NCBI GenBank assembly: GCA_002844335.1
Contig: CP019154.1
Coordinates: forward strand, 1,240,001 to 1,304,000
DNA: 64,000 nt
Direction: 5' to 3'
DNA from: Haloarcula taiwanensis
GTDB taxonomy: Archaea > Halobacteriota > Halobacteria > Halobacteriales > Haloarculaceae
Shown here: one piece after another, positions 1 through 64,000 of the stretch
How the letters are laid out: every line of letters starts with the position of its first letter
Position numbering within the stretch: position 1 is the first letter of the stretch
Notes under the pieces: model-generated
What the model was told of the DNA's origin: nothing
The model's input: the letters and a program-made list of their open reading frames with translations, nothing else
Databases searched by the model: none
Translations under genes and position numbers: made by a program

Positions 1-2
1 AG

Positions 3-833
3 CCGATCGACGAGTCCTCGATCCTGTTCGTCGACGACGACCACTACACGAGCGACACCGTCTGTCTGGTGACCGGCGGCGGGTCGGGCATCGGGCGGGC
101 GACGGCGCTGGCGATGGCCGCCAACGGGGTGACCGCCGTCGCGACGGACATCGACGCGGACGGCCTCGGCGAAGTCGCGGACACAGCGGCGGCCCTCGAC
201 CTCGATGGGACCGTCGAGACAGTGACCGGCGACCTCGCGAATGATGCGGACATCGAGGCCATCGTCGAGACTGCGGCTTCTCACGGCACGGTTCGCTACC
301 TCGCCAATATCGCCGGCCTCCAGCATATCGACGCCATCGAGGACTTCCCGATGGAGAAGTACGACCAGATGCACGACGTGATGTTGCGCGCCCCGCTCGC
401 GCTGTCGAAACGCGTCATCCCTCACATCCGCCGGACCGACGACGGCGTCGGTGCCATCGGGAACATGGCGTCTGTTCACGGACACTACGTGACCTCGGAT
501 AAGGTGGCCTACAACGTCTCGAAGTTCGGCCTGCGGGGGCTGACACAGTCAATCGCCGCCGAGGGCGGTGACGGGCTCCGCGGGTTCTCTATCAGCACCG
601 GCTACGTCAAGACGCCGCTGGTCGTCGACCAGATCCCCGACACTGCCGAGCAACGAGGAATCAGCGTCGACGAGGTCATCGACGACGTGATGCTGGGACA
701 GGCCCGGGTCAAGGAGATGATGGACCCCATCGACGTGGCGAACCTCTTCGTGTTTGGCTTCTCGGCCCACGCCGACCATCTCAACGGCGGGGACCTGCTG
801 TTCGACGGCGGCATGACAAAGACGTACGAGTGA
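3..833 (+). CDS. SDR family oxidoreductase, 3-hydroxybutyrate dehydrogenase-like (5' partial)
   Basis: Classical short-chain dehydrogenase expected to oxidise or reduce a hydroxyl/keto substrate with NAD(P). The Rossmann glycine motif TGGGSGIG is encoded at about 72-95, followed by an NIAG segment and the catalytic Y-x-x-x-K (YNVSK). The frame is open to position 3 with no ATG, and the GTG at 69 would cut into the first beta strand (VCLVTG), so the true start most likely lies left of the window. It precedes an acyl-CoA synthetase on the same strand by 139 bp, which fits a role in 3-hydroxybutyrate or related short-chain acid use. The substrate is inferred only from family resemblance and context. 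Confidence 0.8.
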   Translation, partial: PIDESSILFVDDDHYTSDTVCLVTGGGSGIGRATALAMAANGVTAVATDIDADGLGEVADTAAALDLDGTVETVTGDLANDADIEAIVETAASHGTVRYLANIAGLQHIDAIEDFPMEKYDQMHDVMLRAPLALSKRVIPHIRRTDDGVGAIGNMASVHGHYVTSDKVAYNVSKFGLRGLTQSIAAEGGDGLRGFSISTGYVKTPLVVDQIPDTAEQRGISVDEVIDDVMLGQARVKEMMDPIDVANLFVFGFSAHADHLNGGDLLFDGGMTKTYE

Positions 834-933
834 GACAATGACGTGAGTAGCTGACCGGCCCCTGTGTCACACGGGCGGTGCGGAACCGGACTACCCGACC
901 GGCCCAGTAACGCGTGCCGGGCGGCGGTACCAG

Positions 934-939
934 TTTATA
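934..939 (+). promoter_or_regulatory. TATA-like box of the acyl-CoA synthetase gene
   Basis: TTTATA stands 34 bp before the ATG at 973 in an otherwise GC-rich gap. The spacing fits an archaeal core promoter giving a very short 5' leader. This suggests the synthetase has its own promoter and is not only read from the upstream SDR gene. Confidence 0.5.
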
Positions 940-972
940 CCAGACGACCAAACACTACGGAATACTGACGCA

Positions 973-2994
973 ATGAGCGAACAAAACCACGTCGACTCCA
1001 TCGTCCACGAACCGAGCCACGCGTTCGTCGAATCGACGAACGTCTGGAAATTCATGCAGGCGTACGACATCGACAACTACGACGAACTCATCGAGCGAAC
1101 GACCACAGACCTACCCGAGGAACCCGACTCGGGCGTCGAGTGGTTCTGGGACCTGCTCCCGGAGTACCTCGACATCGAGTTCTTCGAAGACTACGATCAG
1201 GTCCGGGACAATAGTGCGGGGCCACAGTTCACCGACTGGTACACCGGCGGGACAATCAACGCCGCCCACAACGTCTTGGACCGCCACGCAGCGCGGGACA
1301 GCCCGACCCGAAACACAGTCGCGCTCATCTGGGAGGGCGAACCCGGCGACGTGCGGGAAGTCACGTACCACGAACTGAATCGGCAGGCCAGTAAAGTAGC
1401 GAACTACCTGGAGTCCGTCGGCGTCGGCACCGGCGACACCGTCGGCCTGTATATGCCGATGGTTCCCGAAGTCGCGTCGATACTGTACGGCTGTCTCAAG
1501 GTCGGCGCAATCGCCGTCCCCATCTTCTCCGGGTTCGGCGTCGACGCGACGGCGACCCGTATCGCCGACGCCGAGTGTTCCGTCCTGTTCACCGGCGACG
1601 GCTTCTACCGCCGCGGTTCCGGTGTCCACCTCAAGGGCAGCGCGGACGAGGCCATCAAGCAGGCCGGCGAAGAACTGGGGACGACGCCGGTCGAACACAC
1701 TGTCGTCTACGACCGCCTCGGCGTCGCGGACGACCCCGACGAGACGATCCGCTGGACCCGCCGCGATGAGTGGTGGGACGAGGCTATCGAGACCGCCGAC
1801 GACGAGTACGCGGCCACAGAGCTTCCGAGCAATCAGGAGTCGATGCTGCTGTACTCCTCTGGAACGACCGGCAAGCCGAAGGGTATCGTCCACACGCACG
1901 CCGGCGCGCTCATGCAGGCGGCCAAAGAGATATACTTCGGCTTCGACCACAAGCCCAGCGACCGCTTCTTCTGGGTGAGCGACATCGGCTGGATGATGGG
2001 GCCATGGACGCTGCTGGGGAACCACGCCTTCGGCGGGACTGTCTTCATGTACGAGGGCGCGCCGGACCACCCGGAACCGGACCGCTTCTGGGAGATGATC
2101 GACCGGCACGACATCACCACCTTCGGTGTCTCGCCGACCGCGATTCGGGCGCTCCGCAAGAAGGGCGACGAGTGGCTGGACGGGCACGACCTCTCAAGCT
2201 TGCGGCTGTTGGGGTCGACCGGCGAACCTTGGGACCCCGAGAGCTGGCAGTGGTTCTACGAGAACGTGGGCAACGAGGACTGTCCAATCATCAATATCTC
2301 CGGCGGGACCGAGATCATGGGGTGTTTCCTGATGCCGATGCCGATTCAGTCGCTCAAGCCCTGCACGCTGGGCGGTCCGGGGCTGGGGATGAACATCGAC
2401 ATTGTCGACTCCGCCGGCGAATCCATCGCTGACACGCACGAGCGCGGCTATCTGGTCGCTCGGGACTCCTGTCCGTCGATGACGAGGTCGCTGTGGAGCG
2501 GCGACGAACGCTACCTGAACGAGTACTGGTCGACGTGGGACGACGTCTGGGACCACGGTGACTGGGCACAGAAGGACGAGGACGGCCTCTGGTTCCTCCA
2601 CGGCCGGGCCGACGACGTGCTCAACGTCGCTGGACGGAAGGTCGGACCGGCGGAAGTCGAAGGCGCGGCGATGGAACACGACGCCGTTAATCAGGCTGCC
2701 GCCGTCGGTGCCCCGGACGACACCACCGGCACTGCCGTCGTTCTCTACACCGTGCTCGAGCCCGGCTACGAACCCTCGGCCGACCTCCGCGACGATATTC
2801 GCGCCGCCGTCGGCGAGGAACTCGGTAAGCCGTTCCGGCCCCGCGAGGTACTGTTTGTCGACGAGTTCCCCAAGACGCAGAGCGGGAAAATAATCCGCCG
2901 AGCAATTGCTGGCGTCTACCGCGGGGAGGACCTGGGTGATATGTCCAGCATCGAGAACCCAGAGGCGCTTGACGAGGTCCGCGACGCGTCGTAA
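973..2994 (+). CDS. AMP-forming acyl-CoA synthetase (acetyl-CoA synthetase family)
   Basis: 673-residue cytoplasmic ligase that activates a carboxylic acid through an acyl-adenylate and transfers it to CoA. It has the ACS-type N-terminal segment (about 1-110), the P-loop-like signature YSSGTTGKPKG at residues 294-304, an NISGGTE-type adenylate motif, the hinge region and the C-terminal catalytic lysine in KTQSGKIIRR (about 634-643). Length matches acetyl-, propionyl- and acetoacetyl-CoA synthetases. The neighbouring SDR, resembling 3-hydroxybutyrate dehydrogenase, leaves room for acetoacetate as substrate, but sequence alone does not settle this. It ends exactly where the convergent MFS gene ends. 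Confidence 0.88.
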   Translation: MSEQNHVDSIVHEPSHAFVESTNVWKFMQAYDIDNYDELIERTTTDLPEEPDSGVEWFWDLLPEYLDIEFFEDYDQVRDNSAGPQFTDWYTGGTINAAHNVLDRHAARDSPTRNTVALIWEGEPGDVREVTYHELNRQASKVANYLESVGVGTGDTVGLYMPMVPEVASILYGCLKVGAIAVPIFSGFGVDATATRIADAECSVLFTGDGFYRRGSGVHLKGSADEAIKQAGEELGTTPVEHTVVYDRLGVADDPDETIRWTRRDEWWDEAIETADDEYAATELPSNQESMLLYSSGTTGKPKGIVHTHAGALMQAAKEIYFGFDHKPSDRFFWVSDIGWMMGPWTLLGNHAFGGTVFMYEGAPDHPEPDRFWEMIDRHDITTFGVSPTAIRALRKKGDEWLDGHDLSSLRLLGSTGEPWDPESWQWFYENVGNEDCPIINISGGTEIMGCFLMPMPIQSLKPCTLGGPGLGMNIDIVDSAGESIADTHERGYLVARDSCPSMTRSLWSGDERYLNEYWSTWDDVWDHGDWAQKDEDGLWFLHGRADDVLNVAGRKVGPAEVEGAAMEHDAVNQAAAVGAPDDTTGTAVVLYTVLEPGYEPSADLRDDIRAAVGEELGKPFRPREVLFVDEFPKTQSGKIIRRAIAGVYRGEDLGDMSSIENPEALDEVRDAS

Positions 2995-4185
2995 TCAGCC
3001 CCTGACGGCATCCTCGGTCGGCTGCTCCAGCCGTAGCAGTCCGGGCAGTGCGAGCACCGCGAGGACGACTTCCGTCCCGCCGGCGACGAGGAACGCGGCG
3101 GGGTAGCCGAAAGCGCCAGCGACGGTGCCACCGACGAGGATGCCAGCGAGGAAGCCAACGCTACCGAAAATGTTGAACCCGGCCATAGCGGTGCCGCGCT
3201 CCGTTTCGCTGGCGAGGTCCGACACGAGCGCCATCGTCGCCGGGGCCATCAGCGCGCCGATAACGCCGGTCAGTACCATCCCTGCGCCGGCGATGGTGAC
3301 CGTCGGCGCTTGCCCGACGCCGACAACAGTGAGTCCGTACAGCACCGACCCGACAACAATCGGACCGGTTCGGCCGATGCGGTCAGAGAGGATGCCGAAG
3401 GGATACTGCAAGAGGGCGAACGGGGCGAAAAAAAGCGCCAGCATGACGCCGGTTTCGCCGGGTCCAAGCTCGAACGTCTCTCTGAAATACAGGGTGCCGA
3501 CGAGCGCGAAAAAGCCCGCGGTGAGGCGGTCAATGAACCCGAAGGCGTACGGCACGCCGAGCGTCGGCCGCTGTTTGAGCCCGGACACGGTCGCAGAAAG
3601 GCCCGACCGCCCGTCCGACGGTGCGCGGTCGGTGACAAGCAAGGCAGCCACTGCGACGACGAGTGACAGCGTGCTCGCCACGTACAGCGGAAGCGTCGTC
3701 TGAATTTCGTACAGTTGGCCGCCGAGTGGCGCTCCGAGCGCTGTGCCACTGCCGATCGCAATGCCTGCCGCACCCATATTCTTGCCGTGGCCGCCGCCGA
3801 GGTCCATCAGCATCGTCATCGCCAGGGAGAACGCGGCGATTGTCGCTCCACCCTGCAGCACCCGCAAGACCAGCACGCCGACAAATGGAAGCGAGACTGC
3901 CTCGGGAAGCCACGCGATGAGGGCGTACAGCACTGCGCCCGCGCCCGCCCCGCCGGCGATGTATGGCGTTCGCCGTCCGGTGGCGTCGCTGAGCACGCCC
4001 CACACGCCAGCGAAAACGACGAAAGCCCCGAACTCAGCGGCGAGGAACCACATGCTCGCATTCAGGTCCGTGGTCGCACCCAGCCTCCGGACGAGTCTGT
4101 CGACACCCGGATACAGCAGGACCTGCGCCAGCAACACGGCAAAGATAACGCCCGCGAGAACGCCCCGGTCTGTGCGGTCGGTCAC
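2995..4185 (-). CDS. Major facilitator superfamily transporter
   Basis: Twelve-helix membrane permease of about 396 residues. MFS motif A appears twice, as GVLSDATGRRTP after helix 2 and GILSDRIGRTGP after helix 8, the duplicated 6+6 arrangement. I place the start at GTG 4185 (MTDRTDRG...). A TTG at 4191 is possible, and the in-frame sequence up to 4281 is rich in unlikely residues and spans a T-rich element that looks like a promoter. The substrate is unknown; proteins of this type are usually annotated as drug or sugar efflux. Its stop abuts the stop of the convergent acyl-CoA synthetase. Confidence 0.82.
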   Translation of the reverse strand: MTDRTDRGVLAGVIFAVLLAQVLLYPGVDRLVRRLGATTDLNASMWFLAAEFGAFVVFAGVWGVLSDATGRRTPYIAGGAGAGAVLYALIAWLPEAVSLPFVGVLVLRVLQGGATIAAFSLAMTMLMDLGGGHGKNMGAAGIAIGSGTALGAPLGGQLYEIQTTLPLYVASTLSLVVAVAALLVTDRAPSDGRSGLSATVSGLKQRPTLGVPYAFGFIDRLTAGFFALVGTLYFRETFELGPGETGVMLALFFAPFALLQYPFGILSDRIGRTGPIVVGSVLYGLTVVGVGQAPTVTIAGAGMVLTGVIGALMAPATMALVSDLASETERGTAMAGFNIFGSVGFLAGILVGGTVAGAFGYPAAFLVAGGTEVVLAVLALPGLLRLEQPTEDAVRG

Positions 4186-4306
4186 AGACAACGGATACAG
4201 CGAGCCGAGAAAAATAGATGTCGGACCCGAGTATGGGACTCTCCTCGTGGAACTCGATAACCACCGACGACAGAACAGCACGTCCGGTTACTCGTCCCAA
4301 TCCGCG

Positions 4307-4420
4307 TTACTCGGCACTGTGGGGCGGAACGAAACCGCAGTTCGAACAGCCGTTGTGCTTCGTCGTCTGGTAGCTCAATTCCGCCCCGCAGTTCGGACAG
4401 TTGTACTGGTCTGAACTCAT
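4307..4420 (-). CDS. 37-residue CPxCG-type zinc-ribbon microprotein
   Basis: ATG at 4420, stop TAA at 4307. The peptide carries CPNC and CSNC knuckles separated by about 16 residues, enough for one zinc ribbon. It belongs with the CPxCG-related zinc-finger microproteins known to be abundant in haloarchaea, several of which affect growth or motility in Haloferax. A TATA-like GGTTTAG element (about 4446-4456) lies roughly 30 bp upstream. It stands alone between the MFS gene and a 470-bp gap. Whether it binds protein or nucleic acid is unknown. Confidence 0.72.
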   Translation of the reverse strand: MSSDQYNCPNCGAELSYQTTKHNGCSNCGFVPPHSAE

Positions 4421-4893
4421 TCGCTTACCTGTAGTGTTCGACAGTACCTAAACCTTTTCTCGACAATTGTACATAGCTCATCTTACGCATGATTTCAGGG
4501 AGTAGACGCCCTCAAATCCGAGGCGGCCTGCTGGTATGGCGGATATTCACACTGTTCAATTACAGTGAACAAGTCACAACATAGAATCGCTGGTCGACAT
4601 GTATGGCTGTTCCTCTGTAGAAACTGGAAGAAACGCACACTCTGTTGGAGTGAACTGCGCAGTTCCACATGTCCTGAGACCGGGACAGGCGCGGACGACA
4701 TCGACTCGCGTCGAAGTACTATCACGCCACCATTCAGTGCCGGCTGTCGGCTCCGAGTTCAACAACCACCTTACCGATTGATACGTCACCTCGTGGGGGT
4801 GTGGGGACAGATGTGAACGACTCATCGAGGGCAGTGACATAGGTGTTCCTATCAAAAAAAGAACGACGCAGAAACGGCGAGGCTTGCGCCCGT
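4421..4893. other. Gene-free stretch of about 470 bp
   Basis: AT-richer than its surroundings. Reading frames here are short, lack recognisable protein features and differ in codon use from neighbouring genes, so I call none. It contains the inverted repeat TGTTCA-7 nt-TGAACA at 4553-4571 and, at the right end, a poly-T terminator for the gene on its right. It could be a remnant of a lost gene, but nothing recognisable remains. Confidence 0.5.
4854..4860 (-). terminator. Poly-T terminator of the PAPS-reductase-like gene
   Basis: A run of seven T on the minus strand begins 34 nt after the stop codon at 4894. Oligo-T runs are the usual intrinsic stop signal of archaeal RNA polymerase, and no other T7 run is seen nearby. 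Confidence 0.6.
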
Positions 4894-5871
4894 TTACATG
4901 TAGCCGAGGTCGCGCAGGCGCTCCATCAGGTCTTCCTTGTCCTGGGCGCGGCCGGCGCGCTCGGTCGTGTTCGCCATGTCCTGCAGCCAGGCAGGCTCTT
5001 CCGCGGACTTGTCGGTGCTGACCTCGCTCCCGAGCGAACGGAATCCAGCGAAGTACTTCGGCGAGACCGGTACGTCTTCCTTCTCGATGCCCTCGGGCAG
5101 GTCGTCTTGGCCCTGCGGGACGTAGCCGTCGTCCGGGTACCCCTCGACTGTGTCTGGGACGACGAAGTTCCAGAAGGCTTCCCACACGTCAGCCTCCGCG
5201 AACTGGAGAATCGACTGGATGCGGTCGTGCGGCGGGTAGATGTCCGGGTCGTGACGCGGCGAGAAGAACGTCTCGTCGGCGCGAGACTCCTGCTCGTCCC
5301 AGCGGATGCCCGACAGGATGCCGTCGACGTCGTGTTCCTCGATAGTGTCGTTGAGCGCCACCGTCTTCAGGAGGTGGTTGCCGACGTAGGTGTCGAGCAG
5401 GAACGGGAACGTGTCCTCCTCGTATTCGAGGATGTTCCGGATGTGGTGCTGGTTGTGCTCGGAGAGTTCGTCGACAGGGATGTCGTCACCCGGTTCGAGA
5501 CCGTTCTCGTCGACGTAGTTGCCCACGTCCTCGTTGCGCGCCCAGATGACGTCGAGGTCCCACTCGTCGGCCCAGTGCTCGACGAAGTCGATGAGCTCGT
5601 CGAAGTGCTGGTAGTGGTCGATGAAGACGACCGGTGGGACTTCGAGGTCGAACCGCTCGGCGACTTCCTTGACGAAGTACAGCGTCAGCGTCGAGTCCTT
5701 GCCGCCGGTCCACATCACGACAGGGTTCTTGTACTCTTCGAGGCCAGTCTTCGTAACCTCGATAGCCTTCTCGATCTTGTGGTTGACAGTCGGGTACTCT
5801 TCGGGGTCTTCGCCTTCCCCGTCAGTGTAATCAACGTCCAGATAGTCCGGGAACTCTGCTGATTCGGACAT
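4894..5871 (-). CDS. Phosphoadenosine phosphosulfate reductase / CysD-like PP-loop protein
   Basis: 325-residue member of the adenine-nucleotide alpha-hydrolase family. The PP-loop WTGGKDST lies at residues 54-61. The rest resembles archaeal PAPS-reductase/sulfate adenylyltransferase subunit 2 proteins, with RWDEQESR and HDRIQ..F segments. I start at ATG 5871 (MSESAEFP); an in-frame TTG at 5901 would sit inside an AT-rich promoter-like element. Unlike cysD it has no cysN partner nearby, so it may act in sulfur transfer or assimilation rather than ATP sulfurylation. It stands as a single gene with its own terminator. Confidence 0.78.
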   Translation of the reverse strand: MSESAEFPDYLDVDYTDGEGEDPEEYPTVNHKIEKAIEVTKTGLEEYKNPVVMWTGGKDSTLTLYFVKEVAERFDLEVPPVVFIDHYQHFDELIDFVEHWADEWDLDVIWARNEDVGNYVDENGLEPGDDIPVDELSEHNQHHIRNILEYEEDTFPFLLDTYVGNHLLKTVALNDTIEEHDVDGILSGIRWDEQESRADETFFSPRHDPDIYPPHDRIQSILQFAEADVWEAFWNFVVPDTVEGYPDDGYVPQGQDDLPEGIEKEDVPVSPKYFAGFRSLGSEVSTDKSAEEPAWLQDMANTTERAGRAQDKEDLMERLRDLGYM

Positions 5872-6004
5872 AGTGTAATGAGATATAATTACGAATGCCA
5901 AGTACTTTTTGGATGACCGACAGGTGTGTGAGACAGTGGCAAATGGCTGACGGTCGCGTGCACACGGTCACTCAGTTTTTTGCGGCCCGCGCAAAAGACG
6001 TGAT

Positions 6005-6622
6005 ATGGACGACCGCCCAAGCCTCCCGGCCCGTCTCTTCCACCGCTGGCTGTTACGCTACGTCCCCGCCGCCGCGCTGATACTGTTTGCCAGCGCGCTG
6101 GTCGGGTACGGACTCGGCAGCCAGGTCCCCACCGAATGGCTTCAGACCCCCGGAACGGCCGGCGAAAACCCCTTTATGCCGGCTGAGTTAACGACCCTCT
6201 CGCTGACGGTCAACAACCTCGGTGCGTTGCTCGTGATGTTGCTCGGCGCGATTTCGCTCGGTTCGATGACGGTCCTCTCACTCGTCTTGAACGGATTGCT
6301 CATCGGGGTCGTCGTCGGTATCGCACTCAAGCAGGTTTCGCCTGTCGTCGTCGCCGCACTCATCGTCCCACACGGCCTTATCGAGATTCCCGCACTGCTC
6401 ATCGTCGCCGCCGTCGGACTCCGGTTCGGCTGGCGCACGATTCAGTACATTCGCGGCCGGACGAACGAACTGGCCACTCGACAGGATATCCGGGAGGCCG
6501 GATGGCTGCTTGCGACGGCCGCCGTGTTCATCGTGATTGCGGCCTACATCGAAGCGAATCTCACCATCGAAATCGCGTCGCGATTTACCGACGCTGACCT
6601 CTCAGGCATTGCGCCGGCATAG
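6005..6622 (+). CDS. Stage II sporulation protein M-like membrane protein (DUF95)
   Basis: 205 residues with about five hydrophobic helices: near residues 18-38, 60-78, 80-104, 110-135 and 160-180. The PHGLIEIPALLIVAA segment is the hallmark of SpoIIM/DUF95 proteins, which are widespread in archaea that do not sporulate. ATG 6005 follows an AT-rich stretch and is the only start that preserves the cytoplasmic basic N-terminus. It diverges from the PP-loop gene on its left. In archaea its function is unknown; membrane remodelling or transport is a guess from the family. Confidence 0.8.
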   Translation: MDDRPSLPARLFHRWLLRYVPAAALILFASALVGYGLGSQVPTEWLQTPGTAGENPFMPAELTTLSLTVNNLGALLVMLLGAISLGSMTVLSLVLNGLLIGVVVGIALKQVSPVVVAALIVPHGLIEIPALLIVAAVGLRFGWRTIQYIRGRTNELATRQDIREAGWLLATAAVFIVIAAYIEANLTIEIASRFTDADLSGIAPA

Positions 6623-6696
6623 CGGCATAGACCGCCCGGTAACGGTGTTGAGCTGCAGCTCGGCAAAACTGAATCCGTGACCGGGACGGGGCCGCG

Positions 6697-7299
6697 TTAC
6701 GAGATAAACTCGTTGTCGCGCCAGTTGACGCCCTCTTCTTCCTCGCCGTCGCGGGGTTCCTCTGCAACGTTGATTGCAGCGGGCCGCTCTTCCCCATCGA
6801 CGATGCGGACAGCTTCGAGTTCCTCGTCGACCGCCGCAATTGCCGTCAGCGTTCCCTTCTCTGCGACTTTCGCGACGTCACACAGGACTTCGAACATCGC
6901 GTACTGGAGTGCAGTGTTCTGGAGCACGGTCTCGCGGTCGCCTTTGAAACAGGCGTACTCGACGAGTTCAGACTCGATCTCTTCCTCCTCCTCTTCGAGT
7001 GCGCCCCACTGGGGGCCACCTCCGGAGCTTCCAGTACTCGCGGCTCCGGGCGGCCCCATTTCGTCGGGGTCCTCCTCGTACACCCGATTCTCCGTGACGC
7101 TCGCCTTGAGTTGGGCCGTCGGAGTGTACTTGCTCATAGAGTCGTCTTTGGCGACGGCGCTGACGATGAGCGTATTGTTTCGACGGGTGATATCGATGTC
7201 AGCGATTTCAGGTGGAAGATCCGGATCCTCGAAGAAATCGTATGCGTCTTCCAGTGGCAGTTCAAGTGTCGAGTGAAGTCTGTATACGCGGCTGGTCAT
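6697..7299 (-). CDS. Conserved haloarchaeal protein of unknown function
   Basis: 200 residues starting at ATG 7299 (MTSRVYRLH); a 54-nt in-frame extension upstream reads unlike protein. There are two conserved-looking parts. Residues 1-70 hold an alternating beta/alpha segment ending in SVTENRVYEE, and residues 125-175 form a second block with a CFKGDRET motif and a mostly alpha C-terminus. A low-complexity Gly/Glu linker separates them. No catalytic motif, signal peptide or membrane helix is visible. I recall close relatives in most haloarchaea (possibly DUF7110, unverified). A TATA-like CATATAAG at about 7373-7382 suggests a leader of about 50 nt. Confidence 0.7.
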   Translation of the reverse strand: MTSRVYRLHSTLELPLEDAYDFFEDPDLPPEIADIDITRRNNTLIVSAVAKDDSMSKYTPTAQLKASVTENRVYEEDPDEMGPPGAASTGSSGGGPQWGALEEEEEEIESELVEYACFKGDRETVLQNTALQYAMFEVLCDVAKVAEKGTLTAIAAVDEELEAVRIVDGEERPAAINVAEEPRDGEEEEGVNWRDNEFIS

Positions 7300-7459
7300 G
7301 GTTGGGGAAGCGTGTATCAGTCGTCGAAGGCCGTCCGCTGACGCTGTAGTCACTACACCATAGGGGCCACTTGCTTATATGACCTGTCCTTCATTCGCGG
7401 TTGCACCGCTCTATATCAGGCAATCTATCAGGCGTATGTTAAAGGTATTTACAGACCTT

Positions 7460-7498
7460 CTAGTAGGCCATATGCTAGTAGTATCCAGTGCCTACTAG
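7460..7498. repeat. CTAGTAG repeats with inverted copy across a stop codon
   Basis: CTAGTAGG occurs at 7460-7467, CTAGTAG again at 7475-7481, and the inverted copy CCTACTAG at 7491-7498. The inverted copy contains the TAG stop of the ferredoxin gene. The arms could pair as an 8-bp stem with a 23-nt loop in the ferredoxin mRNA 3' end, or serve as a protein-binding site. There is no T-run, so a classic terminator is unlikely. Confidence 0.5.
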
Positions 7499-7827
7499 TC
7501 GTCCGCTGGTGTGGGGTCGCCGTCTTCCGGGGTCACATCCCCTTCAATACTGGGCGGGTACTTCCCGCGGTCGAGTTTCAGGTCCGACTGCGGTCGTGCC
7601 ATGCAGGTCAGTGCGTAGTTCTCCCGTTCCCGGTCGGTCAGTCCACGGGCGGCAGGCTGGGTAACCGACCCCTCGACAATTTCCGCCGAACAAGCCAGGC
7701 ACATCCCCACGCGGCAGGAGTACTCCTGTGCGATACCCTCCTCGATACACCGCGAGAGAATCGTCTCCTTCTCGGAGACAGTAATCTCCTCGCCAGTCCC
7801 CACAAATGTCACCGTATGCTCGGTCAT
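7495..7827 (-). CDS. Plant-type 2Fe-2S ferredoxin
   Basis: 110-residue electron carrier. The cluster ligands form the pattern C-x4-C-x2-C ... C at residues 38, 43, 46 and 75 (SCRVGMCLAC and LTCMARP). The start at ATG 7827 (MTEHTVTF) is chosen because beta strand 1 begins there. It lacks the long acidic N-terminal insertion of the main haloarchaeal ferredoxin, so it is probably a specialised second ferredoxin. It diverges from a geranylgeranyl reductase gene, which uses reduced ferredoxin in some archaea; that makes a functional pairing attractive but unproven. Confidence 0.88.
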   Translation of the reverse strand: MTEHTVTFVGTGEEITVSEKETILSRCIEEGIAQEYSCRVGMCLACSAEIVEGSVTQPAARGLTDRERENYALTCMARPQSDLKLDRGKYPPSIEGDVTPEDGDPTPADD

Positions 7828-7973
7828 GATCGGCCATTTGATACCCCCCAGCAAAACTCTTTATCACCGCTGCCCCGGAGTGAAACGGACTGTTACCGTC
7901 GACGCCACACCAAACACCCGCAACGGACCGCTCATTGCGAAGAATGGTTCCAGTCGTCCGCTGAAACCCGTAG

Positions 7974-7984
7974 CGGAATAATTT
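7974..7984 (+). promoter_or_regulatory. TATA-like box of the geranylgeranyl reductase gene
   Basis: GGAATAATTTT centred near 7979 lies 32 bp before the ATG at 8011, giving a predicted transcript that starts within about 5 nt of the start codon. Confidence 0.45.
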
Positions 7985-8010
7985 TCTCTCTCCGGGCAGG
8001 ACGAGAGTGC

Positions 8011-9429
8011 ATGACCACACACCAGGACGGCAACGCCGACGGAGCGTCGGCGACGGCACGGACCGTTTCCGTGGACGTTGTCGTCGTCGGGGCCGGGACA
8101 TCCGGCTGTTACGCCGCCGCGACTGTCGCGGACGCGGGCTACGATGTCGTCGTCGTAGAGCGCAAAGACGAGACCGAAGCCGGCCACATCGCCTGCGGAG
8201 ACGCACTGAAGGGAGCCAGCGACTTCCCCGATGCGATTCCGAAGTCACAGCTCGAACCGGCCTTTACCAACACAGATGTCGACCACGGCCGCTTCGAGAT
8301 TCCGCAGGAAGACACTGTTCTCGAGATCCCCGTCCCGGGCGAACTCGCCGTCATCGACCGCTGGGAGTACGGTCGTTGTCTCATTGAAGGGGCAAACAAC
8401 AGCGGCGTGGAGTTCCACTACGACACGGTCGTTCAGGACGTGCTACAGGACGACAGCGGCCGTGTGACCGGCGTAAAAGCCATGCGGAAAGGCGACCCCG
8501 TCACGTACGAGGGTGACATGGTCATCGACGGGGCCGGCGCACTGTCTATTCTGCAGGACAAGACGGACCTCGAAGACGCGACCTTCGACACGAACGTCCA
8601 GTACTCGCAGTTCTGTTCGGCATACCGTGAGATAATCGAAGTCGACGAGCCGGTCGAGTGGGACGACGCGCTCGTGTTCAAGCCGACCGAGCGCTCTGCC
8701 GGCTATCTCTGGTATTTCCCGCGCACGGACACGGAGATCAACGCCGGCCTTGGCTTCCAGATGAACGAGGAGCCGATGGAGCTAGTCGACGACCTCAAGC
8801 GCGACCTCCAGGGTCGAAGCGAGTTCGAGGGCGCGAAGGTACAGGATAAACTCGGCGCTGCGCTGCCGACACGCCGGCCGTACGATTCCGCCGTCGCGCC
8901 CGGATTCATGGCCGTCGGCGACGCCGCCGGACACGTCAATCCGACGACCGGCGGCGGTATCGCCGGTGCAGCCTACGCCGGGACCTACGCCGCTGAACAG
9001 GCTATCGAAGCCATCGAATCTGGCCGGACGGACGACGAAGCCGCGCTCTGGGAGTACAACGAGCGCGTGATGGACCACTTCGGCGCACGGTATGCGGCGC
9101 TTGACGTGTACAACATATTCACCACCGCCTACGACGTCGACGACCTGATGGCCCTGCTGGCCGCGTTGCCCGGCGAGAAGCTCGCAGAGGCACTGTACGG
9201 CGGTTCGACCAGCATCGGACTCGGACTCAAACTCAAGATGGCCGTCAAGAGCATCGGCCACCTCGGGACGATCAGGGACCTCTACCAGACAAAAAAGGCT
9301 GCCGACCGGCTACTGGACCATTACGAATCCTACCCGAGCGACCGGAGCGGCTTCGAAGCCTGGCAACGCGAGCGCGATTCGATTATGGACGATATCTACG
9401 ACGTCACTGGCGCAGACCCCAAGTACTGA
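8011..9429 (+). CDS. Geranylgeranyl reductase family FAD-dependent oxidoreductase
   Basis: 472-residue flavoprotein. The FAD-binding GAGTSG motif is at residues 27-32, the acidic end of strand 2 follows (VVVER), and a CGDALKG segment and the second FAD motif GDAAGHVNPTTGGGI lie further on. That layout is typical of digeranylgeranylglycerophospholipid reductases, which saturate isoprenoid chains of archaeal lipids, and of the related menaquinone side-chain and carotenoid enzymes. The start ATG 8011 is preferred over upstream in-frame codons because a TATA-like box sits 32 bp before it. The divergent ferredoxin could be its electron donor. The exact substrate cannot be decided here. Confidence 0.82.
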   Translation: MTTHQDGNADGASATARTVSVDVVVVGAGTSGCYAAATVADAGYDVVVVERKDETEAGHIACGDALKGASDFPDAIPKSQLEPAFTNTDVDHGRFEIPQEDTVLEIPVPGELAVIDRWEYGRCLIEGANNSGVEFHYDTVVQDVLQDDSGRVTGVKAMRKGDPVTYEGDMVIDGAGALSILQDKTDLEDATFDTNVQYSQFCSAYREIIEVDEPVEWDDALVFKPTERSAGYLWYFPRTDTEINAGLGFQMNEEPMELVDDLKRDLQGRSEFEGAKVQDKLGAALPTRRPYDSAVAPGFMAVGDAAGHVNPTTGGGIAGAAYAGTYAAEQAIEAIESGRTDDEAALWEYNERVMDHFGARYAALDVYNIFTTAYDVDDLMALLAALPGEKLAEALYGGSTSIGLGLKLKMAVKSIGHLGTIRDLYQTKKAADRLLDHYESYPSDRSGFEAWQRERDSIMDDIYDVTGADPKY

Positions 9430-9670
9430 TTCAGCGGTTCGTTGCGGCTTTCGGCTACATCTAACTCTCTGATAGACGTCTGTCAGTGTCAAGTGTCTGG
9501 CTTTGAATGTTATCTTGATAGTAATTAATTACTATATGAACTGAAATTCTGAACGACAAGTTTTATTATTCGACAACATGATAACAAAATGAAGTCGCAC
9601 CGGCGTCGGTTGACCGGGGGGTCACCGAGATGGTGACAGCGTGTCGACCGTCGCCGAGTGGGGGTCAATC
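9430..9670. other. AT-rich leader region of the pilin gene
   Basis: This gap holds an 18-bp perfect palindrome at 9518-9535, a TATA-like TTTTATTATT at about 9561-9570 and a possible 15-codon reading frame, ATG 9589 to TGA 9636, whose ATG would be at or near the predicted transcript start. The composition is clearly AT-richer than adjacent genes. No RNA gene is recognisable. Confidence 0.5.
9518..9535. promoter_or_regulatory. 18-bp perfect palindrome upstream of the pilin promoter
   Basis: ATAGTAATTAATTACTAT is identical to its reverse complement over all 18 bases and lies about 25 bp upstream of the TATA-like element. The position fits an activator or dimeric repressor site. Confidence 0.55.
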
Positions 9671-10123
9671 ATGCTAGCACGTAGATTCAAATCTGACGAC
9701 AGTGCAGTCTCGCCAGTTGTGGGTGTCATCCTAATGGTTGCAGTAACAGTACTGTTAGCGGCGACAGCAGCGACGTTCTTCCTCGACTTCGGCTCAGGGA
9801 ACATCGGCCAGAGCGCGCCACAGGCGGCGTTCTCATTTGATTACGATGCCGGGAGTCCCGACACCCTGACAATCGAACACCGAAGCGGCGACTCGATTCG
9901 GGCCGGAAATCTGTACATCACTGTTAGCGGGGCTTCAGGAGCCAACGGACAGCACGATTTCTCGAGTCTCAGCGGCACGCTGTCGGCTGGTTCGGAAATC
10001 ACGGCCGGGTCACGGGTGACGTTTTCCGGGGCATCGGACCTTTCTGACGCGACAGTCACACTGAACTGGAAGTCGCCGGATAGCGGCAAATCGATCCGAC
10101 TCGCCAGCTGGGAAGCGCCGTAG
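9671..10123 (+). CDS. Archaeal type IV pilin
   Basis: 150 residues. A short basic leader (MLARRFKSDD) is followed by the haloarchaeal pilin signature AVSPVVGVILMVAVTV and a hydrophobic helix to about residue 38, then a beta-rich, Ser/Gly-rich extracellular domain. The prepilin peptidase PibD would cut just before the signature. ATG 9671 is chosen because it gives the usual leader of about ten residues; GTG 9641 would add an unneeded extension. No pilus ATPase or membrane platform gene is nearby, so this pilin would rely on machinery encoded elsewhere. Adhesion or surface contact is the likely role. Confidence 0.85.
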   Translation: MLARRFKSDDSAVSPVVGVILMVAVTVLLAATAATFFLDFGSGNIGQSAPQAAFSFDYDAGSPDTLTIEHRSGDSIRAGNLYITVSGASGANGQHDFSSLSGTLSAGSEITAGSRVTFSGASDLSDATVTLNWKSPDSGKSIRLASWEAP

Positions 10124-10128
10124 CGTAG

Positions 10129-11400
10129 TCACTCGCTCAGCCGGCGGACTGCCCCGGTGACGACATCGACGCCGATAGCCAGCGAGTCTTCGTCGACATC
10201 GAATGTGGGGGTGTGGTGGCCGCCCGGATGGTCGGTCCCGATACCGACAAACGTCGCCGTCCCGCCGTGATTCTGGACGCGGTCCATCAGATAGGTGGCG
10301 TCCTCGCTGCCGCCGAGATCGTCGGTTCGAAGGCGGCTGGTGACGCCGGGAACTGTGTCGGCCATTTTATACACCACGTCTGCAAGCGTGTCGTCGCTGA
10401 CCGCGCTCGGTGCTTCCGCCGTCGTCTCGATGGCGACCTCGCAGTCGTGGATCTCTGCAGCCGACGACATGACGGTGTCTGCCCGCCCGCTCATGTACTC
10501 CTTGAGCGGGGTCGTTTCGCCGCGGACTTCCCCTTCCAGCGTCGCCTCCCCGGGGACGATGTTCGTCGCTGTGCCGCCCTCGACGACGCCAGCGTTGACC
10601 CGTGTCGCGCCCTCGCCGTGGCGGCGAATCGCATGGAGGTTCTGTACGGCGGTCGCAAGGGCCTGTACAGCGTCCCGTCCCTGTGCTGGATGTCCTCCTG
10701 CGTGGGCTGTCTCACCGCTGAACGTCGCCTCGAACTGCCGAACGGCGAGGAAGCCGCCGACGCCGGCGACAATCTCTCCAGTCGGATGGTCGAGACCGAC
10801 GTGTATCGCCAGCAGGTGGTCCACATCGTCCAGATGACCGCTTTCGGCGACGGCCTTCCCGCCGCCGATGACCTCCTCGGCGGGCTGGAAGACGACTTTG
10901 AACGTGCCGCGGAAATCACTCTCTTTCACCGCCTCCAGCACGCCGAGGCCGATTGTCGCGTGGGCGTCGTGGCCGCAGGCGTGCATGTACCCCTCGTTCC
11001 CCGAGCGGAACCCCGCGGCCGCCGGGGCGTGTGCGGCGCTGTCGGCCTCCCGTATCGGGAGCGCGTCGATGTCGACCCGGAGCGCGACGGTCGGTCCCTC
11101 GCCCTGTTCGACGACGGCCAGCGCACCGGTGAACCCTCCGTTGGCGGCCTCCAGCACGTCCTCCCGGGCACCGGCCTCGCGGGCCTTCGTCCGCCAGGCG
11201 TCGAGCTCGTCGTCGTCGGGGACCGCCATCCGCGCGTCGGCGTCGACGACATCCCGCCCGAGATGCAACTGGTCGACGCCGATGCGTTCCAGTTCGTCGA
11301 CGATGCGACTGGTGGTGTAGAACTCCCGCCACGCGGGTTCGGGATAGCTGTGCAGGTCACGCCGGAGGGACCGGAGCCGCTCCTGCTGGGACTCGTTCAT
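10129..11400 (-). CDS. M20 family amidohydrolase / aminoacylase
   Basis: 423-residue metallopeptidase-fold enzyme expected to hydrolyse N-acyl amino acids or amino-acid conjugates. Metal-binding and catalytic signatures are RVDIDALPI and HACGHDAHATIG, with a QPAEE glutamate pair and a C-terminal GGSEDATYLM/GTDHPGGHHTP region. These place it near the AbgB/indole-acetyl-amino-acid hydrolase group. Start ATG 11400 is preferred over GTG 11424 because a TATA box (about 11424-11433) would then give a leaderless transcript. It is convergent with the pilin gene, 5 bp away. Confidence 0.85.
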   Translation of the reverse strand: MNESQQERLRSLRRDLHSYPEPAWREFYTTSRIVDELERIGVDQLHLGRDVVDADARMAVPDDDELDAWRTKAREAGAREDVLEAANGGFTGALAVVEQGEGPTVALRVDIDALPIREADSAAHAPAAAGFRSGNEGYMHACGHDAHATIGLGVLEAVKESDFRGTFKVVFQPAEEVIGGGKAVAESGHLDDVDHLLAIHVGLDHPTGEIVAGVGGFLAVRQFEATFSGETAHAGGHPAQGRDAVQALATAVQNLHAIRRHGEGATRVNAGVVEGGTATNIVPGEATLEGEVRGETTPLKEYMSGRADTVMSSAAEIHDCEVAIETTAEAPSAVSDDTLADVVYKMADTVPGVTSRLRTDDLGGSEDATYLMDRVQNHGGTATFVGIGTDHPGGHHTPTFDVDEDSLAIGVDVVTGAVRRLSE

Positions 11401-11423
11401 GCCGGCGAAACGGGGCACACTCA

Positions 11424-11433
11424 CTTATAATAA
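11424..11433 (-). promoter_or_regulatory. TATA box of the M20 amidohydrolase gene
   Basis: ATTATTATAAG on the minus strand is centred about 28 bp before ATG 11400. This spacing decides against the upstream GTG as start. Confidence 0.55.
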
Positions 11434-11454
11434 TCCACGGGAACGGCGGCGGGC

Positions 11455-11787
11455 CTACGACCCGCTGCCGACCTGCGTGCGCTGTTCGACGCCGGCCTCG
11501 ACGTGGATGGCGTCCGGGAACGTCCGCTGAGTGACTGTCCGAGCGAACTCCTCGTAGCCGACTATCTCTATGGTCCGGGTGTAGACGGTGTGAGTCCAGG
11601 ACTCGAAGCGGCCGCCGCCCGGCCCCAGCGACTTCGACTGCGGGATGCGTAGCTCCTGTGGCTGTTTCGGATGGGGGCCTTTCAGTTCGACCCCCTTCTG
11701 CTCGGCGTTTTCCTTGATCTCCGTGACGACGTCGTCGAGTCGGTGTCGGTCCCCACTGGTGAAAGTAAGCGTCGTGACAAAGGGCAT
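11455..11787 (-). CDS. uS10-family protein (ribosomal protein S10 paralogue)
   Basis: 110 residues with the S10 fold order: strand (MPFVTTLTFTSGD), helix (LDDVVTEIKENAEQKG), strand with GPHPKQPQEL, and the WTHTVYTRTIEIVG strand matching the C-terminal S10 motif. It differs from canonical archaeal S10, which normally sits next to the elongation factor 1A gene, and no translation genes are adjacent here. Haloarchaea carry such a divergent uS10/mL48-like paralogue of unknown role. It is upstream of the amidohydrolase on the same strand with a 54-bp gap. Confidence 0.72.
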   Translation of the reverse strand: MPFVTTLTFTSGDRHRLDDVVTEIKENAEQKGVELKGPHPKQPQELRIPQSKSLGPGGGRFESWTHTVYTRTIEIVGYEEFARTVTQRTFPDAIHVEAGVEQRTQVGSGS

Positions 11788-11854
11788 CTGTAGACGAACA
11801 CTCAGCCGCGAGTGACAAAAGACCATCTGTTTCCGTTGTGTCTCCGATATTCTC

Positions 11855-11862
11855 TTAAGTAG
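11855..11862 (+). promoter_or_regulatory. TATA-like box of the Nudix gene
   Basis: CTTAAGTA is centred about 26 bp upstream of ATG 11883, consistent with a leaderless transcript. Confidence 0.4.
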
Positions 11863-11882
11863 CGGTGTCATAAAATCCGATA

Positions 11883-12314
11883 ATGATAGAGGCCACGAGC
11901 GCGGGAGCCATCCTCTTTCGCGATACGCGTGGCCGGCGGGAGTACCTCCTGCTCAAGAGCCGACCCGGCGATTGGGAGTTCCCCAAGGGCGGCGTCGAGG
12001 GCGAGGAAGAGCTCCAGCAGACCGCCATACGCGAAGTGAAAGAGGAGGCCGGTATCGGCGATTTCCGGCTTTTAGACGGGTTCCGCGAAGACTACGACTA
12101 CGTGTTCGAGGCGAACGGCAACACCATCCACAAGACGGTCCACCTGTTCGTCGCGAAATCGTTCGAAGCGTCAGCCGAACTGTCCACAGAACACCGCGAC
12201 CTGCAGTGGCGCGACTACGAACAGGCCATCAACACGGTCACGCAGGACGGCCCGCGCGAGATACTCGAAGAGGCACACGAGTTCCTCGACGAGCGCGACG
12301 ACGAGGAAGAGTAA
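11883..12314 (+). CDS. Nudix hydrolase, diadenosine tetraphosphatase type
   Basis: 143 residues. The Nudix box GxxxxxEx7REVKEEAGI spans residues 36-58 (GGVEGEEELQQ... REVKEEAGIG), providing the Mg-binding glutamates. The small size and the WEFPKGGVE lead-in match the bis(5'-nucleosyl)-tetraphosphatase (Ap4A) subgroup. The C-terminus is a run of acidic residues. It stands alone and is convergent with a membrane-protein gene. The substrate is inferred from family size and motif only. Confidence 0.87.
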   Translation: MIEATSAGAILFRDTRGRREYLLLKSRPGDWEFPKGGVEGEEELQQTAIREVKEEAGIGDFRLLDGFREDYDYVFEANGNTIHKTVHLFVAKSFEASAELSTEHRDLQWRDYEQAINTVTQDGPREILEEAHEFLDERDDEEE

Positions 12315-12335
12315 CCGGAGTCGTGAACCCGGTTC

Positions 12336-12704
12336 TCAGAGCGCGACGCCGGCCAGCAGCGCCACTGCCGTCGCGTTACCCATACCGATGACGAAGCTCC
12401 CGACGACGGCGGCAAAGAGGAGCAGCAGGACCGGAATCCCCAGCAGCGCGACCGCGATGGCGATTTTCGCGCCCGTCTCGCCGCCGAGTTCGACCGCGAC
12501 GATGCCGAGGATACCGACGAGGATGACCGCCCACGCCTCCCAGGCCCCCTGCTCACTGGCGGTGCCGTTCGAGGTCTTGATGTAGAAGTAGGCCGGCACG
12601 GCGATTCCGATGGGGAAGGTCAGCAACGCGACGATGCCCGCCGCAATCCACTGTATCGTCGTGTACTGGTCGAATATCCCGTCGCCGCGGGCGGCGGAAC
12701 TCAT
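12336..12704 (-). CDS. Small membrane protein, three predicted helices
   Basis: 122 residues from ATG 12704 (MSSAARGDG). Hydrophobic stretches at about residues 17-42, 58-76 and 82-118 (the last long enough for two helices) make up most of the protein; the loops are short. In-frame codons upstream of 12704 are Arg/Pro-rich and do not look like protein. I do not recognise the family. The divergent neighbour is an unrelated soluble protein, and the 150-bp spacer contains AT-rich CATAAATAAT that may serve either gene. Confidence 0.65.
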   Translation of the reverse strand: MSSAARGDGIFDQYTTIQWIAAGIVALLTFPIGIAVPAYFYIKTSNGTASEQGAWEAWAVILVGILGIVAVELGGETGAKIAIAVALLGIPVLLLLFAAVVGSFVIGMGNATAVALLAGVAL

Positions 12705-12856
12705 ACTGTCCCTCCACTGAGGGCACTGAACGCGGCGTCGCCTGTCGGCTGGGGCGCTGTGTTGAGGGCAATCGCGGCTGGACTGTCTCCAGGCTTCTGG
12801 TGTGTCATTCGTAACCGACGGTTTGTTTCTGAAGCTATCACATAAATAATCGGGTT

Positions 12857-13981
12857 GTGTCACCGAACGAAACGATTGCCAGGGACGCCGGCCCGGACAG
12901 GGCTCCGGCATCGGAACGAAGGGTTTTGGTCCGAAGCCGACAACGACTGCTCGTGGCTCCTGACTCCGAGTTCGCCTTCGAGTTGTCTGTCTGCCAGTGG
13001 GCCGAGCGAGCGTGGTCGCCGGCCGACGACGCGGCGGTGCTGGTCGCCAGACAGTTCGGGACGAAACACCGCCGCTGGGACACGATTGTACTGGAGTGTG
13101 ACCCCGATGGACTCCGCGAGCGAGCGACGTTCGGCGGAGACGCGTTCGACTCGGACCTCCTGCACGTTCTACAGAACGCGCCGGCCGACTGGACGTACTA
13201 CCGCGACGCGCTGCCTGACCCGGGCTATCCGTGGCGGTACGTCCGGGAGTCGATTCACGAGGCGGCCGACCGGGGTGCCGTCGAGACCCGCAAGCGCGGC
13301 AATCGCATCGAAATCCGTCGGGTACGCCCCTATCCGGACTGGCTCCGGCGGGTCGTCGCCATAGAGAACAAGCCCGACCTGACTGCCAGCGCCGCCAGGA
13401 ACCTCGTTCCGCAACTACAGCGGGACATCGCGCTGTCGCTTGCCGACGAGGTGTGGGTCGCGACGGCGGCGACCGACGAGCGCGTGGAGCCGATTCTGCT
13501 AGCGGACCTGCCCGCTGCCGCCGGTGTGTTGACAGTCGACCCAGAAGCCGGTACGGCCGAGGCGGTCTGGCAACCGCGGTCGCTGTCGGTCGACGACCCC
13601 GGAACGCGCATTCTCGACCGCCCGACCGACGACACCAGCGCGGCCCGCTTCGAGTACGTAGACCCCGACTGGAAGCAGGAGCGGCGACTCACCATCGCGG
13701 AGCGAGCGTACGCTCGTGGGTGGCGCGCCTACGCCGACACGATGCGCCCCGACTGCCGGCACTTCCAGCTCACCGCTGGCGAGACTGGTGTGTATCCCTA
13801 CTGTGCGGCGAAAGACTGTCTGCCGACAGCGGCGGAGTGTCGGGGCCAGTGCCCGTCCTACGAGCCGGAGCCGCCGGCGTGGCGGTCGATGGATTGGCCG
13901 CTCGACGGCGGGCCGGGCAAGGCAATAAAGCGGTTGTTAGCGCGGCGACGACGCCGCCAGCGGCCGGGGCTGTCAGAGTAA
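12857..13981 (+). CDS. Conserved haloarchaeal protein (probably DUF5787)
   Basis: 374 residues from GTG 12857, or 342 if GTG 12953 is used (VAPDSEFAFELS), where recognisable conservation begins. It has a central predicted alpha/beta core with an AIENKPDL motif reminiscent of restriction-endonuclease-fold (PD-(D/E)xK-like) cores: E..NK plus an upstream acidic pair. Four cysteines cluster near the C-terminus (C-x..-C-x4-C, positions about 312-345), followed by a basic tail RRRRR. I recall a haloarchaeal family named DUF5787 for such proteins; the number is from memory. A nuclease role is a speculation from the E-x-K motif and Cys cluster. Confidence 0.68.
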   Translation: MSPNETIARDAGPDRAPASERRVLVRSRQRLLVAPDSEFAFELSVCQWAERAWSPADDAAVLVARQFGTKHRRWDTIVLECDPDGLRERATFGGDAFDSDLLHVLQNAPADWTYYRDALPDPGYPWRYVRESIHEAADRGAVETRKRGNRIEIRRVRPYPDWLRRVVAIENKPDLTASAARNLVPQLQRDIALSLADEVWVATAATDERVEPILLADLPAAAGVLTVDPEAGTAEAVWQPRSLSVDDPGTRILDRPTDDTSAARFEYVDPDWKQERRLTIAERAYARGWRAYADTMRPDCRHFQLTAGETGVYPYCAAKDCLPTAAECRGQCPSYEPEPPAWRSMDWPLDGGPGKAIKRLLARRRRRQRPGLSE

Positions 13982-14004
13982 CCGACCGATACCGCGGTCC
14001 GGTC

Positions 14005-14484
14005 TCATTCCTCGGACAGCTCGATATCTAGTTCGTCACGCGGAACGGCCAGCCTGAACGTCGGCACGGTCTTCTCAACGGTCTCCACGATACCCTTGTC
14101 CGCGAGGCTGCGAAGCGCAGAGCGAACCTCGTCGGTGTCGCGGTCCTCGCCGACCTCGCGGAGGGCGTGTAACACGGCGACGACACTCTGGCTCTCCTCG
14201 TCCGGTCCAGCGATTACGTCGACGATAGCCTGCTGGAGCGGGGTGACCGTCACTGTCTGAATCCGCTCGGAGTCTTCCCCGTCGATGAGCGTCGTCGCTT
14301 CCGGCGTCGCACAGATGAGGCTGTTGTCGTTGCGGTAGTAGTACTCCTTGAGTTCGGCTTCGAGGTACTGGTGGACCTCGCTTCCGCTGTCCATGTCCCA
14401 GCGCTCCTGCAACTCGCCGTTTTTCGTCGGCTGGAGCTCGACGATGTCGGCGAGTCGCTCGCGGGCCTCCTCCGAGAGGGTCAT
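14005..14484 (-). CDS. DUF5797-like winged-helix protein
   Basis: 159 residues from ATG 14484. The N-terminal 70 residues (SEEARERLADIVELQPTKN) look like a helix-turn-helix. The second half (TPLQQAIVDVIAG..., DTDEVRSALRSLADKGIVETVEKT) reads as a winged helix with typical recognition-helix spacing. It resembles the haloarchaeal DUF5797 family and would be a DNA-binding regulator. It sits 52 bp downstream of an ABC permease on the same strand and may share its transcript, suggesting it could regulate that transporter. Confidence 0.72.
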   Translation of the reverse strand: MTLSEEARERLADIVELQPTKNGELQERWDMDSGSEVHQYLEAELKEYYYRNDNSLICATPEATTLIDGEDSERIQTVTVTPLQQAIVDVIAGPDEESQSVVAVLHALREVGEDRDTDEVRSALRSLADKGIVETVEKTVPTFRLAVPRDELDIELSEE

Positions 14485-14536
14485 GGCCCGTCGGTACGAC
14501 GACCACGTATTTCGGTGTTCTGAATCCGGGTAAGGC

Positions 14537-15772
14537 TCACTCGTGTCTGAGTGCGTCGATCGGGTCGACCCGTGCCGCCCGCCATGCCGGGTAGAGACCG
14601 GCGACGACGCCGACAAGGACGCCGACGCCAACAGCCAGCGCCATCCACAGCGGCGCGAGCGAGAACGTCACTTCAGCGTACCGAGTCGCGCCGTAGCCGA
14701 CGAGGAGTCCCAGCGGGACGCCGAGCAGCGAGCCGATCGTCCCGAGCAGTGCGGCCTCGACGAGGAACACCTGCATCACGTCTCGGTTGCGCGCCCCGAC
14801 GGCTTTCATGATGCCGATTTCACGGGTGCGCTCGGTGACGCTGACGAGCATCACGTTGGCGATGCCGATAGCGCCGACGACCAGCGCGATGACGGCGATA
14901 CCTGTCACGAAGCGCGTGATGCGCTCGATAACGTCGCTAATCTCCTCAACGAAGTCGTTGCCCGACCGCGCGACCAGTTCCGTGTCGTCGGCCGACAGCG
15001 ACCGCGCGTCCGCGTCGCCGGAGATGTAGCCCTGAATCGCCGACTGGGTCTCCGGAATCGCCCGCGGGTCGACGACGAGCGTCACCTGCGGGTACGCGCG
15101 CTGTCGCACGCCCGCCGCCGGGCTCTCGACGACGGAGTCGTAGAACGGGTCGATGGGGACGTACACCCGCGGCTGGCGGGCGAAGTCGCTAACCGGGACT
15201 TCCCCGCGAGTCCCGTTGACGACGCCGACGACAGTAACGTTCCGCTCGCTCCCGTCAGGCATCGTCATCGTGAGCCGCTCGCCGGCCGTGAGGTTCTCGG
15301 CGAACGACCCGGCCATGCGCTCGTTGACGACGACCGCCGACTCCTCGGCCCCGAAGGACCGGCCCTCGACGAGGACGCCGTCGCCGATGCTGGCCGGTCG
15401 CACTGCCGTGACCTGCTGTCTGGCCAACGTCCGGTTTCCGTGTCGTATCGACTGGGTCCGGACGATACCGCGCGGAAGCGCCGCCTGCACGCCCGGAATC
15501 CCCTCCAACTGCTGGACGTCGTACTCGGTAAACACCGGCTGGAGCGTCCGGTCGAAGTCGTCGTCGCCGGCGGGCGTCCCGAACACGTAGATGTTGCCCG
15601 CGTTCGAAGTCTCGATGTCGCCGACGATTTCGGCCTCGACGCTGGCCCCGAACGTGGCGAAGGTGATGACCGACGCGATGCCGATGATGACGCCGACGAC
15701 CGTCAGCGCCGACCGGAGTTTGTGGGCCCTGATAGACCGGAGCGTGATGCGGACGCTCTCGCCGGCGTCCAT
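14537..15772 (-). CDS. ABC transporter permease, MacB/FtsX (LolC/E) type
   Basis: 411-residue membrane subunit. It has the MacB-type N-terminal helix (about 22-42), a large external MacB_PCD domain (about 45-270) and three C-terminal FtsX helices with the motif VSVTERTREIGIMKAVGA. In this family the subunit couples ATP hydrolysis to mechanical work on lipoproteins or peptides outside the membrane. ATG 15772 shares one base with the ATPase stop (TGATG); GTG 15775 is an alternative giving a 4-bp overlap. Its ATPase precedes it and a LolA-like gene is divergent from both. Confidence 0.87.
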   Translation of the reverse strand: MDAGESVRITLRSIRAHKLRSALTVVGVIIGIASVITFATFGASVEAEIVGDIETSNAGNIYVFGTPAGDDDFDRTLQPVFTEYDVQQLEGIPGVQAALPRGIVRTQSIRHGNRTLARQQVTAVRPASIGDGVLVEGRSFGAEESAVVVNERMAGSFAENLTAGERLTMTMPDGSERNVTVVGVVNGTRGEVPVSDFARQPRVYVPIDPFYDSVVESPAAGVRQRAYPQVTLVVDPRAIPETQSAIQGYISGDADARSLSADDTELVARSGNDFVEEISDVIERITRFVTGIAVIALVVGAIGIANVMLVSVTERTREIGIMKAVGARNRDVMQVFLVEAALLGTIGSLLGVPLGLLVGYGATRYAEVTFSLAPLWMALAVGVGVLVGVVAGLYPAWRAARVDPIDALRHE

Positions 15773-16479
15773 CACTGTTTGCCCCCGGAGACGTCCTCGA
15801 CGGACTGGATGTGGCCGTCCTCGACGTGGACGATGCGCTCGGCCCGCTCGGCGACGTGGCGCTCGTGAGTCACGAGCAGGAACGTGTTGCCCGCCGCGTG
15901 CAGGTCGTCGAACAGGTCCAAGATTTGCGCGCCGGTGTCCGTGTCGACGTTGCCGGTGGGCTCGTCGGCGAGAATCAACGCCGGGTCGGTCGACAGCGCA
16001 CGGGCGATGGCGACCCGCTGGCGCTGGCCGCCGCTGAGTTCCGCGGGGACGTGGTCGGTGCGGTCGCCGAGTCCAACCTCAGAGAGGAGCGACCTCGCCC
16101 GCTCGCGGCGACGGGCGCGGTCCCAACCGTCGAAGACCAGTGGCAGAGCGACGTTTTCCACCGCGGAGAGTCGCGGCATGAGATTGAACGTCTGGAAGAC
16201 GAACCCGACCTCTGTCCCGCGGATGTCGGCCCGCTCGGCCTCGCTGGCCGCCGAAACGTCCTGTCCGTTGACCACGACCTGCCCCGACGACGGCGTGTCC
16301 AGCCCGCCGATGAGGTTCAACAGCGTGCTCTTGCCGGAACCGCTCGGACCCATCACCGCCGTGTACGACCCGGCCGCCAGGTCCAGGCTCACGTCGTCGA
16401 GCGCCGTCACCGTCCCGCCGAGGTCGTACTGCTTGCTGACGCCCTCGACGCGGACGGTCGTGTTCGCTGGCTCGCTCAC
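15772..16479 (-). CDS. ABC transporter ATPase, LolD/MacB family
   Basis: 235 residues. Walker A GPSGSGKST at residues 44-52, signature LSGGQRQRVAIARAL from about residue 148 and Walker B LILADEP at 168-174 are all intact, followed by the H-loop (VTHE). The family powers lipoprotein release or macrolide and peptide export through an FtsX-type permease, encoded immediately downstream with a 1-bp overlap. Length and insert-free sequence are standard. Divergent promoter sequence must lie in the 115-bp gap shared with the LolA-like gene. Confidence 0.9.
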   Translation of the reverse strand: MSEPANTTVRVEGVSKQYDLGGTVTALDDVSLDLAAGSYTAVMGPSGSGKSTLLNLIGGLDTPSSGQVVVNGQDVSAASEAERADIRGTEVGFVFQTFNLMPRLSAVENVALPLVFDGWDRARRRERARSLLSEVGLGDRTDHVPAELSGGQRQRVAIARALSTDPALILADEPTGNVDTDTGAQILDLFDDLHAAGNTFLLVTHERHVAERAERIVHVEDGHIQSVEDVSGGKQ

Positions 16480-16594
16480 GGCCCCGCGTACGGACTGGAC
16501 AGCAATGAGGGGTTCGACCGTTGTCAGCCCTGACGAAAGTTCCGGTGCTGTGATAGGAGCAACCCACTTACCACTCCAGTCCTAAGGCAGGCCA

Positions 16595-17614
16595 ATGACA
16601 GCCAATACCGGACGGAGACTGGCTATCGTCGCTGTGTTTGTCACTATCGGACTGCTGGCCGCTGGGGCGGTCGCTGGTGTGTCCGGCCTCAGCGAGATGG
16701 GGCAACCGTCCGGCGACGAGGTGCTGGACCAGACCGAGCAGCGCTACGACGTAGCCGAGACGATTACCGGAACCGCGACTGTGACTGTGATGAACGACTC
16801 GGCGTCGAAGACTGCAACGGTCGAATATGCCGCCGCTGAGCCGAACAAAACGTGGGCCGCCGTCACGAGCGAGACCCGGTCGTACGAGATGGGGACGAAC
16901 GGGACTGTCGTCTGGGCGGTCGGCGAGAACCGGTCGTATGCCCGCGAACTGACTGCGGAGTCCGTGGCGATGAACGACTCGACCGACCCGGTTCCCGAGG
17001 AGAACGTCACAGCGACGCTCCGCGGGACTTCAGAGGTCAACGGCGAATCGACGTACGTTCTCGACCTCGAACCGACCAACGAGAGCATCGACGCGCCGAA
17101 CACGACGCTGTGGGTCGATACCGAGGACTACCGCGTTCATAAGATGACCACTGACGACGGAACGAACCGGACGGAGCTCACCGTCGAGGAGACGAATTTC
17201 AACGTCAGCATCGACGACAGTCAGTTCGCCCCGCCGGCTGACCGGGTCGCCGTCACGACCGTCGAAACGTACGACACCTACGACGCGGCTCAGTCGGCGA
17301 CGGATATGGACCTGCCAGAGTACGAGAACGGGACTTTCGAGGAAGCGCGATATATCAGCCGGCCGGAGAGTACGGCCGTGGTCCAGCAGTACGACGCTGA
17401 CAGCGAGAACGTGACCGTCCTGAGCGCCACTGGCGCGTTGAGGTACTTGGAGGACGTGGAGAACGGGACGGCAGTGCAGGTGAACGGGCAGAACGCGACC
17501 GCAATCGAGCGCGACGACAGGGCTGTCGTCTACTGGACCGAAGACGCTGTCACGACTGGCGTGGTCGTCGAGGGGACGACCGACGAGGCCGTCGCCGCCG
17601 CTGAAGAACTGTAG
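16595..17614 (+). CDS. LolA-like outer-membrane-lipoprotein-sorting homologue
   Basis: 339 residues. An uncleaved or cleavable N-terminal hydrophobic segment (about 9-29, LAIVAVFVTIGLLAAGAVAGV) is followed by a secreted domain starting QPSGDEVLDQTEQRYD, which matches the start of LolA/LolB-fold proteins in haloarchaea. There are many N-x-S/T sequons, typical of exported haloarchaeal proteins. The second half (about 215-339) is an extra alpha/beta domain often seen fused in this family. It diverges from a LolCDE/MacB-type transporter 115 bp away. Role in lipoprotein handling is inferred from fold and neighbourhood. Confidence 0.75.
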   Translation: MTANTGRRLAIVAVFVTIGLLAAGAVAGVSGLSEMGQPSGDEVLDQTEQRYDVAETITGTATVTVMNDSASKTATVEYAAAEPNKTWAAVTSETRSYEMGTNGTVVWAVGENRSYARELTAESVAMNDSTDPVPEENVTATLRGTSEVNGESTYVLDLEPTNESIDAPNTTLWVDTEDYRVHKMTTDDGTNRTELTVEETNFNVSIDDSQFAPPADRVAVTTVETYDTYDAAQSATDMDLPEYENGTFEEARYISRPESTAVVQQYDADSENVTVLSATGALRYLEDVENGTAVQVNGQNATAIERDDRAVVYWTEDAVTTGVVVEGTTDEAVAAAEEL

Positions 17615-17638
17615 CGACGCCCGCTAACTGTCTGTATT

Positions 17639-18103
17639 CTATAGCTCTTCCAGCGTTCTCTTGACTGCTTCCCAGTGGCTCCCTTTCCAGAAGTGTTGCC
17701 CGCAGTCCGTACAGCGCCAGACCCGTTCGTCGTCCGCGGTCGGTGCGTACTCCGGCGTGGGTTCGACCGGGTCGACCTGCTCGACCGGCCCGTTACAGAC
17801 GCCACAGTGGGCCGGCTCGTCGGCGAGCGAGAGTCGGAAGCCGGCGTCGGCGAGTTCCCGCAACTGGTCCTCGACCGCCCGTTCGGTGAGGAGCACGCTC
17901 TCGGATGCGCGGGCGGCGAGGTCGCTGTCCCGAGTTATCACCAGCCGGTCCTCACGTGCCGCTACAGCGAGGAGATCGTCGTCGGCCTCGGCGGCCCGGT
18001 CCAGCGCGTAGGCCGTGTCGTAGCCACACATCCGGAGATAGGTGGCGAGCTTGCCGAGCATCGCATCGAGGGCGAGCCGGTCGCGCGGGGTCTCCTCAGA
18101 CAT
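17639..18103 (-). CDS. Mut7-C RNase domain protein with zinc ribbon
   Basis: 154 residues. The N-terminal part (LALDAMLGKLATYLRMCGYDT, then AREDRLVITRDSDLA) has the conserved Asp residues of the PIN-like Mut7-C nuclease. The C-terminal half carries a zinc ribbon, CGVCNG ... CTDCGQHFWKGSHW. It is the last gene of an operon with PolX; its ATG overlaps the polX stop region by 8 bp. It likely cleaves RNA or single-stranded DNA with metal ions; the tight coupling to a repair polymerase is suggestive. Confidence 0.87.
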   Translation of the reverse strand: MSEETPRDRLALDAMLGKLATYLRMCGYDTAYALDRAAEADDDLLAVAAREDRLVITRDSDLAARASESVLLTERAVEDQLRELADAGFRLSLADEPAHCGVCNGPVEQVDPVEPTPEYAPTADDERVWRCTDCGQHFWKGSHWEAVKRTLEEL

Positions 18104-19832
18104 CGAGGAACTCGCGGACCCCCTCGGCGTCGCGGGTGTTCAGCACGTCCGCCGTCTCGGCCCATCCCCGCCGCGCCGTGTGGACGCCGTAGCGCAGGAG
18201 GTCGAGGTCGCCCGGGCTGTGGGCGTCCGTGTTGATGGCGATTGTCGCGCCGGCCTCGATAGCCTGCTTTACCGCGCCGCCGCCGAGGTCCAGCCGCGCC
18301 GGGTTGGCGTTTATTTCCAGGGCCGTGTCGTTGTCGGCGGCGACGGCCGCGAGCCGCTCCACATCCGCGTCCAGTCCCTCCCGGCGGTTGAGATAGCGGC
18401 CTGTCGGGTGGCCGATGACGTTCACGTCGGGATGTTCTGCGGCTGCGACGAGGCGGTCCGTGCCGTCGCCGTCGAGCGCGGCGTGGGGTGAAGCGACGAC
18501 CACGTCCAGTTCCGCCAGCAAGTCGTCAGCGACCGAGACAGTGCCGTCTTCAGCGATATTAGCCTCGACGCCGGTGAACACGTCGATGTCGGCCTCGGCC
18601 GCGACCGATTCGACCTCGGCTATCTGCTCGCGGAGCTTCTCGTCGGAGACCCCGACGCCACCGACCATCCCCGGCCCGGTCGCGTGGTCGGTGACGGCGA
18701 GGTAGTCGTGACCGAAGTCGGCCGCGCCCGCGACCATCTCCGCGATAGTGTTCCTGCCGTCCGACCAGTTCGTATGGGTGTGGACGTCGCCACGGACCTC
18801 GCCTTCGGCCAGCAGGTTCGGCAGCGTCCCGTCGGCGGCGGCCTCGACCTCGCCGCGGTTCTCACGGAGTTCCGGCGGGACCCAGTCCATTCCCAGCGCG
18901 TCGTACACCGCGTCTTCGGTCTCGCTGGCAACCAGTTCGCCGGCCCGCTGGTCGTCGTCCTCGACGCCCTCGACATCGAAGACCCCGTACTCGTTTACCT
19001 TCAGGTCCCGCTCTATGGCGCGATTGCGGACCGCCACGTTGTGGTCCTTGCTCCCGGTGAAATACTGCAGCGCCGCGCCGAACTCGGCGGGGTCGACCAC
19101 CCGCAGGTCGACCCGCACGTCGTCCGCGTAGGCGCTCGCCTTCGTCTCGCCGGACTCGATGACGCGGTCGAGCCCGTCCCAGTCGGCGAACCGCTCGACG
19201 ACGGCGTCGGCGTCGGTGCTCCCGACGAGCACGTCCACGTCGCCGATGGTCGGCCGCCAGCGCCGAATCGAGCCCCCGAGCGCACACTCCTCGACGGCGT
19301 CACCAGCGGCCATGTACTCCCGAATCCGGTCGCCCTGTGGTCTGGCCTCGCCCAGCAGCGACCGTTCGTGGGCCTCGCGGGCGAAGTCGATGTTGTCGAG
19401 GATGTTCTGCTCGGTCTTCGCGCCGAAGCCGGAGACCTCCTGTATCTCGCCGGCCTCGGCCGCGGCCTCCAGTTCGTCGAGGGTGGTGATGCCCAGTGCA
19501 TCGTACAGCGAGCCGACGGATTTCGGCCCAACGCCCTCGACCGCCGTGAGGGCGTCCATCTCGACGGGGAGTTCCTCGCGCAGTTCGGTCAGCTCCTCGA
19601 TTTCGCCGGTCTCGAAGTACTCGACCACCTTCGCGGAGATGGCGTCGCCGACGCCGTCAATCTCGCCGACGCTGTCCTCGCCTTCGGCGGCCAGCCCCTC
19701 GATGGCCCCGGGGTAGTCCCTGATGTTCTCGGCCGCCCGGCGGTAGGCCCGGGGCTTGTACTCGACGCCCTTCGCGTCCAGCAGGTCGGCGAACTCTTCG
19801 AGCAGTGTCGCGATCTCGTCGTTCCGGCTCAT
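18096..19832 (-). CDS. polX: DNA polymerase X / 3'-5' exonuclease PolX
   Basis: 578 residues. It combines an X-family polymerase (about 1-320) with helix-hairpin-helix repeats (EIDGVGDAI, AVEGVGPKS, EVSGFGAKT), nucleotidyl-transfer carboxylates in GDVDVLVG and YFTGSKDHN, and a C-terminal PHP phosphoesterase beginning GDVHTHTNWSDG with further metal-binding His/Asp motifs (TDHATG, NTDAHSPGDL). It serves base-excision and gap-filling repair, with the PHP domain as 3'-5' exonuclease. Start ATG 19832 is chosen over 19853 because the conserved N-terminal helix begins there. Overlap with Mut7-C and a 1-bp gap to the upstream gene mark an operon. Confidence 0.92.
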   Translation of the reverse strand: MSRNDEIATLLEEFADLLDAKGVEYKPRAYRRAAENIRDYPGAIEGLAAEGEDSVGEIDGVGDAISAKVVEYFETGEIEELTELREELPVEMDALTAVEGVGPKSVGSLYDALGITTLDELEAAAEAGEIQEVSGFGAKTEQNILDNIDFAREAHERSLLGEARPQGDRIREYMAAGDAVEECALGGSIRRWRPTIGDVDVLVGSTDADAVVERFADWDGLDRVIESGETKASAYADDVRVDLRVVDPAEFGAALQYFTGSKDHNVAVRNRAIERDLKVNEYGVFDVEGVEDDDQRAGELVASETEDAVYDALGMDWVPPELRENRGEVEAAADGTLPNLLAEGEVRGDVHTHTNWSDGRNTIAEMVAGAADFGHDYLAVTDHATGPGMVGGVGVSDEKLREQIAEVESVAAEADIDVFTGVEANIAEDGTVSVADDLLAELDVVVASPHAALDGDGTDRLVAAAEHPDVNVIGHPTGRYLNRREGLDADVERLAAVAADNDTALEINANPARLDLGGGAVKQAIEAGATIAINTDAHSPGDLDLLRYGVHTARRGWAETADVLNTRDAEGVREFLDV

Positions 19833-19833
19833 G

Positions 19834-20286
19834 TCAGTAGCTCCGCCCGGCACGGCCAGTGCCGGAGTCCGCGTCCTCGTGTCCCAGCGCTTTCTGCAGG
19901 AATTTCATCCAGCGTTTTCTGTCAGCCGCCTCCTGTGCCTGCGCTTCCTGCTCGATATCCGCCGCACCGAGCTGTTCGAGGGCGTTGAGCGCCCGGTCGA
20001 TGCCGATGATGGCCGTGGCGAGCTCTTCGCCGCGCTCGTAGCTCACGTCGTTGTCCTCGATTCGTTGCTTTCGCTGGAGGCGCTCGCGCCGCAGGTTCTT
20101 TTTCGCTTGCTCGACGCGCTCGCGCTCGCCCCGCGGAACTGTCTCCCGACGTTTGATTTCGAAGACGAACGACCGAAGTTCGATCTTCTCACCCTGGATG
20201 GTGATTTCATCGGGAATGTCCGCACCGACAGTCGCGCTGTCGCGTTCGATGCGCTCCAGCAACTGTTTGCGCTCGAACTCTTTCAC
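19834..20286 (-). CDS. DUF5788-like small helical protein
   Basis: 150 residues, first gene of the polX operon. After a short beta segment (ADIPDEITIQGEKIELRSFVFEI) it is rich in Arg/Glu helices (GERERVEQAKKNLRRERLQRKQR), then helix-breaking SYERGEELATAIIGIDRALNAL, ending in a Lys/Arg-rich tail. It matches the haloarchaeal family I know as DUF5788. There are no catalytic motifs. The 1-bp spacing to polX points to joint expression and possibly a repair accessory role; that is an inference. Confidence 0.75.
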   Translation of the reverse strand: MKEFERKQLLERIERDSATVGADIPDEITIQGEKIELRSFVFEIKRRETVPRGERERVEQAKKNLRRERLQRKQRIEDNDVSYERGEELATAIIGIDRALNALEQLGAADIEQEAQAQEAADRKRWMKFLQKALGHEDADSGTGRAGRSY

Positions 20287-20454
20287 TACCGGCTGTTAGG
20301 CCGGGGTGCCCTTACCCGCTTCGCCCGTGTTCTATCGAGGGTAGCACAGCGTTGCCCATTTGCTACACTCGCGTGTGCCTAGTTAACATCTCAAGCGAAC
20401 TCTGTGAGCGGTCTCGACCGAGGTCGGCGATATCTTTTTTATCATCTCTATCGT

Positions 20455-20467
20455 TCGTATGATACGA
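20455..20467. promoter_or_regulatory. Palindrome TCGTAT-G-ATACGA in the CHAT gene promoter
   Basis: Perfect 6+1+6 dyad centred at 20461, about 35 bp upstream of the CHAT start at 20496. It immediately precedes a TATA-like GAATAAC (about 20468-20474) and follows a T-rich run at 20434-20445. A dimeric regulator here would block transcription-factor-B access. Confidence 0.45.
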
Positions 20468-20495
20468 GAATAACACCGTCCCTCTCGGTTATTAT

Positions 20496-22580
20496 ATGAC
20501 TCTAACCTTCGAACCGCTTGACGACCGTCCGGGACTCGCGGTCATCGACCAGATAGAGCGCCAGCGCTACCGGATACACACGCCCGCTCCCATCGCGCTC
20601 AGGGACGCCGCGACCGACGTGTTCCAGTATCCCGTCGGGGACGCCGTCCGGATACGGACCCAGGCCATCGAACTCCCGACGGTCGTTATGGTGTACGTCC
20701 GTGACGACGACGGGGCGATAGCCGCTGAGGTCGCACAGTTCGAGTCGGAGACGCTGCCGTCGGACGATTACGTACTGGACCCGCTGACGCAGATAAAGAC
20801 ATATATGCGGGTCGAGGACGCCCAGATTGCCGTCACCGTCGACTCGGACCGGACCCGAATCGAGTTCGATTCCCCGACGGACGTGCTCATCGGCGCTCGG
20901 TCCCAGCACGACCGGCCCGCGGCCGCGGTCACGACGACCAAGGACCCGACCGACATGATGGCCGCTGTCGAGACCTTCGGGTCGGCGCTCAAGGCCTACG
21001 ACCCCGAGCGCTCCTATCCAACGCTTCGCGGCCACCCCCCGGCGCTTGAGATCGGTGAAACGCTGGACATCCCGGCGGCTATCGACAGTCCGGACACCGG
21101 TGTCACGCTCGAACTTCCGCCCAATCTCGCGTCGGTTTTCGTCGCCGCACCGCTCTCGTACTACCTCGGAGCCTCGCTCGTCCCCGCATCCGAACCGCGG
21201 CTGACGACCGACACCGGATTTACCTACTCGCTCGACACAGCACGAGGCTTCGAATCCGAGGTCGGACGCACGCTCAAACGCCTGTTTTTCCTCGACTGTG
21301 TCACGCGCACGGAAGGATTCCATCAGATAGACCTGCACGAACGGGCGGCCATCGAACCGTACGTCGACCTCGACTTCCAATCGCTGTATCAGCAGCCGCT
21401 AGCGGAGCAGGTCGCCACCTATCTGCAGGTCCCGTACGACGTTATCGAGGACCACATTCCGAAGTGGCGACTGACGACCCACATCGACCCGGTGCCGGCG
21501 AACGCGGAACAGCTCCCGTATGTCGTCGACGACCTCGCCATCGTCCGGACACACCAGCAACAGCGGCTGAACCAGGCGAGCGTTCCGGCGGAGGTCGAGG
21601 CCGAGTTCACTCGTGATGATGTCATCACCCGCGCTGCGAGTTCCGACACTGCCACCGCCGCAACCGAGACGGACTACGTCGAACCGCAGGCCGAGGACTC
21701 ACTGGAACAGGCCTGGATTGGGGACAGTATCCCAATCGGTGCGAGCAAGCTAACCAAAGCAGCGTTCGAACACCGGCTTGACCGCGACACGAACGCCGAG
21801 GACATCACGATTCGCGTCGTCCAGAACGACGCCCGGATGGATGAGGAACGACAGCTCGTCGACGACGTGTATGGCACCCGCGACGACCTGCCGTTCGATG
21901 TCACGGTCCACGACGACCTGACGACGGCGGAGCTCAGAACAGTTCTCACGACCGACGCGGAGTTCTTCCACTATATCGGCCACACCGAGCATGACGGCTT
22001 CGTCTGTAGCGATGGCAAACTGGACGTGACGACGGTCGACTCGGTCGGCATCGACACGTTCCTGCTGAACGCCTGCAACTCCTACAATCAGGGATTGGTG
22101 CTCGTCGAAAAGGGTGCAATCGCTGGCATCGTCACGCTCAACGAAGTTCTGAACGACGGCGCAGTTCGCATCGGTGAGACGGTCGCACGGCTGCTGAACT
22201 GCGGCTTCCCCCTTCGCGCGGCGCTTACCATCGCACGCGGTGAGAGCGTCCTCGGTGGTCAGTATATCGTGGTTGGTGATGGGGGAGTGACAGTTGCACA
22301 GACAGATGGTGGGATGCCAAACCTGCTTGAATTACAAACTACTGAAACCGGTTATACTGTAGAAATGAATGTATACTCGACGGACGGAAATGCGTTAGGC
22401 GCTATTATGTACCCGCATATCAATAAGTCTGAAGAACATTATTTAGTTCCGGGCAAAATTGACAGTTTCAGTGTAAATTGCGAGGAATTAATAGATTTTC
22501 TAGAGATGCAACAGATACCGGTCCGATATAAAGGCGAACTGCATTGGAGTGACTCAGTAGATATAGATTCTATAAATTGA
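20496..22580 (+). CDS. CHAT-domain (caspase-like) cysteine protease
   Basis: 694 residues from ATG 20496. The C-terminal part carries a CHAT peptidase: the catalytic His is seen in FHYIGHTE (His496) and the catalytic Cys in FLLNACNSY (Cys527), followed by the GLVLVEKGAIAGIVTLNEVL core. The N-terminal 440 residues contain no TPR or other domain I recognise. The last 90 residues, after an insertion-like boundary near 22300, are encoded in AT-rich DNA with Ile/Asn/Lys-rich codons, unlike the GC-rich body. CHAT proteases in bacteria and type III-E systems cleave partner proteins in defence or programmed cell death. The convergent peptide gene 70 bp downstream is the obvious candidate partner. Confidence 0.85.
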   Translation: MTLTFEPLDDRPGLAVIDQIERQRYRIHTPAPIALRDAATDVFQYPVGDAVRIRTQAIELPTVVMVYVRDDDGAIAAEVAQFESETLPSDDYVLDPLTQIKTYMRVEDAQIAVTVDSDRTRIEFDSPTDVLIGARSQHDRPAAAVTTTKDPTDMMAAVETFGSALKAYDPERSYPTLRGHPPALEIGETLDIPAAIDSPDTGVTLELPPNLASVFVAAPLSYYLGASLVPASEPRLTTDTGFTYSLDTARGFESEVGRTLKRLFFLDCVTRTEGFHQIDLHERAAIEPYVDLDFQSLYQQPLAEQVATYLQVPYDVIEDHIPKWRLTTHIDPVPANAEQLPYVVDDLAIVRTHQQQRLNQASVPAEVEAEFTRDDVITRAASSDTATAATETDYVEPQAEDSLEQAWIGDSIPIGASKLTKAAFEHRLDRDTNAEDITIRVVQNDARMDEERQLVDDVYGTRDDLPFDVTVHDDLTTAELRTVLTTDAEFFHYIGHTEHDGFVCSDGKLDVTTVDSVGIDTFLLNACNSYNQGLVLVEKGAIAGIVTLNEVLNDGAVRIGETVARLLNCGFPLRAALTIARGESVLGGQYIVVGDGGVTVAQTDGGMPNLLELQTTETGYTVEMNVYSTDGNALGAIMYPHINKSEEHYLVPGKIDSFSVNCEELIDFLEMQQIPVRYKGELHWSDSVDIDSIN

Positions 22581-22650
22581 GCGTTTCAACTAGCCAGCAA
22601 TGCATCCACTGTGAAGGGAATTATTCAACTGAGTTTATTAGTTCTAGTGT

Positions 22651-22782
22651 CTATGGCCCGGGGTAAGCACTGTTATTAGCTGCCGCAGTCCCCGCCTGTG
22701 ACAGTAGCAGCAGGAGGGTGAACAGCGCGCCGGTCATTTTTGGGTGCTCTGCGAGGTATTCGCGCATGGTGGTATCTGACAT
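22651..22782 (-). CDS. 43-residue peptide with signal-peptide-like sequence next to the CHAT gene
   Basis: ATG 22782 to TAG 22651. An N-terminal MSDTTMREYLAEHPKM segment precedes a hydrophobic core TGALFTLLLLLSQAG and a small-residue end TAAA followed by NNSAYPGP. The pattern reads as a signal peptide with an A-x-A cleavage site leaving eight residues, or as a single-pass membrane peptide. An AT-rich TATA-like block (22811-22820) lies 28-38 bp upstream. I recall similar tiny haloarchaeal proteins (possibly DUF7503, unverified). Its convergent position beside a CHAT protease suggests a substrate, signal or toxin role; this is inference. Confidence 0.65.
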   Translation of the reverse strand: MSDTTMREYLAEHPKMTGALFTLLLLLSQAGTAAANNSAYPGP

Positions 22783-23186
22783 GATACAACTTCGATGATG
22801 GCGGGGAGATAATTAAATTTATTTGAAAAGTACCTACATATTATATATTGTATTAAGCATAGAATTAACAGTCAAATCCAGAAACTAACATCCACAAGAC
22901 TGGAATCGCACGTTTAGAGGAAAGTAGCGCACGAACCGGTCGTGCGTACACATGAGAGGGAACCAGCGATACCCCCATCAGTAGCGTTTAGTAGCCAAGT
23001 ATGTAATTGATAATCAGGGTCTAGTATTAATGTATGAATGGAAAATAGCTGATAACTATCTGAGAGATACACGTCCTGCTGGTTCGCTCCGGGGGTCGGA
23101 CGCAGGGCGGATGTATGCGGCAATCGCTACCAGTTTGATGGAATGGCTGCTTGCTGGCGGCTTTGTCGACACCACCCGGAGGAAGG
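22783..23186. other. AT-rich gene-free stretch of about 400 bp
   Basis: No credible coding frame on either strand. It holds the promoter-like block of the 43-residue gene, TATA-rich repeats at 22840-22860, and the hairpin CGCACGA-5 nt-TCGTGCG at 22928-22946. Base composition is the lowest in GC of the window together with the end of the CHAT gene, indicating a foreign or rapidly changing segment. Confidence 0.5.
22928..22946. repeat. Hairpin with 7-bp stem and 5-nt loop
   Basis: CGCACGA ACCGG TCGTGCG is a perfect inverted repeat in the AT-rich gap. No T-run follows on either strand, so terminator function is doubtful; a structured RNA or protein site is possible. Confidence 0.4.
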
Positions 23187-24131
23187 ATGACTTCTGAGGA
23201 GCAGTGGCGGCTCGGAGACAAGACAGTTGAGCTGTCCAGTGCGGTCATCAGCGGCAGCCGCCGCGCGGCAACGCGCCATACACCGCTTCTCCGGACGGAA
23301 TCAGTGGACCGACGCGACGAGCTGCGGACAGAGGTTCCGGTTCCACTTGCGAAAGTCGAGCAGCCTCAGGAGTGTACGGTGTTGCACGTCGATGATGATC
23401 CGCAGGTCGGTGAGCTGGTCGAGATGTATCTCGAACGCATCAACGACAAGTTCGACGTCGTTACCAAGACCAGCGCCGTCGCTGCGCTTGACGTCCTCCG
23501 GAGCGAGCAGGTCGACTGTATTGTCAGCGATTACGATATGCCAAACACCGATGGACTGGAGTTTCTAGAACTCGTCCGTGAGCAGTATCACGACATCCCA
23601 TTTATTCTGTTTACCGGCAAGGGCAGTGAAGAGATAGCCAGCGAGGCAATCGCGTCGGGCGTCACGGACTATATGCAAAAAGGAGGGAGGTCAGACACGT
23701 ACGATGTCCTGGCCAACCGAATCGAGAATGCTGTCGAACAACATCGCACCGAACAGCGGTTCTGGAACGCCCTCTCGTGGTATCAGCGGCTCGTTGAACA
23801 GGAGCTTGCGGGCGTCTGTATCATTCAGGACGGGGCGTTTGTCTACGTGAACCAAAAGCTAGCTGATATTTTCGGCTATGACCAGAGTGAACTCATCAAC
23901 GAGTCTCCGGCCCTCCTCACGGCGGAAGGCGACGGCGACAGACTACCTGAGTCACTCCGAACAGCAGAGTCAGACGAGCTCGATACGTTCCACTCGGAGT
24001 TTGAGGGGCGACAGGCCGACGGTGAAACGCGTCCCATCGAAGTATCCGGCGGGTCGATTGAGTACGACGGCGACCCGGCGTGGATAGGCGTGCTCCGAGA
24101 CGTCAAAAGCAATCCCGGTACTGGCGAGTAA
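23187..24131 (+). CDS. Response regulator receiver with PAS domain
   Basis: 314 residues from ATG 23187, which has an unusual strong Shine-Dalgarno GGAGG 4 nt upstream; a TTG at 23151 lies further up. After a 60-residue leader the REC domain shows HVDDDP (acidic pair), the phospho-acceptor Asp in VSDYDMP and the conserved Lys in FTGKG. A PAS domain follows (about 200-310; GVCIIQDGAFVYVNQKLADIFGY). No kinase or DNA-binding output domain is present. It resembles the many haloarchaeal orphan REC-PAS signalling proteins. No cognate kinase is adjacent, and it lies beyond the AT-rich gap next to the CHAT gene. Confidence 0.82.
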   Translation: MTSEEQWRLGDKTVELSSAVISGSRRAATRHTPLLRTESVDRRDELRTEVPVPLAKVEQPQECTVLHVDDDPQVGELVEMYLERINDKFDVVTKTSAVAALDVLRSEQVDCIVSDYDMPNTDGLEFLELVREQYHDIPFILFTGKGSEEIASEAIASGVTDYMQKGGRSDTYDVLANRIENAVEQHRTEQRFWNALSWYQRLVEQELAGVCIIQDGAFVYVNQKLADIFGYDQSELINESPALLTAEGDGDRLPESLRTAESDELDTFHSEFEGRQADGETRPIEVSGGSIEYDGDPAWIGVLRDVKSNPGTGE

Positions 24132-24261
24132 GTCGCTGTTTGGCTGCTGCGTACAGCCCTTTGCTTTTCCGACTCAGACATCGCAGTATCATCGTAGTCT
24201 GCCGGTGACTGGCCCAGTATAAGCACAATCCATTTCCACGGCCCACTCCTACCGTAGTATA

Positions 24262-25191
24262 ATGTCGGAGTGCGATGCCTGTGGGAAGCAGGAGAACATG
24301 CCGTATCAGTGCGGGCACTGTGGTGGGACCTACTGTGCGGAACACAGACTGCCAGAGGCCCACGATTGCCCCGGACTTGACAACTGGAGCGATCCGGGCG
24401 GCGTGTTCGACAGCGGGTTCGACGAGAGTGTAAACACCGGTCAGACCTCCGGTGGCGTCGCCGACCGGCTCGGTATCGACACCGGGCCCGGCGGGCCGCT
24501 GGCGTACTTCCGGGGGAACGTCACGTACCTGTTCTTGGCGATTATGGGTATCGTGTTCATCCTCGAACACGTTGTCATTCTCTCTCTGGGCAGCGACGCG
24601 TTTCAGACGCTGTTCGTCCTCCATCCGAACAATCCCGAGTACGTCTGGACCTGGGTCACGTCGGTGTTCTCACACGCTCCCTTCGGGTTCTATCACATCC
24701 TCGGCAACGGGATTATTATCTACTTCTTCGGCCGGATCGTTGAGCAGCAGATTGGGTCGAAGAAATTCGCGGTCTTCTTCCTCGCTTCCGGCGCGCTGGC
24801 CGGCCTCGGACAGATTGCAATTCAAATGGTGCAGGGCACTTCCGCCGGCGTGCTCGGAGCCAGCGGCGCGGCGCTGGCGATTATGGCGTTTCTGACCGTC
24901 TTGAAACCTGACCTCCGCGTATACCTGTACTTCTTGATTCCCGTTCCGATCTGGGCCATCACCGGCTTTTACTTCCTGTTGAGCATCTTCGGATCGCTCA
25001 ATCCGATGGGGGCCGGCCTGCTCGGCGGTAACATCGCGCACCTCGCCCACCTCATCGGCCTCGTCATCGGACTCTGGTACGGCCAGAAAATAAAGGGACA
25101 GGCCCGGATCCCCGGCCAGATACAGTTCGGCGGTGGCGGCGGCCCCGGTGGACCGGGCGGTCCCGGCGGTCCCGGCCGGCGTCGTCCGTGA
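24262..25191 (+). CDS. Rhomboid intramembrane serine protease with AN1 zinc finger
   Basis: 309 residues. An N-terminal AN1-type zinc finger (CDACGKQ ... CGHCGGTYC..HR...HDC, residues 4-37) is joined by a linker to a six-helix rhomboid domain with the catalytic serine in GASGAA and a histidine in the NIAHLAHLIG helix. An HXXXN-type HILGNG motif is also present. The C-terminus is a Gly/Pro repeat tail. Such AN1-rhomboid fusions are common in haloarchaea; in Haloferax a related rhomboid affects motility and glycosylation. ATG 24262 follows a TATA-like GTATAAGC at 24217-24224. It overlaps the endonuclease V gene by 4 bp. Confidence 0.9.
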   Translation: MSECDACGKQENMPYQCGHCGGTYCAEHRLPEAHDCPGLDNWSDPGGVFDSGFDESVNTGQTSGGVADRLGIDTGPGGPLAYFRGNVTYLFLAIMGIVFILEHVVILSLGSDAFQTLFVLHPNNPEYVWTWVTSVFSHAPFGFYHILGNGIIIYFFGRIVEQQIGSKKFAVFFLASGALAGLGQIAIQMVQGTSAGVLGASGAALAIMAFLTVLKPDLRVYLYFLIPVPIWAITGFYFLLSIFGSLNPMGAGLLGGNIAHLAHLIGLVIGLWYGQKIKGQARIPGQIQFGGGGGPGGPGGPGGPGRRRP

Positions 25192-26000
25192 CGATGCAGC
25201 TGGTTCGCCCCGAGTTGGTCCCCGACCCGTCGCTCTCGCAGGCCGAGATGGAGGCGCTGCAACGCGACATCGCCGAGGATGCGCGGTTCGAAGACGACCT
25301 GGACTTCTCCCCCGAAACCATCGCGTCCGCTGGGGATGCACCGGTCGACGACCAGACGACGCTGCGGACTGGCGACGGGGCCGCTGACCCACCGCTCGTC
25401 GCCGGCGTTGACCAGGCCTTCGTCGACGACAAGGCCATCTCGGCCATCGTCGTCCTGCGTGGCGGCGAGGTCGTTGAGCGGGTCAGCGCTGTCGAGCAGA
25501 CCGAGATTCCGTACATTCCCGGCCTGCTGTCGTTCCGTGAAGGCGGCGCAATCCTGGCCGCGTTTGCGGAGTTGGAGATTGACCCCGACGTAGTGCTGGT
25601 CGACGGCAGCGGCCGCATTCATTTCCGGGAAGCCGGGCTGGCGACACACATCGGCGTCACACTGGACGTGCCAGCTGTCGGCGTCGCCAAGAATCTCCTC
25701 TGTGGCACGCCGGAGCAGTCGCTCGAGGAGACATACCCGGAAGGGGCGCGGATTCCGATTACTGCCGACGACAGCGTTGAGACCTGCCCTGGTGGAACGG
25801 TTATCGGTCACGCGCTCCAGACGCGTCAGTACGATTCACCGAACCGGTATATCAATCCGCTCATCGTCAGCCCCGGCCATCGCGTCAGTGCATCCACGGC
25901 GGCGGATATCGTCGACGCTACCACCGACGGCTACAAGCTCCCCGAGCCGACCCGACTGGCCGACAGCTACGCCGATGGGGCAAAGGCGTCCGTGGAGTGA
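25188..26000 (+). CDS. nfi: Endonuclease V
   Basis: 270 residues. Deoxyinosine-specific endonuclease: catalytic Asp in VAGVDQAFVDD, the wedge motif PYIPGLLSFREG, a second acidic motif in VDGSGRIHFREAGLA and GHRVS near the end. Most relatives have HPR where this has HFR. An extra 70-residue N-terminal portion precedes the core, commonly seen in haloarchaea. GTG 25188 overlaps the rhomboid stop by 4 bp; ATG 25194 is an alternative. It repairs deaminated adenine in DNA. Confidence 0.92.
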   Translation: MTMQLVRPELVPDPSLSQAEMEALQRDIAEDARFEDDLDFSPETIASAGDAPVDDQTTLRTGDGAADPPLVAGVDQAFVDDKAISAIVVLRGGEVVERVSAVEQTEIPYIPGLLSFREGGAILAAFAELEIDPDVVLVDGSGRIHFREAGLATHIGVTLDVPAVGVAKNLLCGTPEQSLEETYPEGARIPITADDSVETCPGGTVIGHALQTRQYDSPNRYINPLIVSPGHRVSASTAADIVDATTDGYKLPEPTRLADSYADGAKASVE

Positions 26001-26029
26001 TGCTACGGTATCTGCGTCGGATAACCGAC

Positions 26030-26037
26030 AGTATAAC
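26030..26037 (+). promoter_or_regulatory. TATA box of the SDR gene
   Basis: AGTATAAC centred near 26034 is about 33 bp before ATG 26067, giving a nearly leaderless transcript for the SDR gene separate from the nfi operon. Confidence 0.5.
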
Positions 26038-26066
26038 TTCCCGGGGTGTGTTCTCCCGGCCAACAC

Positions 26067-26891
26067 ATGGCGAAGACGGTGCTGATTACCGGAGCGTCCT
26101 CGGGTATCGGGCGGGCGAGTGCCGAGGCGTTCCTGGCCGACGACTGGACTGTCTGGGCGACCGCTCGCGAGGAATCGGACATCGGCGATCTCGCCGAAAA
26201 CGGCTGTCAGACCGCCGAAATCGACGTGACGAACCCCCGCGAGTGCGAGCGGGTCGTCGAGGCGCTCGTCGACGCCGAGGGACGGCTGGACTGCCTCGTG
26301 AACAATGCCGGGTATCCGCAGTTCGGCGCAGTAGAGGACGTGTCGACGGCGGCGCTCCACGAGCAGTTTGACGTGAATCTTTACGGGCCGCATCGACTCA
26401 TCCGCGAGGCCCTCCCGCACATGCGGGCCCGCGAGAACGGCACTATCGTCAACGTCTCAAGCGTTGCAGGCCGAATCGCGTTCCCGAACCAGGGGAGCTA
26501 CGCCGCCTCGAAGTTCGCGCTGGAGGGCCTCAGCGACGCCCTCCGGATGGAAGTCGAGGAGTTCGGCATCGACGTGGTGCTGGTCGAACCCGGGCCGGTC
26601 GAAACCAACTTCAGCGACCGCGCTGACGAGGAACTCGACAACCTGGAAACGTCCGGCGCGTACGACTGGCTGTATCAGGCCCACGCGGATTCGAGCCTCG
26701 TCGGCATTCAGGACGCGCTCTCGGTCACGCCCGGGACAGTCGCGCTGACCATCCGCGATGCCGCCAACGCCAGCGATCCCGAACCGCGGTATCCCGTTGG
26801 GCAGGGCGCGCAACTGCTGCTCATGCTCGATTACCTGCCGGCGCGGTGGCGTGACGCGGCGTTCGGCGTTATCCGGAAACTGACCAGCTAA
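26067..26891 (+). CDS. SDR family oxidoreductase
   Basis: 274 residues. TGASSGIG lies at residues 8-15, NNAG follows strand 4, and the catalytic Ser and Y-A-A-S-K (YAASK) are in order; the extended C-terminal part is typical of the retinol/17-beta-hydroxysteroid-like SDR subgroup. ATG 26067 is preferred over 26046 because of the promoter spacing. Single gene, convergent with the Get3 gene. The substrate is unknown. Confidence 0.85.
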   Translation: MAKTVLITGASSGIGRASAEAFLADDWTVWATAREESDIGDLAENGCQTAEIDVTNPRECERVVEALVDAEGRLDCLVNNAGYPQFGAVEDVSTAALHEQFDVNLYGPHRLIREALPHMRARENGTIVNVSSVAGRIAFPNQGSYAASKFALEGLSDALRMEVEEFGIDVVLVEPGPVETNFSDRADEELDNLETSGAYDWLYQAHADSSLVGIQDALSVTPGTVALTIRDAANASDPEPRYPVGQGAQLLLMLDYLPARWRDAAFGVIRKLTS

Positions 26892-26910
26892 GCCGCGGCT
26901 GTCGCCTCTC

Positions 26911-28002
26911 TCAGTCCAGACAGGCCGCGACAACCGACAACAGGCGCTCGCCGCGCACTTCTTCGGCGAACAGCGGGACTCGGCGCACGTCGTGGCCGCG
27001 GAACATGTCCTGTGATCGGGCCAGCGCGTCTTGCTGGACTTGCCAGCGCCGCGCGCAAAACTCGCAGTCGGCGTGGTTCGGACCGGCGATGTCCACGTCC
27101 TTGCCGAGCACCTCGCTCGGGTCCTGCATCACCCGATTGACGACGACGGTGCTGACCGGAATATTAAACTCGTCGAGTTGAGCGAGCAAGCGCTCGGATT
27201 CGACAACAGACAGTTCCTCGGGCACCATCACGATGCGGAAGTCCGTCTTCCGGGGGTCCTGCAGAATCGACCGCAGGTGCTCGATTCTGTCCGACAGCTC
27301 CTGAAGATCCTCGATGCCGGCTTCGGCGTCGACCTCGTCGTCATCGCCACCGAACATCCCAGTGAGGTTGTCCATCATCCCCGAGAATCGCTCGCGGAGT
27401 TGCAGAATCTTCCCGACCATCGAATCCATCGTCTCGGGGAGTTCCAGCAGTCGGAGCGTGTGGCCGGTCGGCGCGGTGTCGATGACGACGCGGTCAAAGC
27501 GGTCGTCGTCGACGTAGTCCAGCAGGAGTCGGAGCGCCGCGGCTTCGTCGGCTCCGGGCATCGAACCACCGAGCAGTCCGTCCTCGCCGCCGATGGGGTC
27601 CTCGGCCTGGCTTGGACCTGCCGCACCGCCCGCACCCCCACCGAACATCCCACCGCCGCCGAGGAGTTCGCCCACACCGCCCAGTGCGTCCTCCTCGACG
27701 CCCAAGGGCCCCTCGCCCACGGCGGCCTCCGGATCGATCTCTGCGGCGTAGAGGGGAATATCCTCCCGGATGCGCGTCGGTGTCGCCGGGATATCCGCAT
27801 CCAGCGTGTCTGACAGGGAGTGGGCAGGGTCTGTGGAGACGACGAGCGTCGCCGTGTTATCTCGCGCGGAGGCCAGCGCCGTGGCTGCGGCACACGTCGT
27901 CTTGCCGACGCCGCCTTTCCCGCCGTAGAGAACGTACTCCGCCGCGTCGATTCCCGCGGGTGCGTCGATATCGTCGACCGCCTCGACGTCGAGTTCGCTC
28001 AT
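26911..28002 (-). CDS. Get3/ArsA-family ATPase
   Basis: 363 residues. Deviant Walker A GGKGGVGKTT at residues 27-36, switch motif STDPAHSL, the P-loop partner DTAPTGHTLRLLELP and a zinc-binding CEFC near the C-terminus are present. This is the archaeal homologue of eukaryotic Get3/TRC40, thought to chaperone tail-anchored membrane proteins, and of the arsenite pump ATPase. A Gly-rich, Met-containing insertion (GELLGGGGMFGGGAGG onward) lies where Get3 has its helical substrate-binding subdomain. No arsenic genes are adjacent, so a Get3 role is more likely. Confidence 0.87.
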   Translation of the reverse strand: MSELDVEAVDDIDAPAGIDAAEYVLYGGKGGVGKTTCAAATALASARDNTATLVVSTDPAHSLSDTLDADIPATPTRIREDIPLYAAEIDPEAAVGEGPLGVEEDALGGVGELLGGGGMFGGGAGGAAGPSQAEDPIGGEDGLLGGSMPGADEAAALRLLLDYVDDDRFDRVVIDTAPTGHTLRLLELPETMDSMVGKILQLRERFSGMMDNLTGMFGGDDDEVDAEAGIEDLQELSDRIEHLRSILQDPRKTDFRIVMVPEELSVVESERLLAQLDEFNIPVSTVVVNRVMQDPSEVLGKDVDIAGPNHADCEFCARRWQVQQDALARSQDMFRGHDVRRVPLFAEEVRGERLLSVVAACLD

Positions 28003-28053
28003 GCCAGAAGCTACGCTCGTCCGGCCTTGAGTACTTCCCGAAAAGGAGTTGTC

Positions 28054-28215
28054 CTACTGTCTCGAAGACCGCGCTTCACGGACATCGGCGCCGTCACGGA
28101 GTTTGTCCTCACAGTTCGGACAGACCCGAGGACCGTGACCCTCGACGGCTTCTGGTGTGAAAACCCGTACGTACTGCTCGGTTACGAACTCGCCGCAGTT
28201 CTGACACTCGGGCAT
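28054..28215 (-). CDS. 53-residue zinc-finger microprotein (DUF7563-like)
   Basis: ATG 28215, stop TAG 28054. Two knuckles, CQNC and CPNC, are 27 residues apart; the middle EQYVRVFTPE and the end RDGADVREARSS match a haloarchaeal family I recall as DUF7563. A TATA-like CATATAC (28240-28246) sits 28 bp upstream, predicting a leaderless mRNA. It lies between the Get3 and helicase genes, same strand. Probably a protein- or DNA-binding accessory; function unknown. Confidence 0.75.
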   Translation of the reverse strand: MPECQNCGEFVTEQYVRVFTPEAVEGHGPRVCPNCEDKLRDGADVREARSSRQ

Positions 28216-28239
28216 CTATAGGTACACTCGTTCCACGAT

Positions 28240-28246
28240 GTATATG
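28240..28246 (-). promoter_or_regulatory. TATA box of the 53-residue zinc-finger gene
   Basis: GCATATA on the minus strand is 28 bp before ATG 28215. Confidence 0.5.
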
Positions 28247-28290
28247 CCTTCCGCTGCCAACGATTTCTTCCGGTTGATACGCAGGCGGCG

Positions 28291-30738
28291 TTACCGGTGG
28301 TCGGCCCAGAATGAGTCCAGTTGGCTCGCAAGGAAGTCCGGCGTCATTCGAGTGAACTCCTCGCGCTCGCCCGCCGGCAGGTACGGATACACTGAATGTC
28401 GTGCGTCCGGTGTGTACCGACAGCCGACCAGTGCCCGCACGCCGACTTCGTCGATGCCGCGGATGACGCGGCCGATAGCCTGGCGCGCGCGCCGCACAGC
28501 CGGCACTGTCAGGGCGTACTCGAAGGCGTTGTCCTCGCCGAAAGCGTCGCCGTATGCTCGCTGGACACCTCGGACGCGGGGCGAGCCGATGTTCACGAGC
28601 GGGATGCCGACGACCGCACAGGTCGAGAGCTTCTCCCCGTCGTAGTCGACACCCTCAGTCAGCGTCCCGCGCGTCGACGTGACCATCACCTTCCCGTCGC
28701 CGCTGAAGAACTCGCGTTTCAGCCGCTCGGTCTCCTCATTGCTCGAAGACTCGTCGACGAGGACCGGCTTCTCGACGGCCTCCTGCAGGTATGCGCCGGC
28801 CCAGCGTGCCTCCCGATAGTTCGGCATCGCCACCATCACATTTCCGGGTGAGCGGGCCAGCGCGCGCAGCGCCTGTGCGTACTCGTCGCGCGTCGGGTTC
28901 CAGTTCTCCCCGAGCGGTCGCATCGTTTCGGGGTCGCCGCGGTTGCGGGCGGTAAACGGCGTCGCGTCGACGAGGTACGATGCCCGGTTTTCCGCCGGGA
29001 ACGGCAAATCGTAGGTCGTCGACCGGACCGGCCGTCCGTCGCCGGATTGCTCGTCCGGAGCAGTTGACCCTGTCTCGGCCATCGAGTCCAGTCCCGACAC
29101 GCGAGTAAACACGTCCAGCGGCTCCAGCGTCGCACTCATCAGAATACCGCCCCCGAGTTCGTCGAAGACGTTCCGCAGGGCCGTCGCTGGCATACAGTTG
29201 TAACACACTAGACCCGGCGTGTACACGGTCTGGTAGTCGACATCGAGACCCTGTCCGTGGTTCGGTGAGTGCTCCAGTTCAATCTCTCGGAGGAACGTCG
29301 CGTGGTCGCGCTCCCACCATTGCCCGGCCAGCACGCCGACGGCGGCACACACCGGCTGGCGGGTCAGGCCCAGTTGGTCGATTGCGTCCTCGACCGCGGC
29401 CCCAACTTTCGACAGCGAGCGCCAGAGCGACCCGTCGTAGCCCTTGCGCTCGGCCCACTCGGTCAGTTCGTCCTGCTCAACCGTGTCGGGGTCCCGGAGC
29501 GGAATCTCCCTATCGTGTTCCGGCAGGGTCGACGGGTCCGCGCGCCAGCCCTCGTGTTCGGTGTCAAGGAACGACTCGATGCGGTCGTCGAGCCACCGCA
29601 CGAGGTCGTCGTAGAACTTCCGGGCTTGGTCGACCGCGTCCAGCGGGACCTCCCGAGCGGACAGCACCTCGCGCACCTGCGCCTTGTGGTCGGCGCTCTG
29701 CTGGGCGCGCTGAATCAGCATGTTACAGTCGTTGCGCGCCTGCACGATGGTCTGGCGGCCGATGCGGTCCGACAGGAGGTCCCGCACGCGCTCTTCGAGC
29801 CGATGGGCCTCGTCGACGATGACGAGCGTCTGGTCGTCGAGCACGTCCGACAGGAGCGGGCGAGAGCCCGGGTCGAACAGGTGATTGTAGTTCCCGACGA
29901 TAACATCGGCCTCGTTCAGCAGCACGCTCATTACCCGGTGGGGACAGGTCCCTCGTTCCGTCGCCGCTGGGAGGTAGTCGTCCATCGTCACGACGTGCCC
30001 CTCCCCGGCGGAGAAATCGACGGGCGAACCCTTGTTGCGGGCGTACCAGTCCGCCTCGAACGGACAGTATAGCGGCGGGTCTGATCCCTCTGCCAGCGAC
30101 TCCGGGGCCGTTGGCTGGGCCCGCCGGTACGGTGAGGCCGCGCCCGCGGTCGAGAGCGTGTCGTCACCGAGGGTCGACTGCTCGGCCGCGTCGGGGCGCG
30201 CGGCCGCGGCAAGGTCCTGTCCTATCCGTGGGTCCCACCACTGGTCGTCGTCGGCCTCACCGTCGATTGCGGCGTCTGCGACAGCCGCGCCGTCCGAGCG
30301 CCCATCGTCTTCGACTAACCGCGCTGTCGTCTCCCTGAGGTCCTCACACCGGTCGTGCGTACCTACATCGTCCGGGAACTGACCCTCACGACCGTACGGG
30401 CAGAGGTCGCGTTTGCCGACCAGCGAGATGCCGTCGAAAGGCTCCTCGATACCGGCGTTGAGCGCTCGCAGGTCGTCGACAAACTGCTGGAGTTGCTGTT
30501 TGACCGGCGTGACGACGACCATCCGCTCGTACAGGTCCGTATCGCGAACCAGCGTCGCGCCGGCGGTGAGCGCGGCCATCGTCTTGCCGGTCCCGCATGG
30601 CCCTTCCATTGCGAGAAAGCCGCGTGCCTTGCCCGCCTCGATGGCTCGCTCGACGGCGTCGGCCTGGTTCTCGTACGGCTCGTCGAAGCCGAAATACGTG
30701 CGCCAGGACTCCGTGCCCGTCGATGCGGGGTCTGCCAT
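28291..30738 (-). CDS. XPD/Rad3-like superfamily 2 helicase with FeS domain
   Basis: 815 residues. Walker A GPCGTGKT at 46-53, Walker B with DEAH (VIVDEAHRLEE) and C-terminal helicase motifs (TSTRGTLTEGVDY, QAIGRVIR) define a Rad3-family 5'-3' helicase. Four cysteines, at about residues 113, 131, 225 and 265, fit the 4Fe-4S cluster of XPD/FANCJ. Between the second and third lies an unusually long acidic insertion of about 90 residues. Role is DNA repair or unwinding, as in archaeal XPD. Confidence 0.9.
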   Translation of the reverse strand: MADPASTGTESWRTYFGFDEPYENQADAVERAIEAGKARGFLAMEGPCGTGKTMAALTAGATLVRDTDLYERMVVVTPVKQQLQQFVDDLRALNAGIEEPFDGISLVGKRDLCPYGREGQFPDDVGTHDRCEDLRETTARLVEDDGRSDGAAVADAAIDGEADDDQWWDPRIGQDLAAAARPDAAEQSTLGDDTLSTAGAASPYRRAQPTAPESLAEGSDPPLYCPFEADWYARNKGSPVDFSAGEGHVVTMDDYLPAATERGTCPHRVMSVLLNEADVIVGNYNHLFDPGSRPLLSDVLDDQTLVIVDEAHRLEERVRDLLSDRIGRQTIVQARNDCNMLIQRAQQSADHKAQVREVLSAREVPLDAVDQARKFYDDLVRWLDDRIESFLDTEHEGWRADPSTLPEHDREIPLRDPDTVEQDELTEWAERKGYDGSLWRSLSKVGAAVEDAIDQLGLTRQPVCAAVGVLAGQWWERDHATFLREIELEHSPNHGQGLDVDYQTVYTPGLVCYNCMPATALRNVFDELGGGILMSATLEPLDVFTRVSGLDSMAETGSTAPDEQSGDGRPVRSTTYDLPFPAENRASYLVDATPFTARNRGDPETMRPLGENWNPTRDEYAQALRALARSPGNVMVAMPNYREARWAGAYLQEAVEKPVLVDESSSNEETERLKREFFSGDGKVMVTSTRGTLTEGVDYDGEKLSTCAVVGIPLVNIGSPRVRGVQRAYGDAFGEDNAFEYALTVPAVRRARQAIGRVIRGIDEVGVRALVGCRYTPDARHSVYPYLPAGEREEFTRMTPDFLASQLDSFWADHR

Positions 30739-30831
30739 TGAACCGGGGTTAGTCGCCTTCGTATTTGAACCGCAGGGTTCCTCGCCGTCGCAGCTGCTCA
30801 GTGCGAATCGCGTCAGAGCCGCAGTGAACCG

Positions 30832-30836
30832 AAAAA
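30832..30836 (-). terminator. Short T-run after tbp
   Basis: Five T on the minus strand, 46 nt beyond the tbp stop codon, within CCCGTTTTTCGG. Weak but positioned as an archaeal terminator. Confidence 0.35.
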
Positions 30837-30881
30837 CGGGCTGTGACTGACCGCCGTCGTCCAGTCACCGGCACCGAGCCG

Positions 30882-31442
30882 TTAGTCCAGCAGACCGAGG
30901 TCGCTGAGCCGCTCGACGATAGTATCGACGGCTTCTTCGGCGTCTTCCTTTCGCTTGCCACCAGTGACGACGAGCTTCCCCGAACCGAACAGCAGCGCGA
31001 CCACGTCGGGTTCGTCGAGCCGGTAGACGAGACCCGGGAACTGCTCGGGCTCGTACTCGATGTTCTCCAGCCCGAGCCCGATGGCGATGGCGTTGAGGTT
31101 GAGCGAACTCCCGAGGTCCGCGGAACTGACAATGTTCTGGACGACGATTTCCGGGTCATCGTCGACCTGGATGTTCAGGTCACGGAGCTTATCGAAGACG
31201 ATGCGCAGGCTCTGGTGGACATCGTCCGTGGATTTCGCACCCGTGCAGACGATCTTGCCCGACCGGAAGATGAGCGCGGCGGATTTCGGGTCCTGTGTCC
31301 GATAGACGAGGCCCGGGAACTGCTCGGGGTCGTAGTCGGCGCCTTCCAGGTCCATCGCGACGCTCTCAAGGTCGAGTTCTTGTCCGATACCGGTCGAAGC
31401 AACGACATTTTCGATGTCAATGCTCTCTTTTGGGTCGACCAT
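30882..31442 (-). CDS. tbp: TATA-box-binding protein
   Basis: 186 residues made of two direct repeats of about 90, each with the saddle strands and an EQFPGLVYR motif (QFPGLVYRTQDP at about residue 42 and QFPGLVYRLDEP at about 133) and FRSGKIVCTGAK/FGSGKLVVTGGK. A highly acidic C-terminus is normal for halophiles. It nucleates the preinitiation complex with TFB. Haloarchaea often carry several tbp genes; whether this is the principal one cannot be told here. Its promoter is AT-rich with overlapping TATA boxes. Confidence 0.95.
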   Translation of the reverse strand: MVDPKESIDIENVVASTGIGQELDLESVAMDLEGADYDPEQFPGLVYRTQDPKSAALIFRSGKIVCTGAKSTDDVHQSLRIVFDKLRDLNIQVDDDPEIVVQNIVSSADLGSSLNLNAIAIGLGLENIEYEPEQFPGLVYRLDEPDVVALLFGSGKLVVTGGKRKEDAEEAVDTIVERLSDLGLLD

Positions 31443-31447
31443 ATAGT

Positions 31448-31478
31448 GTTTTAAATACCGGATTTAAATCATATAAAC
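31448..31478 (-). promoter_or_regulatory. Overlapping TATA elements upstream of tbp
   Basis: TATTTAAAAC (31448-31457), the perfect palindrome GATTTAAATC (31461-31470) and GTTTATAT (31471-31478, minus strand) follow in a row. Only the middle one has the usual spacing (about 24 bp) to ATG 31442. Confidence 0.5.
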
Positions 31479-31626
31479 GTTTGTGATGCTGTGATTACTA
31501 GTCGTTCTTCGACCTCTACCACGTCCGACAGATTCCATTCAAGTAGGTGTCTGTCGGTTGAGCGCTTCTGCGTTGGCCGGGTATTCCTGCCCTTCAGGCT
31601 GCCGGCCCGGCCGTCACTGGGCCGTT

Positions 31627-31631
31627 AAAAA
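31627..31631 (-). terminator. Short T-run after the TRAM gene
   Basis: Five T on the minus strand start 14 nt after the stop of the TRAM gene at 31645. Confidence 0.4.
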
Positions 31632-31644
31632 CGAACCTGTAGCG

Positions 31645-32085
31645 CTATACGGTCCGACCGTCGTTGTCGACGACGCTCGCGAACGCGACGTTTTCCTGTA
31701 CGGTCTCGATTTCGACGGTCGGTGAGTCGCCCGGTTCGCCGTCGGGGACGATGACGACGTATCCGCGTTCGACCTTGGCAATGCCGTCGCCCTGATCGCC
31801 GAGCGATTCGATGGTCACGTTTCGGATTTCGCCCTCGTCGACCGGCGGCTGCGGGACGCCAGTGTCGACCCGGCCCGGGTCGGTCTCCTGTTTGGCCGTC
31901 TGTGTCGGGGTTGCCGTCGATGAGCCGGCGTCGACCTGCGAAAGCAGGCCGACACGGTAGGTCTCGCCCGGTGAAACTGCGCCGTGGGAGACTTCACTTT
32001 TCGGAACTTCGACAATATATCGGTCCCCGTCAGTCTCTATTTGGGCACTGAACAATGTACTGAGCGCGTCTGGAACTTCGACCAT
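31645..32085 (-). CDS. TRAM-domain protein
   Basis: 146 residues. The C-terminal TRAM domain (about 84-140) starts EIRNVTIESLGDQGDGIAKVERGYVVIVPDGEPGDS and is an OB-like RNA-binding fold; the first half is an uncharacterised beta segment with a proline/threonine-rich linker (TPTQTAKQETDPG). Small TRAM proteins in archaea act as RNA chaperones (TRAM0076 in methanogens, for example). Single gene with its own T-run. Confidence 0.83.
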   Translation of the reverse strand: MVEVPDALSTLFSAQIETDGDRYIVEVPKSEVSHGAVSPGETYRVGLLSQVDAGSSTATPTQTAKQETDPGRVDTGVPQPPVDEGEIRNVTIESLGDQGDGIAKVERGYVVIVPDGEPGDSPTVEIETVQENVAFASVVDNDGRTV

Positions 32086-32155
32086 AGCCTATTCTACGGC
32101 TCATGATAGATAATGGTCCTGCCCTGTTGTGGTGAAAATTGCCGGCAGTTGTCGA

Positions 32156-33346
32156 TTAGTCGTCGCCTTCGACGCGATTCGTTTCTGTCCCGACCCCGGC
32201 TTCGTCGAGCAGTTCCGTCCTGTGCTCGTCTAGCAGCGGTGCGCGACCACTAGGTGAGGGCATCGTCTCGGTCATCTTTATCGGACTGCCAGCGATGGTC
32301 ATCTGGCTCTCCGCGCCGGGTTGCTCCACCTCGGCGAGCATCTCCCGGTCGTGGATGTGGGGGTCTTCGAAGATGTCCGCGGTGTTCTGGACTGGCGCGG
32401 CCGGCACACGCCCTTCGAGCAGACCGAGGAGCGTCTCCGAGTCGATGGTGGCGGTCCAGTCAGCGATCTCGCGGCGCAAGGACTCCCGGTTTGCGAGCCG
32501 GCTGCCGGCGTCGGGGTAGTCCGCGGCGAGGTCCGGGCGCTCCATCGCCTCACACAGTGCCTCCCAGTGGCCGTCGGCGAACGCCGCGATGACGACGTGG
32601 CCATCGGCAGCCTCGAAGGAGTCGTACGGGAACAGCGTTGGGTGGGAGTTCCCCTGCCGGGTCGGTGACTCGCCGTCACAGGAGTACTGGTACACCGTCC
32701 GCTCACATAGTGACACCATCGAGTCGTACATCGCTGTATCGACGTATTGCCCTTCACCAGTACGCTCGCGGTGATGGACGGCCGCGAGGATGCCGACGGC
32801 GTTCAGCACGGCGGTGAAGAGGTCGCCGACGCCGGGGCCGACCTTCGTCGGAGGGCCATCCGACTGGCCGGTGATTTCCATGACGCCGCCCAGCGCCTGT
32901 GCAATGAGGTCGAACGAAGGCTGGCCCTGCCGGTGAGTTTCGCCCGTCCGCGGGTCGCCAAAGCCCCGGATCGAGGAGTAGATGAGGTCTGGGTTGTGTT
33001 CCCGCAGCGTCTCGTAGCCGCAGTCGAACTTCTCCATCGTGCCGGCCTTGAAGTTCTCGACCACCACGTCTGCGCGCTCGACGAGCGAAAGGAACGCCTC
33101 GCGGTCTTCATCGGCCTCCAGATCGAGTTCGAGCGAGCGTTTCCCACGGTTGACGCTCTGGAAATACCCGCCGTAAGCCTCTTCATCGCCGTCGTTCACG
33201 AACGGTGGGTTCGACCTGATGAGGTCGCCGCCGGGGCGTTCGACCTTTACCACGTCCGCGCCCATGTCCGCGAGCAACATCGTGCAGTACGGTCCGGCGA
33301 GGACCTGTGTCAGGTCGAGCACACGCAAGTCGTCAAGCGCACCCAT
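32156..33346 (-). CDS. mct: Succinyl-CoA:mesaconate CoA-transferase
   Basis: 396-residue class III CoA-transferase with the family's N-terminal LRVLDLTQVLAGPYCTMLLADMGADVVKVE nucleotide-fold start and central catalytic Asp within MYDSMVSL. Start ATG 33346 is chosen because an AGGTTTATG TATA-like box lies about 25-30 bp upstream. Its divergent partner operon encodes glutamate mutase, methylaspartate ammonia-lyase, mesaconyl-CoA hydratase and beta-methylmalyl-CoA lyase, which fixes the substrate: it activates mesaconate with succinyl-CoA in the methylaspartate cycle. The assignment rests on this context, known from Haloarcula. Confidence 0.9.
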   Translation of the reverse strand: MGALDDLRVLDLTQVLAGPYCTMLLADMGADVVKVERPGGDLIRSNPPFVNDGDEEAYGGYFQSVNRGKRSLELDLEADEDREAFLSLVERADVVVENFKAGTMEKFDCGYETLREHNPDLIYSSIRGFGDPRTGETHRQGQPSFDLIAQALGGVMEITGQSDGPPTKVGPGVGDLFTAVLNAVGILAAVHHRERTGEGQYVDTAMYDSMVSLCERTVYQYSCDGESPTRQGNSHPTLFPYDSFEAADGHVVIAAFADGHWEALCEAMERPDLAADYPDAGSRLANRESLRREIADWTATIDSETLLGLLEGRVPAAPVQNTADIFEDPHIHDREMLAEVEQPGAESQMTIAGSPIKMTETMPSPSGRAPLLDEHRTELLDEAGVGTETNRVEGDD

Positions 33347-33370
33347 GCAAAAACCACGACGGGGCGGCCG

Positions 33371-33378
33371 CATAAACC
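33371..33378 (-). promoter_or_regulatory. TATA-like box of mct
   Basis: AGGTTTATG on the minus strand, centred about 28 bp before ATG 33346. The divergent mamA promoter carries the same AGGTTTAT. Confidence 0.5.
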
Positions 33379-33433
33379 TTCTTGAACGTCCGTTATAAAT
33401 TCTTTAAGGCCATATTATCATGAAAGACCATTA

Positions 33434-33441
33434 GGTTTATC
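33434..33441 (+). promoter_or_regulatory. TATA-like box of the mam operon
   Basis: AGGTTTATC lies about 28-34 bp before ATG 33468 of mamA, in a 120-bp divergent promoter region shared with mct. Confidence 0.5.
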
Positions 33442-33467
33442 ACTGCCCGACGACGACGACGTAGTAC

Positions 33468-33908
33468 ATGCCCCGGACCGTTATCCTCGGCGTGATTGGC
33501 TCCGACGCGCACGTCGTCGGCATCACGATTCTAGAGCAGGCGCTCTCGGCCGCTGGCTTCGAGGTCATCAACCTCGGCGTCCAGACGTCACAGGACGAGT
33601 TCGTCTCCGCCGCGAAATCTCACGACGCCGAGGCGGTACTGGTATCCTCGCTATACGGGCACGCCCGCCAGGACTGCGAGGGGCTGCACGACAAGTTCGA
33701 CGACGCTGGACTCGACGTGCTCACCTACGTCGGCGGGAACCTCGCCGTTGGACAGTCCGACTTCGAGGAGACGCAGGCGACCTTCCGACAGATGGGTTTC
33801 GACCGCGTCTTCGACGCGGAGACGGACCCGGAGGAGGCAATCGAAATGCTCCGCGAAGACCTGCAACTGACGACAACAGAGACGGAGCAGATCAGGGTTG
33901 ACGGGTGA
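33468..33908 (+). CDS. mamA: Glutamate mutase small (B12-binding) subunit
   Basis: 146 residues. The cobalamin-binding motif DxHxxG appears as GSDAHVVG at residues 11-18, with the downstream Ser/Gly pairs (SSLYGHA and GGNLAVG) of the Rossmann-like B12 fold. It pairs with the large subunit encoded next, and together they interconvert glutamate and 3-methylaspartate by a radical carbon-skeleton shift. First gene of a five-gene operon; overlaps the next reading frame if its GTG start is used. Called glmS/mutS in older nomenclature. Confidence 0.92.
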   Translation: MPRTVILGVIGSDAHVVGITILEQALSAAGFEVINLGVQTSQDEFVSAAKSHDAEAVLVSSLYGHARQDCEGLHDKFDDAGLDVLTYVGGNLAVGQSDFEETQATFRQMGFDRVFDAETDPEEAIEMLREDLQLTTTETEQIRVDG

Positions 33909-33910
33909 CT

Positions 33911-35374
33911 ATGCCAACTGACGAGCGACTCAGCGACGACCAGCTACAGCGCATCGCAAACGACCTCAGAGACAACTGGCACACGGGCCGCGAAGTCGAC
34001 TTCGAGGAGGCTATTGCCTTCCACGAGTCACTGCCGGCCTCGAAACAGTTCGCCAAAGTGCTGGAATCCGCCGACCAGCCGCTCCTCCAGCCACGGGCGG
34101 GCGTTCCCTGCCTCGAAGAACAGATCGATCTGCTGCGGTACCTGCAGGACGAGGGTGGCGCGGACCTCCTGCCGACGACCATCGACTCGTACACGCGGGA
34201 CAACGAGTACGAGAAGGCCGAGGAGGGACTGGCCGCCTCCCGCGGCAGCGACGAGAACGAACTGAACGGGTTCCCGGCGGTCAACCACGGTGTGGAGGAC
34301 TGCCGCCGGCTCATCCGTGCGCTCGACGCACCAGTCGAGGTCCGGCACGGCACGCCGGACGCCCGACTGCTGGCGATGGTCACGCTCGCCGGCGGCTTCC
34401 AGAGTTTCGAGGGCGGGCCGATATCCTACAACATTCCGTACACGAAACGGCACGACCTCGCGACGACCATCGAGCACTGGCAGTTCGTCGACCGGCTCTG
34501 TGGGGCCTACACCGAGCGCGGCGTCACCATCAACCGCGAACCGTTCGGCCCGCTGACGGGCACGCTCGTCCCGCCGAGCATTGCCATCGCGGTGATGCTC
34601 GTCGAGGGGGAACTCGCTGCGACACAGGGCGTCCGGTCGCTCACGCTGGGCTACGGACAGGTCGGAAACCTCGTGCAGGACGTGGCGGCGCTGCGCGCCC
34701 TGCGGAAGCTCGGCAACGAGTACCTCCGTGACGAGGTGACAGTCACGACCGTCTTCCACGAGTGGATGGGCGGCTTCCCGCCGGACGAGGCCCGCGCTAA
34801 CGGCGTCATCAGCCTCGGCGGCGCGACGGCGGCCGTCGCCCAGCCGGACAAAGTCATCACGAAGTCCGCCCAGGAATTCCAGGGCGTGCCGACGAAGGAA
34901 GCCAACGCGGCCGGACTGCGAACGACGAGACAACTCATCGACATGATGATAGAACAGGACATCGACCTCGGGGGTATCGAAGAGGAACAGGCGCTCATCG
35001 AACGGGAGACGCGCCACCTGATGGACGCTATCTACGAAGCCGGCGACGGCGACGTGGCACAGGGGGTCATCAACGCCTTCGACAGCGGCGCGCTGGACGT
35101 GCCGTTCGCGCCGAGCGACGCCGCCAAGGGGGCGGTATTGCCGGCCAGAGACGACGACGGCCGGGTCCGCATTTTCGAGTTCGCGGACCTCGCGCTCCCT
35201 GACGAGATCAAGGAGATTCACGCCGCCCGGCTCGGCGAGCGGGCCGAGACCGAGGGCCGCGACCAGTCGTTCCGGATGGTCGCCGACGACGTGGACGCCA
35301 TCAGCGACGGGAAGCTCATCGGGCGTCCAACGGGTGACAGCAAGCCCGCAGGGGGGGCCAGCGATGCGGATTGA
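33911..35374 (+). CDS. mamB: Glutamate mutase large subunit
   Basis: 487 residues of a TIM-barrel methylaspartate mutase E chain. Recognisable stretches are LLQPRAGVPC near the N-terminus, EVRHGTPDARLLA and GGFQSFEGGPISYNIPYTK in the barrel. ATG 33911 is used; GTG 33905 would overlap mamA by 4 bp. The subunit cleaves adenosylcobalamin held by MamA to make 3-methylaspartate. Operon gene 2; its end overlaps mal by 11 bp. Confidence 0.92.
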   Translation: MPTDERLSDDQLQRIANDLRDNWHTGREVDFEEAIAFHESLPASKQFAKVLESADQPLLQPRAGVPCLEEQIDLLRYLQDEGGADLLPTTIDSYTRDNEYEKAEEGLAASRGSDENELNGFPAVNHGVEDCRRLIRALDAPVEVRHGTPDARLLAMVTLAGGFQSFEGGPISYNIPYTKRHDLATTIEHWQFVDRLCGAYTERGVTINREPFGPLTGTLVPPSIAIAVMLVEGELAATQGVRSLTLGYGQVGNLVQDVAALRALRKLGNEYLRDEVTVTTVFHEWMGGFPPDEARANGVISLGGATAAVAQPDKVITKSAQEFQGVPTKEANAAGLRTTRQLIDMMIEQDIDLGGIEEEQALIERETRHLMDAIYEAGDGDVAQGVINAFDSGALDVPFAPSDAAKGAVLPARDDDGRVRIFEFADLALPDEIKEIHAARLGERAETEGRDQSFRMVADDVDAISDGKLIGRPTGDSKPAGGASDAD

Positions 35375-36632
35375 GGACGTTCGAACAGTCCCGGGTCTGT
35401 CGGGCTTTTTTTTCGACGACCAGCGGGCCATCAAGGACGGCGCGACACAGTCCGGGTTCGCCTACGACGGCCAGCCCGTGACCGAGGGGTTCGACCGCAT
35501 CCGCGAGGCCGGCGAGGCGCTCATCGTCGAACTCGAACTCGCGGACGGCACGGTCGCGACCGGCGACTGCGCCGCGGTCCAGTACTCCGGTGCAGGCGGC
35601 CGCGACCCGCTGTTCCGGGCCGAGGCCTACCGCCCGGTCGTCGAGGGGCCCGTCGCCGACGCCCTCCGCGGGCAGGATCCGACGGAGTTCGGGGCCAACG
35701 CGACGATGCTGGAAGAGATGAGCGCCCAGCGCTCGGGCGGCGACCAGCTGCACACGGCGGTCCGCTACGGTGTGTCGCAGGCGCTGCTGAACGCCGCCGC
35801 GCAAGCGCGGGGCGTGACGCCGACGGACGTACTTGCAGACACCTACGAGACCGAGCCGGCGACCTCTCCGGTCCCGGTGTTCGGCCAGTCGGGCGACGAG
35901 CGGCGTATCAACGCCGAAAAGATGCTCATCAAGGGCGTTCCGGTGCTGCCACACGGCCTGTTCAACAGTGTCGAGAAGGTCGGAGAGGACGGCGAAGGGC
36001 TGCGAGACTATCTCGCGTGGCTCTCTGACCGGGCGACGACGCTCGGGCCGGAGCCGTACTCGCCGCGCTTCCACGTCGACGTGTACGGCATCCTCGGCAA
36101 GGTGCTGGGCCCGCCGTACGACCGGACCGAGGTGATAGACTACTTCGAGACGCTTCGGGAGGCAGCCGCGCCGTATCCCCTACAAGTGGAGGGCCCGATG
36201 GACGCCGGCGGGCGGGCGGAGCAGATATCCCGAATGGCCGAACTCCGCGAGGGACTGGCCGATGCCGGCGTCGACGTGGACATCGTCGCCGACGAGTGGT
36301 GTAACACCTTCGAGGACGTGCAGGCGTTCGTCGACGCGGAGGCGGCCGACTTGGTCCAGGTGAAGACGCCGGATCTGGGCGGCATCCAGCGCTCGGCCAA
36401 AGCGGTGCTGTACTGCGACGGGACGGACACCCGCGCCTACGTCGGCGGGACCTGCAACGAGACGGTCACCTCGGCGCGGGCCTGCGCCCACGTCGCGCTG
36501 GCGACCGACGCCGCGCAAGTGCTCGCAAAGCCCGGGATGGGCTTCGACGAGGGCTTCATGGTGGTCACCAACGAGATGCGCCGGGCGCTTGCCAGACGAG
36601 ACGCCGCCCGGGAGGTGCCGGCCGATGACTGA
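35364..36632 (+). CDS. mal: 3-Methylaspartate ammonia-lyase
   Basis: 422 residues, enolase superfamily. Metal ligands are seen in FHVDVYGILG, LQVEGPMDA and VADEWCN, and the catalytic base lies in LVQVKTPDLGGI (Lys at about residue 334). ATG 35364 overlaps the mamB stop region by 11 bp and is preceded by a G-rich SD-like stretch. It removes ammonia from methylaspartate to give mesaconate, step 2 of the cycle after glutamate mutase. Length and motifs match the clostridial enzyme (EC 4.3.1.2). Confidence 0.92.
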   Translation: MRIEDVRTVPGLSGFFFDDQRAIKDGATQSGFAYDGQPVTEGFDRIREAGEALIVELELADGTVATGDCAAVQYSGAGGRDPLFRAEAYRPVVEGPVADALRGQDPTEFGANATMLEEMSAQRSGGDQLHTAVRYGVSQALLNAAAQARGVTPTDVLADTYETEPATSPVPVFGQSGDERRINAEKMLIKGVPVLPHGLFNSVEKVGEDGEGLRDYLAWLSDRATTLGPEPYSPRFHVDVYGILGKVLGPPYDRTEVIDYFETLREAAAPYPLQVEGPMDAGGRAEQISRMAELREGLADAGVDVDIVADEWCNTFEDVQAFVDAEAADLVQVKTPDLGGIQRSAKAVLYCDGTDTRAYVGGTCNETVTSARACAHVALATDAAQVLAKPGMGFDEGFMVVTNEMRRALARRDAAREVPADD

Positions 36633-37701
36633 GTGGTCCGACCCCGACGCCATGGACCTCTCGGACGGCGAGACGTTCGACGCGCTGCTTGACCGCGCCG
36701 ACACCCGGGAGAAGGGCCACTTCTTCGAGTTCTTCTCGGAGGGCGACGAACTCGCTCACGACCCCGGCCTGCGTCTCTCCCACCACGGCAGCGAGCAGTG
36801 GATGGGCCAGACGCTCAACCACGACCCGGCGTACTGGCGGGCCGACACCGCAGCGGAGCGCGGCTTCGAGAAGCGCCCGGTCCACCCGGACTACCTGCTG
36901 GCGTGCGTGATGGGCGTCACCGTCGAGGACCTCTCGGAGAAGGGCGGCTACTTCCTGGGGCGCGACGACGTGGAATTTCACAGACCGGCAACGGCAGGCA
37001 CGCCGCTGTCGGTCACCTCGACCGTCGTCGACACACGTACGTCCTCGTCCCGGCCGAAGTACGGCATCGTGACGTGGGAGACAGCGGGCCGGAACCGCGA
37101 GACGGGCGAAACGCTGGTGTCCTACCGGCGAACGAACATGATTCCGCGCCGCGAGCCGGCGGCGACCGACGGCGGCGCGGTCGGCGAGCAAGACGAGGGC
37201 GGTCCGACGCTCCCCGACACGCTCCTCACGCCTGACGGCGAACGTTTCGAGGACTTTCAGGCAGCCCTCGACCGCGCCGACGCAGAGAACGCCGCCGTCG
37301 CCTACCGCCACGAGCGCGGGCGGACGATGGACGACCAGTTGGTCGCCGGCCTGCCGCTGGCGACGCTCAACACCGCGCGCCAGCACCACAACCGCGACGA
37401 GATGGCGGACTCGCCGTCGGGTGACATCGTCGCGTACGGCGACGTGACTCGCTCGATTGCGCTGGCCCACGCCCGCTCCGACGAAGCGACATACCGCGAG
37501 CAGCGGTTCGCTGACGAGCGGTTCCACGACTTCGTCACGCTCGGCGACACCCTCTACGGCTTCACGCGCGTCCTCGACTGTGACCCCGAGGCCGGGCCGG
37601 AGCGGGCCGGCGCGGTCACCTTCGAACACGTCGCGTTCAACCAGGACCAGACCCCGGTCTACTCGGGCCGGCGAACCGCACTCATCCAGCGAGACACATG
37701 A
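36625..37701 (+). CDS. mch: Mesaconyl-CoA hydratase
   Basis: 358 residues with two MaoC-type hot-dog folds: the first near residues 60-170 (VHPDYLLACVMGVTVEDLSEKG), the second near 215-345 (GDIVAYGDVTRSIALAHARS, then GDTLYGFTRVL). ATG 36625 overlaps mal by 8 bp. It hydrates mesaconyl-CoA to beta-methylmalyl-CoA. Family and context make the call strong, since R-specific MaoC-like hydratases elsewhere have other substrates. Confidence 0.9.
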   Translation: MTEWSDPDAMDLSDGETFDALLDRADTREKGHFFEFFSEGDELAHDPGLRLSHHGSEQWMGQTLNHDPAYWRADTAAERGFEKRPVHPDYLLACVMGVTVEDLSEKGGYFLGRDDVEFHRPATAGTPLSVTSTVVDTRTSSSRPKYGIVTWETAGRNRETGETLVSYRRTNMIPRREPAATDGGAVGEQDEGGPTLPDTLLTPDGERFEDFQAALDRADAENAAVAYRHERGRTMDDQLVAGLPLATLNTARQHHNRDEMADSPSGDIVAYGDVTRSIALAHARSDEATYREQRFADERFHDFVTLGDTLYGFTRVLDCDPEAGPERAGAVTFEHVAFNQDQTPVYSGRRTALIQRDT

Positions 37702-38738
37702 CACGACTCTGCCGCACCTTCCAGACCGCACCGGCCGCGATACCGAACGACAACAGCGCGAAGTTCCTCGTTTCGGGGCTCACCAGCGAGGGGTTCCAGG
37801 CCCCCGACTGGCTCGTCCCCGACATCGAGGACGGCACCGCCCCGTCAATGAAAGGGGAAGCCGTCGACAACATCGTCGAGCACGTCCCCGACCACGCCGA
37901 CGAGTTCGCTGGGGACATCCTCCCGCGCGTGGAGTGGGCCTACGACGACGCCGACGCCCGCGAACGCGGCATCGAGCAGGTGACTCGTCTGGCCGAGGCG
38001 GTCGGCGAGGAACTCGACGGCTTTGTCTTCCCGAAAACCGGTCGGCTCGACGACGTGCGTGACGCCGCGGGGGTCGTCGCCGACGCCGAGCGCGACGCCG
38101 GGCTTGCTGAAGGGACGCTGGAAATGGCAATCATTCTCGAAACGGCCCCCGGCCGCTCGGACCTCCGGGAAATCTGCCAGTACGCCGCCGAATCCCGGCT
38201 CTCCGGGCTCGTGTTCGGGCCGGTCGACTACACGGCGGAACTCGGCGGCCGCGCGCTCGACGGCGAGCGGCCCCGCTGGGACGGCCTGCTGGAGGCGCTC
38301 TCGAACGAGACGAGCGCGGCCGACATCGTCGCCATCGGCGGCCCCTTCGACCAGCTGTTTCACGAACGGGCCGGCGTCACCTACTACAACGCCGAGGGCT
38401 ACGCCGACCAGGTCGAACACGAGGCGACCATCGGCATCGACGGCTCGTGGTCGCTCCATCCCAAGCAGACCGAGCAGGCCAACCGCATCCACATGCCCAC
38501 GACCAAGGAACTGGAGCGGGACCTCCACAAGATAGAGTCGTTCAACGAGGCCAAACGGGAGGGGACTGGCGCGGTCGTCGTCGACGGCCAGATGGTTGAC
38601 GAAGCGACCTACAAGAACTTCGCAAACACCGTCAAAACTGTCAGAGCTATCGACGAGACCCATCCCCCCCAGACCGAGGAGTACTACGATGACGACCTGC
38701 TGGCACGAGCGAGGGACGTGGAGCTTATCTTCGGCTAA
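37698..38738 (+). CDS. mcl: Beta-methylmalyl-CoA lyase (CitE family)
   Basis: 346-residue HpcH/HpaI/CitE-fold aldolase with LVPDIEDGTAP and FPKTGRLDDV metal/active-site motifs and an LHPKQTEQAN segment near the end. ATG 37698 overlaps mch by 4 bp (ATGA). It splits beta-methylmalyl-CoA into glyoxylate and propionyl-CoA. Last operon gene; a T5 run follows. The operon order mamA-mamB-mal-mch-mcl with divergent mct is that reported for Haloarcula. Confidence 0.9.
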   Translation: MTRLCRTFQTAPAAIPNDNSAKFLVSGLTSEGFQAPDWLVPDIEDGTAPSMKGEAVDNIVEHVPDHADEFAGDILPRVEWAYDDADARERGIEQVTRLAEAVGEELDGFVFPKTGRLDDVRDAAGVVADAERDAGLAEGTLEMAIILETAPGRSDLREICQYAAESRLSGLVFGPVDYTAELGGRALDGERPRWDGLLEALSNETSAADIVAIGGPFDQLFHERAGVTYYNAEGYADQVEHEATIGIDGSWSLHPKQTEQANRIHMPTTKELERDLHKIESFNEAKREGTGAVVVDGQMVDEATYKNFANTVKTVRAIDETHPPQTEEYYDDDLLARARDVELIFG

Positions 38739-38750
38739 GTCAGCAACAGC

Positions 38751-38755
38751 TTTTT
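38751..38755 (+). terminator. T5 run after the mam operon
   Basis: TTTTT begins 13 nt after the mcl stop codon, in the 15-bp gap before the convergent aminotransferase gene. Confidence 0.4.
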
Positions 38756-39872
38756 ATTCGAAATAGTTCGCCAGCCGTTGGGCTGCCTCGTCGACCCGTG
38801 GTGTCACCAGCGCAAACCTGACCCAGTCGCTTCTGGACTCGCCGAACGCTTCGCCGGGCATCCCGGCGACGCCGGCCTCATCGATGAGTTCGTACACGTT
38901 CTCGAACGACCCAGGGAAGTCGGGGAACCGCGCCATCACGTAGAAGCCGCCTTCTGGGCGGTTGTACTCGGCTCCGGCCGCCGCCAGCGCGTCACAGAAG
39001 GCGTCGACCCGGCCTTCGAGACGGCGTCGGCAGGCGGCGTAGTAGTCCGGGCTCGTCGTCTTCAGCGCCCGCAGGACGGCGTACTGGGCCGGCCGACTCC
39101 CGGTGACGTTCGTGAGCATGTGCTGGGTGCGAGCACGCTCCAGAAGCGAGCCCGTGGGACCGTCTTCCGGTGGGAAGATCGCGTAGCCGACCCTGAATCC
39201 CGTTATTGCCATCGTCTTCGAGAGGGAGTTGGTGGCGACGACGTGGTCGGAGTCGGCGTGCAGCGCCGAACTGAACCGGCCCGCGTAGTCGAAGTGGTCG
39301 TACACCTCGTCGCTGAGCAGCAGGGCGTCGTACTCCTCGGCGATGGCCGCGAACTCGGCTATCGCGTCGGCGTCGTACACCGCGCCGGTGGGGTTGTTCG
39401 GCGAATTGACGACGATGACGGCCGTCTCCTCGCTCGCGGCCGCCCGCAGGTCCGAGGGAGCGAGTCGGTTGTGGTCGTCGACCGGGACGAACGAGATGTC
39501 CGCGCCGATGAAGTTCGCCCGGCCGGCGTAGTAGGGGTAAACGGGGTCAGTCAGGAGAATCTCGTTGCCATCGAAGTAGTGGAGCCCGCCGGTCATCGCG
39601 AGGTGGTTCGCCTCGCCCGCGCCGTTGGTGACGAGGACGCGGTTCCGGTCCACGCCCCGCCGAGCGGCGATTTCGTCGCGGAGCGTCGTCAGCCCGACGC
39701 TGGGCGGATACTGGTAGTCGTCGGCTGGGGCCTCGGCGTAGTCCCTGAGCCCGTCCCGAAGGCCCTCCGGCGGGTCCCAGTCGGGATTGCCCGACACCAT
39801 GTCCACCACGTCCCGGTCGGCCCGGGCCGCGTACTGCATGACCCGGAAGAACTGGGGTTCCGTGTAGTCCAT
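38754..39872 (-). CDS. Class I/II pyridoxal-phosphate aminotransferase
   Basis: 372 residues from ATG 39872 (MDYTEPQFFRVM); the 75-codon upstream extension is Arg-rich and lacks family similarity. PLP-binding features: NSPNNPTGAVYD, DEVYDHFDY, the internal aldimine lysine in SLSKTMAITGFRVGY and the Arg near the C-terminus that binds substrate carboxylate. The family includes aspartate and aromatic aminotransferases; the exact acceptor is unknown. It converges on the methylaspartate operon, but a link is not required. Confidence 0.85.
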   Translation of the reverse strand: MDYTEPQFFRVMQYAARADRDVVDMVSGNPDWDPPEGLRDGLRDYAEAPADDYQYPPSVGLTTLRDEIAARRGVDRNRVLVTNGAGEANHLAMTGGLHYFDGNEILLTDPVYPYYAGRANFIGADISFVPVDDHNRLAPSDLRAAASEETAVIVVNSPNNPTGAVYDADAIAEFAAIAEEYDALLLSDEVYDHFDYAGRFSSALHADSDHVVATNSLSKTMAITGFRVGYAIFPPEDGPTGSLLERARTQHMLTNVTGSRPAQYAVLRALKTTSPDYYAACRRRLEGRVDAFCDALAAAGAEYNRPEGGFYVMARFPDFPGSFENVYELIDEAGVAGMPGEAFGESRSDWVRFALVTPRVDEAAQRLANYFE

Positions 39873-39910
39873 ACAGGTTCTGTGGCCGCCGGCCCCGTCT
39901 GTTTTTCTGT

Positions 39911-40054
39911 CTATTGGCGGACGTACAGCGTCAGCCCGCCAGCCGCCAGCAACAGCAGTCCCCACAGGAGGTCCGACCCCGGCAGGACCCAGAGGAACAG
40001 CGTCACGAGGCCCGACGTAACGAGTGACCAGCCAAGCGTCGTCTGATAGCTCAT
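39911..40054 (-). CDS. 47-residue two-helix membrane protein
   Basis: ATG 40054, stop TAG 39911. Two hydrophobic segments, LVTSGLVTLFLWVL (about 11-24) and LLWGLLLLAAGGLTLYV (about 29-45), are joined by PGSD, a helical hairpin. It lies 39 bp upstream of the aminotransferase start on the same strand. Such small membrane proteins are common in haloarchaea; I do not know a function. Confidence 0.6.
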   Translation of the reverse strand: MSYQTTLGWSLVTSGLVTLFLWVLPGSDLLWGLLLLAAGGLTLYVRQ

Positions 40055-40132
40055 ACCCGCAGTTGTGTCTCCGAACTGAAATACCCCGGCCTGCCATGAA
40101 CGCTTATTCGCCCGTCACGACAACTACCGCCA

Positions 40133-40642
40133 ATGGCAGACGACACAGCGAACCCAGTCGAGAAGCGCGTCGGCAAGCGTCTCCGAGAAGCTGATGCCAC
40201 AGTCGCTACCGCGGAGTCCTGTACCGGTGGCCTTGTTGGCTCAAAAATAACGGACATCCCCGGCTCAAGCGACTACTTCGACCGCTCGCTGGTCACCTAC
40301 TCCTACGAGGCCAAGCGGGAACTGCTGGCCGTCTCGCGGGAATCACTGGATGCTCACGGTGCAGTGTCAGAACCGGTCGCAGCGGAGATGGCTCAGGGCG
40401 TTCGCGACACCGCCCGAACCGACTGGGGCGTCGCCACGACCGGCGTCGCCGGCCCCGACGGTGGCACACCGGAGACGCCCGTCGGGACGGTCTACATCGC
40501 CGTCGCCGAGGCCGCGCCGTGGGGGACAAACGAGTCCGGCGTGACGGTGTCCCGCTACGAGTTCGACGGCACCCGTCGCGAGGTCAAGGCGGCCATCGCG
40601 ACACAGGCGCTCCGGGACCTGGAAACCGCCTTACAGGAGTAG
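40133..40642 (+). CDS. CinA family protein (nicotinamide-nucleotide amidase)
   Basis: 169 residues covering the CinA C-terminal domain. TAESCTGGLVGSK near residue 27 holds the nucleophile Ser in the S/C-T-G-G motif; GVAGPDGGTPETPVGTVYIA is the second conserved block. The family deamidates NMN to recycle pyridine nucleotides. It lacks the N-terminal MoCF domain found in long CinA. Divergent from the 47-residue gene. Confidence 0.88.
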   Translation: MADDTANPVEKRVGKRLREADATVATAESCTGGLVGSKITDIPGSSDYFDRSLVTYSYEAKRELLAVSRESLDAHGAVSEPVAAEMAQGVRDTARTDWGVATTGVAGPDGGTPETPVGTVYIAVAEAAPWGTNESGVTVSRYEFDGTRREVKAAIATQALRDLETALQE

Positions 40643-40678
40643 TAAGCCCTTTCAGTCGGGACACAGACGGTCAGGTAG

Positions 40679-41185
40679 ATGAACAAACGTGGGCACGTCC
40701 TGAACGCCGTCCTCCTGAGCATCGGACTGGGGTACGTTCTCGACCCTTCGGGCGACGTGACAACTTTCGCGACAATCGCGGAAGTGTTTCTTCCCATCGT
40801 CCTGGGCGCACTGTTCCCCGATGTCGATACGGCCTTCGGCAAGCACCGCAAGACGCTGCACAACATTCCCGTCCTCATCATATTCCTGGCCCACCCACTG
40901 TATCACGGCGGCAATCTCCAGTGGGTGTGGCTCGGTGTCCTCACGCATTACGTGCTGGACTACTTCGGCTCCCGTCGGGGCATCGCGCTGTTTTACCCCA
41001 TCTCGGACACGGAGTACGGCTCACCGACGGGCGTGACAACGTCCAGCGACCGCGCCGAAGCTGTTACCGTCGTGATTACCGCCTTCGAACTACTCGCGGT
41101 CGCCCTGCTCGTCCACGTCCTCCCGCAGTACCTGCCGCCGGTGGTCAGAACCTTCGTCGTCGACAACAGCGCATTTCTGGTTTAG
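40679..41185 (+). CDS. Membrane-bound metal-dependent hydrolase (DUF457/YdjM-like)
   Basis: 168 residues. Histidine/aspartate pattern GHVLNA, FPDVDTAFGKHRKTLHN and THYVLDYF inside a four-helix membrane bundle is the hallmark of this family. Last codons overlap the convergent PHP gene by 4 bp. Related bacterial YdjM is induced by DNA damage; in archaea the role is unknown. Confidence 0.8.
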   Translation: MNKRGHVLNAVLLSIGLGYVLDPSGDVTTFATIAEVFLPIVLGALFPDVDTAFGKHRKTLHNIPVLIIFLAHPLYHGGNLQWVWLGVLTHYVLDYFGSRRGIALFYPISDTEYGSPTGVTTSSDRAEAVTVVITAFELLAVALLVHVLPQYLPPVVRTFVVDNSAFLV

Positions 41186-41943
41186 TACACCTTCACATCG
41201 TTGAACCGACCGTCGTACGCGACATGGTCGGGGTGCGTCGGCTCGGTCCCCTGCAGCATCAGCCGGTCGAACTTGCCCCACGTGTTTTCTAGCCCCAGAT
41301 GTGCCCACTCGACCGCCCGCCGGAGGTCGTGTGAGAGCCCGTCGCGATGGAACAGTGACCGCTCAACGTCGTTTTTCAGCGCCGTACTGAGCGCCGCCAC
41401 GTCGTCGAACGCCTCGGCAAAGGTCACGTACGCCTCACCGACAGTCCCACGGACGTGGGCATACGACGAGACGAACGGCTCGTGACCGGTTTCCGACGTG
41501 AACGACTGCGCGCGGTCCCGGTGGTGGGCCAGTTGTTTGGGGTTGTACACTTCCAGCGCGTCGATATTGTCCTCATACGCTTCAATATCATCCAGTCCGA
41601 GACTGACGTTGAGAAAGCCGGGATGGGGGACGAGGACGGCGGCGTCTTGGCGGTCCAGCTCTCGCATCGCGCCGTCGAAGGTAATGAAATCTGGAATCGG
41701 CTCTTCGAGACCGATGGCCAGTACGTGCCGGCGCTGTTGCCAGGTGCCAGTAAAGATCTCTCTGGCTGGAAACACTGTCAGCTCTTCGTCGGAAAACGCC
41801 TCTGCTTGCTGCCGTATCTCCGGGAGCCGCGTGAAATGCGGCGCGTACACCAGCCCGTCGAGGCCACGTGCCTTCGCGCGCTCGACGACCCGGTCGTCGA
41901 GTACTTTCACGTGGAGATCAACGGCGTACCCCTCGGGTTGCAC
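41182..41943 (-). CDS. PHP-domain phosphoesterase
   Basis: 253 residues if it starts at GTG 41943 (VQPEGYAVDLHVKVL). PHP features: DLHVKVLDD near the N-terminus, DGLVYAPHFTRLPEI, FPAREIFTG and VLVPHPGF. Some usual His residues are replaced (DLHVKV rather than DLHxHS), so catalytic competence is uncertain. Codons upstream of the GTG read as random, and the opposite-strand gene at 42059 limits extension. PHP proteins act as phosphoesterases or polymerase exonucleases. Confidence 0.7.
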   Translation of the reverse strand: MQPEGYAVDLHVKVLDDRVVERAKARGLDGLVYAPHFTRLPEIRQQAEAFSDEELTVFPAREIFTGTWQQRRHVLAIGLEEPIPDFITFDGAMRELDRQDAAVLVPHPGFLNVSLGLDDIEAYEDNIDALEVYNPKQLAHHRDRAQSFTSETGHEPFVSSYAHVRGTVGEAYVTFAEAFDDVAALSTALKNDVERSLFHRDGLSHDLRRAVEWAHLGLENTWGKFDRLMLQGTEPTHPDHVAYDGRFNDVKVY

Positions 41944-42025
41944 GGTCGACGCTAACTCCGTACTGCCATTAGGGGTTTCCGTTTCGGCAGTCTGCGAGAC
42001 AGACGGCTGACAGGTGGCAGCCAAC

Positions 42026-42033
42026 GTTTTTAA
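42026..42033 (+). promoter_or_regulatory. TATA-like element between PHP and zinc-finger genes
   Basis: GTTTTTAA lies about 30 bp before ATG 42059, predicting a leaderless transcript for the zinc-finger gene; the opposite strand (TTAAAAAC) may serve the PHP gene. Confidence 0.45.
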
Positions 42034-42058
42034 CCCCGCGTCGCCTGCCACTGAGCAA

Positions 42059-42358
42059 ATGCCACGCTGGGAGTGCGACATCGAAGGGGACGACAGACAG
42101 TTCGACCGCGTCGAGGAGCTCATCATCCACCAGTCGGTCGAACACGACCGCATCGAGTGCAAGGTCTGTGGTGCCGTTGTCCCCGACGGCTACTTCGCTA
42201 TCAAGCACGCGTTCGACGAACACTCCCGCGCGGAGTACGTTCGCGCCTACGACGCCTCCGCCGCCGAGGTCCGCCGCCGCGAACAGATCAAGGAGTCCGT
42301 CGAGGCCGCCGCCAACATGAGCGAAGTCATCGACCGACTGGAAGGCGGCGAAGCGTAG
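42059..42358 (+). CDS. Small haloarchaeal zinc-finger protein
   Basis: 99 residues from ATG 42059. CKVCGAVVPDGYFAIKHAFDEH gives a C-x2-C...H-x5-H zinc finger, preceded by an acidic N-terminus (CDIEGDDRQFDRVEELIIHQ) and followed by a long acidic helix. I recall a haloarchaeal family (possibly DUF7565) with the same layout. Function unknown; DNA- or protein-binding is plausible. Confidence 0.7.
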   Translation: MPRWECDIEGDDRQFDRVEELIIHQSVEHDRIECKVCGAVVPDGYFAIKHAFDEHSRAEYVRAYDASAAEVRRREQIKESVEAAANMSEVIDRLEGGEA

Positions 42359-42479
42359 CGACTGCCGTTGTGTTACCGCGTCGCCTGACCTGCACAGTGG
42401 TGACTGGAAACCAGTTTGAAACCGCTATGTGATCGCTTTTCCGCGGCGTACACCGCTCCGATTCGGGTTGAACGGAGAG

Positions 42480-42917
42480 CTATCGCTCTTCGGAGTCAAG
42501 AACCCGAATCTGGTCACCACGCACGGTAACCGGAATCGGGACCGTCGCCTCGTACAGTTCGACGGTGACCTGGTCCTTGCCCTCGTCGATGCGCTGGACC
42601 TGTGCCTTCTCGCCCTTGAACGGGCCGGCGATGAGTTCGACGATGTCGCCCTCTGCGATCCCTTCCACGTCCGGTTTCGGGGAGAGGAAGTGCTCGACTT
42701 CCGCCATCGAGGACTCGCCCTGCACGACGCCGTTGGCGTGGGGAATCTCGTCGAGGATACGGTCGAACACCGCAGCGTCGTCGGCTTCCACCATCACGTA
42801 ACTCGTCAGCGAGTCCGGCGCGAGCGCGGCGTGAATCTCGTCTTCTTCCCGGGAGATGATCATGTCTGCGACGGTGCGTTCCTGGCTGGCCGTGGTTTTG
42901 ACTGCGTAGATACCCAT
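42480..42917 (-). CDS. spt5: Transcription elongation factor Spt5
   Basis: 145 residues. The NGN domain occupies about 1-85 (MGIYAVKTTASQERTVADMI ... SYVMVEADD) and the KOW domain about 88-140 (GIAEGDIVELIAGPFKGEKAQVQRID), an intact NusG/Spt5 pair. Binds RNA polymerase clamp for processivity with Spt4. Immediately downstream of secE (4 bp), the conserved archaeal pairing. Confidence 0.94.
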   Translation of the reverse strand: MGIYAVKTTASQERTVADMIISREEDEIHAALAPDSLTSYVMVEADDAAVFDRILDEIPHANGVVQGESSMAEVEHFLSPKPDVEGIAEGDIVELIAGPFKGEKAQVQRIDEGKDQVTVELYEATVPIPVTVRGDQIRVLDSEER

Positions 42918-42921
42918 CGGT

Positions 42922-43101
42922 TTACACCGGCTTGCTGCCAGGTACGAAGGTCATCACGGCGAAGATGATGAACCCGAGCAGTCCGACCAGCGCGATGCCC
43001 GCGCCGGCGATTTTCGCGATCTGGGAGAACTCCTCCCACGACGGCGTACTCGCCAGTTTGAGTACGCGGATGTAGGAGGTGAGATCGTATGGAACGTCCA
43101 T
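42922..43101 (-). CDS. secE: Preprotein translocase subunit SecE (Sec61-gamma)
   Basis: 59 residues; ATG 43101, stop TAA 42922. Amphipathic N-terminus YIRVLKLASTPSWEEFSQIAK then one transmembrane helix (AGIALVGLLGFIIFAVM) define SecE. Clamps the SecYEbeta channel. The 4-bp gap to spt5 is the classical arrangement. A TATA-like AATATAGAAAAG at 43125-43136 sits 29 bp upstream. Confidence 0.92.
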   Translation of the reverse strand: MDVPYDLTSYIRVLKLASTPSWEEFSQIAKIAGAGIALVGLLGFIIFAVMTFVPGSKPV

Positions 43102-43124
43102 AGCGGGTCGTACCCACTGGTGGC

Positions 43125-43136
43125 TTTTCTATATTG
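43125..43136 (-). promoter_or_regulatory. TATA-like box of secE-spt5
   Basis: AATATAGAAAAG on the minus strand, centred 29 bp before ATG 43101. It shows the secE-spt5 operon has its own promoter although the usual upstream neighbour ftsZ is separated here. Confidence 0.5.
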
Positions 43137-43213
43137 TGGTGCGCGGCGACGACTCGAACCGCTCACAGCGTATCGCCTCGCTGAAAAGCGTAGTCGACAG
43201 AAGGGCCGACACC

Positions 43214-43241
43214 CCGGAACGGGCGTACAGAACCCGTTCGG
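43214..43241 (-). terminator. Imperfect hairpin after the transducer gene
   Basis: CCGGAACGGG ... CCCGTTCGG flanks about 9 nt, beginning immediately beyond the stop of the chemotaxis transducer. There is one unpaired base and no T-run, so the terminator assignment is weak. Confidence 0.3.
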
Positions 43242-45695
43242 TCAGTCGTCAGTCAGCGCAGTTCCGCCCGCTCCGTGGGTCCCCAGGTCGCCCCCGTCAC
43301 CGGCATCGTCGGTTTCGAACTGGTCGATAAGCTCCTTGAGGTCAGTCGCCTGACTGGAGAGCGACTGTATCTTCTCGGTGACCTCCGTGATCGACGCCGT
43401 CTGTTCCTCGGCAGACGCAGCGACGTTTTCTGCCTCGGCGGATGTCTCCTCGCTGATCGAGCCGACTTCCTCGGCCATCGAGACGACTTCTTCCATCGAG
43501 GCGGCCTGTTCGTCAGTCGCGTCGCTGATAGCCTGCACACCGTCGTTGGCCTCGTTGACCTGCTGGACGATACTGGTCAGCGCGTCGGTCGCGTTCTCGA
43601 CCGTCTCTTTCCCGGTGTCGACGCTCTCACCCATCTCCTGCATGTCCTCGACGGTGGTGTCCGTCCGGGACCGGATGTCGTCGATCATCGACTCGATATC
43701 AGTCGTCGCTTCCTGCGTTTCCTCGGCGAGCGTCTTGATCTCGCGGGCCACGACGGCGAACCCTTCGCCCGCCTCACCGGCCCGCGCAGCTTCGATGTTC
43801 GCGTTGAGCGCGAGCATATTCGTCTGTTCAGCGATTTCGTCGATAAGCGTCGTAACCTCGCCGATGCGCTCCATCTCCTCTGCGAGGGACTCCACCTGTT
43901 CGATAGCTTCGGTGGACTTCCGTTCGAGCGCCTCAATTTCGGCGGCGGCCTGCTCGGCGTATTCGCGGCCGGACTCGCCGTCGTTGACGGCCTGCTGGGA
44001 CTTCGACGCGACTTCGTCGGTCGACGAGGTGATTTCCTCGACGGTCGCCGACAGGTCGGTCATCTCGTCGCTCACCTGCTGGATGTTCCGGTTTTGCTCG
44101 TCAGCGCCTTCGGCGATCTGTTGCACCGACTCACTCACCGACTCGCTGGCCGACCGCACTTCCTGTGCGCTCGCGGAGATCGTCTCCGTCGAGCTGTCGA
44201 CAGTGCCGGCGAACCCTTCGATGCGGTTGACTGTCCGTTCGAGTTCCGCAATCATCTCGTTGAAACTTTCCGCGATGTCGACCATCGCGTCGTAGTCGCT
44301 ATCGGTGGCCATCCGCTGGGTGAGATCCCCGTCTGCCGACTTGTCCATCACTTTGCTGAACTCGGCCGCCTTGGCTTCGAGGGCGGCTGCCATCGACTCG
44401 GCGTCTTCTTTTGCCGCCTCCGCCTCATCTCTGGCAGCCTCGACGTCGGTAATCAACGCCTGGATGTCCTCGCCCATCTCCTCTAGCGCCGCACCGAACT
44501 CGCCGGGGATGCTCTCGTCCAGCGCCGGGTCGTCGAACCGCTTTGCAGCGAGCGCGTCGGCCTGGTCTGCGGCGGTCGTCAGATACGCCTGCATCGATGC
44601 GAAGGAGTCGTACAGCTGTCCCATCTCGTCGACGCGAGTAGTCTCCGGGAGGGTGCTGTTGATCTCACCTGCGGCGATATCCTCTGCGCTTTCAGCGACA
44701 CGGGCGAGTGCGTTCGCGGTTCCGCGTCCGATTGTCACGCCGACGACGAACAGCGCCCCGACGGCAAGCGCAAGCAGAAGCGCAATGTTCTGGGAGACAG
44801 CCGACTGCAGTGCAAACGCGCGGTCCTGGGGCACGTGATACAGCAACGCCCACTCAGTGCCGGTCACCGGCGTGTACGCCATCACGTACTTTCCGTCTTC
44901 CATGCCCGTTCTGGCAGAGACGGATTTGTAACCGGTTTCGCCGTTCAGCGCCGCCTCAACGCTCGTATCGGTCGCGTCTCCGGTTGCCGCGTACTCTTCG
45001 AGAATCGAGCTTTTCCGGTTGTCGAGTATGATCTGGCCACCTGACCCGACGACTTTCACGTCGCCCGTCGCAAACGGTGACGTGAACTCATGAGAGCGCG
45101 CCTCAAGCGACGCCGTCAGTACGACGTATTCGTCGCTGCCAGAGACAGGCTGAACGAACGCGATGACTGATTCATTACCGCTCTGGTATGCTTCGGACGT
45201 GTCCGTCGGTCCTGACGAGACGACTGCACCACTCGCGTCCGTCCACGGGTCGTCAACGTCGCTCAGTGCGACGCCGTTCAGGTCGTCGTCAGTGCTGGCG
45301 GTGACTGTGCCGTCAGCAGCGTCGACGTAATGCAGCGCCCGGACGTCTCCGGGAAGCCCGATGAGCTTCTGTTCGAGCCACCGCTGGTGTTCTGTATCCG
45401 AGGTTGACTCGGACCGGTCGCCGATAGACGCCGCGAGGAACGATGCCGTGGATTGCTTGTTCGAGACCCAGCTTGACACGGAACTGGACTGAGACTCCGC
45501 AACGCCGAGGATCTGCTCCTCGGTCTGTGACTCGACCAGCGAGCCCGTGTCGAGGTGGATCGCCGCGCCGCCGAGGGCGAGGATGACGACCACACCGAGC
45601 AACAGGACACCGAACTTCGCGGCGTAGCGCCGGCGAATAACGTCAGGGAGCGCACGTTCCGTCGCCTGTACCATTCGGCTGGGGAGTGAACTCAT
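43242..45695 (-). CDS. Methyl-accepting chemotaxis transducer, BasT/CosT-like
   Basis: 817 residues. A transmembrane helix near 27-48, an extracellular sensing region (about 50-290), a second helix near 293-315, two HAMP-like regions and the cytoplasmic signalling hairpin with the tip [25 protein letters not shown] 45695 overlaps the binding-protein gene by 4 bp (ATGA). The pair mirrors the halobacterial BasB-BasT and CosB-CosT systems, in which a lipoprotein presents amino acids or osmolytes to a transducer. The ligand here is unknown. Confidence 0.9.
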
Positions 45696-46930
45696 TGATT
45701 GCCTCCTGATTTGAAGAACCGTGACTGCAGTAGCTCCAGCGACTCGACCGACCCGTTCGTGACCCGTTCGATCAGGTACGAACTCAGCGGTTCGAGGTTC
45801 GCCGTCAGGTCAACGCTTCCGGACGCGCCCTGATAGTTCACCGCTCGACCTGCCTCGGTGAGTGACCGAACACGACCGAAGTCGCCGACTGAAACAGTGT
45901 GTCCAGACCCGCCGGAAACCGACTGAATGGTCTCGGCGATTGCCGGGCCGCTGGCTTCACCGGCCTGTTCGGCGGCACACGCCATCAAAAACAGCGCGTC
46001 ATACGCGTTGACCGAGTACGCTCTGGGCTGGTCGATATCTGAGAGCCGACGGACGAGTTCGAAGTACGCTTGCGTCCGTGCAGAGGACAGCGACGCGCTG
46101 TAGAACCCGTCGTAGTACGACGGGAGGTCGCCACCGAACATCCCTGCAGACAACACCCACGGAACATCGTGCTCCGACTGGCTGTATGCGTCAAGGATAC
46201 CCCGCTCCTGCCCGGAGACGCTGGTGAAAGTGACGGCATCAGGGTCGTTCTGGAACACGTCCGCAAGCGTGTCGTCGAACGACTCCGACGACGGGTCGTA
46301 CCGCACATCGGCGACGACCTCGGCGTCCAGCGCCTCACGCTGTGCCGCTGCCAGTCCAGCACCGAACGAGTTGTCGATGCTCAGTAATGCGACGGAATCA
46401 GCGTTGATGTACAGCGGGTCGTCGACGACCTTCGCCATCACCACCGCTTGCGTCCCGTCGCTTGGCACCGTTCGGCCGAAGTATTTCCGCCCGTTGGCTC
46501 GACCGGCAGTCGATAGCTGCGGGGCAGTACTGGCCGGGCTGACCTCCATAATCTCGTCGCTGGCCGCCTCCGGTGCGAGAGCGAGCGACGCGTCACTGAC
46601 GAGGCCACCGACGAAACCAATGACACCTCGGTCGACGAGTGTCCCGTACTGCTCGACAGCGGTTTCGGCGTTCGCTTCAGTGTCAAGGATGGTCACTTCG
46701 ACATCATTCCCGCGGATACCACCGGCCGCGTTGACATCGCTTGCTGCCTGCTCAACCATGCGCTTGCCGTGTTGCCCGAGTGGGGCGAGCGCACCACTGA
46801 GCGGGAGGAGCGCGCCGAACTGCACAGTGCCACCGCTCCCGTTCAGGGACCCAAGGCAGCCAGATGAGATGCCCAAACCCCCGGCTGCCAGACATTTTTT
46901 GAGTACACCACGCCTCGAATCCGAGTACAT
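45692..46930 (-). CDS. Chemotaxis-associated ligand-binding lipoprotein (BasB-like)
   Basis: 412 residues. A Tat-type signal with RRGVLKK and lipobox-like ISSGC at about residue 25 precedes a type I periplasmic-binding fold of the leucine/isoleucine/valine-binding (LivJ) class: [30 protein letters not shown]. No ABC permease or ATPase is nearby; the downstream overlapping transducer shows it feeds chemotaxis rather than uptake. TATA-like GTTTATC sits about 30 bp upstream. Confidence 0.87.
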
Positions 46931-47056
46931 GAACAGAGAATCTGAATTTCCGGATAAACGCTTTTCGGCGGGAGTATCATTTATGATAGCAAAAATGTAG
47001 ATAGAGCGGCACGTAACGGCGATTAGTGGAAAGTAAAACCGAGGCGGCGAGGCAGA

Positions 47057-48217
47057 TTAGTCGACGTAGTCGATGTCTTCGCCGAGTTGCTGGGCGGCCT
47101 TCTCCTGTTCGGCCTCGCTCTGACCGTAGATCTGTGGACTCTCGACGCCGGTGACGACAATCATCGTCTCCATCTTGCCCTCGAACTCATTGTTGACCGA
47201 CGCGCCCCAGATAATGCGAGCGTCGGGGTCGATGCGGTCGTAAATCTCCTCGACGACGCCCTCGGCTTCCTCGATGCTCATGTCGGGACCACCGACCACG
47301 TTGACGAGCGCGGAGTTCGCGCCATCGAACTCCACGTCGAGCAGCGGCGAGCGCAAGGCAGAGCGGATGGAGTCCTGGGCCTTGTTTTCGGAGTCGGATT
47401 CGCCGAGGCCGATCATGGCGACACCGCCGTTCTCCATGATGGTCCGAACGTCGGCGAAGTCCACGTTGACGAGGCCGGGCTTGGTGATCAGTTCGGTCAT
47501 CCCCTTGACCGAGCGCATCAGCACACGGTCGCAGATCTTGAACGCGTCCTGCAGCGGCATGCTGGGTGCGTAGTCGAGCAGACGGTCGTTCGGGACGACG
47601 ATGACCGTATCAGAGACGGAGCGGAGGCGTTCGAGGCCGGCGTCAGCGTTGGCACGGCGGCGCTCACCTTCCGCGGTGAACGGAATCGTGACGATGGAGA
47701 TGGTGAGTGCGCCGGCTTCCTGTGCGGCCTGTGCGACCACCGGGGCCGCGCCAGTCCCGGTGCCGCCACCGAGACCGGCGGTGACAAACACCATATCCGA
47801 GCCGTCGATAGACTGCTGGATATCCTCGATATCCTCCTGTGCGGCCTCCTCACCGATCTTCGGGACTGAACCGGCCCCGCGGCCGCCGGTTCGCTTGCGG
47901 CCGATGAGAATCTTCGTGTCAGCAGACACCTCGTCGGCGAGGTGCTGTGCGTCGGTGTTTGCGGCGACGAGCTTGGCCCCGTGGATGCCTTCCTCCATCA
48001 TCCGGGTGACCGTGTTCCCGCCGGCACCGCCACAGCCGACAACCGTGATCTTCGTCTCCAGGTCTTTGACGACGCTTGCCAGTTCCTCGTCGGACATCGT
48101 CCCCGACGTCGACATGTCCTGTGACGGCGATGATGTAGTTTCGTTGACAGTTCCTCTGTCCGCGTCCTCCCCGTCTTGTTCTGCCTCGTCGATAGCGTCG
48201 TCAATTATCGAATCCAT
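47057..48217 (-). CDS. ftsZ1: Cell division protein FtsZ
   Basis: 386 residues. An acidic N-terminal 50-residue extension precedes the tubulin-like GTPase: [10 protein letters not shown] (61-70), the T-loop signature [10 protein letters not shown] at about 150-159 and the T7 loop [10 protein letters not shown]. Polymerises at midcell. The name FtsZ1 is given because archaea have two; the conserved link with secE-spt5 downstream supports the FtsZ1 clade, but a tree is needed. TATA-like ACTAATAAC about 30 bp upstream. Confidence 0.9.
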
Positions 48218-48241
48218 AATTTAAAGCGTCCTTGCAGACGA

Positions 48242-48251
48242 ATAGTTATTA
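48242..48251 (-). promoter_or_regulatory. TATA-like box of ftsZ
   Basis: ACTAATAACT on the minus strand, centred about 30 bp before ATG 48217. GTCAGAC repeats lie just upstream (about 48268-48285). Confidence 0.4.
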
Positions 48252-48320
48252 GTTTTCCCCCTCTGTCTGACGCTCGTCTGACGTGTTGATCCCCAGTTTC
48301 GGCGGCTAACGCGCCAGTGT

Positions 48321-49676
48321 TCACAGCGTATATCGACGTATACGCTCGCGCTGGAAGCGCTCCGGTCCGATCTCCTCCCCATCGATTTCGACTGACTCGC
48401 CCGAGGCGAGCTTCCCGAATTTCGGTCCTTCAGGGATGCCAGCCGTTCGCGCGAGGTCAGGATCGAACGCTGTCTCGCGGGCGATGAGTTCGTCCGCGGC
48501 CCACTCGACACTGTCGAAGCGTCGTTCGAGGATTTCGACGAGCGGGTCGACGACCGCTCGCAGGTCCGTCCCCGCCGGACAGATGATCGGCCCGGTGAAC
48601 ACCGTCCCGTTTTGCTCGGTCACGTACGCGATGGACTGCCGTTCGATGGTCTCGCGCAGCGCTTCGTTATCGACCCCGCGTACGTCCGAGATAAGTTCAG
48701 TGGGGAGTTCGAGCACGGTCCACTCGCCGTCGTATCCGGGCGCAAGCTCACCGAACCTCAGGCCATCGTCGACTGGGCAGACAGTGTCTTCGAGCGCCTC
48801 GACGAGGCCCAAGTTGACGCCGGTCGTCTCCTGAACGAACGTCTCGCTGACGACGCGGTAGCCCAGCGATTCGATAGCCGCCTGTAGGTCCGGCCGGTCG
48901 CCCTCCATGAGGGCGTAGTCGGCCGCACTGGCCTGGAGGGCGCGTTCGAGAACGGCGTCGCGCTCCTCGTCGCTGTCGGCCCACTCCGTCAGGACATCCA
49001 GTGACCAGTCAGCGGCGATGTGACCGACCGCCCAGTCCGTCTCGCGGACAACGCGCTCGAACCGCGGGGCGTAGTGGCCGCCGCCGACACCGAGGAGATG
49101 GCGGCGCGTCCCGTTCTCCCGCGGCTTGTCGGCCGGTTCGTCGGCGAGGTCCAGTATGGCTCTGGCGGCGGCCGCAGCGGCATCCGGGTCCTTCCACTGT
49201 GGTTCCGCGCTGCCGACCTCGACGAACATCGACGGGACTCCCACCGCTGTCGGGCCGTGGTGCGTACACTCCATGCCGACCTCGTAGTCAGGCGGGGCGT
49301 GGCGCTGGAGCGCCGAAACCACTGCCGTGTGTGCACCAGGACAGGCCCGGGCGAACCGGCCGTCTTCGCCGCCGTACTCCGCGATGCCAAAGTTCCCGGT
49401 GTGGTGGGCTGTCAGGAGTTCATCCGTCTCGCCGGCGTGTTTCGAGGCAAACACCAGCAGGTCCGGGCTGTCGAACGCCGCCCCGACGCGTTCGATGTCC
49501 AGATGCAACGCCTCGAACTCGCGGAGTTCCACGCCGTCAGTTCGGTACACCGTGCCGCCGCCCTCGCTGCCGGGCCGCGTCTCGTCGACGCTTGTCTCCC
49601 AGTCTCGGAGCGAGCGCAGGTGCTCCCCAATGTGAGTCGACGCCACGTCGGCGTGTGAAATAACGATGCCGAGCAT
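48321..49676 (-). CDS. dtdA: D-aminoacyl-tRNA deacylase, GEK1/DTD2 type
   Basis: 451 residues. Conserved LLVFASKHAGETDELLTAHHTGNFG and MECTHHGPTAVGVPSMFVEVG are the family signatures; a GVGGGHYAPRF motif is also intact. It removes D-amino acids from tRNA; an archaeal/plant type. The C-terminal 160 residues are an extra domain found in haloarchaea. ATG 49676 shares one base with the stop of the antiporter gene (TGATG). Confidence 0.9.
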   Translation of the reverse strand: MLGIVISHADVASTHIGEHLRSLRDWETSVDETRPGSEGGGTVYRTDGVELREFEALHLDIERVGAAFDSPDLLVFASKHAGETDELLTAHHTGNFGIAEYGGEDGRFARACPGAHTAVVSALQRHAPPDYEVGMECTHHGPTAVGVPSMFVEVGSAEPQWKDPDAAAAAARAILDLADEPADKPRENGTRRHLLGVGGGHYAPRFERVVRETDWAVGHIAADWSLDVLTEWADSDEERDAVLERALQASAADYALMEGDRPDLQAAIESLGYRVVSETFVQETTGVNLGLVEALEDTVCPVDDGLRFGELAPGYDGEWTVLELPTELISDVRGVDNEALRETIERQSIAYVTEQNGTVFTGPIICPAGTDLRAVVDPLVEILERRFDSVEWAADELIARETAFDPDLARTAGIPEGPKFGKLASGESVEIDGEEIGPERFQRERIRRYTL

Positions 49677-51061
49677 CAGTCCGCGTTCTCCAGAGTAGCT
49701 GGGTCACGGCCTATCGCGGTCCGGACGGCGTCTCCGGCCAGCCCGAACAGGTGTTTCAGCGCCTCGCGGCGCTGGACAAACAGTCCGGTCCCGATAATGA
49801 CGTACAGCCCCGTGTACGCCAGCAGGAGGTCGTGACTCGATATTGGCACAGCGACGAGGTCTCTGATGATAGTGAACTCAAGAACCACCTGCGAGATGAA
49901 CAGCACGAACAGCCCGATTGCTTCGCGGATGCTGATCTCGAAGTTGACCAGAATGGCGAGCGCAAAGAAGGACTGGGCCGCCGTAATCCAGATCTCTGCG
50001 CCCTGTCTGGCGTCGAACGGCAGCACGCTGTACCCGCCGAGCGCGATGGAGTACACCACTGCGATGGTCCCGATGAGCAGTGTCCACTGATTGAGTTTGG
50101 ACGAGATGAGGGCGTTGAACCCCGCCGTCGACCGGGCCTTGTTGACCAGCACGGCGACGACGATGAGTTCGGGCGACTCGCTGGCCAGCGGGGCGACCCA
50201 CTGGATCATGAAGAACTCGGGGATGCCGTTCGCGACACCAATCTCCTCCAGCCCGTGGGCGAACGGCTCGACCGCAGTGAAAATCATCGCACCCGAGTAG
50301 CCAAACAGCGCCAGGACGACGAGCGGCCGCCACGGCAGCGACCACTCCTGGAAGTACTTCGGCACGCCAACGGTGTGCTCGCTGTGTTCGATGTCGGACT
50401 TGAGCACGAGACCGATGTACCCGACGTAGAGGCCGACCAGAAACAGCGTATCGAGGATACCGATGCCGCCGCCGAGGGGGACGAGAAACGCCCACATCGT
50501 CGCCAGAAAGAGGAAGGTGATCTCGGTCGCGATGTCGGTGTCCAGCTGGACGGCGTCGGTCAGGAAGCCGTCGCGTTTCGTGACTGCGGGGTCTCGCGTT
50601 TTCGCGGCCCGCCAGACGGTGAACACGGCGATGCCGGCCCAGCCGATGCCGATGAGAATACGGTTCGCGCCGGTCATGTTCGCGATGGCGAGATTCGCGT
50701 CGTGACAGGCGCGAGCGAGCCCCCCGGTCGCGGACTCGATTTCTGCCGCCGTGAACTGCCGGCAGGCTTCTGTCGTCGCGCCGCCTGCCCCGGCGTTCCA
50801 GGCGTACAGCGCGTCGACTGCGTACTCGGGAGCCACTGCGAGAATTGCGAGGACGGCGATAGCGAAGGCCCTCGGCACGTCTTTTTCGGCGGTTTCAGCG
50901 CCCCAGGCCAGCAGGAACGACGCCCCGAGAACGGCGAACCCACTGACCGCGACGGTGGTCAGGGTCCCGACGTCAATGCCGGAGGTAAAGAGGTAAATCC
51001 AGCCGACAGTCAGGGCCATCGCGACGGCAACCTGCAGCAGTGGGTGACGTAGACGACTCAC
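49676..51061 (-). CDS. Sodium/calcium exchanger family antiporter
   Basis: 461 residues with about eleven membrane helices. Alpha-repeat motifs of CaCA exchangers are visible as [12 protein letters not shown] (near residue 78) and [19 protein letters not shown] (near residue 290), the latter with the ion-binding ESPE. A 60-residue extracytoplasmic loop with a Cys pair (ACRQ ... ARACH) follows the first repeat, unlike bacterial YrbG. It is the upstream gene of a two-gene unit with dtdA. Confidence 0.86.
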
Positions 51062-51168
51062 TGTCGGACATGTGGCTAGGTCCGGCTGAAAAGCTTGCGA
51101 AAGTGTCGGCAGGAAGCTGTGTCTCGCAGAGCGTGGCGTTGATACGACCGGGGCGCGCTGACGTTGGT

Positions 51169-51966
51169 ATGGACGTTTACGGACTCATCGGAAACCCGGT
51201 CGGGCACTCGCTGTCGCCGCCGATGCACGAGGCGGGCTACGAAGCACTGGGACTGGATGCACGCTACGTCACGTTCGAACCAGCGGCCGACTCTGGTGCC
51301 GACGCCATCGACGCGGCGAAGACGCTCGGAATAGACGGCCTCAACGTCACGATTCCGTTCAAGCAGGACGTGCTAGACGCTGTCGACCCCGCGCCGCTCG
51401 CCGAGCGCATCGGCGCGGTCAACACCGTCGATTTCACCGGTGAAACGCCCACGGGCTACAACACCGACGCGGTCGGTGCGGTCAGAGCGTTGCGTCATCA
51501 CGACGTGGCGCTGTCGGGCACAGCTGTCGTCGTCGGGGCCGGCGGTGCGGGCCGAGCGGTCGCGTTCGGGCTCGCCGATGCGGGACTGTCGGTTCGGATT
51601 GCGAATCGCACCGAGTCCAAAGCCGACGGACTCGCCGATGAGGTCCCGGACGCCTCCGGCCATGGACTCGACTCGCTTCCCGACCTGCTTGCGGACGCCG
51701 ACATCCTCGTCAACTGCACCAGCGTCGGCATGGATGAAGATGCGACGCCGGTCCCCGCCGACGCGTTGCACGGCGACCTCGCGGTGCTCGATGCGGTGTA
51801 CACGCCGATTGAGACCCGTCTGCTACAGGACGCGGCGGCCGCGGGCGCAACGACAGTTGACGGCGCGTGGATGCTCCTGTATCAGGGGGTCGAAGCGTTC
51901 GAACGCTGGACTGGCGAGGACGCGCCCGTGGATAGGATGAACAGCCAGTTGCGCGAGCGCCTGTAG
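51169..51966 (+). CDS. aroE: Shikimate dehydrogenase
   Basis: 265 residues from ATG 51169. Substrate motif [17 protein letters not shown], catalytic Lys/Asp in VTIPFKQDV and YNTDAVGAV, and the NADP-binding [13 protein letters not shown] (residues ~125). Reduces 3-dehydroshikimate in the chorismate route that feeds the pab operon 700 bp downstream. The divergent antiporter gene ends its reading frame upstream at 51061. The in-frame codons before 51169 are not conserved. Confidence 0.93.
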
Positions 51967-52016
51967 CGGACCGGTCACCAGCAAGAGATTTGTGTGGGGG
52001 ATAAATACGTTCATGT

Positions 52017-52616
52017 ATGGGTCTGCTTCAGAAATTGAAATCCGCCCTCGGGCTTGACGGGACTGGGTCAGCCACGTCGGGAACGAACCGCGACGTGGAC
52101 GTGACCGTCGAGCGAGAGCCCTCTACTGAAGACGAAGACGCTGTGAAGGGGACGAACACCGCTGCGACTACCGAGACCCACACATCCGATACTGCGGACG
52201 GGGCCGGGACCGAATCAGGGGATGGGAGTGGAACAGCCACGCAGACGGACGGGTCAGAGCCTGCTGTGTCACCAACTCCCACTGACGACGAAACAGAATC
52301 TGTGACCGATGCGTCTTCCGCGGCGTCCGAGCAAGAAACAGCGCTCGACGACGAAGCCGGCGACTCGGAGACCACCGCTGACGAGGAGTCGGCCGAGGCT
52401 GCTGCTGGGGACGCGGGTGAGACCGATGACGGGGAAAACACTGCCCCAGTGACGGAGATCAAAGGTATCGGTCCCGCGTACGCCGACCGACTCGCCGGTA
52501 TCGGCATCGAGACCGTAGGCGAGCTTGCCACTGCGGACGCAGCGGCCATCGCCGCGGACACCGACCTCTCGGAGAGCCGCGTTTCGGGCTGGATCGAGCG
52601 GGCGGAAGAGTTCTGA
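52017..52616 (+). CDS. Acidic protein with C-terminal helix-hairpin-helix domain
   Basis: 199 residues. Residues 1-10 (MGLLQKLKSA) are hydrophobic/basic, 15-140 form a low-complexity Thr/Glu/Asp/Ser linker with high acidity, and 145-199 a helix-hairpin-helix module (EIKGIGPAYADRLAGIGIETV, then SESRVSGWIERAEEF). Similar haloarchaeal proteins may bind DNA or the ribosome-like rod; function unknown. The ATG at 52017 follows a TATA-like ATAAATA that is closer than usual, so the true start could lie a few codons in. Confidence 0.7.
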   Translation: MGLLQKLKSALGLDGTGSATSGTNRDVDVTVEREPSTEDEDAVKGTNTAATTETHTSDTADGAGTESGDGSGTATQTDGSEPAVSPTPTDDETESVTDASSAASEQETALDDEAGDSETTADEESAEAAAGDAGETDDGENTAPVTEIKGIGPAYADRLAGIGIETVGELATADAAAIAADTDLSESRVSGWIERAEEF

Positions 52617-52679
52617 GACAGCTGGCAGTCCATTTCTGAACCGCAAGGGAATTAGTCGCCGCACTGTTTTCGTTCGGTA

Positions 52680-54149
52680 ATGCAATCGGTCGAAACCGAC
52701 CGGACGACGTTCACCGACCGTGCGGCCGACGCACCCTCAGTGGCGCGCGTCCCTGTCGAGGTTCGGGTGGACGTTGCTGACCCGTTTCTCGCCTATCGCC
52801 GGGCGCGCGACGAAACTGGCGGCGTGTATCTGGCGACTACCGGCGGCCAGTCGGGGTGGGGCTACTTCGGGACCGCTCCGGCGGACTTCCGCGAGGTCGA
52901 CCCCGGAGCGGGCCGGACTCTCGCTGCACTGACCGAGTTCCTCGACGGCGAGCGCCTGGTCCGCGCTGACTGTGACGTGCCGTATCCCTGCGGAGCCGTT
53001 GGATGGCTCTCCTACGATGTGGCGCGGGAACTGGAGTCACTGCCCGACAGCGCCGACGCCGACCGCGCGCTCCCGAACCTACAGATAGCTCGCTATGACC
53101 GCTTCGCGGCCTGGGAGGAACCCCGCGGTGAGTCGGTGACCTTGCGCGTGACGGCCTGTCCGCGGGTCGGTGACTTCGAGACGCCAGAATTGGCCTACGA
53201 GTTCGGCAAACAGCACGCGCTGGACCTGGCTCGGGCGGCCGTACAGGGAGACCCCGCTGTCAAGGAGCCGCCAGTCGAGACCGACGAAGCGACCTTCGAG
53301 AGCGACTGCACGCGCGAGTCATTTGCTGACCGGGTCCGAACGGTCAAGCAGTACATCCGCGACGGCGACACGTTCCAGGCGAACGTCTCCCAGCGGCTCC
53401 GTGCCCCCGCGGCGGTCCACCCGGTCGAAGCCTTCGACGCGCTGCGAAGCGTGAATCCGGCACCGTACTCCGCCCTGCTTGAGTTCCCCGGCGTCGACCT
53501 CGTCAGCGCTAGCCCGGAACTGCTCTTGCACCGCGACGGCGACCGAATTGAGACCGAACCTATTGCCGGAACCCGGCCACGGGGCGAGACGCGCGAGGCC
53601 GACGACCGCCTAGAGGCGGACCTGCTCGACGACGGGAAGGAACGGGCCGAACACGCGATGCTCGTCGACCTAGAGCGCAACGACCTCGGGAAAGTAAGCA
53701 AATTTGGCAGCGTCGAGGTACCGGACTACCGGCGCGTCGACCGCTACTCGGAGGTAATGCATCTGGTCTCTGTCGTTGAGGGGCGACTCCGTGACGGCGC
53801 GTCCCTGCAGGACGCCATCGCCGCGGTGTTCCCCGGCGGCACCATCACCGGCGCGCCTAAACCCCGGACGATGGAAATTATCGATGAGGTCGAAGCCACG
53901 CGACGGGGACCGTACACCGGTTCTATCGGCCTGTTCGGCTTCGACGACCGAGCGACGCTGAATATCGTCATCAGAACGCTGGTCCGGTACGCCGAGGAGT
54001 ACCACCTCCGTGTCGGTGCCGGCGTGGTTCACGATTCAGACCCGGACAGCGAGTATCAGGAGACGCTGGACAAGGGCCGCGCCCTCGTCAACGCCGTCGA
54101 CGAGGCGCTCGGGAAGCGCGTCGACTTGGCGATGGAGGACGAGGGATGA
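52680..54149 (+). CDS. pabB: Aminodeoxychorismate/anthranilate synthase component I (PabB-like)
   Basis: 489-residue chorismate-utilising enzyme. Core motifs: [54 protein letters not shown] and [20 protein letters not shown]. The second motif has Ala where the studied E. coli PabB has Lys274, as in TrpE. It is followed by a glutaminase and a class IV aminotransferase, the PabB-PabA-PabC order, so I favour para-aminobenzoate synthesis over tryptophan, with the Ala as a caution. ATG 52680. Confidence 0.83.
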
Positions 54150-54910
54150 GCGGCCACCGTGGCAGCGGGGGGAGCGGCGATAGCGGCGACGGCGGGGCCA
54201 CCAGCGGCAACAACGCCGGAGGTAGTCCAGCGACAGACTCGCTGGCTCCGACCGTGTTGGTCGTCGACAACTACGATTCCTTCGCGTACAACCTCGTCCA
54301 GTACGTCGGCGAAGTGGTCCTCCGCCTCGGCGGGAGTGAGGACGATGTCATCGTCCGGCGCAACGACGCCATCGACATCGAAGACATCCGAGCGATGGGC
54401 CCCGACGGTATCGTCGTCTCACCGGGGCCGGGGACGCCCGAGGAGGCGGGCGTCTCGGTGCCGATATTCGAGGCGTTGGAATACCCCACGCTGGGTGTCT
54501 GTCTCGGACATCAGGCGCTATGTGCGGCCAACGGCGCGCCCGTCGGCCACGCCGAAGCGGTCGTCCACGGTAAATCCTCGTCGGTTACCCACGACAGCAC
54601 AGGGGTGTTCGAAGACATCCCGGACCCGTTCGATGTCGGCCGGTACCACTCGCTTGCGGTCGACCGCGAGACCCTCCCCGACGTGCTAACTGAGACGGCC
54701 TACACCGTCACCGACGGTGACGCAACGGGCGACGACAGCTCCGAACCGACCGACGTCGGCCAAGGCGGTACCGATGAGTCACGAGTCGTCATGGGCGTGC
54801 GCCACGACGACCGCCCGCACATCGGCGTCCAGTTCCATCCCGAGAGCATCCTGACCGACCACGGCAAGACCATGATCGAGAACTTCTGCCTGCTATGCAA
54901 TACCACGTAA
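54146..54910 (+). CDS. pabA: Aminodeoxychorismate/anthranilate synthase glutaminase (PabA-like)
   Basis: 254 residues. A Gly/Ser-rich 32-residue N-terminal stretch is followed by a class I glutamine amidotransferase: [18 protein letters not shown], the nucleophile in [10 protein letters not shown] and [10 protein letters not shown] with the catalytic His-x-Glu. ATG 54146 overlaps pabB by 4 bp, which makes the extension likely to be translated. A short insertion ([15 protein letters not shown]) precedes the last strand. Supplies ammonia to PabB. Confidence 0.9.
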
Positions 54911-55767
54911 ACGGGGCGCTCGTCACCGAAGGCGAGGCGACGGTGTCAGTGCGCGACCGCGGGTTCATGTACGGCGATGCGGCATTCGAGACGCTCCGGG
55001 CCTACGGCGGCGAGCCGTTCCAGTGGCACGCCCACCGCGAGCGCCTCCAGCGGACGGCCGAGACGCTGGGCTTCGACGACGCCGTGCCAGATGACCTCCG
55101 TGAGCGCGTTGACGAGACGCTCGCGGCCAACGACCTCGACGAGGCGTACGTCCGGCTGTCTGTCACACGGGGTGTCCAGCCCGGGAAGCTCACTCCGGGA
55201 CAGGATGTCGACCCCACTGTCGTCGTCATCTGCAAGGGGCTCCCGAGGGGCGGGCTCAACGGCGAGCGCGTCTGGGACGAGCCGGCGTCGGTTCAGACGG
55301 TCCGGACCCGGCGGATTCCGAGCGAGGCCGTCCCGGCGGACGCAAAGACGCACAACTACCTCAACGGGATTCTCGGCCGGCTCGAACTTCGAAAGGCCGC
55401 CGCTGGCGGCGAGCCCGCCGACGAATGTCTCATCCGAGACATGGACGGTAATCTGGCCGAGGGAGCGACGAGCAACCTCTTTTTCGTCACGGACAACGGC
55501 CTCCGGACGCCGAGTACGGATCTGGACCTACTGCCGGGGGTCACCCGCGACGTGGTAATGGACATCGCCCGCGGCGAGGACTTCCCCGTCGAGACCGGCC
55601 ACTACTCGCTCGATGCCCTGCGTGATGCTGACGAGGCGTTTCTCACGAACTCGACGTGGGAGATCCGCCCGATTGCGACCGTCGACGGCATCTCCGTCGG
55701 GAGCGGGCCGATGACGAAGCTCCTTCAGCGGTTGTTCGACGAGCGAATCGAGGAGCGGCACTACTGA
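54895..55767 (+). CDS. pabC: Class IV aminotransferase, aminodeoxychorismate lyase-like (PabC)
   Basis: 290 residues. PLP fold-type IV: RDRGFMYGDAAFETLRAY at the start, AKTHNYLNGILGRLE with the PLP lysine and EGATSNLFFV. Such proteins are either 4-amino-4-deoxychorismate lyase or branched-chain aminotransferase. Operon position after pabBA, with a 16-bp overlap, supports the lyase that releases para-aminobenzoate and pyruvate. Folate synthesis is known in halophiles. Confidence 0.85.
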   Translation: MQYHVNGALVTEGEATVSVRDRGFMYGDAAFETLRAYGGEPFQWHAHRERLQRTAETLGFDDAVPDDLRERVDETLAANDLDEAYVRLSVTRGVQPGKLTPGQDVDPTVVVICKGLPRGGLNGERVWDEPASVQTVRTRRIPSEAVPADAKTHNYLNGILGRLELRKAAAGGEPADECLIRDMDGNLAEGATSNLFFVTDNGLRTPSTDLDLLPGVTRDVVMDIARGEDFPVETGHYSLDALRDADEAFLTNSTWEIRPIATVDGISVGSGPMTKLLQRLFDERIEERHY

Positions 55768-55859
55768 GATGGGCTTCGTTTTGTGGGTCATCGCTTCAGT
55801 ACGTGAATAGGGCCGGAACCGGCGGTTTGAAACGGCTTACGTACTTACGGATGCATAGT

Positions 55860-56276
55860 ATGGACGAGGACAGCCGTATCGTCGCGCTGGACGAGGTGCC
55901 CGATGACGGAACGTTTCTGTTCACTGTTCGCGACGGCTTCGACACGAAGGAGGCGATTATCGTCGAGTTGTCCGACGCGGTCGTCGCGTTCGAGAACTAC
56001 TGTCCACACTGGACAGATGTCCGACTCGACAAGGGCAGTGGGGCGACAGTTCGCAACGGGCAACTGGTGTGTGAGAAACACGGGGCGACGTTCGAATCCG
56101 ATTCGGGGCTGTGTAACTACGGCCCTTGCGAGGGAGCGGTTCTGGAGGAAGTCTCTATCACCACCGAGGACGGTGACGTCTACCTGACCGACGAGCGCTA
56201 CGAGTTCGAAAATCAGGGGCCGTCGGGCGACCACGACCTCTCTTCGCGCGGTCGCATCGGCTTCTCGGGGAACTGA
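55860..56276 (+). CDS. Rieske-type 2Fe-2S protein
   Basis: 138 residues. ENYCPHWTDVRLDKGSG and LVCEKHGATFESDSGLC give the two C-x-H / C-x2-H ligand pairs of a Rieske cluster, and SDSGLCNYGPCEG the following loop. It is a soluble ferredoxin-like Rieske, not membrane-bound. ATG 55860 is used; ATG 55851 is nine bases upstream. Electron carrier or oxygenase component; partner unknown. Confidence 0.87.
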   Translation: MDEDSRIVALDEVPDDGTFLFTVRDGFDTKEAIIVELSDAVVAFENYCPHWTDVRLDKGSGATVRNGQLVCEKHGATFESDSGLCNYGPCEGAVLEEVSITTEDGDVYLTDERYEFENQGPSGDHDLSSRGRIGFSGN

Positions 56277-56312
56277 ACGGCTGGAATCGGCGTCTCCGGG
56301 ATTCGTTACGGG

Positions 56313-56603
56313 TTAGCTGATCCGGTACGCCGGCTCCGAGACCGCTTCGCATTTGCACTCCGGACACCGACTCGGTCGGTTTGTCAGGTCGTCGAAGTCC
56401 GTGAAGCCGCACTCCTCGCACTCCGGCGGCGCGACGAGGAGCTGTTCGTCGGTCGATTCCAGGGACTTGGAGATATGCTCTACGTGCGTGAGCGCGTCGC
56501 TGGTCTGTATCTCGAACTCGTTCGCGATTGTCCCTGCAGCCATCGCTTCGTCGCGTAGTTGGTCAGCGATGCGCTGGCGCGTCGTCCGACTTGCCTCGCG
56601 CAT
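56313..56603 (-). CDS. HTH/zinc-ribbon transcriptional regulator
   Basis: 96 residues. A winged-helix half (REASRTTRQRIADQLRDEAMAAGTIANEFEIQTSDALTHVEHISKS) joins a zinc ribbon C-E-E-C ... C-P-E-C. It resembles the archaeal COG3357 class, which has an HTH fused to a zinc ribbon. Start ATG 56603 removes a five-codon lead (MRTSP) not conserved. Target unknown; it diverges from the UspA gene. Confidence 0.82.
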   Translation of the reverse strand: MREASRTTRQRIADQLRDEAMAAGTIANEFEIQTSDALTHVEHISKSLESTDEQLLVAPPECEECGFTDFDDLTNRPSRCPECKCEAVSEPAYRIS

Positions 56604-56693
56604 GGGAGAAGTTCGCATCCGACTGTTATAGGCTTTGTTCTGTTCTCGGAGCCCCGCAGTGACTCTCTCGGTAGTCCTGTCTCAGCCACGATA

Positions 56694-56700
56694 CTTTATC
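56694..56700 (+). promoter_or_regulatory. TATA-like box of the UspA gene
   Basis: CTTTATC lies 31 bp before ATG 56728, leaving a nearly leaderless transcript. Confidence 0.5.
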
Positions 56701-56727
56701 ACCGACGGCGGTGAACAGCGACACCCA

Positions 56728-57597
56728 ATGTTCGATAGAATCCTCGTTCCGACCGACGGCAGCCCCGGTTCCGAGCGCGCGTTCGAGGTCGCTGCGACGC
56801 TTGCCGGCACTCACGATGCAGCGGTCCATGTGCTCTCGGTCGTCGACGAGCACGGGCCCACGGACGACGACTGGGACTACGACGACGGCTCCCCGGCGGA
56901 TGCCTTCGTCGAATCCCAGACCGACCACGTCGACACCGAGGGTCTGTCCGTCACCCCCGCCGTCCGCGAGGGAGTCGTCCACGACGCGATTCTCGACTAC
57001 GCCGACGAGAACGATATCGACCTCATCGTCATGGGAACCCATGGTCGGACCGGTGTCCGACGGTTCCTTCTGGGCAGTGTCACCGAAAAGGTCGTTCGCC
57101 TCGCCGATGTGCCGGTCCTCTCGGTCAAAGCCGACGCTGAGCCGGGGACCGTCTCGTTCGACGACATTCTACTCCCGACCGATGGCAGCAGCGGTGCAGA
57201 GGCGGCTATTGAACCGGCAGGCGCGCTCGCAAGCGCAACCGATGCCACTACCCATCTCGTTTCGGTCGTGGACACGCGGTCGCTCGGTATCGACGTCGGA
57301 TCGACTGTCATCGTCGACGAACTGGAGTCGGTCGCGACGGATGCTGTCGGGGGGGCGTCCGACCGGCTCTCCGAGCTGGGAGTCGAGACTGTCGAGACAG
57401 CTATCACTCACGGCGTCCCGTATCGGGCCATCCTCGACGCTATCGAGGATACTGACGCCGACCTCGTCGTCATCGGCACTCACGGCCGCACCGGTGTCGA
57501 CCGCTACCTCCTGGGTAGCGTCGCGGAAAAGCTGGTCCGAACGTCGCCGGTACCGGTGCTGACCGTTCGAGCACCAAGCGCCAGTGACGAGAGCTAA
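56728..57597 (+). CDS. Universal stress protein, tandem UspA
   Basis: 289 residues with two UspA domains: residues 1-140 (FDRILVPTDGSPGSERAF ... MGTHGRTGVRRFLLGSVTEKVVR) and 148-285 (FDDILLPTDGSSGAEAAI ... IGTHGRTGVDRYLLGSVAEKLVR). Each has the ATP-binding G-x2-G-x9-G(S/T) motif. The two halves are clearly duplicated. Start ATG 56728 is favoured because TATA spacing is optimal. It pairs with an FNR-like gene in convergent orientation. Confidence 0.9.
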   Translation: MFDRILVPTDGSPGSERAFEVAATLAGTHDAAVHVLSVVDEHGPTDDDWDYDDGSPADAFVESQTDHVDTEGLSVTPAVREGVVHDAILDYADENDIDLIVMGTHGRTGVRRFLLGSVTEKVVRLADVPVLSVKADAEPGTVSFDDILLPTDGSSGAEAAIEPAGALASATDATTHLVSVVDTRSLGIDVGSTVIVDELESVATDAVGGASDRLSELGVETVETAITHGVPYRAILDAIEDTDADLVVIGTHGRTGVDRYLLGSVAEKLVRTSPVPVLTVRAPSASDES

Positions 57598-57663
57598 CAC
57601 CGCTACCACCGGTCAAACGGTGAGTTAGCAGGCGGGACGACGCTCGAATGGCGGTGGGACGAG

Positions 57664-58299
57664 CTATCCGAAGTTCTCGACTTTGGCATCATCAGTGCTA
57701 ATGCCAGCGGCCTCCAGCGCCTCCGTGGCGGCATCGAGGAAGTCCGCGAAGCCGTAAATGAACACTTGCCCACCGTCCTCAACGGCATCGGCGACTGGCT
57801 CGGTCAGGGACGCCTCGCCATCGATGACCGAGACGAGCGCCCCGGCCTCGGCGAGCGCGTCTAGTCGGTCCCCGTGGACCGGCGCGTCGTCCTGATACAC
57901 GACTGCGGCCTCGTTACCATCGTCCAGTGCACGCTCGGCGATACCGACCGCCGGACCGACGCCGGGGCCGCCGGCCAACACGACGACGCGGCTCTCGCCC
58001 TCGTAGTAATCCGACCCGAACGGCCCGGCGATACGGACGCCGTCGCCCGCTTCGAGCGCACCGAGTTTCGGTGCCAGTTCGCCGTCGGGGTCGATACCGA
58101 CGGTGATCTCGAACGCCTCGTCGACCGTCGGCGAAGAGATAGTGTAGAACCGCGAGATATTCTCCCCGTCGACGGTCAATGTCAGTTTGACGAACTGACC
58201 CGGCTGTGCGTCGAAGGCATCCGGTGTCTCAAAGTCAATCGCCACGGTGTCTGGTCCGACATCTCGGACGGCAACCACGTCGAGGACTCGTTCATCCAT
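57664..58299 (-). CDS. FAD-binding oxidoreductase (ferredoxin-NADP reductase-like)
   Basis: 211 residues. RFYTISSPT is the FAD-binding R-x-Y-S/T motif; GPFGSDYYEG the flavin-phosphate loop; LAGGPGVGPAVGIA the pyridine-nucleotide loop; YGFADFLDAATEALE the C-terminal nicotinamide-site region. The size, about 210, is that of minimal FNR domains. Could reduce the ferredoxins in the window. Start ATG 58299. Confidence 0.85.
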   Translation of the reverse strand: MDERVLDVVAVRDVGPDTVAIDFETPDAFDAQPGQFVKLTLTVDGENISRFYTISSPTVDEAFEITVGIDPDGELAPKLGALEAGDGVRIAGPFGSDYYEGESRVVVLAGGPGVGPAVGIAERALDDGNEAAVVYQDDAPVHGDRLDALAEAGALVSVIDGEASLTEPVADAVEDGGQVFIYGFADFLDAATEALEAAGISTDDAKVENFG

Positions 58300-58366
58300 A
58301 TCCCAGAGTTACCGTGACTGGGCAAGGGGGTTACGGTCGCGGAGTTTCAGCCTAGTCGGATCGTAT

Positions 58367-58407
58367 TGCCGGTTTTTTCCTACATACGGGTGATTATGCC
58401 GGTTTTT
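58367..58407. repeat. 11-bp direct repeat with 30-bp period upstream of korA
   Basis: TGCCGGTTTTT occurs at 58367-58377 and again at 58397-58407, separated by exactly 30 bp, about 100-138 bp upstream of korA. Confidence 0.5.
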
Positions 58408-58504
58408 GCTCGAGACCATACCAAAATTCACTCAAAAGCGAGTAGTACGCGCGCGGGCGCTTACGGAAGGCTTTTCCTACCACGCTGGCTACCCGAGGGA
58501 TATA

Positions 58505-60265
58505 ATGCCAGAGGACCTGAACTGGGCCATCGGCGGCGAAGCCGGCGATGGAATCGACTCCACCGGGAAGATTTTCGCGCAGGCACTCTCCCGGGCTGGT
58601 CGACACGTCTTCACCTCAAAGGACTTCGCCTCCCGCATCCGCGGCGGGTACACCGCCTACAAGGTACGGACGTCAGTCGACCGCGTTGAGAGTGTCGTCG
58701 ACCGCCTCGACATCCTGATCGCACTCACCGAGCGCACGATCCACGAGAACGAGGACGAACTCCACGAGGACTCCGTCATCATCTATGACGGCGAGCGTTC
58801 GACGATGCAGGACGTGGAAGTGCCCGGCGACGCGACGGCACTCGAAGTACCGCTGAAACGGCTCGCCGAGGACGCGGGTGGGGCCATCATGCTCAACGTC
58901 GTCGCCCTCGGTGCGGCGTGTGAGGTCACCGGCTTCCCCATCGAGAACCTTGACGAAAGCCTCGAAAAGCGCTTCGGCGACAAGGGCGAGGCCATCGTCG
59001 AGAACAACAAGGAAGCCGCCCGGAAGGGACAGGACTACGTGCAGGAGGAGTACGGCGAGTTCGACTACGACATGGAGACCACCGACGAGGACTACGTGCT
59101 CCTCAACGGGGACGAGGCCATCGGCATGGGCGCTATCGCCGCCGGCTGTCGCTTCTACGCCGGCTATCCAATCACACCGGCGACGGACGTGATGGAGTAC
59201 ATGACCGGCCGCGTCGACCAGTTCGGCGGGAAGGTCGTCCAGGCCGAGGACGAACTCTCCGCAATCAACATGGCCCTCGGTGCGGCCCGCGCCGGTGCCC
59301 GAGCCATGACCGCCACGTCCGGACCGGGTATCGACCTGATGACCGAGACGTTCGGGCTGGTCGCCACCAGCGAGACGCCGCTGGTTATCTGTGATGTGAT
59401 GCGCTCCGGTCCCTCGACCGGGATGCCGACCAAGCAGGAGCAGGGCGACCTCAACATGACACTGTACGGCGGCCACGGCGAGATTCCACGGTTCGTCGTC
59501 GCGCCGACCACGGTTTCGGAGTGCTTCTGGAAGACCGTCGAGGCGTTCAACCTCGCCGAGAAGTACCAGACCCCGGTCTTCCTCGTTTCGGACCTCGCGA
59601 TGGCCGTGACGGAGCAGACCTTCTCCCCCGAGACGTTCGACATGGACGAGGTCGAAATCGACCGCGGCAAGGTCGTCGACGAGAACGACATCGACGCCTG
59701 GCTCGACGAGAAGGGCCGCTTCCAGGCCCACTTCGCCGCCGCCGACGGCATCTCGCCGCGTGCGTTCCCCGGGACGACCGACGGCGCGCACATGACGACC
59801 GGCCTCGAACACGACGAACTCGGTCGGCGGACCGAAGACACGGACATCCGCATCGAGCAGGTCGACAAGCGCCAGCGGAAAGTCGAGACCGCCCGCGAGC
59901 AGGAGGACTTCGACTACCGCGAGTTCGGCGACCCCGACGCGGACACGCTAGTCATCTCCTGGGGCTCCAACGAGGGCGCGCTCCGCGAGGGGCTGACACT
60001 GCTGGAGGAGGACGGCTACGACATCCGGTTCCTCTCGGTCCCGTACATCTTCCCCCGACCGGACCTCACCGAGGAGATCGAGGCGGCCGAGGACGTCATC
60101 GTCGTCGAGTGCAACGCTACCGGCCAGTTCGCGGATGTCATCGAACACGATGTCCTCGAACGGGTCCAGCGCATCAACAAGTACAACGGCGTTCGGTTCA
60201 AGGCAGACGAACTGGCGACAGAGATAAAGCAGACGCTTGACACACCCGCGGAGGCAACACAATGA
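58505..60265 (+). CDS. korA: 2-Oxoacid:ferredoxin oxidoreductase alpha subunit (KorA)
   Basis: 586 residues. A gamma-type domain (about 1-185; GGEAGDGIDSTGKIF) is fused in front of the alpha domain (about 200-586; AAGCRFYAGYPITPATDVMEYM). ATG 58505 is preferred over 58406 because the 33 extra residues are not conserved. With KorB it decarboxylates 2-oxoglutarate to succinyl-CoA using ferredoxin. I recall that the halobacterial Kor pair has the same lengths. The substrate is inferred from the domain order and size. Confidence 0.88.
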   Translation: MPEDLNWAIGGEAGDGIDSTGKIFAQALSRAGRHVFTSKDFASRIRGGYTAYKVRTSVDRVESVVDRLDILIALTERTIHENEDELHEDSVIIYDGERSTMQDVEVPGDATALEVPLKRLAEDAGGAIMLNVVALGAACEVTGFPIENLDESLEKRFGDKGEAIVENNKEAARKGQDYVQEEYGEFDYDMETTDEDYVLLNGDEAIGMGAIAAGCRFYAGYPITPATDVMEYMTGRVDQFGGKVVQAEDELSAINMALGAARAGARAMTATSGPGIDLMTETFGLVATSETPLVICDVMRSGPSTGMPTKQEQGDLNMTLYGGHGEIPRFVVAPTTVSECFWKTVEAFNLAEKYQTPVFLVSDLAMAVTEQTFSPETFDMDEVEIDRGKVVDENDIDAWLDEKGRFQAHFAAADGISPRAFPGTTDGAHMTTGLEHDELGRRTEDTDIRIEQVDKRQRKVETAREQEDFDYREFGDPDADTLVISWGSNEGALREGLTLLEEDGYDIRFLSVPYIFPRPDLTEEIEAAEDVIVVECNATGQFADVIEHDVLERVQRINKYNGVRFKADELATEIKQTLDTPAEATQ

Positions 60266-61125
60266 GTTCCGACGTTCGCTTCACAGACTTCAAATCCGAC
60301 AAGCAACCGACCTGGTGTCCCGGCTGCGGTGACTTCGGGACGATGAACGGCATGATGAAGGCGCTGGCGGAGACGGGCAACGACCCCGATAACACCTTCA
60401 TCGTCGCCGGTATCGGCTGTTCCGGCAAGATCGGGACGTACATGCACAGCTACGCGCTCCACGGCGTCCACGGCCGCGCCCTGCCCGTGGGAATCGGCGT
60501 GAAGATGGCCAACCCGGACCTCGAAGTGATGGTCTCGGGTGGTGACGGCGACGGCTACTCCATCGGGGCTGGCCACTTCATCCACGCTGTCCGCCGCAAC
60601 GTAGACATGAGCTACGTCGTAATGGACAACCGAATTTACGGGCTGACAAAGGGTCAGGCCTCGCCAACCTCGCGCGAGGACTTCGAGACCTCGACCTCGC
60701 CGGACGGCCCGAACCAGCCGCCGGTCAACCCCAAGGCGCTCGCCTTGGCCTCCGGCGCGACGTTCATCGCGCAGTCGTTCTCCTCGAACGCACAGCGCCA
60801 CGCCGAGATCGTCCAGAAAGCCGTCGAGCACGACGGGTTCGGCTTCGTCAACGTCTACTCGCCGTGTGTGACGTTCAACGACGTGGACACTTACGACTAC
60901 TTCCGCGACGCCATCGTGGACCTCGACGAAACCGACCACGACCCGTCGGACCGCGACCAGGCCAAGGACAAGATTCTCGAAAGCGAGAAGGAGTACATGG
61001 GCGTCCTCTACCAGGACGAGGATTCAGTCCCGTTCGAGGAACGCGAGGGCGTCGAGGGTTCGATGGCCGAGATTCCCGACGGCGCGCCCGAGGGCGCGAT
61101 GGACCTCGTCCGCGAGTTCTACTAG
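60262..61125 (+). CDS. korB: 2-Oxoacid:ferredoxin oxidoreductase beta subunit (KorB)
   Basis: 287 residues. Cysteines WCPGCGD and GIGCSGKIG ligate the 4Fe-4S cluster and GDGDGYSIG...N (GDG + YVVMDNRIYG) binds thiamine diphosphate. Overlaps korA by 4 bp (ATGA). Cluster count (one) fits the haloarchaeal enzyme. Confidence 0.9.
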   Translation: MSSDVRFTDFKSDKQPTWCPGCGDFGTMNGMMKALAETGNDPDNTFIVAGIGCSGKIGTYMHSYALHGVHGRALPVGIGVKMANPDLEVMVSGGDGDGYSIGAGHFIHAVRRNVDMSYVVMDNRIYGLTKGQASPTSREDFETSTSPDGPNQPPVNPKALALASGATFIAQSFSSNAQRHAEIVQKAVEHDGFGFVNVYSPCVTFNDVDTYDYFRDAIVDLDETDHDPSDRDQAKDKILESEKEYMGVLYQDEDSVPFEEREGVEGSMAEIPDGAPEGAMDLVREFY

Positions 61126-61552
61126 ACCAGCCGTTTCTGTTTCTGATCTCCCCGCCCCGTTGGAGCAGTTCCTGCACGTCGATATTGAACTCGGCGGGCA
61201 GTTCGAGGGGCGCTTTGAGCATAACACGGGGAGCCGCCGGCACGTCTTCGTGGCAGGTAATCACCGTGGCGGGTCAGAACCTCGATCCTAGCCGGGAAAA
61301 ACCCATCTCTGGTTAGCGGATTACGTCCTCATCAACAGGGGGACCACCGCCGACGTGGCCTGAATTCACGGGGCAAAGCAAGCGTCCGGCACACGAATCC
61401 AGACGCGGAAATCATCTGTGCGAACTCGACGATTGCGGCCGATGGGAGCACCATCGCTGGAGAACACGTTCCCGGCGTTGAAGACGGACCGACACTCGCC
61501 CACTGTGCTATACTCTATGGCGCCAGATATCTCTTCGGCGCGTGATCACCTA
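61126..61552. other. Gene-poor stretch with possible coding relics
   Basis: Downstream of korB no intact gene is seen. Minus strand 61264 to about 61170 reads as a short protein-like frame (ITCHEDVPAAPRVMLKAPLE onward). Plus strand 61381-61551 reads as a frame with NPDAEIICANSTIAADGSTIA and AHCAILYGARYLFGA then a stop, both without a good start. They look like relics of lost genes beside an IS remnant. Confidence 0.4.
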
Positions 61553-61572
61553 CCTCGGCGTTCACGCCGAGG
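61553..61572 (-). repeat. IS200/IS605 right-end hairpin next to tnpB relic
   Basis: CCTCGGCGT and ACGCCGAGG are perfect 9-base arms separated by 2 nt, 29 nt beyond the stop of the tnpB relic. It matches the terminal hairpin of IS605-type elements, where the RNA guide scaffold (omega RNA; sotRNA in haloarchaea) ends. Confidence 0.65.
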
Positions 61573-61600
61573 TTTGTCGGTGGACTCCCCGGTCTATCCA

Positions 61601-61954
61601 CTATACCGTGGAAGGCGAGTAGTCGCCGTTCCCGTTCAACGTCCCCGACTTGAGGGCGAGGTGATTGGTCGCCCGTCCAGAACCAGACTTGAGCCGATTC
61701 TGGACGTACCTGTGTGCGATGTTGCGTGCCGCGTTGTAGTCGCTGTGTAGCTCTTTGCCGCACTTCTGGCAGGCAAACTCGTCGCCGTCGCGGTTGTCCT
61801 CGTGCGTGAATCCACAGTCGGCGTGACTACACCGTTGACTGGTGTACGCCGGATGGACTGTCGTTGATGAGGGGCTCTCGCTTGATCCGTGGGTCCCTCT
61901 GGCTGCTGGCGTGGTTCTCAGTGGCCGGAAGGTTCTGATAAACAGAAACAACAA
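61601..61954 (-). pseudogene. tnpB: TnpB 3' remnant (IS200/IS605 family)
   Basis: The frame ends with a typical TnpB C-terminus. VHPAYTSQRCSHADCG and FACQKCGKELHSDYNAARNIAHR hold the zinc-ribbon cysteines and the final RuvC aspartate. The N-terminal four-fifths, including RuvC-I and II, are missing. Recognisable sequence begins only near 61855, and what precedes it (61860-61954) is unrelated. The remnant sits between korB and the iron-binding lipoprotein promoter. It cannot be active as a nuclease, but its end is intact. Confidence 0.82.
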
Positions 61955-61957
61955 TCT

Positions 61958-61985
61958 TTACATATTATTAGGCCAGCCTAAAAAT
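61958..61985 (+). promoter_or_regulatory. Promoter and DtxR-like box of the iron-binding lipoprotein
   Basis: TTTACATATTA (TATA-like, about 61958-61967) is followed by the perfect dyad TTAGGC-CA-GCCTAA at 61968-61981, 5 bp before ATG 61986. The sequence resembles the DtxR/IdeR consensus (TTAGGTTAGCCTAA). An iron-dependent repressor there would block the start site under iron sufficiency. Confidence 0.7.
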
Positions 61986-63176
61986 ATGGAATATGGTAGT
62001 CAGTCAACACGACGCCAGTTACTCGCAGGGACCGGTCTCACAGTCGGCGCGGCACTGGCCGGCTGTGCGTCGATGACCGAGTCAGACAACACGGAAAACT
62101 CAAATGAGTCGACTCGGACAGAACAGGCAGACAGCTACGAGGCCTGTATCGAGCCAGTAGGGTGTCAGACTTTCGAGTCGGTACCTGAGACCTACATCGT
62201 CAACAACGGCGAGTGGGCCGATATGGCCTTTGCGCTGGGTCAACGCGACGGGTTCCTGACGTCGACGAACATGATACCCGGATTCCTCTTCGAGCCGTTC
62301 GGGCTGGACGTACCGCCGCGCTCGGAGACGGAGTCGATGTCGGCGATTAGCTGGGACAAGGAGATCTTCTACGAACGCGAGCCCGATGTGATTTTGATGG
62401 ACCCTCACTACATGCATGGCACCGGCTGGGACGACTCATGGGACGAGTCAGATACCCGGGAAATCAGCGAAAACGTTGCTCCCTTCTTCGGGAACAACAT
62501 CCTGCGCCGACGCGATTTCCACGACTACAAGCTCTACTCGCTGTACGGGGCCTTCGAGCGGCTCGCTGAGTTGTTCCAGGAACGCGAGCGCTACGAGGCG
62601 ATGGCGTCTGTTCACGACGATCTTCAGAGGGAGATCCAATCGCGGCTCCCGTCGGATGGCAACCAGCCAACGATTGGTCTCGTCAACAGCGCCACTAATC
62701 CGAGCGAAGGGACGTTCTATCCGATGAATACGGATGCCGAAGGTATCGAAATGAAACCATACCAGGATCTCGGCATCGAAAGCTCGTTCACCCCTGAGCT
62801 GGTCGAGAATGGAACCATCGACTACGAACAGCTGCTTGAAGTCGACCCCGAGATCATCGTCGTCCACTGGGGAATCAAAACCACCGGCAACACTGATAGC
62901 TTCTCGCTGTCAGCGTTCCACAAGCAGTTCGTCGAGCCGATGGAGACCGATCCGGTCGGCAGCCAGCTGACAGCGGTTGAGGCGGGCAATATATACCCCG
63001 GTGCGTTCGGGTCACAGGGCCCACTGGTGAACCTGCTCCAGACTGAGATGGTCGCCCAGCAGCTCTATCCTGAGGAGTTTGGCGAGTTCGAACCCGAACG
63101 GTTTCCCGAGGTGGCCGACGACAAGCAACTGTTCGACCGGCAGCGGGTGAAAGACATCATTCAGGGACGCTTCTAA
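61986..63176 (+). CDS. Iron-siderophore-type ABC substrate-binding lipoprotein
   Basis: 396 residues from ATG 61986. Tat signal TRRQLLAG then lipobox LAGCAS at about residue 26, followed by a PF01497-type binding fold (PDVILMDPHYM, EVDPEIIVVHWG). Ferric-siderophore or B12 are usual ligands. Permease and ATPase genes are not downstream, so it acts with components encoded elsewhere. The DtxR-like operator adjacent to its start favours iron as the substrate. Confidence 0.84.
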   Translation: MEYGSQSTRRQLLAGTGLTVGAALAGCASMTESDNTENSNESTRTEQADSYEACIEPVGCQTFESVPETYIVNNGEWADMAFALGQRDGFLTSTNMIPGFLFEPFGLDVPPRSETESMSAISWDKEIFYEREPDVILMDPHYMHGTGWDDSWDESDTREISENVAPFFGNNILRRRDFHDYKLYSLYGAFERLAELFQERERYEAMASVHDDLQREIQSRLPSDGNQPTIGLVNSATNPSEGTFYPMNTDAEGIEMKPYQDLGIESSFTPELVENGTIDYEQLLEVDPEIIVVHWGIKTTGNTDSFSLSAFHKQFVEPMETDPVGSQLTAVEAGNIYPGAFGSQGPLVNLLQTEMVAQQLYPEEFGEFEPERFPEVADDKQLFDRQRVKDIIQGRF

Positions 63177-63183
63177 CTGACGC

Positions 63184-63261
63184 ATGTATCATCTCATGCA
63201 GTTCATCGAGGACCACTTAGCCGACGATGAAGCTGTTGGGCGAGAAGTGGCACAGGCCTAG
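63184..63261 (+). pseudogene. Short frame with in-frame TAG, possible relic
   Basis: ATG 63184 encodes 25 residues, MYHLMQFIEDHLADDEAVGR onward, to a TAG. The same frame continues to about 63420 with AEDLQERTLAERRS and further plausible residues. The pattern suggests a gene broken by a nonsense change, or a real short peptide. I do not recognise it. Confidence 0.3.
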
Positions 63262-63456
63262 GCGGAGGACCTACAAGAAAGGACGCTCGCGGAGAGACGT
63301 TCGTCAGCTTCACGCAACATTGCTATCTCGTTCGCAAACCGGAGTCACGGTAGGTCAGCGATATATGGGAGCCGATGCGCCGGATATCATGCCCTTCTGT
63401 CACACACACAATAGAATCGGGTTCGGACCCATATGTCGGTATCTCTAACGGAAGGT

Positions 63457-64000
63457 ATGCACGTCTTCTGGCATCAGCGGGATCTCCGGATACCGGACAA
63501 CCGCGGGTTGACTGCCGCTGCCGCAGACGACGAGGTACTGCCGGTGTACGTTCTCGATACGGACCTGCTGTCGAAGGTCGGGAAGCGGCAGCGAGCATTC
63601 CTGCTGGCCGGTGTCAGAGCGCTGAAAGCGGCGTATCGGGACCGCGACGGTGACCTGCTCGTCAGGAAGGGGGCCGCTGCCGATGTGCTCTCAACCGTCG
63701 TCGAGGAGTACGACGCCGACCGGGTGTACTACAACGACCACTACCGGCCGGCGCGCCGGAACCGACAGCGCCGTGTCGATGAGGCCGTGCCGACGAAGTC
63801 CCTGACCGACCTCGTCCTCGTCGATCCGGCCGGGCTCGACAGCCGGTACGAGAACCACAGCCGCTTCTACGACGACTGGCAGGCCCACCACAAGCTCCCG
63901 CCGGTCGACCCGCCCGAAGCGGACTCGCTTGCCGATGTGTCGGACCCGACGACGGCTCCGAGCATCGAGTCGGATATGGACCTGCCAACCCCCGGCTACG
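63457..64000 (+). CDS. phr: Deoxyribodipyrimidine photolyase (3' partial)
   Basis: The first 181 codons of a photolyase/cryptochrome, beginning MHVFWHQRDLRIPDNRGL, the family's N-terminal motif, with antenna-domain sequence DEVLPVYVLDTDLL and YYNDHYRPARRNRQRRVDEA. FAD-binding part lies beyond the window. ATG 63457 follows a GGAAGG Shine-Dalgarno-like sequence, unusual here. It repairs UV-induced pyrimidine dimers with light; CPD type likely. Confidence 0.88.
   Translation, partial: MHVFWHQRDLRIPDNRGLTAAAADDEVLPVYVLDTDLLSKVGKRQRAFLLAGVRALKAAYRDRDGDLLVRKGAAADVLSTVVEEYDADRVYYNDHYRPARRNRQRRVDEAVPTKSLTDLVLVDPAGLDSRYENHSRFYDDWQAHHKLPPVDPPEADSLADVSDPTTAPSIESDMDLPTPGY

Follow-up and report, generated by a model that had tools for sequence, protein, structure and literature searches.

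Results

Gene content and arrangement of the locus

The region studied comprises positions 14537-17614 of the window, by which is meant the whole 64,000-nucleotide stretch of Haloarcula taiwanensis DNA that was analysed; the source genome is 3.72 Mb in size. The genes and the intergenic region considered here are listed below.

14005-14484, minus strand: DUF5797 winged-helix protein, beyond the permease gene
14537..15775, minus strand: MacB-type ABC permease (FtsX, E 1e-23; MacB_PCD, E 1e-17)
15772..16479, minus strand: ABC ATPase of the LolD/MacB/FtsE class, with intact catalytic motifs
16480..16594, no strand: divergent intergenic region of 115 bp, from the ATPase start to the start of the LolA-like gene
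16595..17614, plus strand: exported LolA/RseB-fold protein with an N-terminal hydrophobic segment, a LolA-like domain and a DUF4367/RseB-C-like domain

The earlier note had described an exported LolA-like protein encoded back-to-back with a MacB/FtsX-type ABC transporter; the genes are indeed present, and both the fold and the permease type match. The ATPase and permease genes share a 4-bp overlap on the minus strand, so translational coupling is likely, and the likely start codon of the permease is the ATG at 15772. A Mut7-C gene sits downstream of the LolA-like gene. The divergent intergenic gap measures 82-144 bp in the majority of distant relatives. Genomes of the Halosimplex type (L054-L057) have 1.9-3.6 kb between the divergent LolA-like and ATPase genes, with the orientation unchanged. 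An 8-bp inverted repeat (GGACTGGA/TCCAGTCC) lies near both divergent starts within window 16480-16594 and is kept in most Haloarcula. It was considered as a shared operator and rejected, being unconserved in locus L041 and in remoter relatives.

The transporter

The permease carries both an FtsX and a MacB_PCD domain, as type VII permeases do, and is predicted to have four transmembrane helices, the first two of which (TM1 and TM2) are separated by a large extracellular domain. Encoded by a single gene, it probably forms a homodimer. Comparison with PDB sequences gave MacB at 5e-38 and LolC at 8e-10, and the profile of the permease family scored 166 bits against E. coli MacB, 41 against LolC and 26 against LolE. 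The structures nearest to the permease model (mean pLDDT 79) were MacB and the pneumococcal MacAB-like pump. By sequence and by predicted structure, the transporter is MacB-like and not LolC/LolE-like; its previous description as a LolCDE/MacB-type transporter is accordingly retained for the MacB part and dropped for the LolCDE part.

Residues 166-185 of LolC, which we take to be the Hook that recruits LolA, fall opposite a gap in MacB and in each of five haloarchaeal permeases, in an alignment at only about 20% identity. The permease scored 56.5 bits against TIGR02212 (cut-off 362). The best match of the ATPase was TIGR02211, the LolD equivalog model, at 230.5 bits, below the cut-off of 307.75; its Walker A motif, LSGGQ signature and H-loop are intact, and its Walker B motif reads ALILADEPT. 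Among the genes flanking the unit that had an annotation or a match, none was MacA-like. Across backbones no further gene travels with it, and the conserved neighbour of the transporter is the LolA-like protein.

The LolA-like protein

The exported protein consists of a hydrophobic segment (about residues 10-30), a LolA-like domain (about 38-214) and a DUF4367/RseB-C-like domain (about 218-339). Its sequence is acidic (62 D+E against 18 K+R), lacks cysteine and contains 14 N-glycosylation sequons, as expected for a putative secreted or surface protein of haloarchaea. As a single sequence it matched the Pfam LolA_like family weakly (PF17131, 27 bits against a 30-bit cut-off); among 22 orthologues, matches with E up to 0.01 were to LolA_like in 14, DUF2092 in 10, DUF4367 in 9 and MucB_RseB in 1. 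The curated LolA cut-offs were missed (PF03548, 13.5 against 23.6 bits; NF053572, 27.6 against 100), and a PDB sequence search returned nothing convincing, the best entry being 4mxt, a LolA-like protein, at 0.005.

An AlphaFold2 model was built from 22 sequences (mean pLDDT 77; pTM 0.56, with uncertain domain packing). The predicted order of elements is a helix (H40-53), six strands (56-118), a lid (119-137), five strands (138-202) and then a second small domain, so that the N-terminal helix and the 11-strand half-barrel with a lid region appear in the order seen in LolA. The lid, between beta-6 and beta-7, is short, modelled at low confidence and hypervariable. Foldseek placed full-length RseB and MucB first among PDB entries (E 1e-11 to 1e-10), followed by LolA of several bacteria (E 2e-9), LprG and others. 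The LolA-like fold proposed earlier is thus upheld, as one of the LolA/RseB class. Since RseB and MucB rank above LolA, "RseB/LolA-like" is the better name, and on the model the RseB/MucB architecture fits better than that of LolA. The names "outer membrane lipoprotein-sorting protein" and "DUF2092 protein", both in use within the family, are corrected by these results.

Within the LolA-like domain the two strand faces differ in hydrophobic fraction (0.65 against 0.33), a borderline result, as 97 of 2000 shuffles scored as high. The half-barrel of MucB is reported to act as a lipid sensor, with lipid A recognized inside the cavity (PMC7400510), and acyl chains are bound by LolA (PMC9457489), so a lipophilic ligand for the LolA-like protein may reasonably be inferred, and no more than that.

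Membrane anchoring

A lipobox was found in none of the 44 LolA-clade members, all of which have an N-terminal hydrophobic segment; a lipoprotein (LolB-like) form of the window protein is excluded on this count. Other haloarchaeal relatives carry a lipobox in about 20 of 27 cases (with one doubtful automated call and one missed lipobox recognized by eye), and visual inspection showed one in each of the 11 complete relatives from two further families of the phylum. No permease of the present family lay within about 6 kb of 12 relative loci in two other families of the phylum. The sequences are in line with a switch from a lipid anchor to a transporter partner, although the association of lipobox loss with transporter pairing is suggestive only. 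The genome of the window encodes two more LolA-like paralogues (L034, G000:C2:470193; L150, G000:C1:2831401), one of which has a lipobox; a permease of the unit's family lies beside neither.

Co-occurrence and co-inheritance

Both proteins were searched for in genomes at least 90% complete, 148 of the family and 295 of the order, in a search centred on the phylum Halobacteriota. Thresholds were chosen after the scores had been seen (LolA profile at least 210 bits, where the scores jump from 179 to 216; permease E < 1e-110). Both genes were present in 43 of the 295 genomes, the permease alone in 35, the LolA clade alone in none and neither in 217; as these genomes share kinship and are not independent, Fisher values from such counts are not probabilities. 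Of the Haloarcula genomes, 15 contain the pair and 17 contain neither gene.

Divergent linkage to the permease was observed at 41 of the 44 LolA-clade loci in the 43 genomes, against roughly 0.0008 expected per locus. The pairing is therefore far above chance, chance neighbourhood of the two genes is ruled out, and co-occurrence does extend beyond a few strains, contrary to the refuting outcome named in the earlier note. The LolA-like gene lies 0.8-1.1 kb from the permease gene in 38 of the 41 linked loci, which leaves room for an ATPase gene, and further divergent linked pairs occur below the thresholds. At the three unlinked loci (in G290, in G325 and at one locus of G357) the transporter is encoded elsewhere in the same genome.

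The tree of the LolA-like protein follows that of the permease (r = 0.91, whereas 1000 permutations reached at most 0.23), and the two have 29 of 45 splits in common. A plasmid-borne Haloarcula copy clusters with Halobellus in both, a placement across families. Association of the LolA-like protein with the MacB-type transporter is accordingly strong, and almost certainly real: the three-gene unit recurs and is inherited together across several haloarchaeal families. The pump family can do without the partner, as one group of permeases, from further families of haloarchaea, lacks a LolA neighbour. LolA linkage switches at least 9 times on the permease tree, consistent with repeated loss or unlinking, and the 35 genomes with a permease and no LolA-clade protein imply that the pump can work alone or with another partner.

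Chromosomal and plasmid context

The winged-helix DUF5797 gene had been counted as a fourth member of the system. Co-occurrence held for the LolA-like protein and the permease and failed for DUF5797, which was rejected as a member: it stays where the unit is absent (31 of 32 genomes of the genus have it, with or without the unit) and does not accompany the unit at other locations. Units in Halonotius, Halohasta, Halobellus, Halococcus, Halosimplex and Halorientalis have neither DUF5797 nor Mut7-C neighbours, so DUF5797, Mut7-C and PolX are regarded as backbone genes. A clean empty site was found in a close relative (G018), in which about 190 bp of gene-free sequence separates DUF5797 from Mut7-C and the DUF5797 protein is 99% identical to that of the window.

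Seven other Haloarcula genomes hold a different MacB-type ABC operon in this slot. An exported protein partner accompanies the alternative operon (at two loci, and in a similar operon elsewhere in the window's genome) and was CARDB-containing by Pfam in the two tested, so exchangeable cassettes of a pump and an exported partner exist. The Haloarcula slot (14484-17639; L123-L132) is variable: it may be empty or hold the LolA unit, a MacB-type ABC with a CARDB-type exported protein, or other genes. In Haloarcula halophila the unit is located on a 525-kb plasmid (NZ_CP119560.1). This plasmid has two copies of the unit (L045, L072), each lying in a near-identical stretch at least about 12 kb long.

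Discussion

Comparison with known systems

Like the Lol system (LolA with LolCDE or LolDF), the haloarchaeal unit combines a type VII ABC ATPase and permease with a LolA-fold partner outside the membrane. It differs in having a single MacB-type permease, in which the LolC Hook segment was not seen, and a partner with an additional domain at the C terminus that may also be anchored in the membrane; the genes are divergent, and haloarchaea have no outer membrane. Judged by sequence, the unit falls outside the bacterial Lol system. The MacB-type exporters (E. coli MacB, the S. pneumoniae MacAB-like pump and YknZ) resemble it in permease sequence and predicted fold, but here the partner has a LolA/RseB fold in place of a MacA-type adaptor and, unlike in E. 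coli MacB, the ATPase is encoded by a separate gene.

RseB and MucB share with the exported protein a two-domain organization, a LolA-like N-domain followed by a small C-domain, whereas sequence identity is only 11-14% and the haloarchaeal protein is encoded with an ABC transporter. Archaeal lipoproteins of the LolA+DUF4367 type belong by profile to the same family as the LolA-like protein; they differ in that most have a lipobox and none of those examined outside haloarchaea is near a permease of the unit's family. The mycobacterial proteins LprG and LppX are likewise LolA-fold lipid carriers of the cell envelope, and are lipoproteins, unlike the haloarchaeal clade. LprG is encoded with a transporter of the MFS and not the ABC type.

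Proposed function of the unit

The unit is tentatively proposed to be a MacB-type pump with a LolA-fold, carrier-type partner that binds a lipophilic ligand, a reading to which we give slightly less than even weight. The ATPase and the MacB-type permease would form a type VII ABC machine in which ATP drives the motion of extracellular domains. The LolA/RseB-fold protein would be its extracytoplasmic partner, either secreted or tethered to the outside of the single membrane through an uncleaved hydrophobic segment. Its half-barrel may bind a lipophilic moiety (an archaeal lipid, a lipidated protein or a lipophilic foreign compound), which the pump would load, unload or extrude from the outer leaflet. 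Such a handover would resemble that of lipoproteins from LolCDE to LolA, minus the outer-membrane destination. Gene content, fold class, co-inheritance, divergent arrangement, lack of a lipobox and the MacB-type permease are what was computed for the unit; from these we infer partner-permease contact, a lipid-like ligand and a direction of transfer.

The carrier-type proposal is favoured by co-occurrence and divergent linkage, the mirrored trees, the empty site, the retention of unlinked pairs, the match of the model to RseB/MucB and LolA, the absence of a lipobox, and the resemblance of the permease model to exporters of the MacB type. Against it stand the permease-only genomes, the borderline strand amphipathy and the uncertain domain packing, and no substrate gene was found linked to the unit. 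The role in surface-lipoprotein or lipid handling put forward in the earlier note is, given the predicted fold, plausible.

Two other readings are serious rivals to a carrier. The LolA/RseB-fold protein could be a sensor or regulator that responds to a bound lipid or membrane-stress signal by gating the ATPase or activity of the pump; this is unlikely, yet deserves consideration because RseB and MucB, its best full-length structural matches, sense lipids without carrying them, as MucB does with lipid A. The hypervariable stretch between beta-6 and beta-7 could then be a signal-specific lid, and orthologous pumps without the partner are what would be expected of an accessory. However, neither an RseA-like or MucA neighbour nor a sigma factor was seen beside the haloarchaeal unit, and no other membrane signalling gene is conserved there. 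Archaea are not known to have an RseA-type sigma/anti-sigma system.

Somewhat less probable is ordinary MacB-like efflux of antimicrobial peptides or drugs, with the LolA-fold partner serving outside the cell as the adaptor, the place taken by MacA in bacteria. The permease type, the occupation of the same slot in other Haloarcula by a MacB-type ABC with a CARDB-domain protein, and a patchy distribution with horizontal transfer, which suits an accessory defence trait, all point this way; the lack of a neighbouring MacA-like protein and a fold that points to lipophilic cargo argue against it. A true archaeal Lol relocation, in which lipidated surface proteins are pulled out by the pump and taken by the LolA-like protein to a second site, for example the S-layer or extracellular vesicles, is improbable even though haloarchaea have many lipoproteins with their own lipidation factors, AliA and AliB (PMC12186497), and the fold and gene pairing recall LolA with LolCDE/LolDF, because haloarchaea lack an outer membrane, the permease does not resemble LolC or LolE, the curated Lol cut-offs were missed and about half of the searched Haloarcula genomes lack the unit.

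A bolder form of the carrier-type proposal is an independently assembled archaeal module that moves outer-leaflet lipids or lipid-anchored proteins to the S-layer, vesicles or the medium. This form is itself rather unlikely; if true, a Lol-like handover would operate without an outer membrane.

Implications for archaeal cell surfaces

No description of a LolA-type/MacB-type module in archaea was found in the literature searched, a scope that left out most subscription papers and preprints. The pairing of a LolA-fold carrier with a type VII ABC transporter is usually explained by the need to cross the periplasm to the outer membrane. A co-inherited pair in monoderm archaea uncouples this pairing from the outer membrane, and the haloarchaeal pair provides a testable way into archaeal handling of lipophilic cargo at the cell surface.

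Follow-up and report, generated by a model that had tools for sequence, protein, structure and literature searches.

A shared hypervariable cassette joins a CHAT-fold protease gene and a convergent DUF7503 micropeptide gene in haloarchaea: a possible cognate recognition module

Introduction

Peptide-receptor pairs of the RRNPP kind are defined by a propeptide of 10–100 aa whose gene adjoins that of its receptor (PMC10075063). In Rap-Phr and in the arbitrium pair AimR-AimP, the propeptide is hydrophobic in its N-terminal part and closes with a short, variable tail, the two genes are adjacent, paralogues are numerous, and there are copies on plasmids as well as orphan receptors, all of which recurs in the haloarchaeal pair described here (PMC10075063, PMC5199041). 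Its 43-aa peptide has the size and the position of an RRNPP propeptide. The proposed receptor, a 694-aa protein in which Pfam detects no TPR, falls outside the range of RRNPP receptors (250–500 aa with TPRs), and since it is too long and TPR-free, the pair is not an RRNPP system. It further differs by the caspase fold of the receptor, by the convergent order of the genes and by its archaeal host.

Another group of related systems is built around CHAT proteases. The TPR-CHAT protease of the type III-E Craspase and SAVED-CHAT have the same fold and catalytic dyad as the haloarchaeal protease, as judged by Foldseek, and Craspase with Csx30 offers a dedicated, mutually specific partnership to which the present pair can be likened (PMC11106740). 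CHAT-type proteases linked to bacterial gasdermins likewise combine a caspase-like protease with a possible membrane-active protein. In the haloarchaeal pair, the partner is instead a 43-aa peptide encoded on the opposite strand, whose tail is proposed to be read; DUF7503 is far too small for a gasdermin, and the peptides of other clades have no membrane helix. No CRISPR parts, TPR or SAVED were found in Pfam and PADLOC scans, and the neighbours polX and DUF5788 are stable. Thus, as a partner of either described kind is absent, the pair is neither a Craspase nor a CHAT-gasdermin system.

In the polymorphic agr and ComQXP loci, a hypervariable stretch across the adjoining ends of neighbouring genes sets cognate specificity, and the products of these tandem genes are a processing enzyme and a membrane kinase. 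The cassette reported here also spans adjoining gene ends, but differs in gene order and in the types of product. While its components are of known kinds, its architecture is matched by no known kind that was tested or that we could name, and we regard it as a new system. The family name of the peptide, DUF7503, is already known, and the Pfam entry gives no function. Within a search of mainly open-access journal papers, no paper was found on DUF7503 or on the CHAT domain with haloarchaea or Halobacteria, and no description was found of a CHAT-DUF7503 pairing or of a shared cassette; both the pairing and the specificity cassette are apparently undescribed.

Results

The window analysed here is a stretch of 64,000 nucleotides of Haloarcula taiwanensis (contig CP019154.1, positions 1,240,001 to 1,304,000). 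Both reading frames of the pair lie where the initial annotation had placed them, with 70 bp between the two stops. The protease gene (20496..22580, forward strand) was assigned from its ORF, an AlphaFold2 model and Foldseek matches. The model, calculated from 29 sequences, has a pLDDT of 87 and a pTM of 0.87, and matched SAVED-CHAT (E 1.7e-7), separase, gingipain, TPR-CHAT and caspase-3 in the PDB. The protein combines a caspase-haemoglobinase fold, by Foldseek on the model, with the His/Cys dyad, two features of CHAT/caspase-clan proteases. Conservation and fold place the CHAT/caspase domain at residues ~396–600 (21681..22295, forward strand), with the catalytic residues, assigned by homologue conservation, in the motifs HYIGH (His496, codon 21981..21983, forward strand) and LNAC.S (Cys527, codon 22074..22076, forward strand). 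The dyad first noted in this one protein is exact in its positions and is kept in 66/69 homologues, the remaining three forming a single diverged branch. By sequence, the 694-aa protein found no match in Pfam, NCBIfam, PADLOC or the PDB, and the absence of a recognised sensor repeat was borne out by the same searches. The Pfam CHAT profile PF12770 did not match the window protein and gave 0.18 for one relative.

The N-terminal half (residues 1–355; 20496..21560, forward strand) is conserved across the family and consists of a beta-sandwich (residues ~3–135) followed by an alpha/beta region. Against the PDB, Foldseek returned only weak GH31-like matches for this half (TM ~0.2), and for that reason it is not claimed as a known sensor. 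Long alignments with gingipain and separase had suggested that the N-terminal region is a pseudo-caspase, an idea that Foldseek of this half likewise did not support.

The peptide gene (22651..22782, reverse strand) encodes 43 residues that match Pfam DUF7503 (PF24335) with 79.4 bits against a cut-off of 27 (E=1.5e-22). It evolves under purifying selection, with a pN/pS of 0.23 over 24 orthologues and of 0.07 among the 14 closest, so the peptide, whose lack of conservation would have undone the initial proposal, belongs to a conserved family; the Pfam match and this conservation rule out a chance ORF. Its N-terminal segment with YLAEHPK (residues 1–16; 22735..22782, reverse strand) is conserved in DNA between the window and its congeners (0.77–1.0). 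It is followed by a hydrophobic helix that ends in A-x-A and is predicted to be N-in (residues 17–35; 22678..22734, reverse strand), and by the tail NNSAYPGP (residues 36–43; 22654..22677, reverse strand), in which variable residues precede an invariant Gly-Pro. Among DUF7503 peptides the helix is strongly conserved, with F21 and Q29 invariant, and K/R number 2.1 before and 0.02 after it. This charge bias suggests that the N-end lies inside and the tail outside. Upstream, a promoter region with a BRE/TATA-like block (22783..22857, reverse strand; TATA-like at ~22810–22819) is kept in the 24 orthologues, and in other families a comparable A/T-rich block stands equally far upstream.

The two genes, originally paired on the strength of one locus, are found together in other genomes. 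DUF7503 occurs in 337/394 genomes of Halobacteria (73/86 genera), and also in Haloferax volcanii, one of the controls. In 24 multi-copy genomes, 84/85 DUF7503 genes are convergent with a CHAT gene less than 1 kb away, mostly at a spacing of 7–60 bp, which puts the pairing beyond chance; the lone unpaired gene is near a contig end, at a distance of 634 bp. The peptide stands at the 3' end of the CHAT gene in the first 60 relatives, and the eight congeners without the peptide are also missing the matching CHAT copy. A single genome can have as many as 13 CHAT copies, and the gene was found on 25 haloarchaeal plasmids. At the 24 loci of the window's own genus, polX and DUF5788 are neighbours in every case and a response-regulator gene in 23. 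In the window this response-regulator/PAS gene lies past the peptide promoter, at 23151–24131, and it is kept beside the pair in related genera too.

Several associations were considered and set aside. Neither the CHAT protein nor the peptide has relatives among IMG/VR viral contigs, and no CHAT was found in phage genomes, which speaks against a viral origin or viral decoys; a known defence system was rejected in the absence of a PADLOC match. An upstream operon partner was also dropped, as a DUF7504-like gene lies directly upstream in just 8/158 loci and not in the window. Such genes occur on the same strand as CHAT at L211, L215, L216, L219, L058, L060, L091 and L212 and could provide signal input; PF24336 was confirmed in L216 and L219, and L219 carries a HalOD1 output domain. 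An intact DUF7503 beside a CHAT gene with an apparent in-frame stop was seen in G393, G197, G349, G206, G178 and G014, and these CHAT copies may be pseudogenes or sequencing errors. In another class of the same phylum (G417, G426, G435, G444; loci L261–L264), distant homologues have neither HYIGH nor a credible GP peptide; they share a neighbourhood and are apparently inactive. A link between dyad loss and peptide loss was abandoned, the independent losses being too few to count.

The peptide type of the window is one of several. A second, paralogous CHAT clade (~34% identical) has convergent micro-genes with unrelated bodies. The micro-peptides of Halorussus and Haladaptatus have the form MRGKIRQWF...xGP, and those of Haloferacales the form LARHPRA...SATAGP. 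Those of Natrialbaceae are polar and for the most part basic, lack a membrane segment, have poorly conserved bodies and end in AKRVSTYGGP. Basic peptides are unusual for halophiles with acid proteomes. These Natrialbaceae peptides (L101–L137) mirror DUF7503, in that a variable, mostly basic middle is followed by seven constant residues, VSTYGGP, often after KR or ER; an N-terminal MG....LW is frequent. At least 23 loci have a 4-bp interlock of the CHAT and peptide stop codons. Some CHAT-linked peptides, of ISTYSGP types, lie 78–81 bp from CHAT, and others overlap its stop by 4 bp (L223, L142).

A C-terminal Gly-Pro runs through all of these types. When frames of at least 20 codons, convergent and within -60 to +500 bp of the CHAT gene, were counted against a background rate of 0.85%, a GP-ending frame was present at 136 of 183 non-redundant dyad-intact CHAT genes, compared with ~14 expected. 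Forty-five of 49 distinct DUF7503 peptides end in GP, and within the own genus the GP codons show no amino-acid change (pN=0) at a pS of ~0.7. The tail is the sole element common to all peptide types, so that this dipeptide takes the place of YLAEHPKM, which the initial annotation had offered as a general marker.

The most variable part of the locus is a single AT-rich cassette (22296..22677, no strand assigned), delimited by identity, distances and its border. It comprises the last ~95 residues of the protease, the DNA between the genes and the final ~8 codons of the peptide, and is flanked by the conserved protease body and the peptide helix. Between the window and close congeners, DNA identity is about 0.85–0.93 over protease residues 1–600 and 0.84–1.0 over the peptide N-terminus and helix, and 0.2–0.85 from residue ~601 through the gap, where it reaches its minimum, to the tail. 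The border is sharp and lies at a GDG motif, and GC falls there from 0.63 to 0.39 in the window and from 0.705 to 0.436 in a second genus (that of G038). The hypervariable C-terminal domain of the protease (residues 601–694; 22296..22577, forward strand), the proposed reader of the tail, was delimited by this drop in GC and identity, by pN/pS and by co-variation with the tail. Its pN/pS is 0.43, against ~0.1, and its pS is 0.75, against 0.33–0.42 elsewhere. In both genera, the CHAT C-terminus reaches distances of 0.50–0.58 versus 0.05–0.17 for the body, and the tail 0.39–0.57 versus 0.03 for the peptide body; the values of the second genus are 0.58 versus 0.17 and 0.57 versus 0.03.

The two ends of the cassette vary together. 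In partial Mantel tests, which correct for phylogeny incompletely, tail distance was correlated with C-terminus distance given the body at r 0.51 (n=13, P 0.0004) and 0.36 (n=24, P 0.0002), and in the second genus at r 0.26 (n=29, P 0.0008). When the conserved peptide body was used in place of the tail, the test was null. Identical tails, such as NNNIYIGP in three species, are accompanied by very similar protease C-termini. Cassette swapping between genera was seen at 0/24 loci of the window's genus.

A prediction made in advance was that a C-terminus that reads the tail would show no hypervariability at loci with a constant tail or with none. The window's own genome has a second CHAT paralogue outside the window (G000:C1:1531345-1533006; L081), which is conserved in the genus, retains the dyad, has no GP peptide and has a C-terminus that is not hypervariable. 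Within the genus, this peptide-less copy shows a C-terminus distance of 0.11 at a caspase-domain distance of 0.05 (mid-protein 0.10) and a flat GC (0.662/0.667), whereas the peptide-bearing copy shows 0.49 at 0.04. With the constant tail VSTYGGP, no excess was found at 14 Natrinema-type loci (C-terminus 0.24 versus mid-protein 0.28) or over all close Natrialbaceae pairs (0.28 versus 0.32), while Halorussus and Haladaptatus, with variable tails, have a C-terminus excess (0.47 versus 0.27). Given the co-variation, and given C-termini free of excess variation wherever the tail is constant or missing, it is probably the C-terminal domain that reads the tail. The proposed pair, CHAT with a small membrane or secreted peptide, is genuine, conserved and apparently undescribed as a two-gene system, but the sensor role assigned to the N-terminal 440 residues was not supported: the family as a whole conserves that half, and it is the C-terminal ~95 residues that co-vary with the peptide.

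Discussion

Our leading interpretation, held tentatively and at slightly less than even odds, is a cognate protease-micropeptide recognition module in which the tail is read by the C-terminal ~95 residues and probably serves as a ligand that controls the protease. The peptide would be expressed from its own promoter, and a peptide of the window's type, with its A-x-A-ending hydrophobic segment and N-in charge bias, would enter or cross the membrane with its N-end inside and leave a short tail. The recognised element would be this tail, variable residues and then the invariant Gly-Pro, and its reader the hypervariable domain of the CHAT protease. Through the convergent order, lock and key would come to lie side by side in one short DNA cassette, so that new specificities would arise and be inherited together. 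Binding of the tail would most likely control or aim the protease, in the manner of a self-marker or pheromone-like ligand, comparable to the exported pheromones of Rap-Phr or arbitrium, and the protease would act on other targets.

An alternative is that the tail serves as a docking site from which the protease cuts its own peptide, freeing a membrane-active helix, as with gasdermins or Csx30, for regulated death or antiviral defence. This protease-substrate pair, which we consider possible though rather unlikely, would account well for the intact dyad of peptide-bearing CHAT copies, for the strong conservation of the helix with its invariant F21 and Q29, and for a peptide that is almost never found without CHAT; known CHAT proteases also have dedicated partners, mutually specific in Craspase/Csx30 (PMC11106740). 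It sits poorly with the Natrialbaceae peptides, which have poorly conserved bodies and no membrane helix at all, with the conservation of intact peptide-less CHAT copies in the same genus, with the lack of any cleavage site that every peptide type conserves and with the absence of a PADLOC match. The ligand reading is favoured, tentative as it is, because the tail is the one element that all types share, because CHAT copies without peptide exist while peptides without CHAT are practically absent, and because there are many paralogues. Some observations count against the ligand model as well: conservation of the helix in different families exceeds the needs of a simple export signal, the Natrialbaceae peptides have no hydrophobic segment, and an outside tail facing a protease without a signal sequence would require re-import, retention or contact before insertion.

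The main caveat is that the tail and the C-terminus are encoded side by side, and their co-variation could reflect linkage without contact. On such an account, an improbable one in our estimate, there is no specific recognition: an AT-rich junction is relaxed or prone to recombination, as the raised synonymous divergence of the C-terminal region would also suggest, and the peptide serves the protease as an unvarying anchor in the membrane or as an accessory. Against it stand a GP that is invariant at the protein level within a variable stretch, a C-terminus still under constraint, hypervariability that is restricted to variable-tail clades and absent from the same-genus paralogue, and the lack of between-genus swaps in the window's genus. 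The paralogue control argues against co-variation by linkage only, and falls short of a proof of contact. Least probable of the readings weighed is a toxin-antitoxin pair, in which either the protease disposes of a membrane-toxic peptide or the peptide inhibits a toxic protease. Two convergent, multicopy genes with plasmid copies bring such pairs to mind, and cognate specificity is common in them; still, the genes are convergent rather than operonic, and dyad-intact CHAT without a linked peptide occurs, as do peptides beside a CHAT with an apparent in-frame stop. With both single-gene states represented, as far as these apparent stops can be trusted, the fit to the usual toxin-antitoxin expectation is poor.

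Over ten years ago, caspase-like activity was measured in several archaea, among them Haloferax volcanii, where it was high, and a ‘lack of gene homologues’ was noted (PMC3615174). A caspase-fold family that retains its dyad and is near-universal in haloarchaea is now at hand, and it could be a genetic source of this unassigned activity; this is a lead only, as cleavage after Asp is not a given for relatives of CHAT.

A hypervariable cassette with a dedicated micropeptide is the kind of arrangement expected for cognate recognition. An annotation blank, composed of DUF7503 and a ‘hypothetical protein’, is thereby turned into a testable lock-and-key system, and a reason is proposed for the convergence of the genes. 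It is conceivable, though we think it somewhat doubtful, that each species and paralogue holds a private pair of tail and C-terminus, as an archaeal system of polymorphic self-recognition or peptide communication that works through a caspase-type protease. If true, this would be the first such archaeal system, with a protease that answers its own peptide only, and in nearly all haloarchaea it would control a response to stress or conflict, or one that concerns fusion compatibility.
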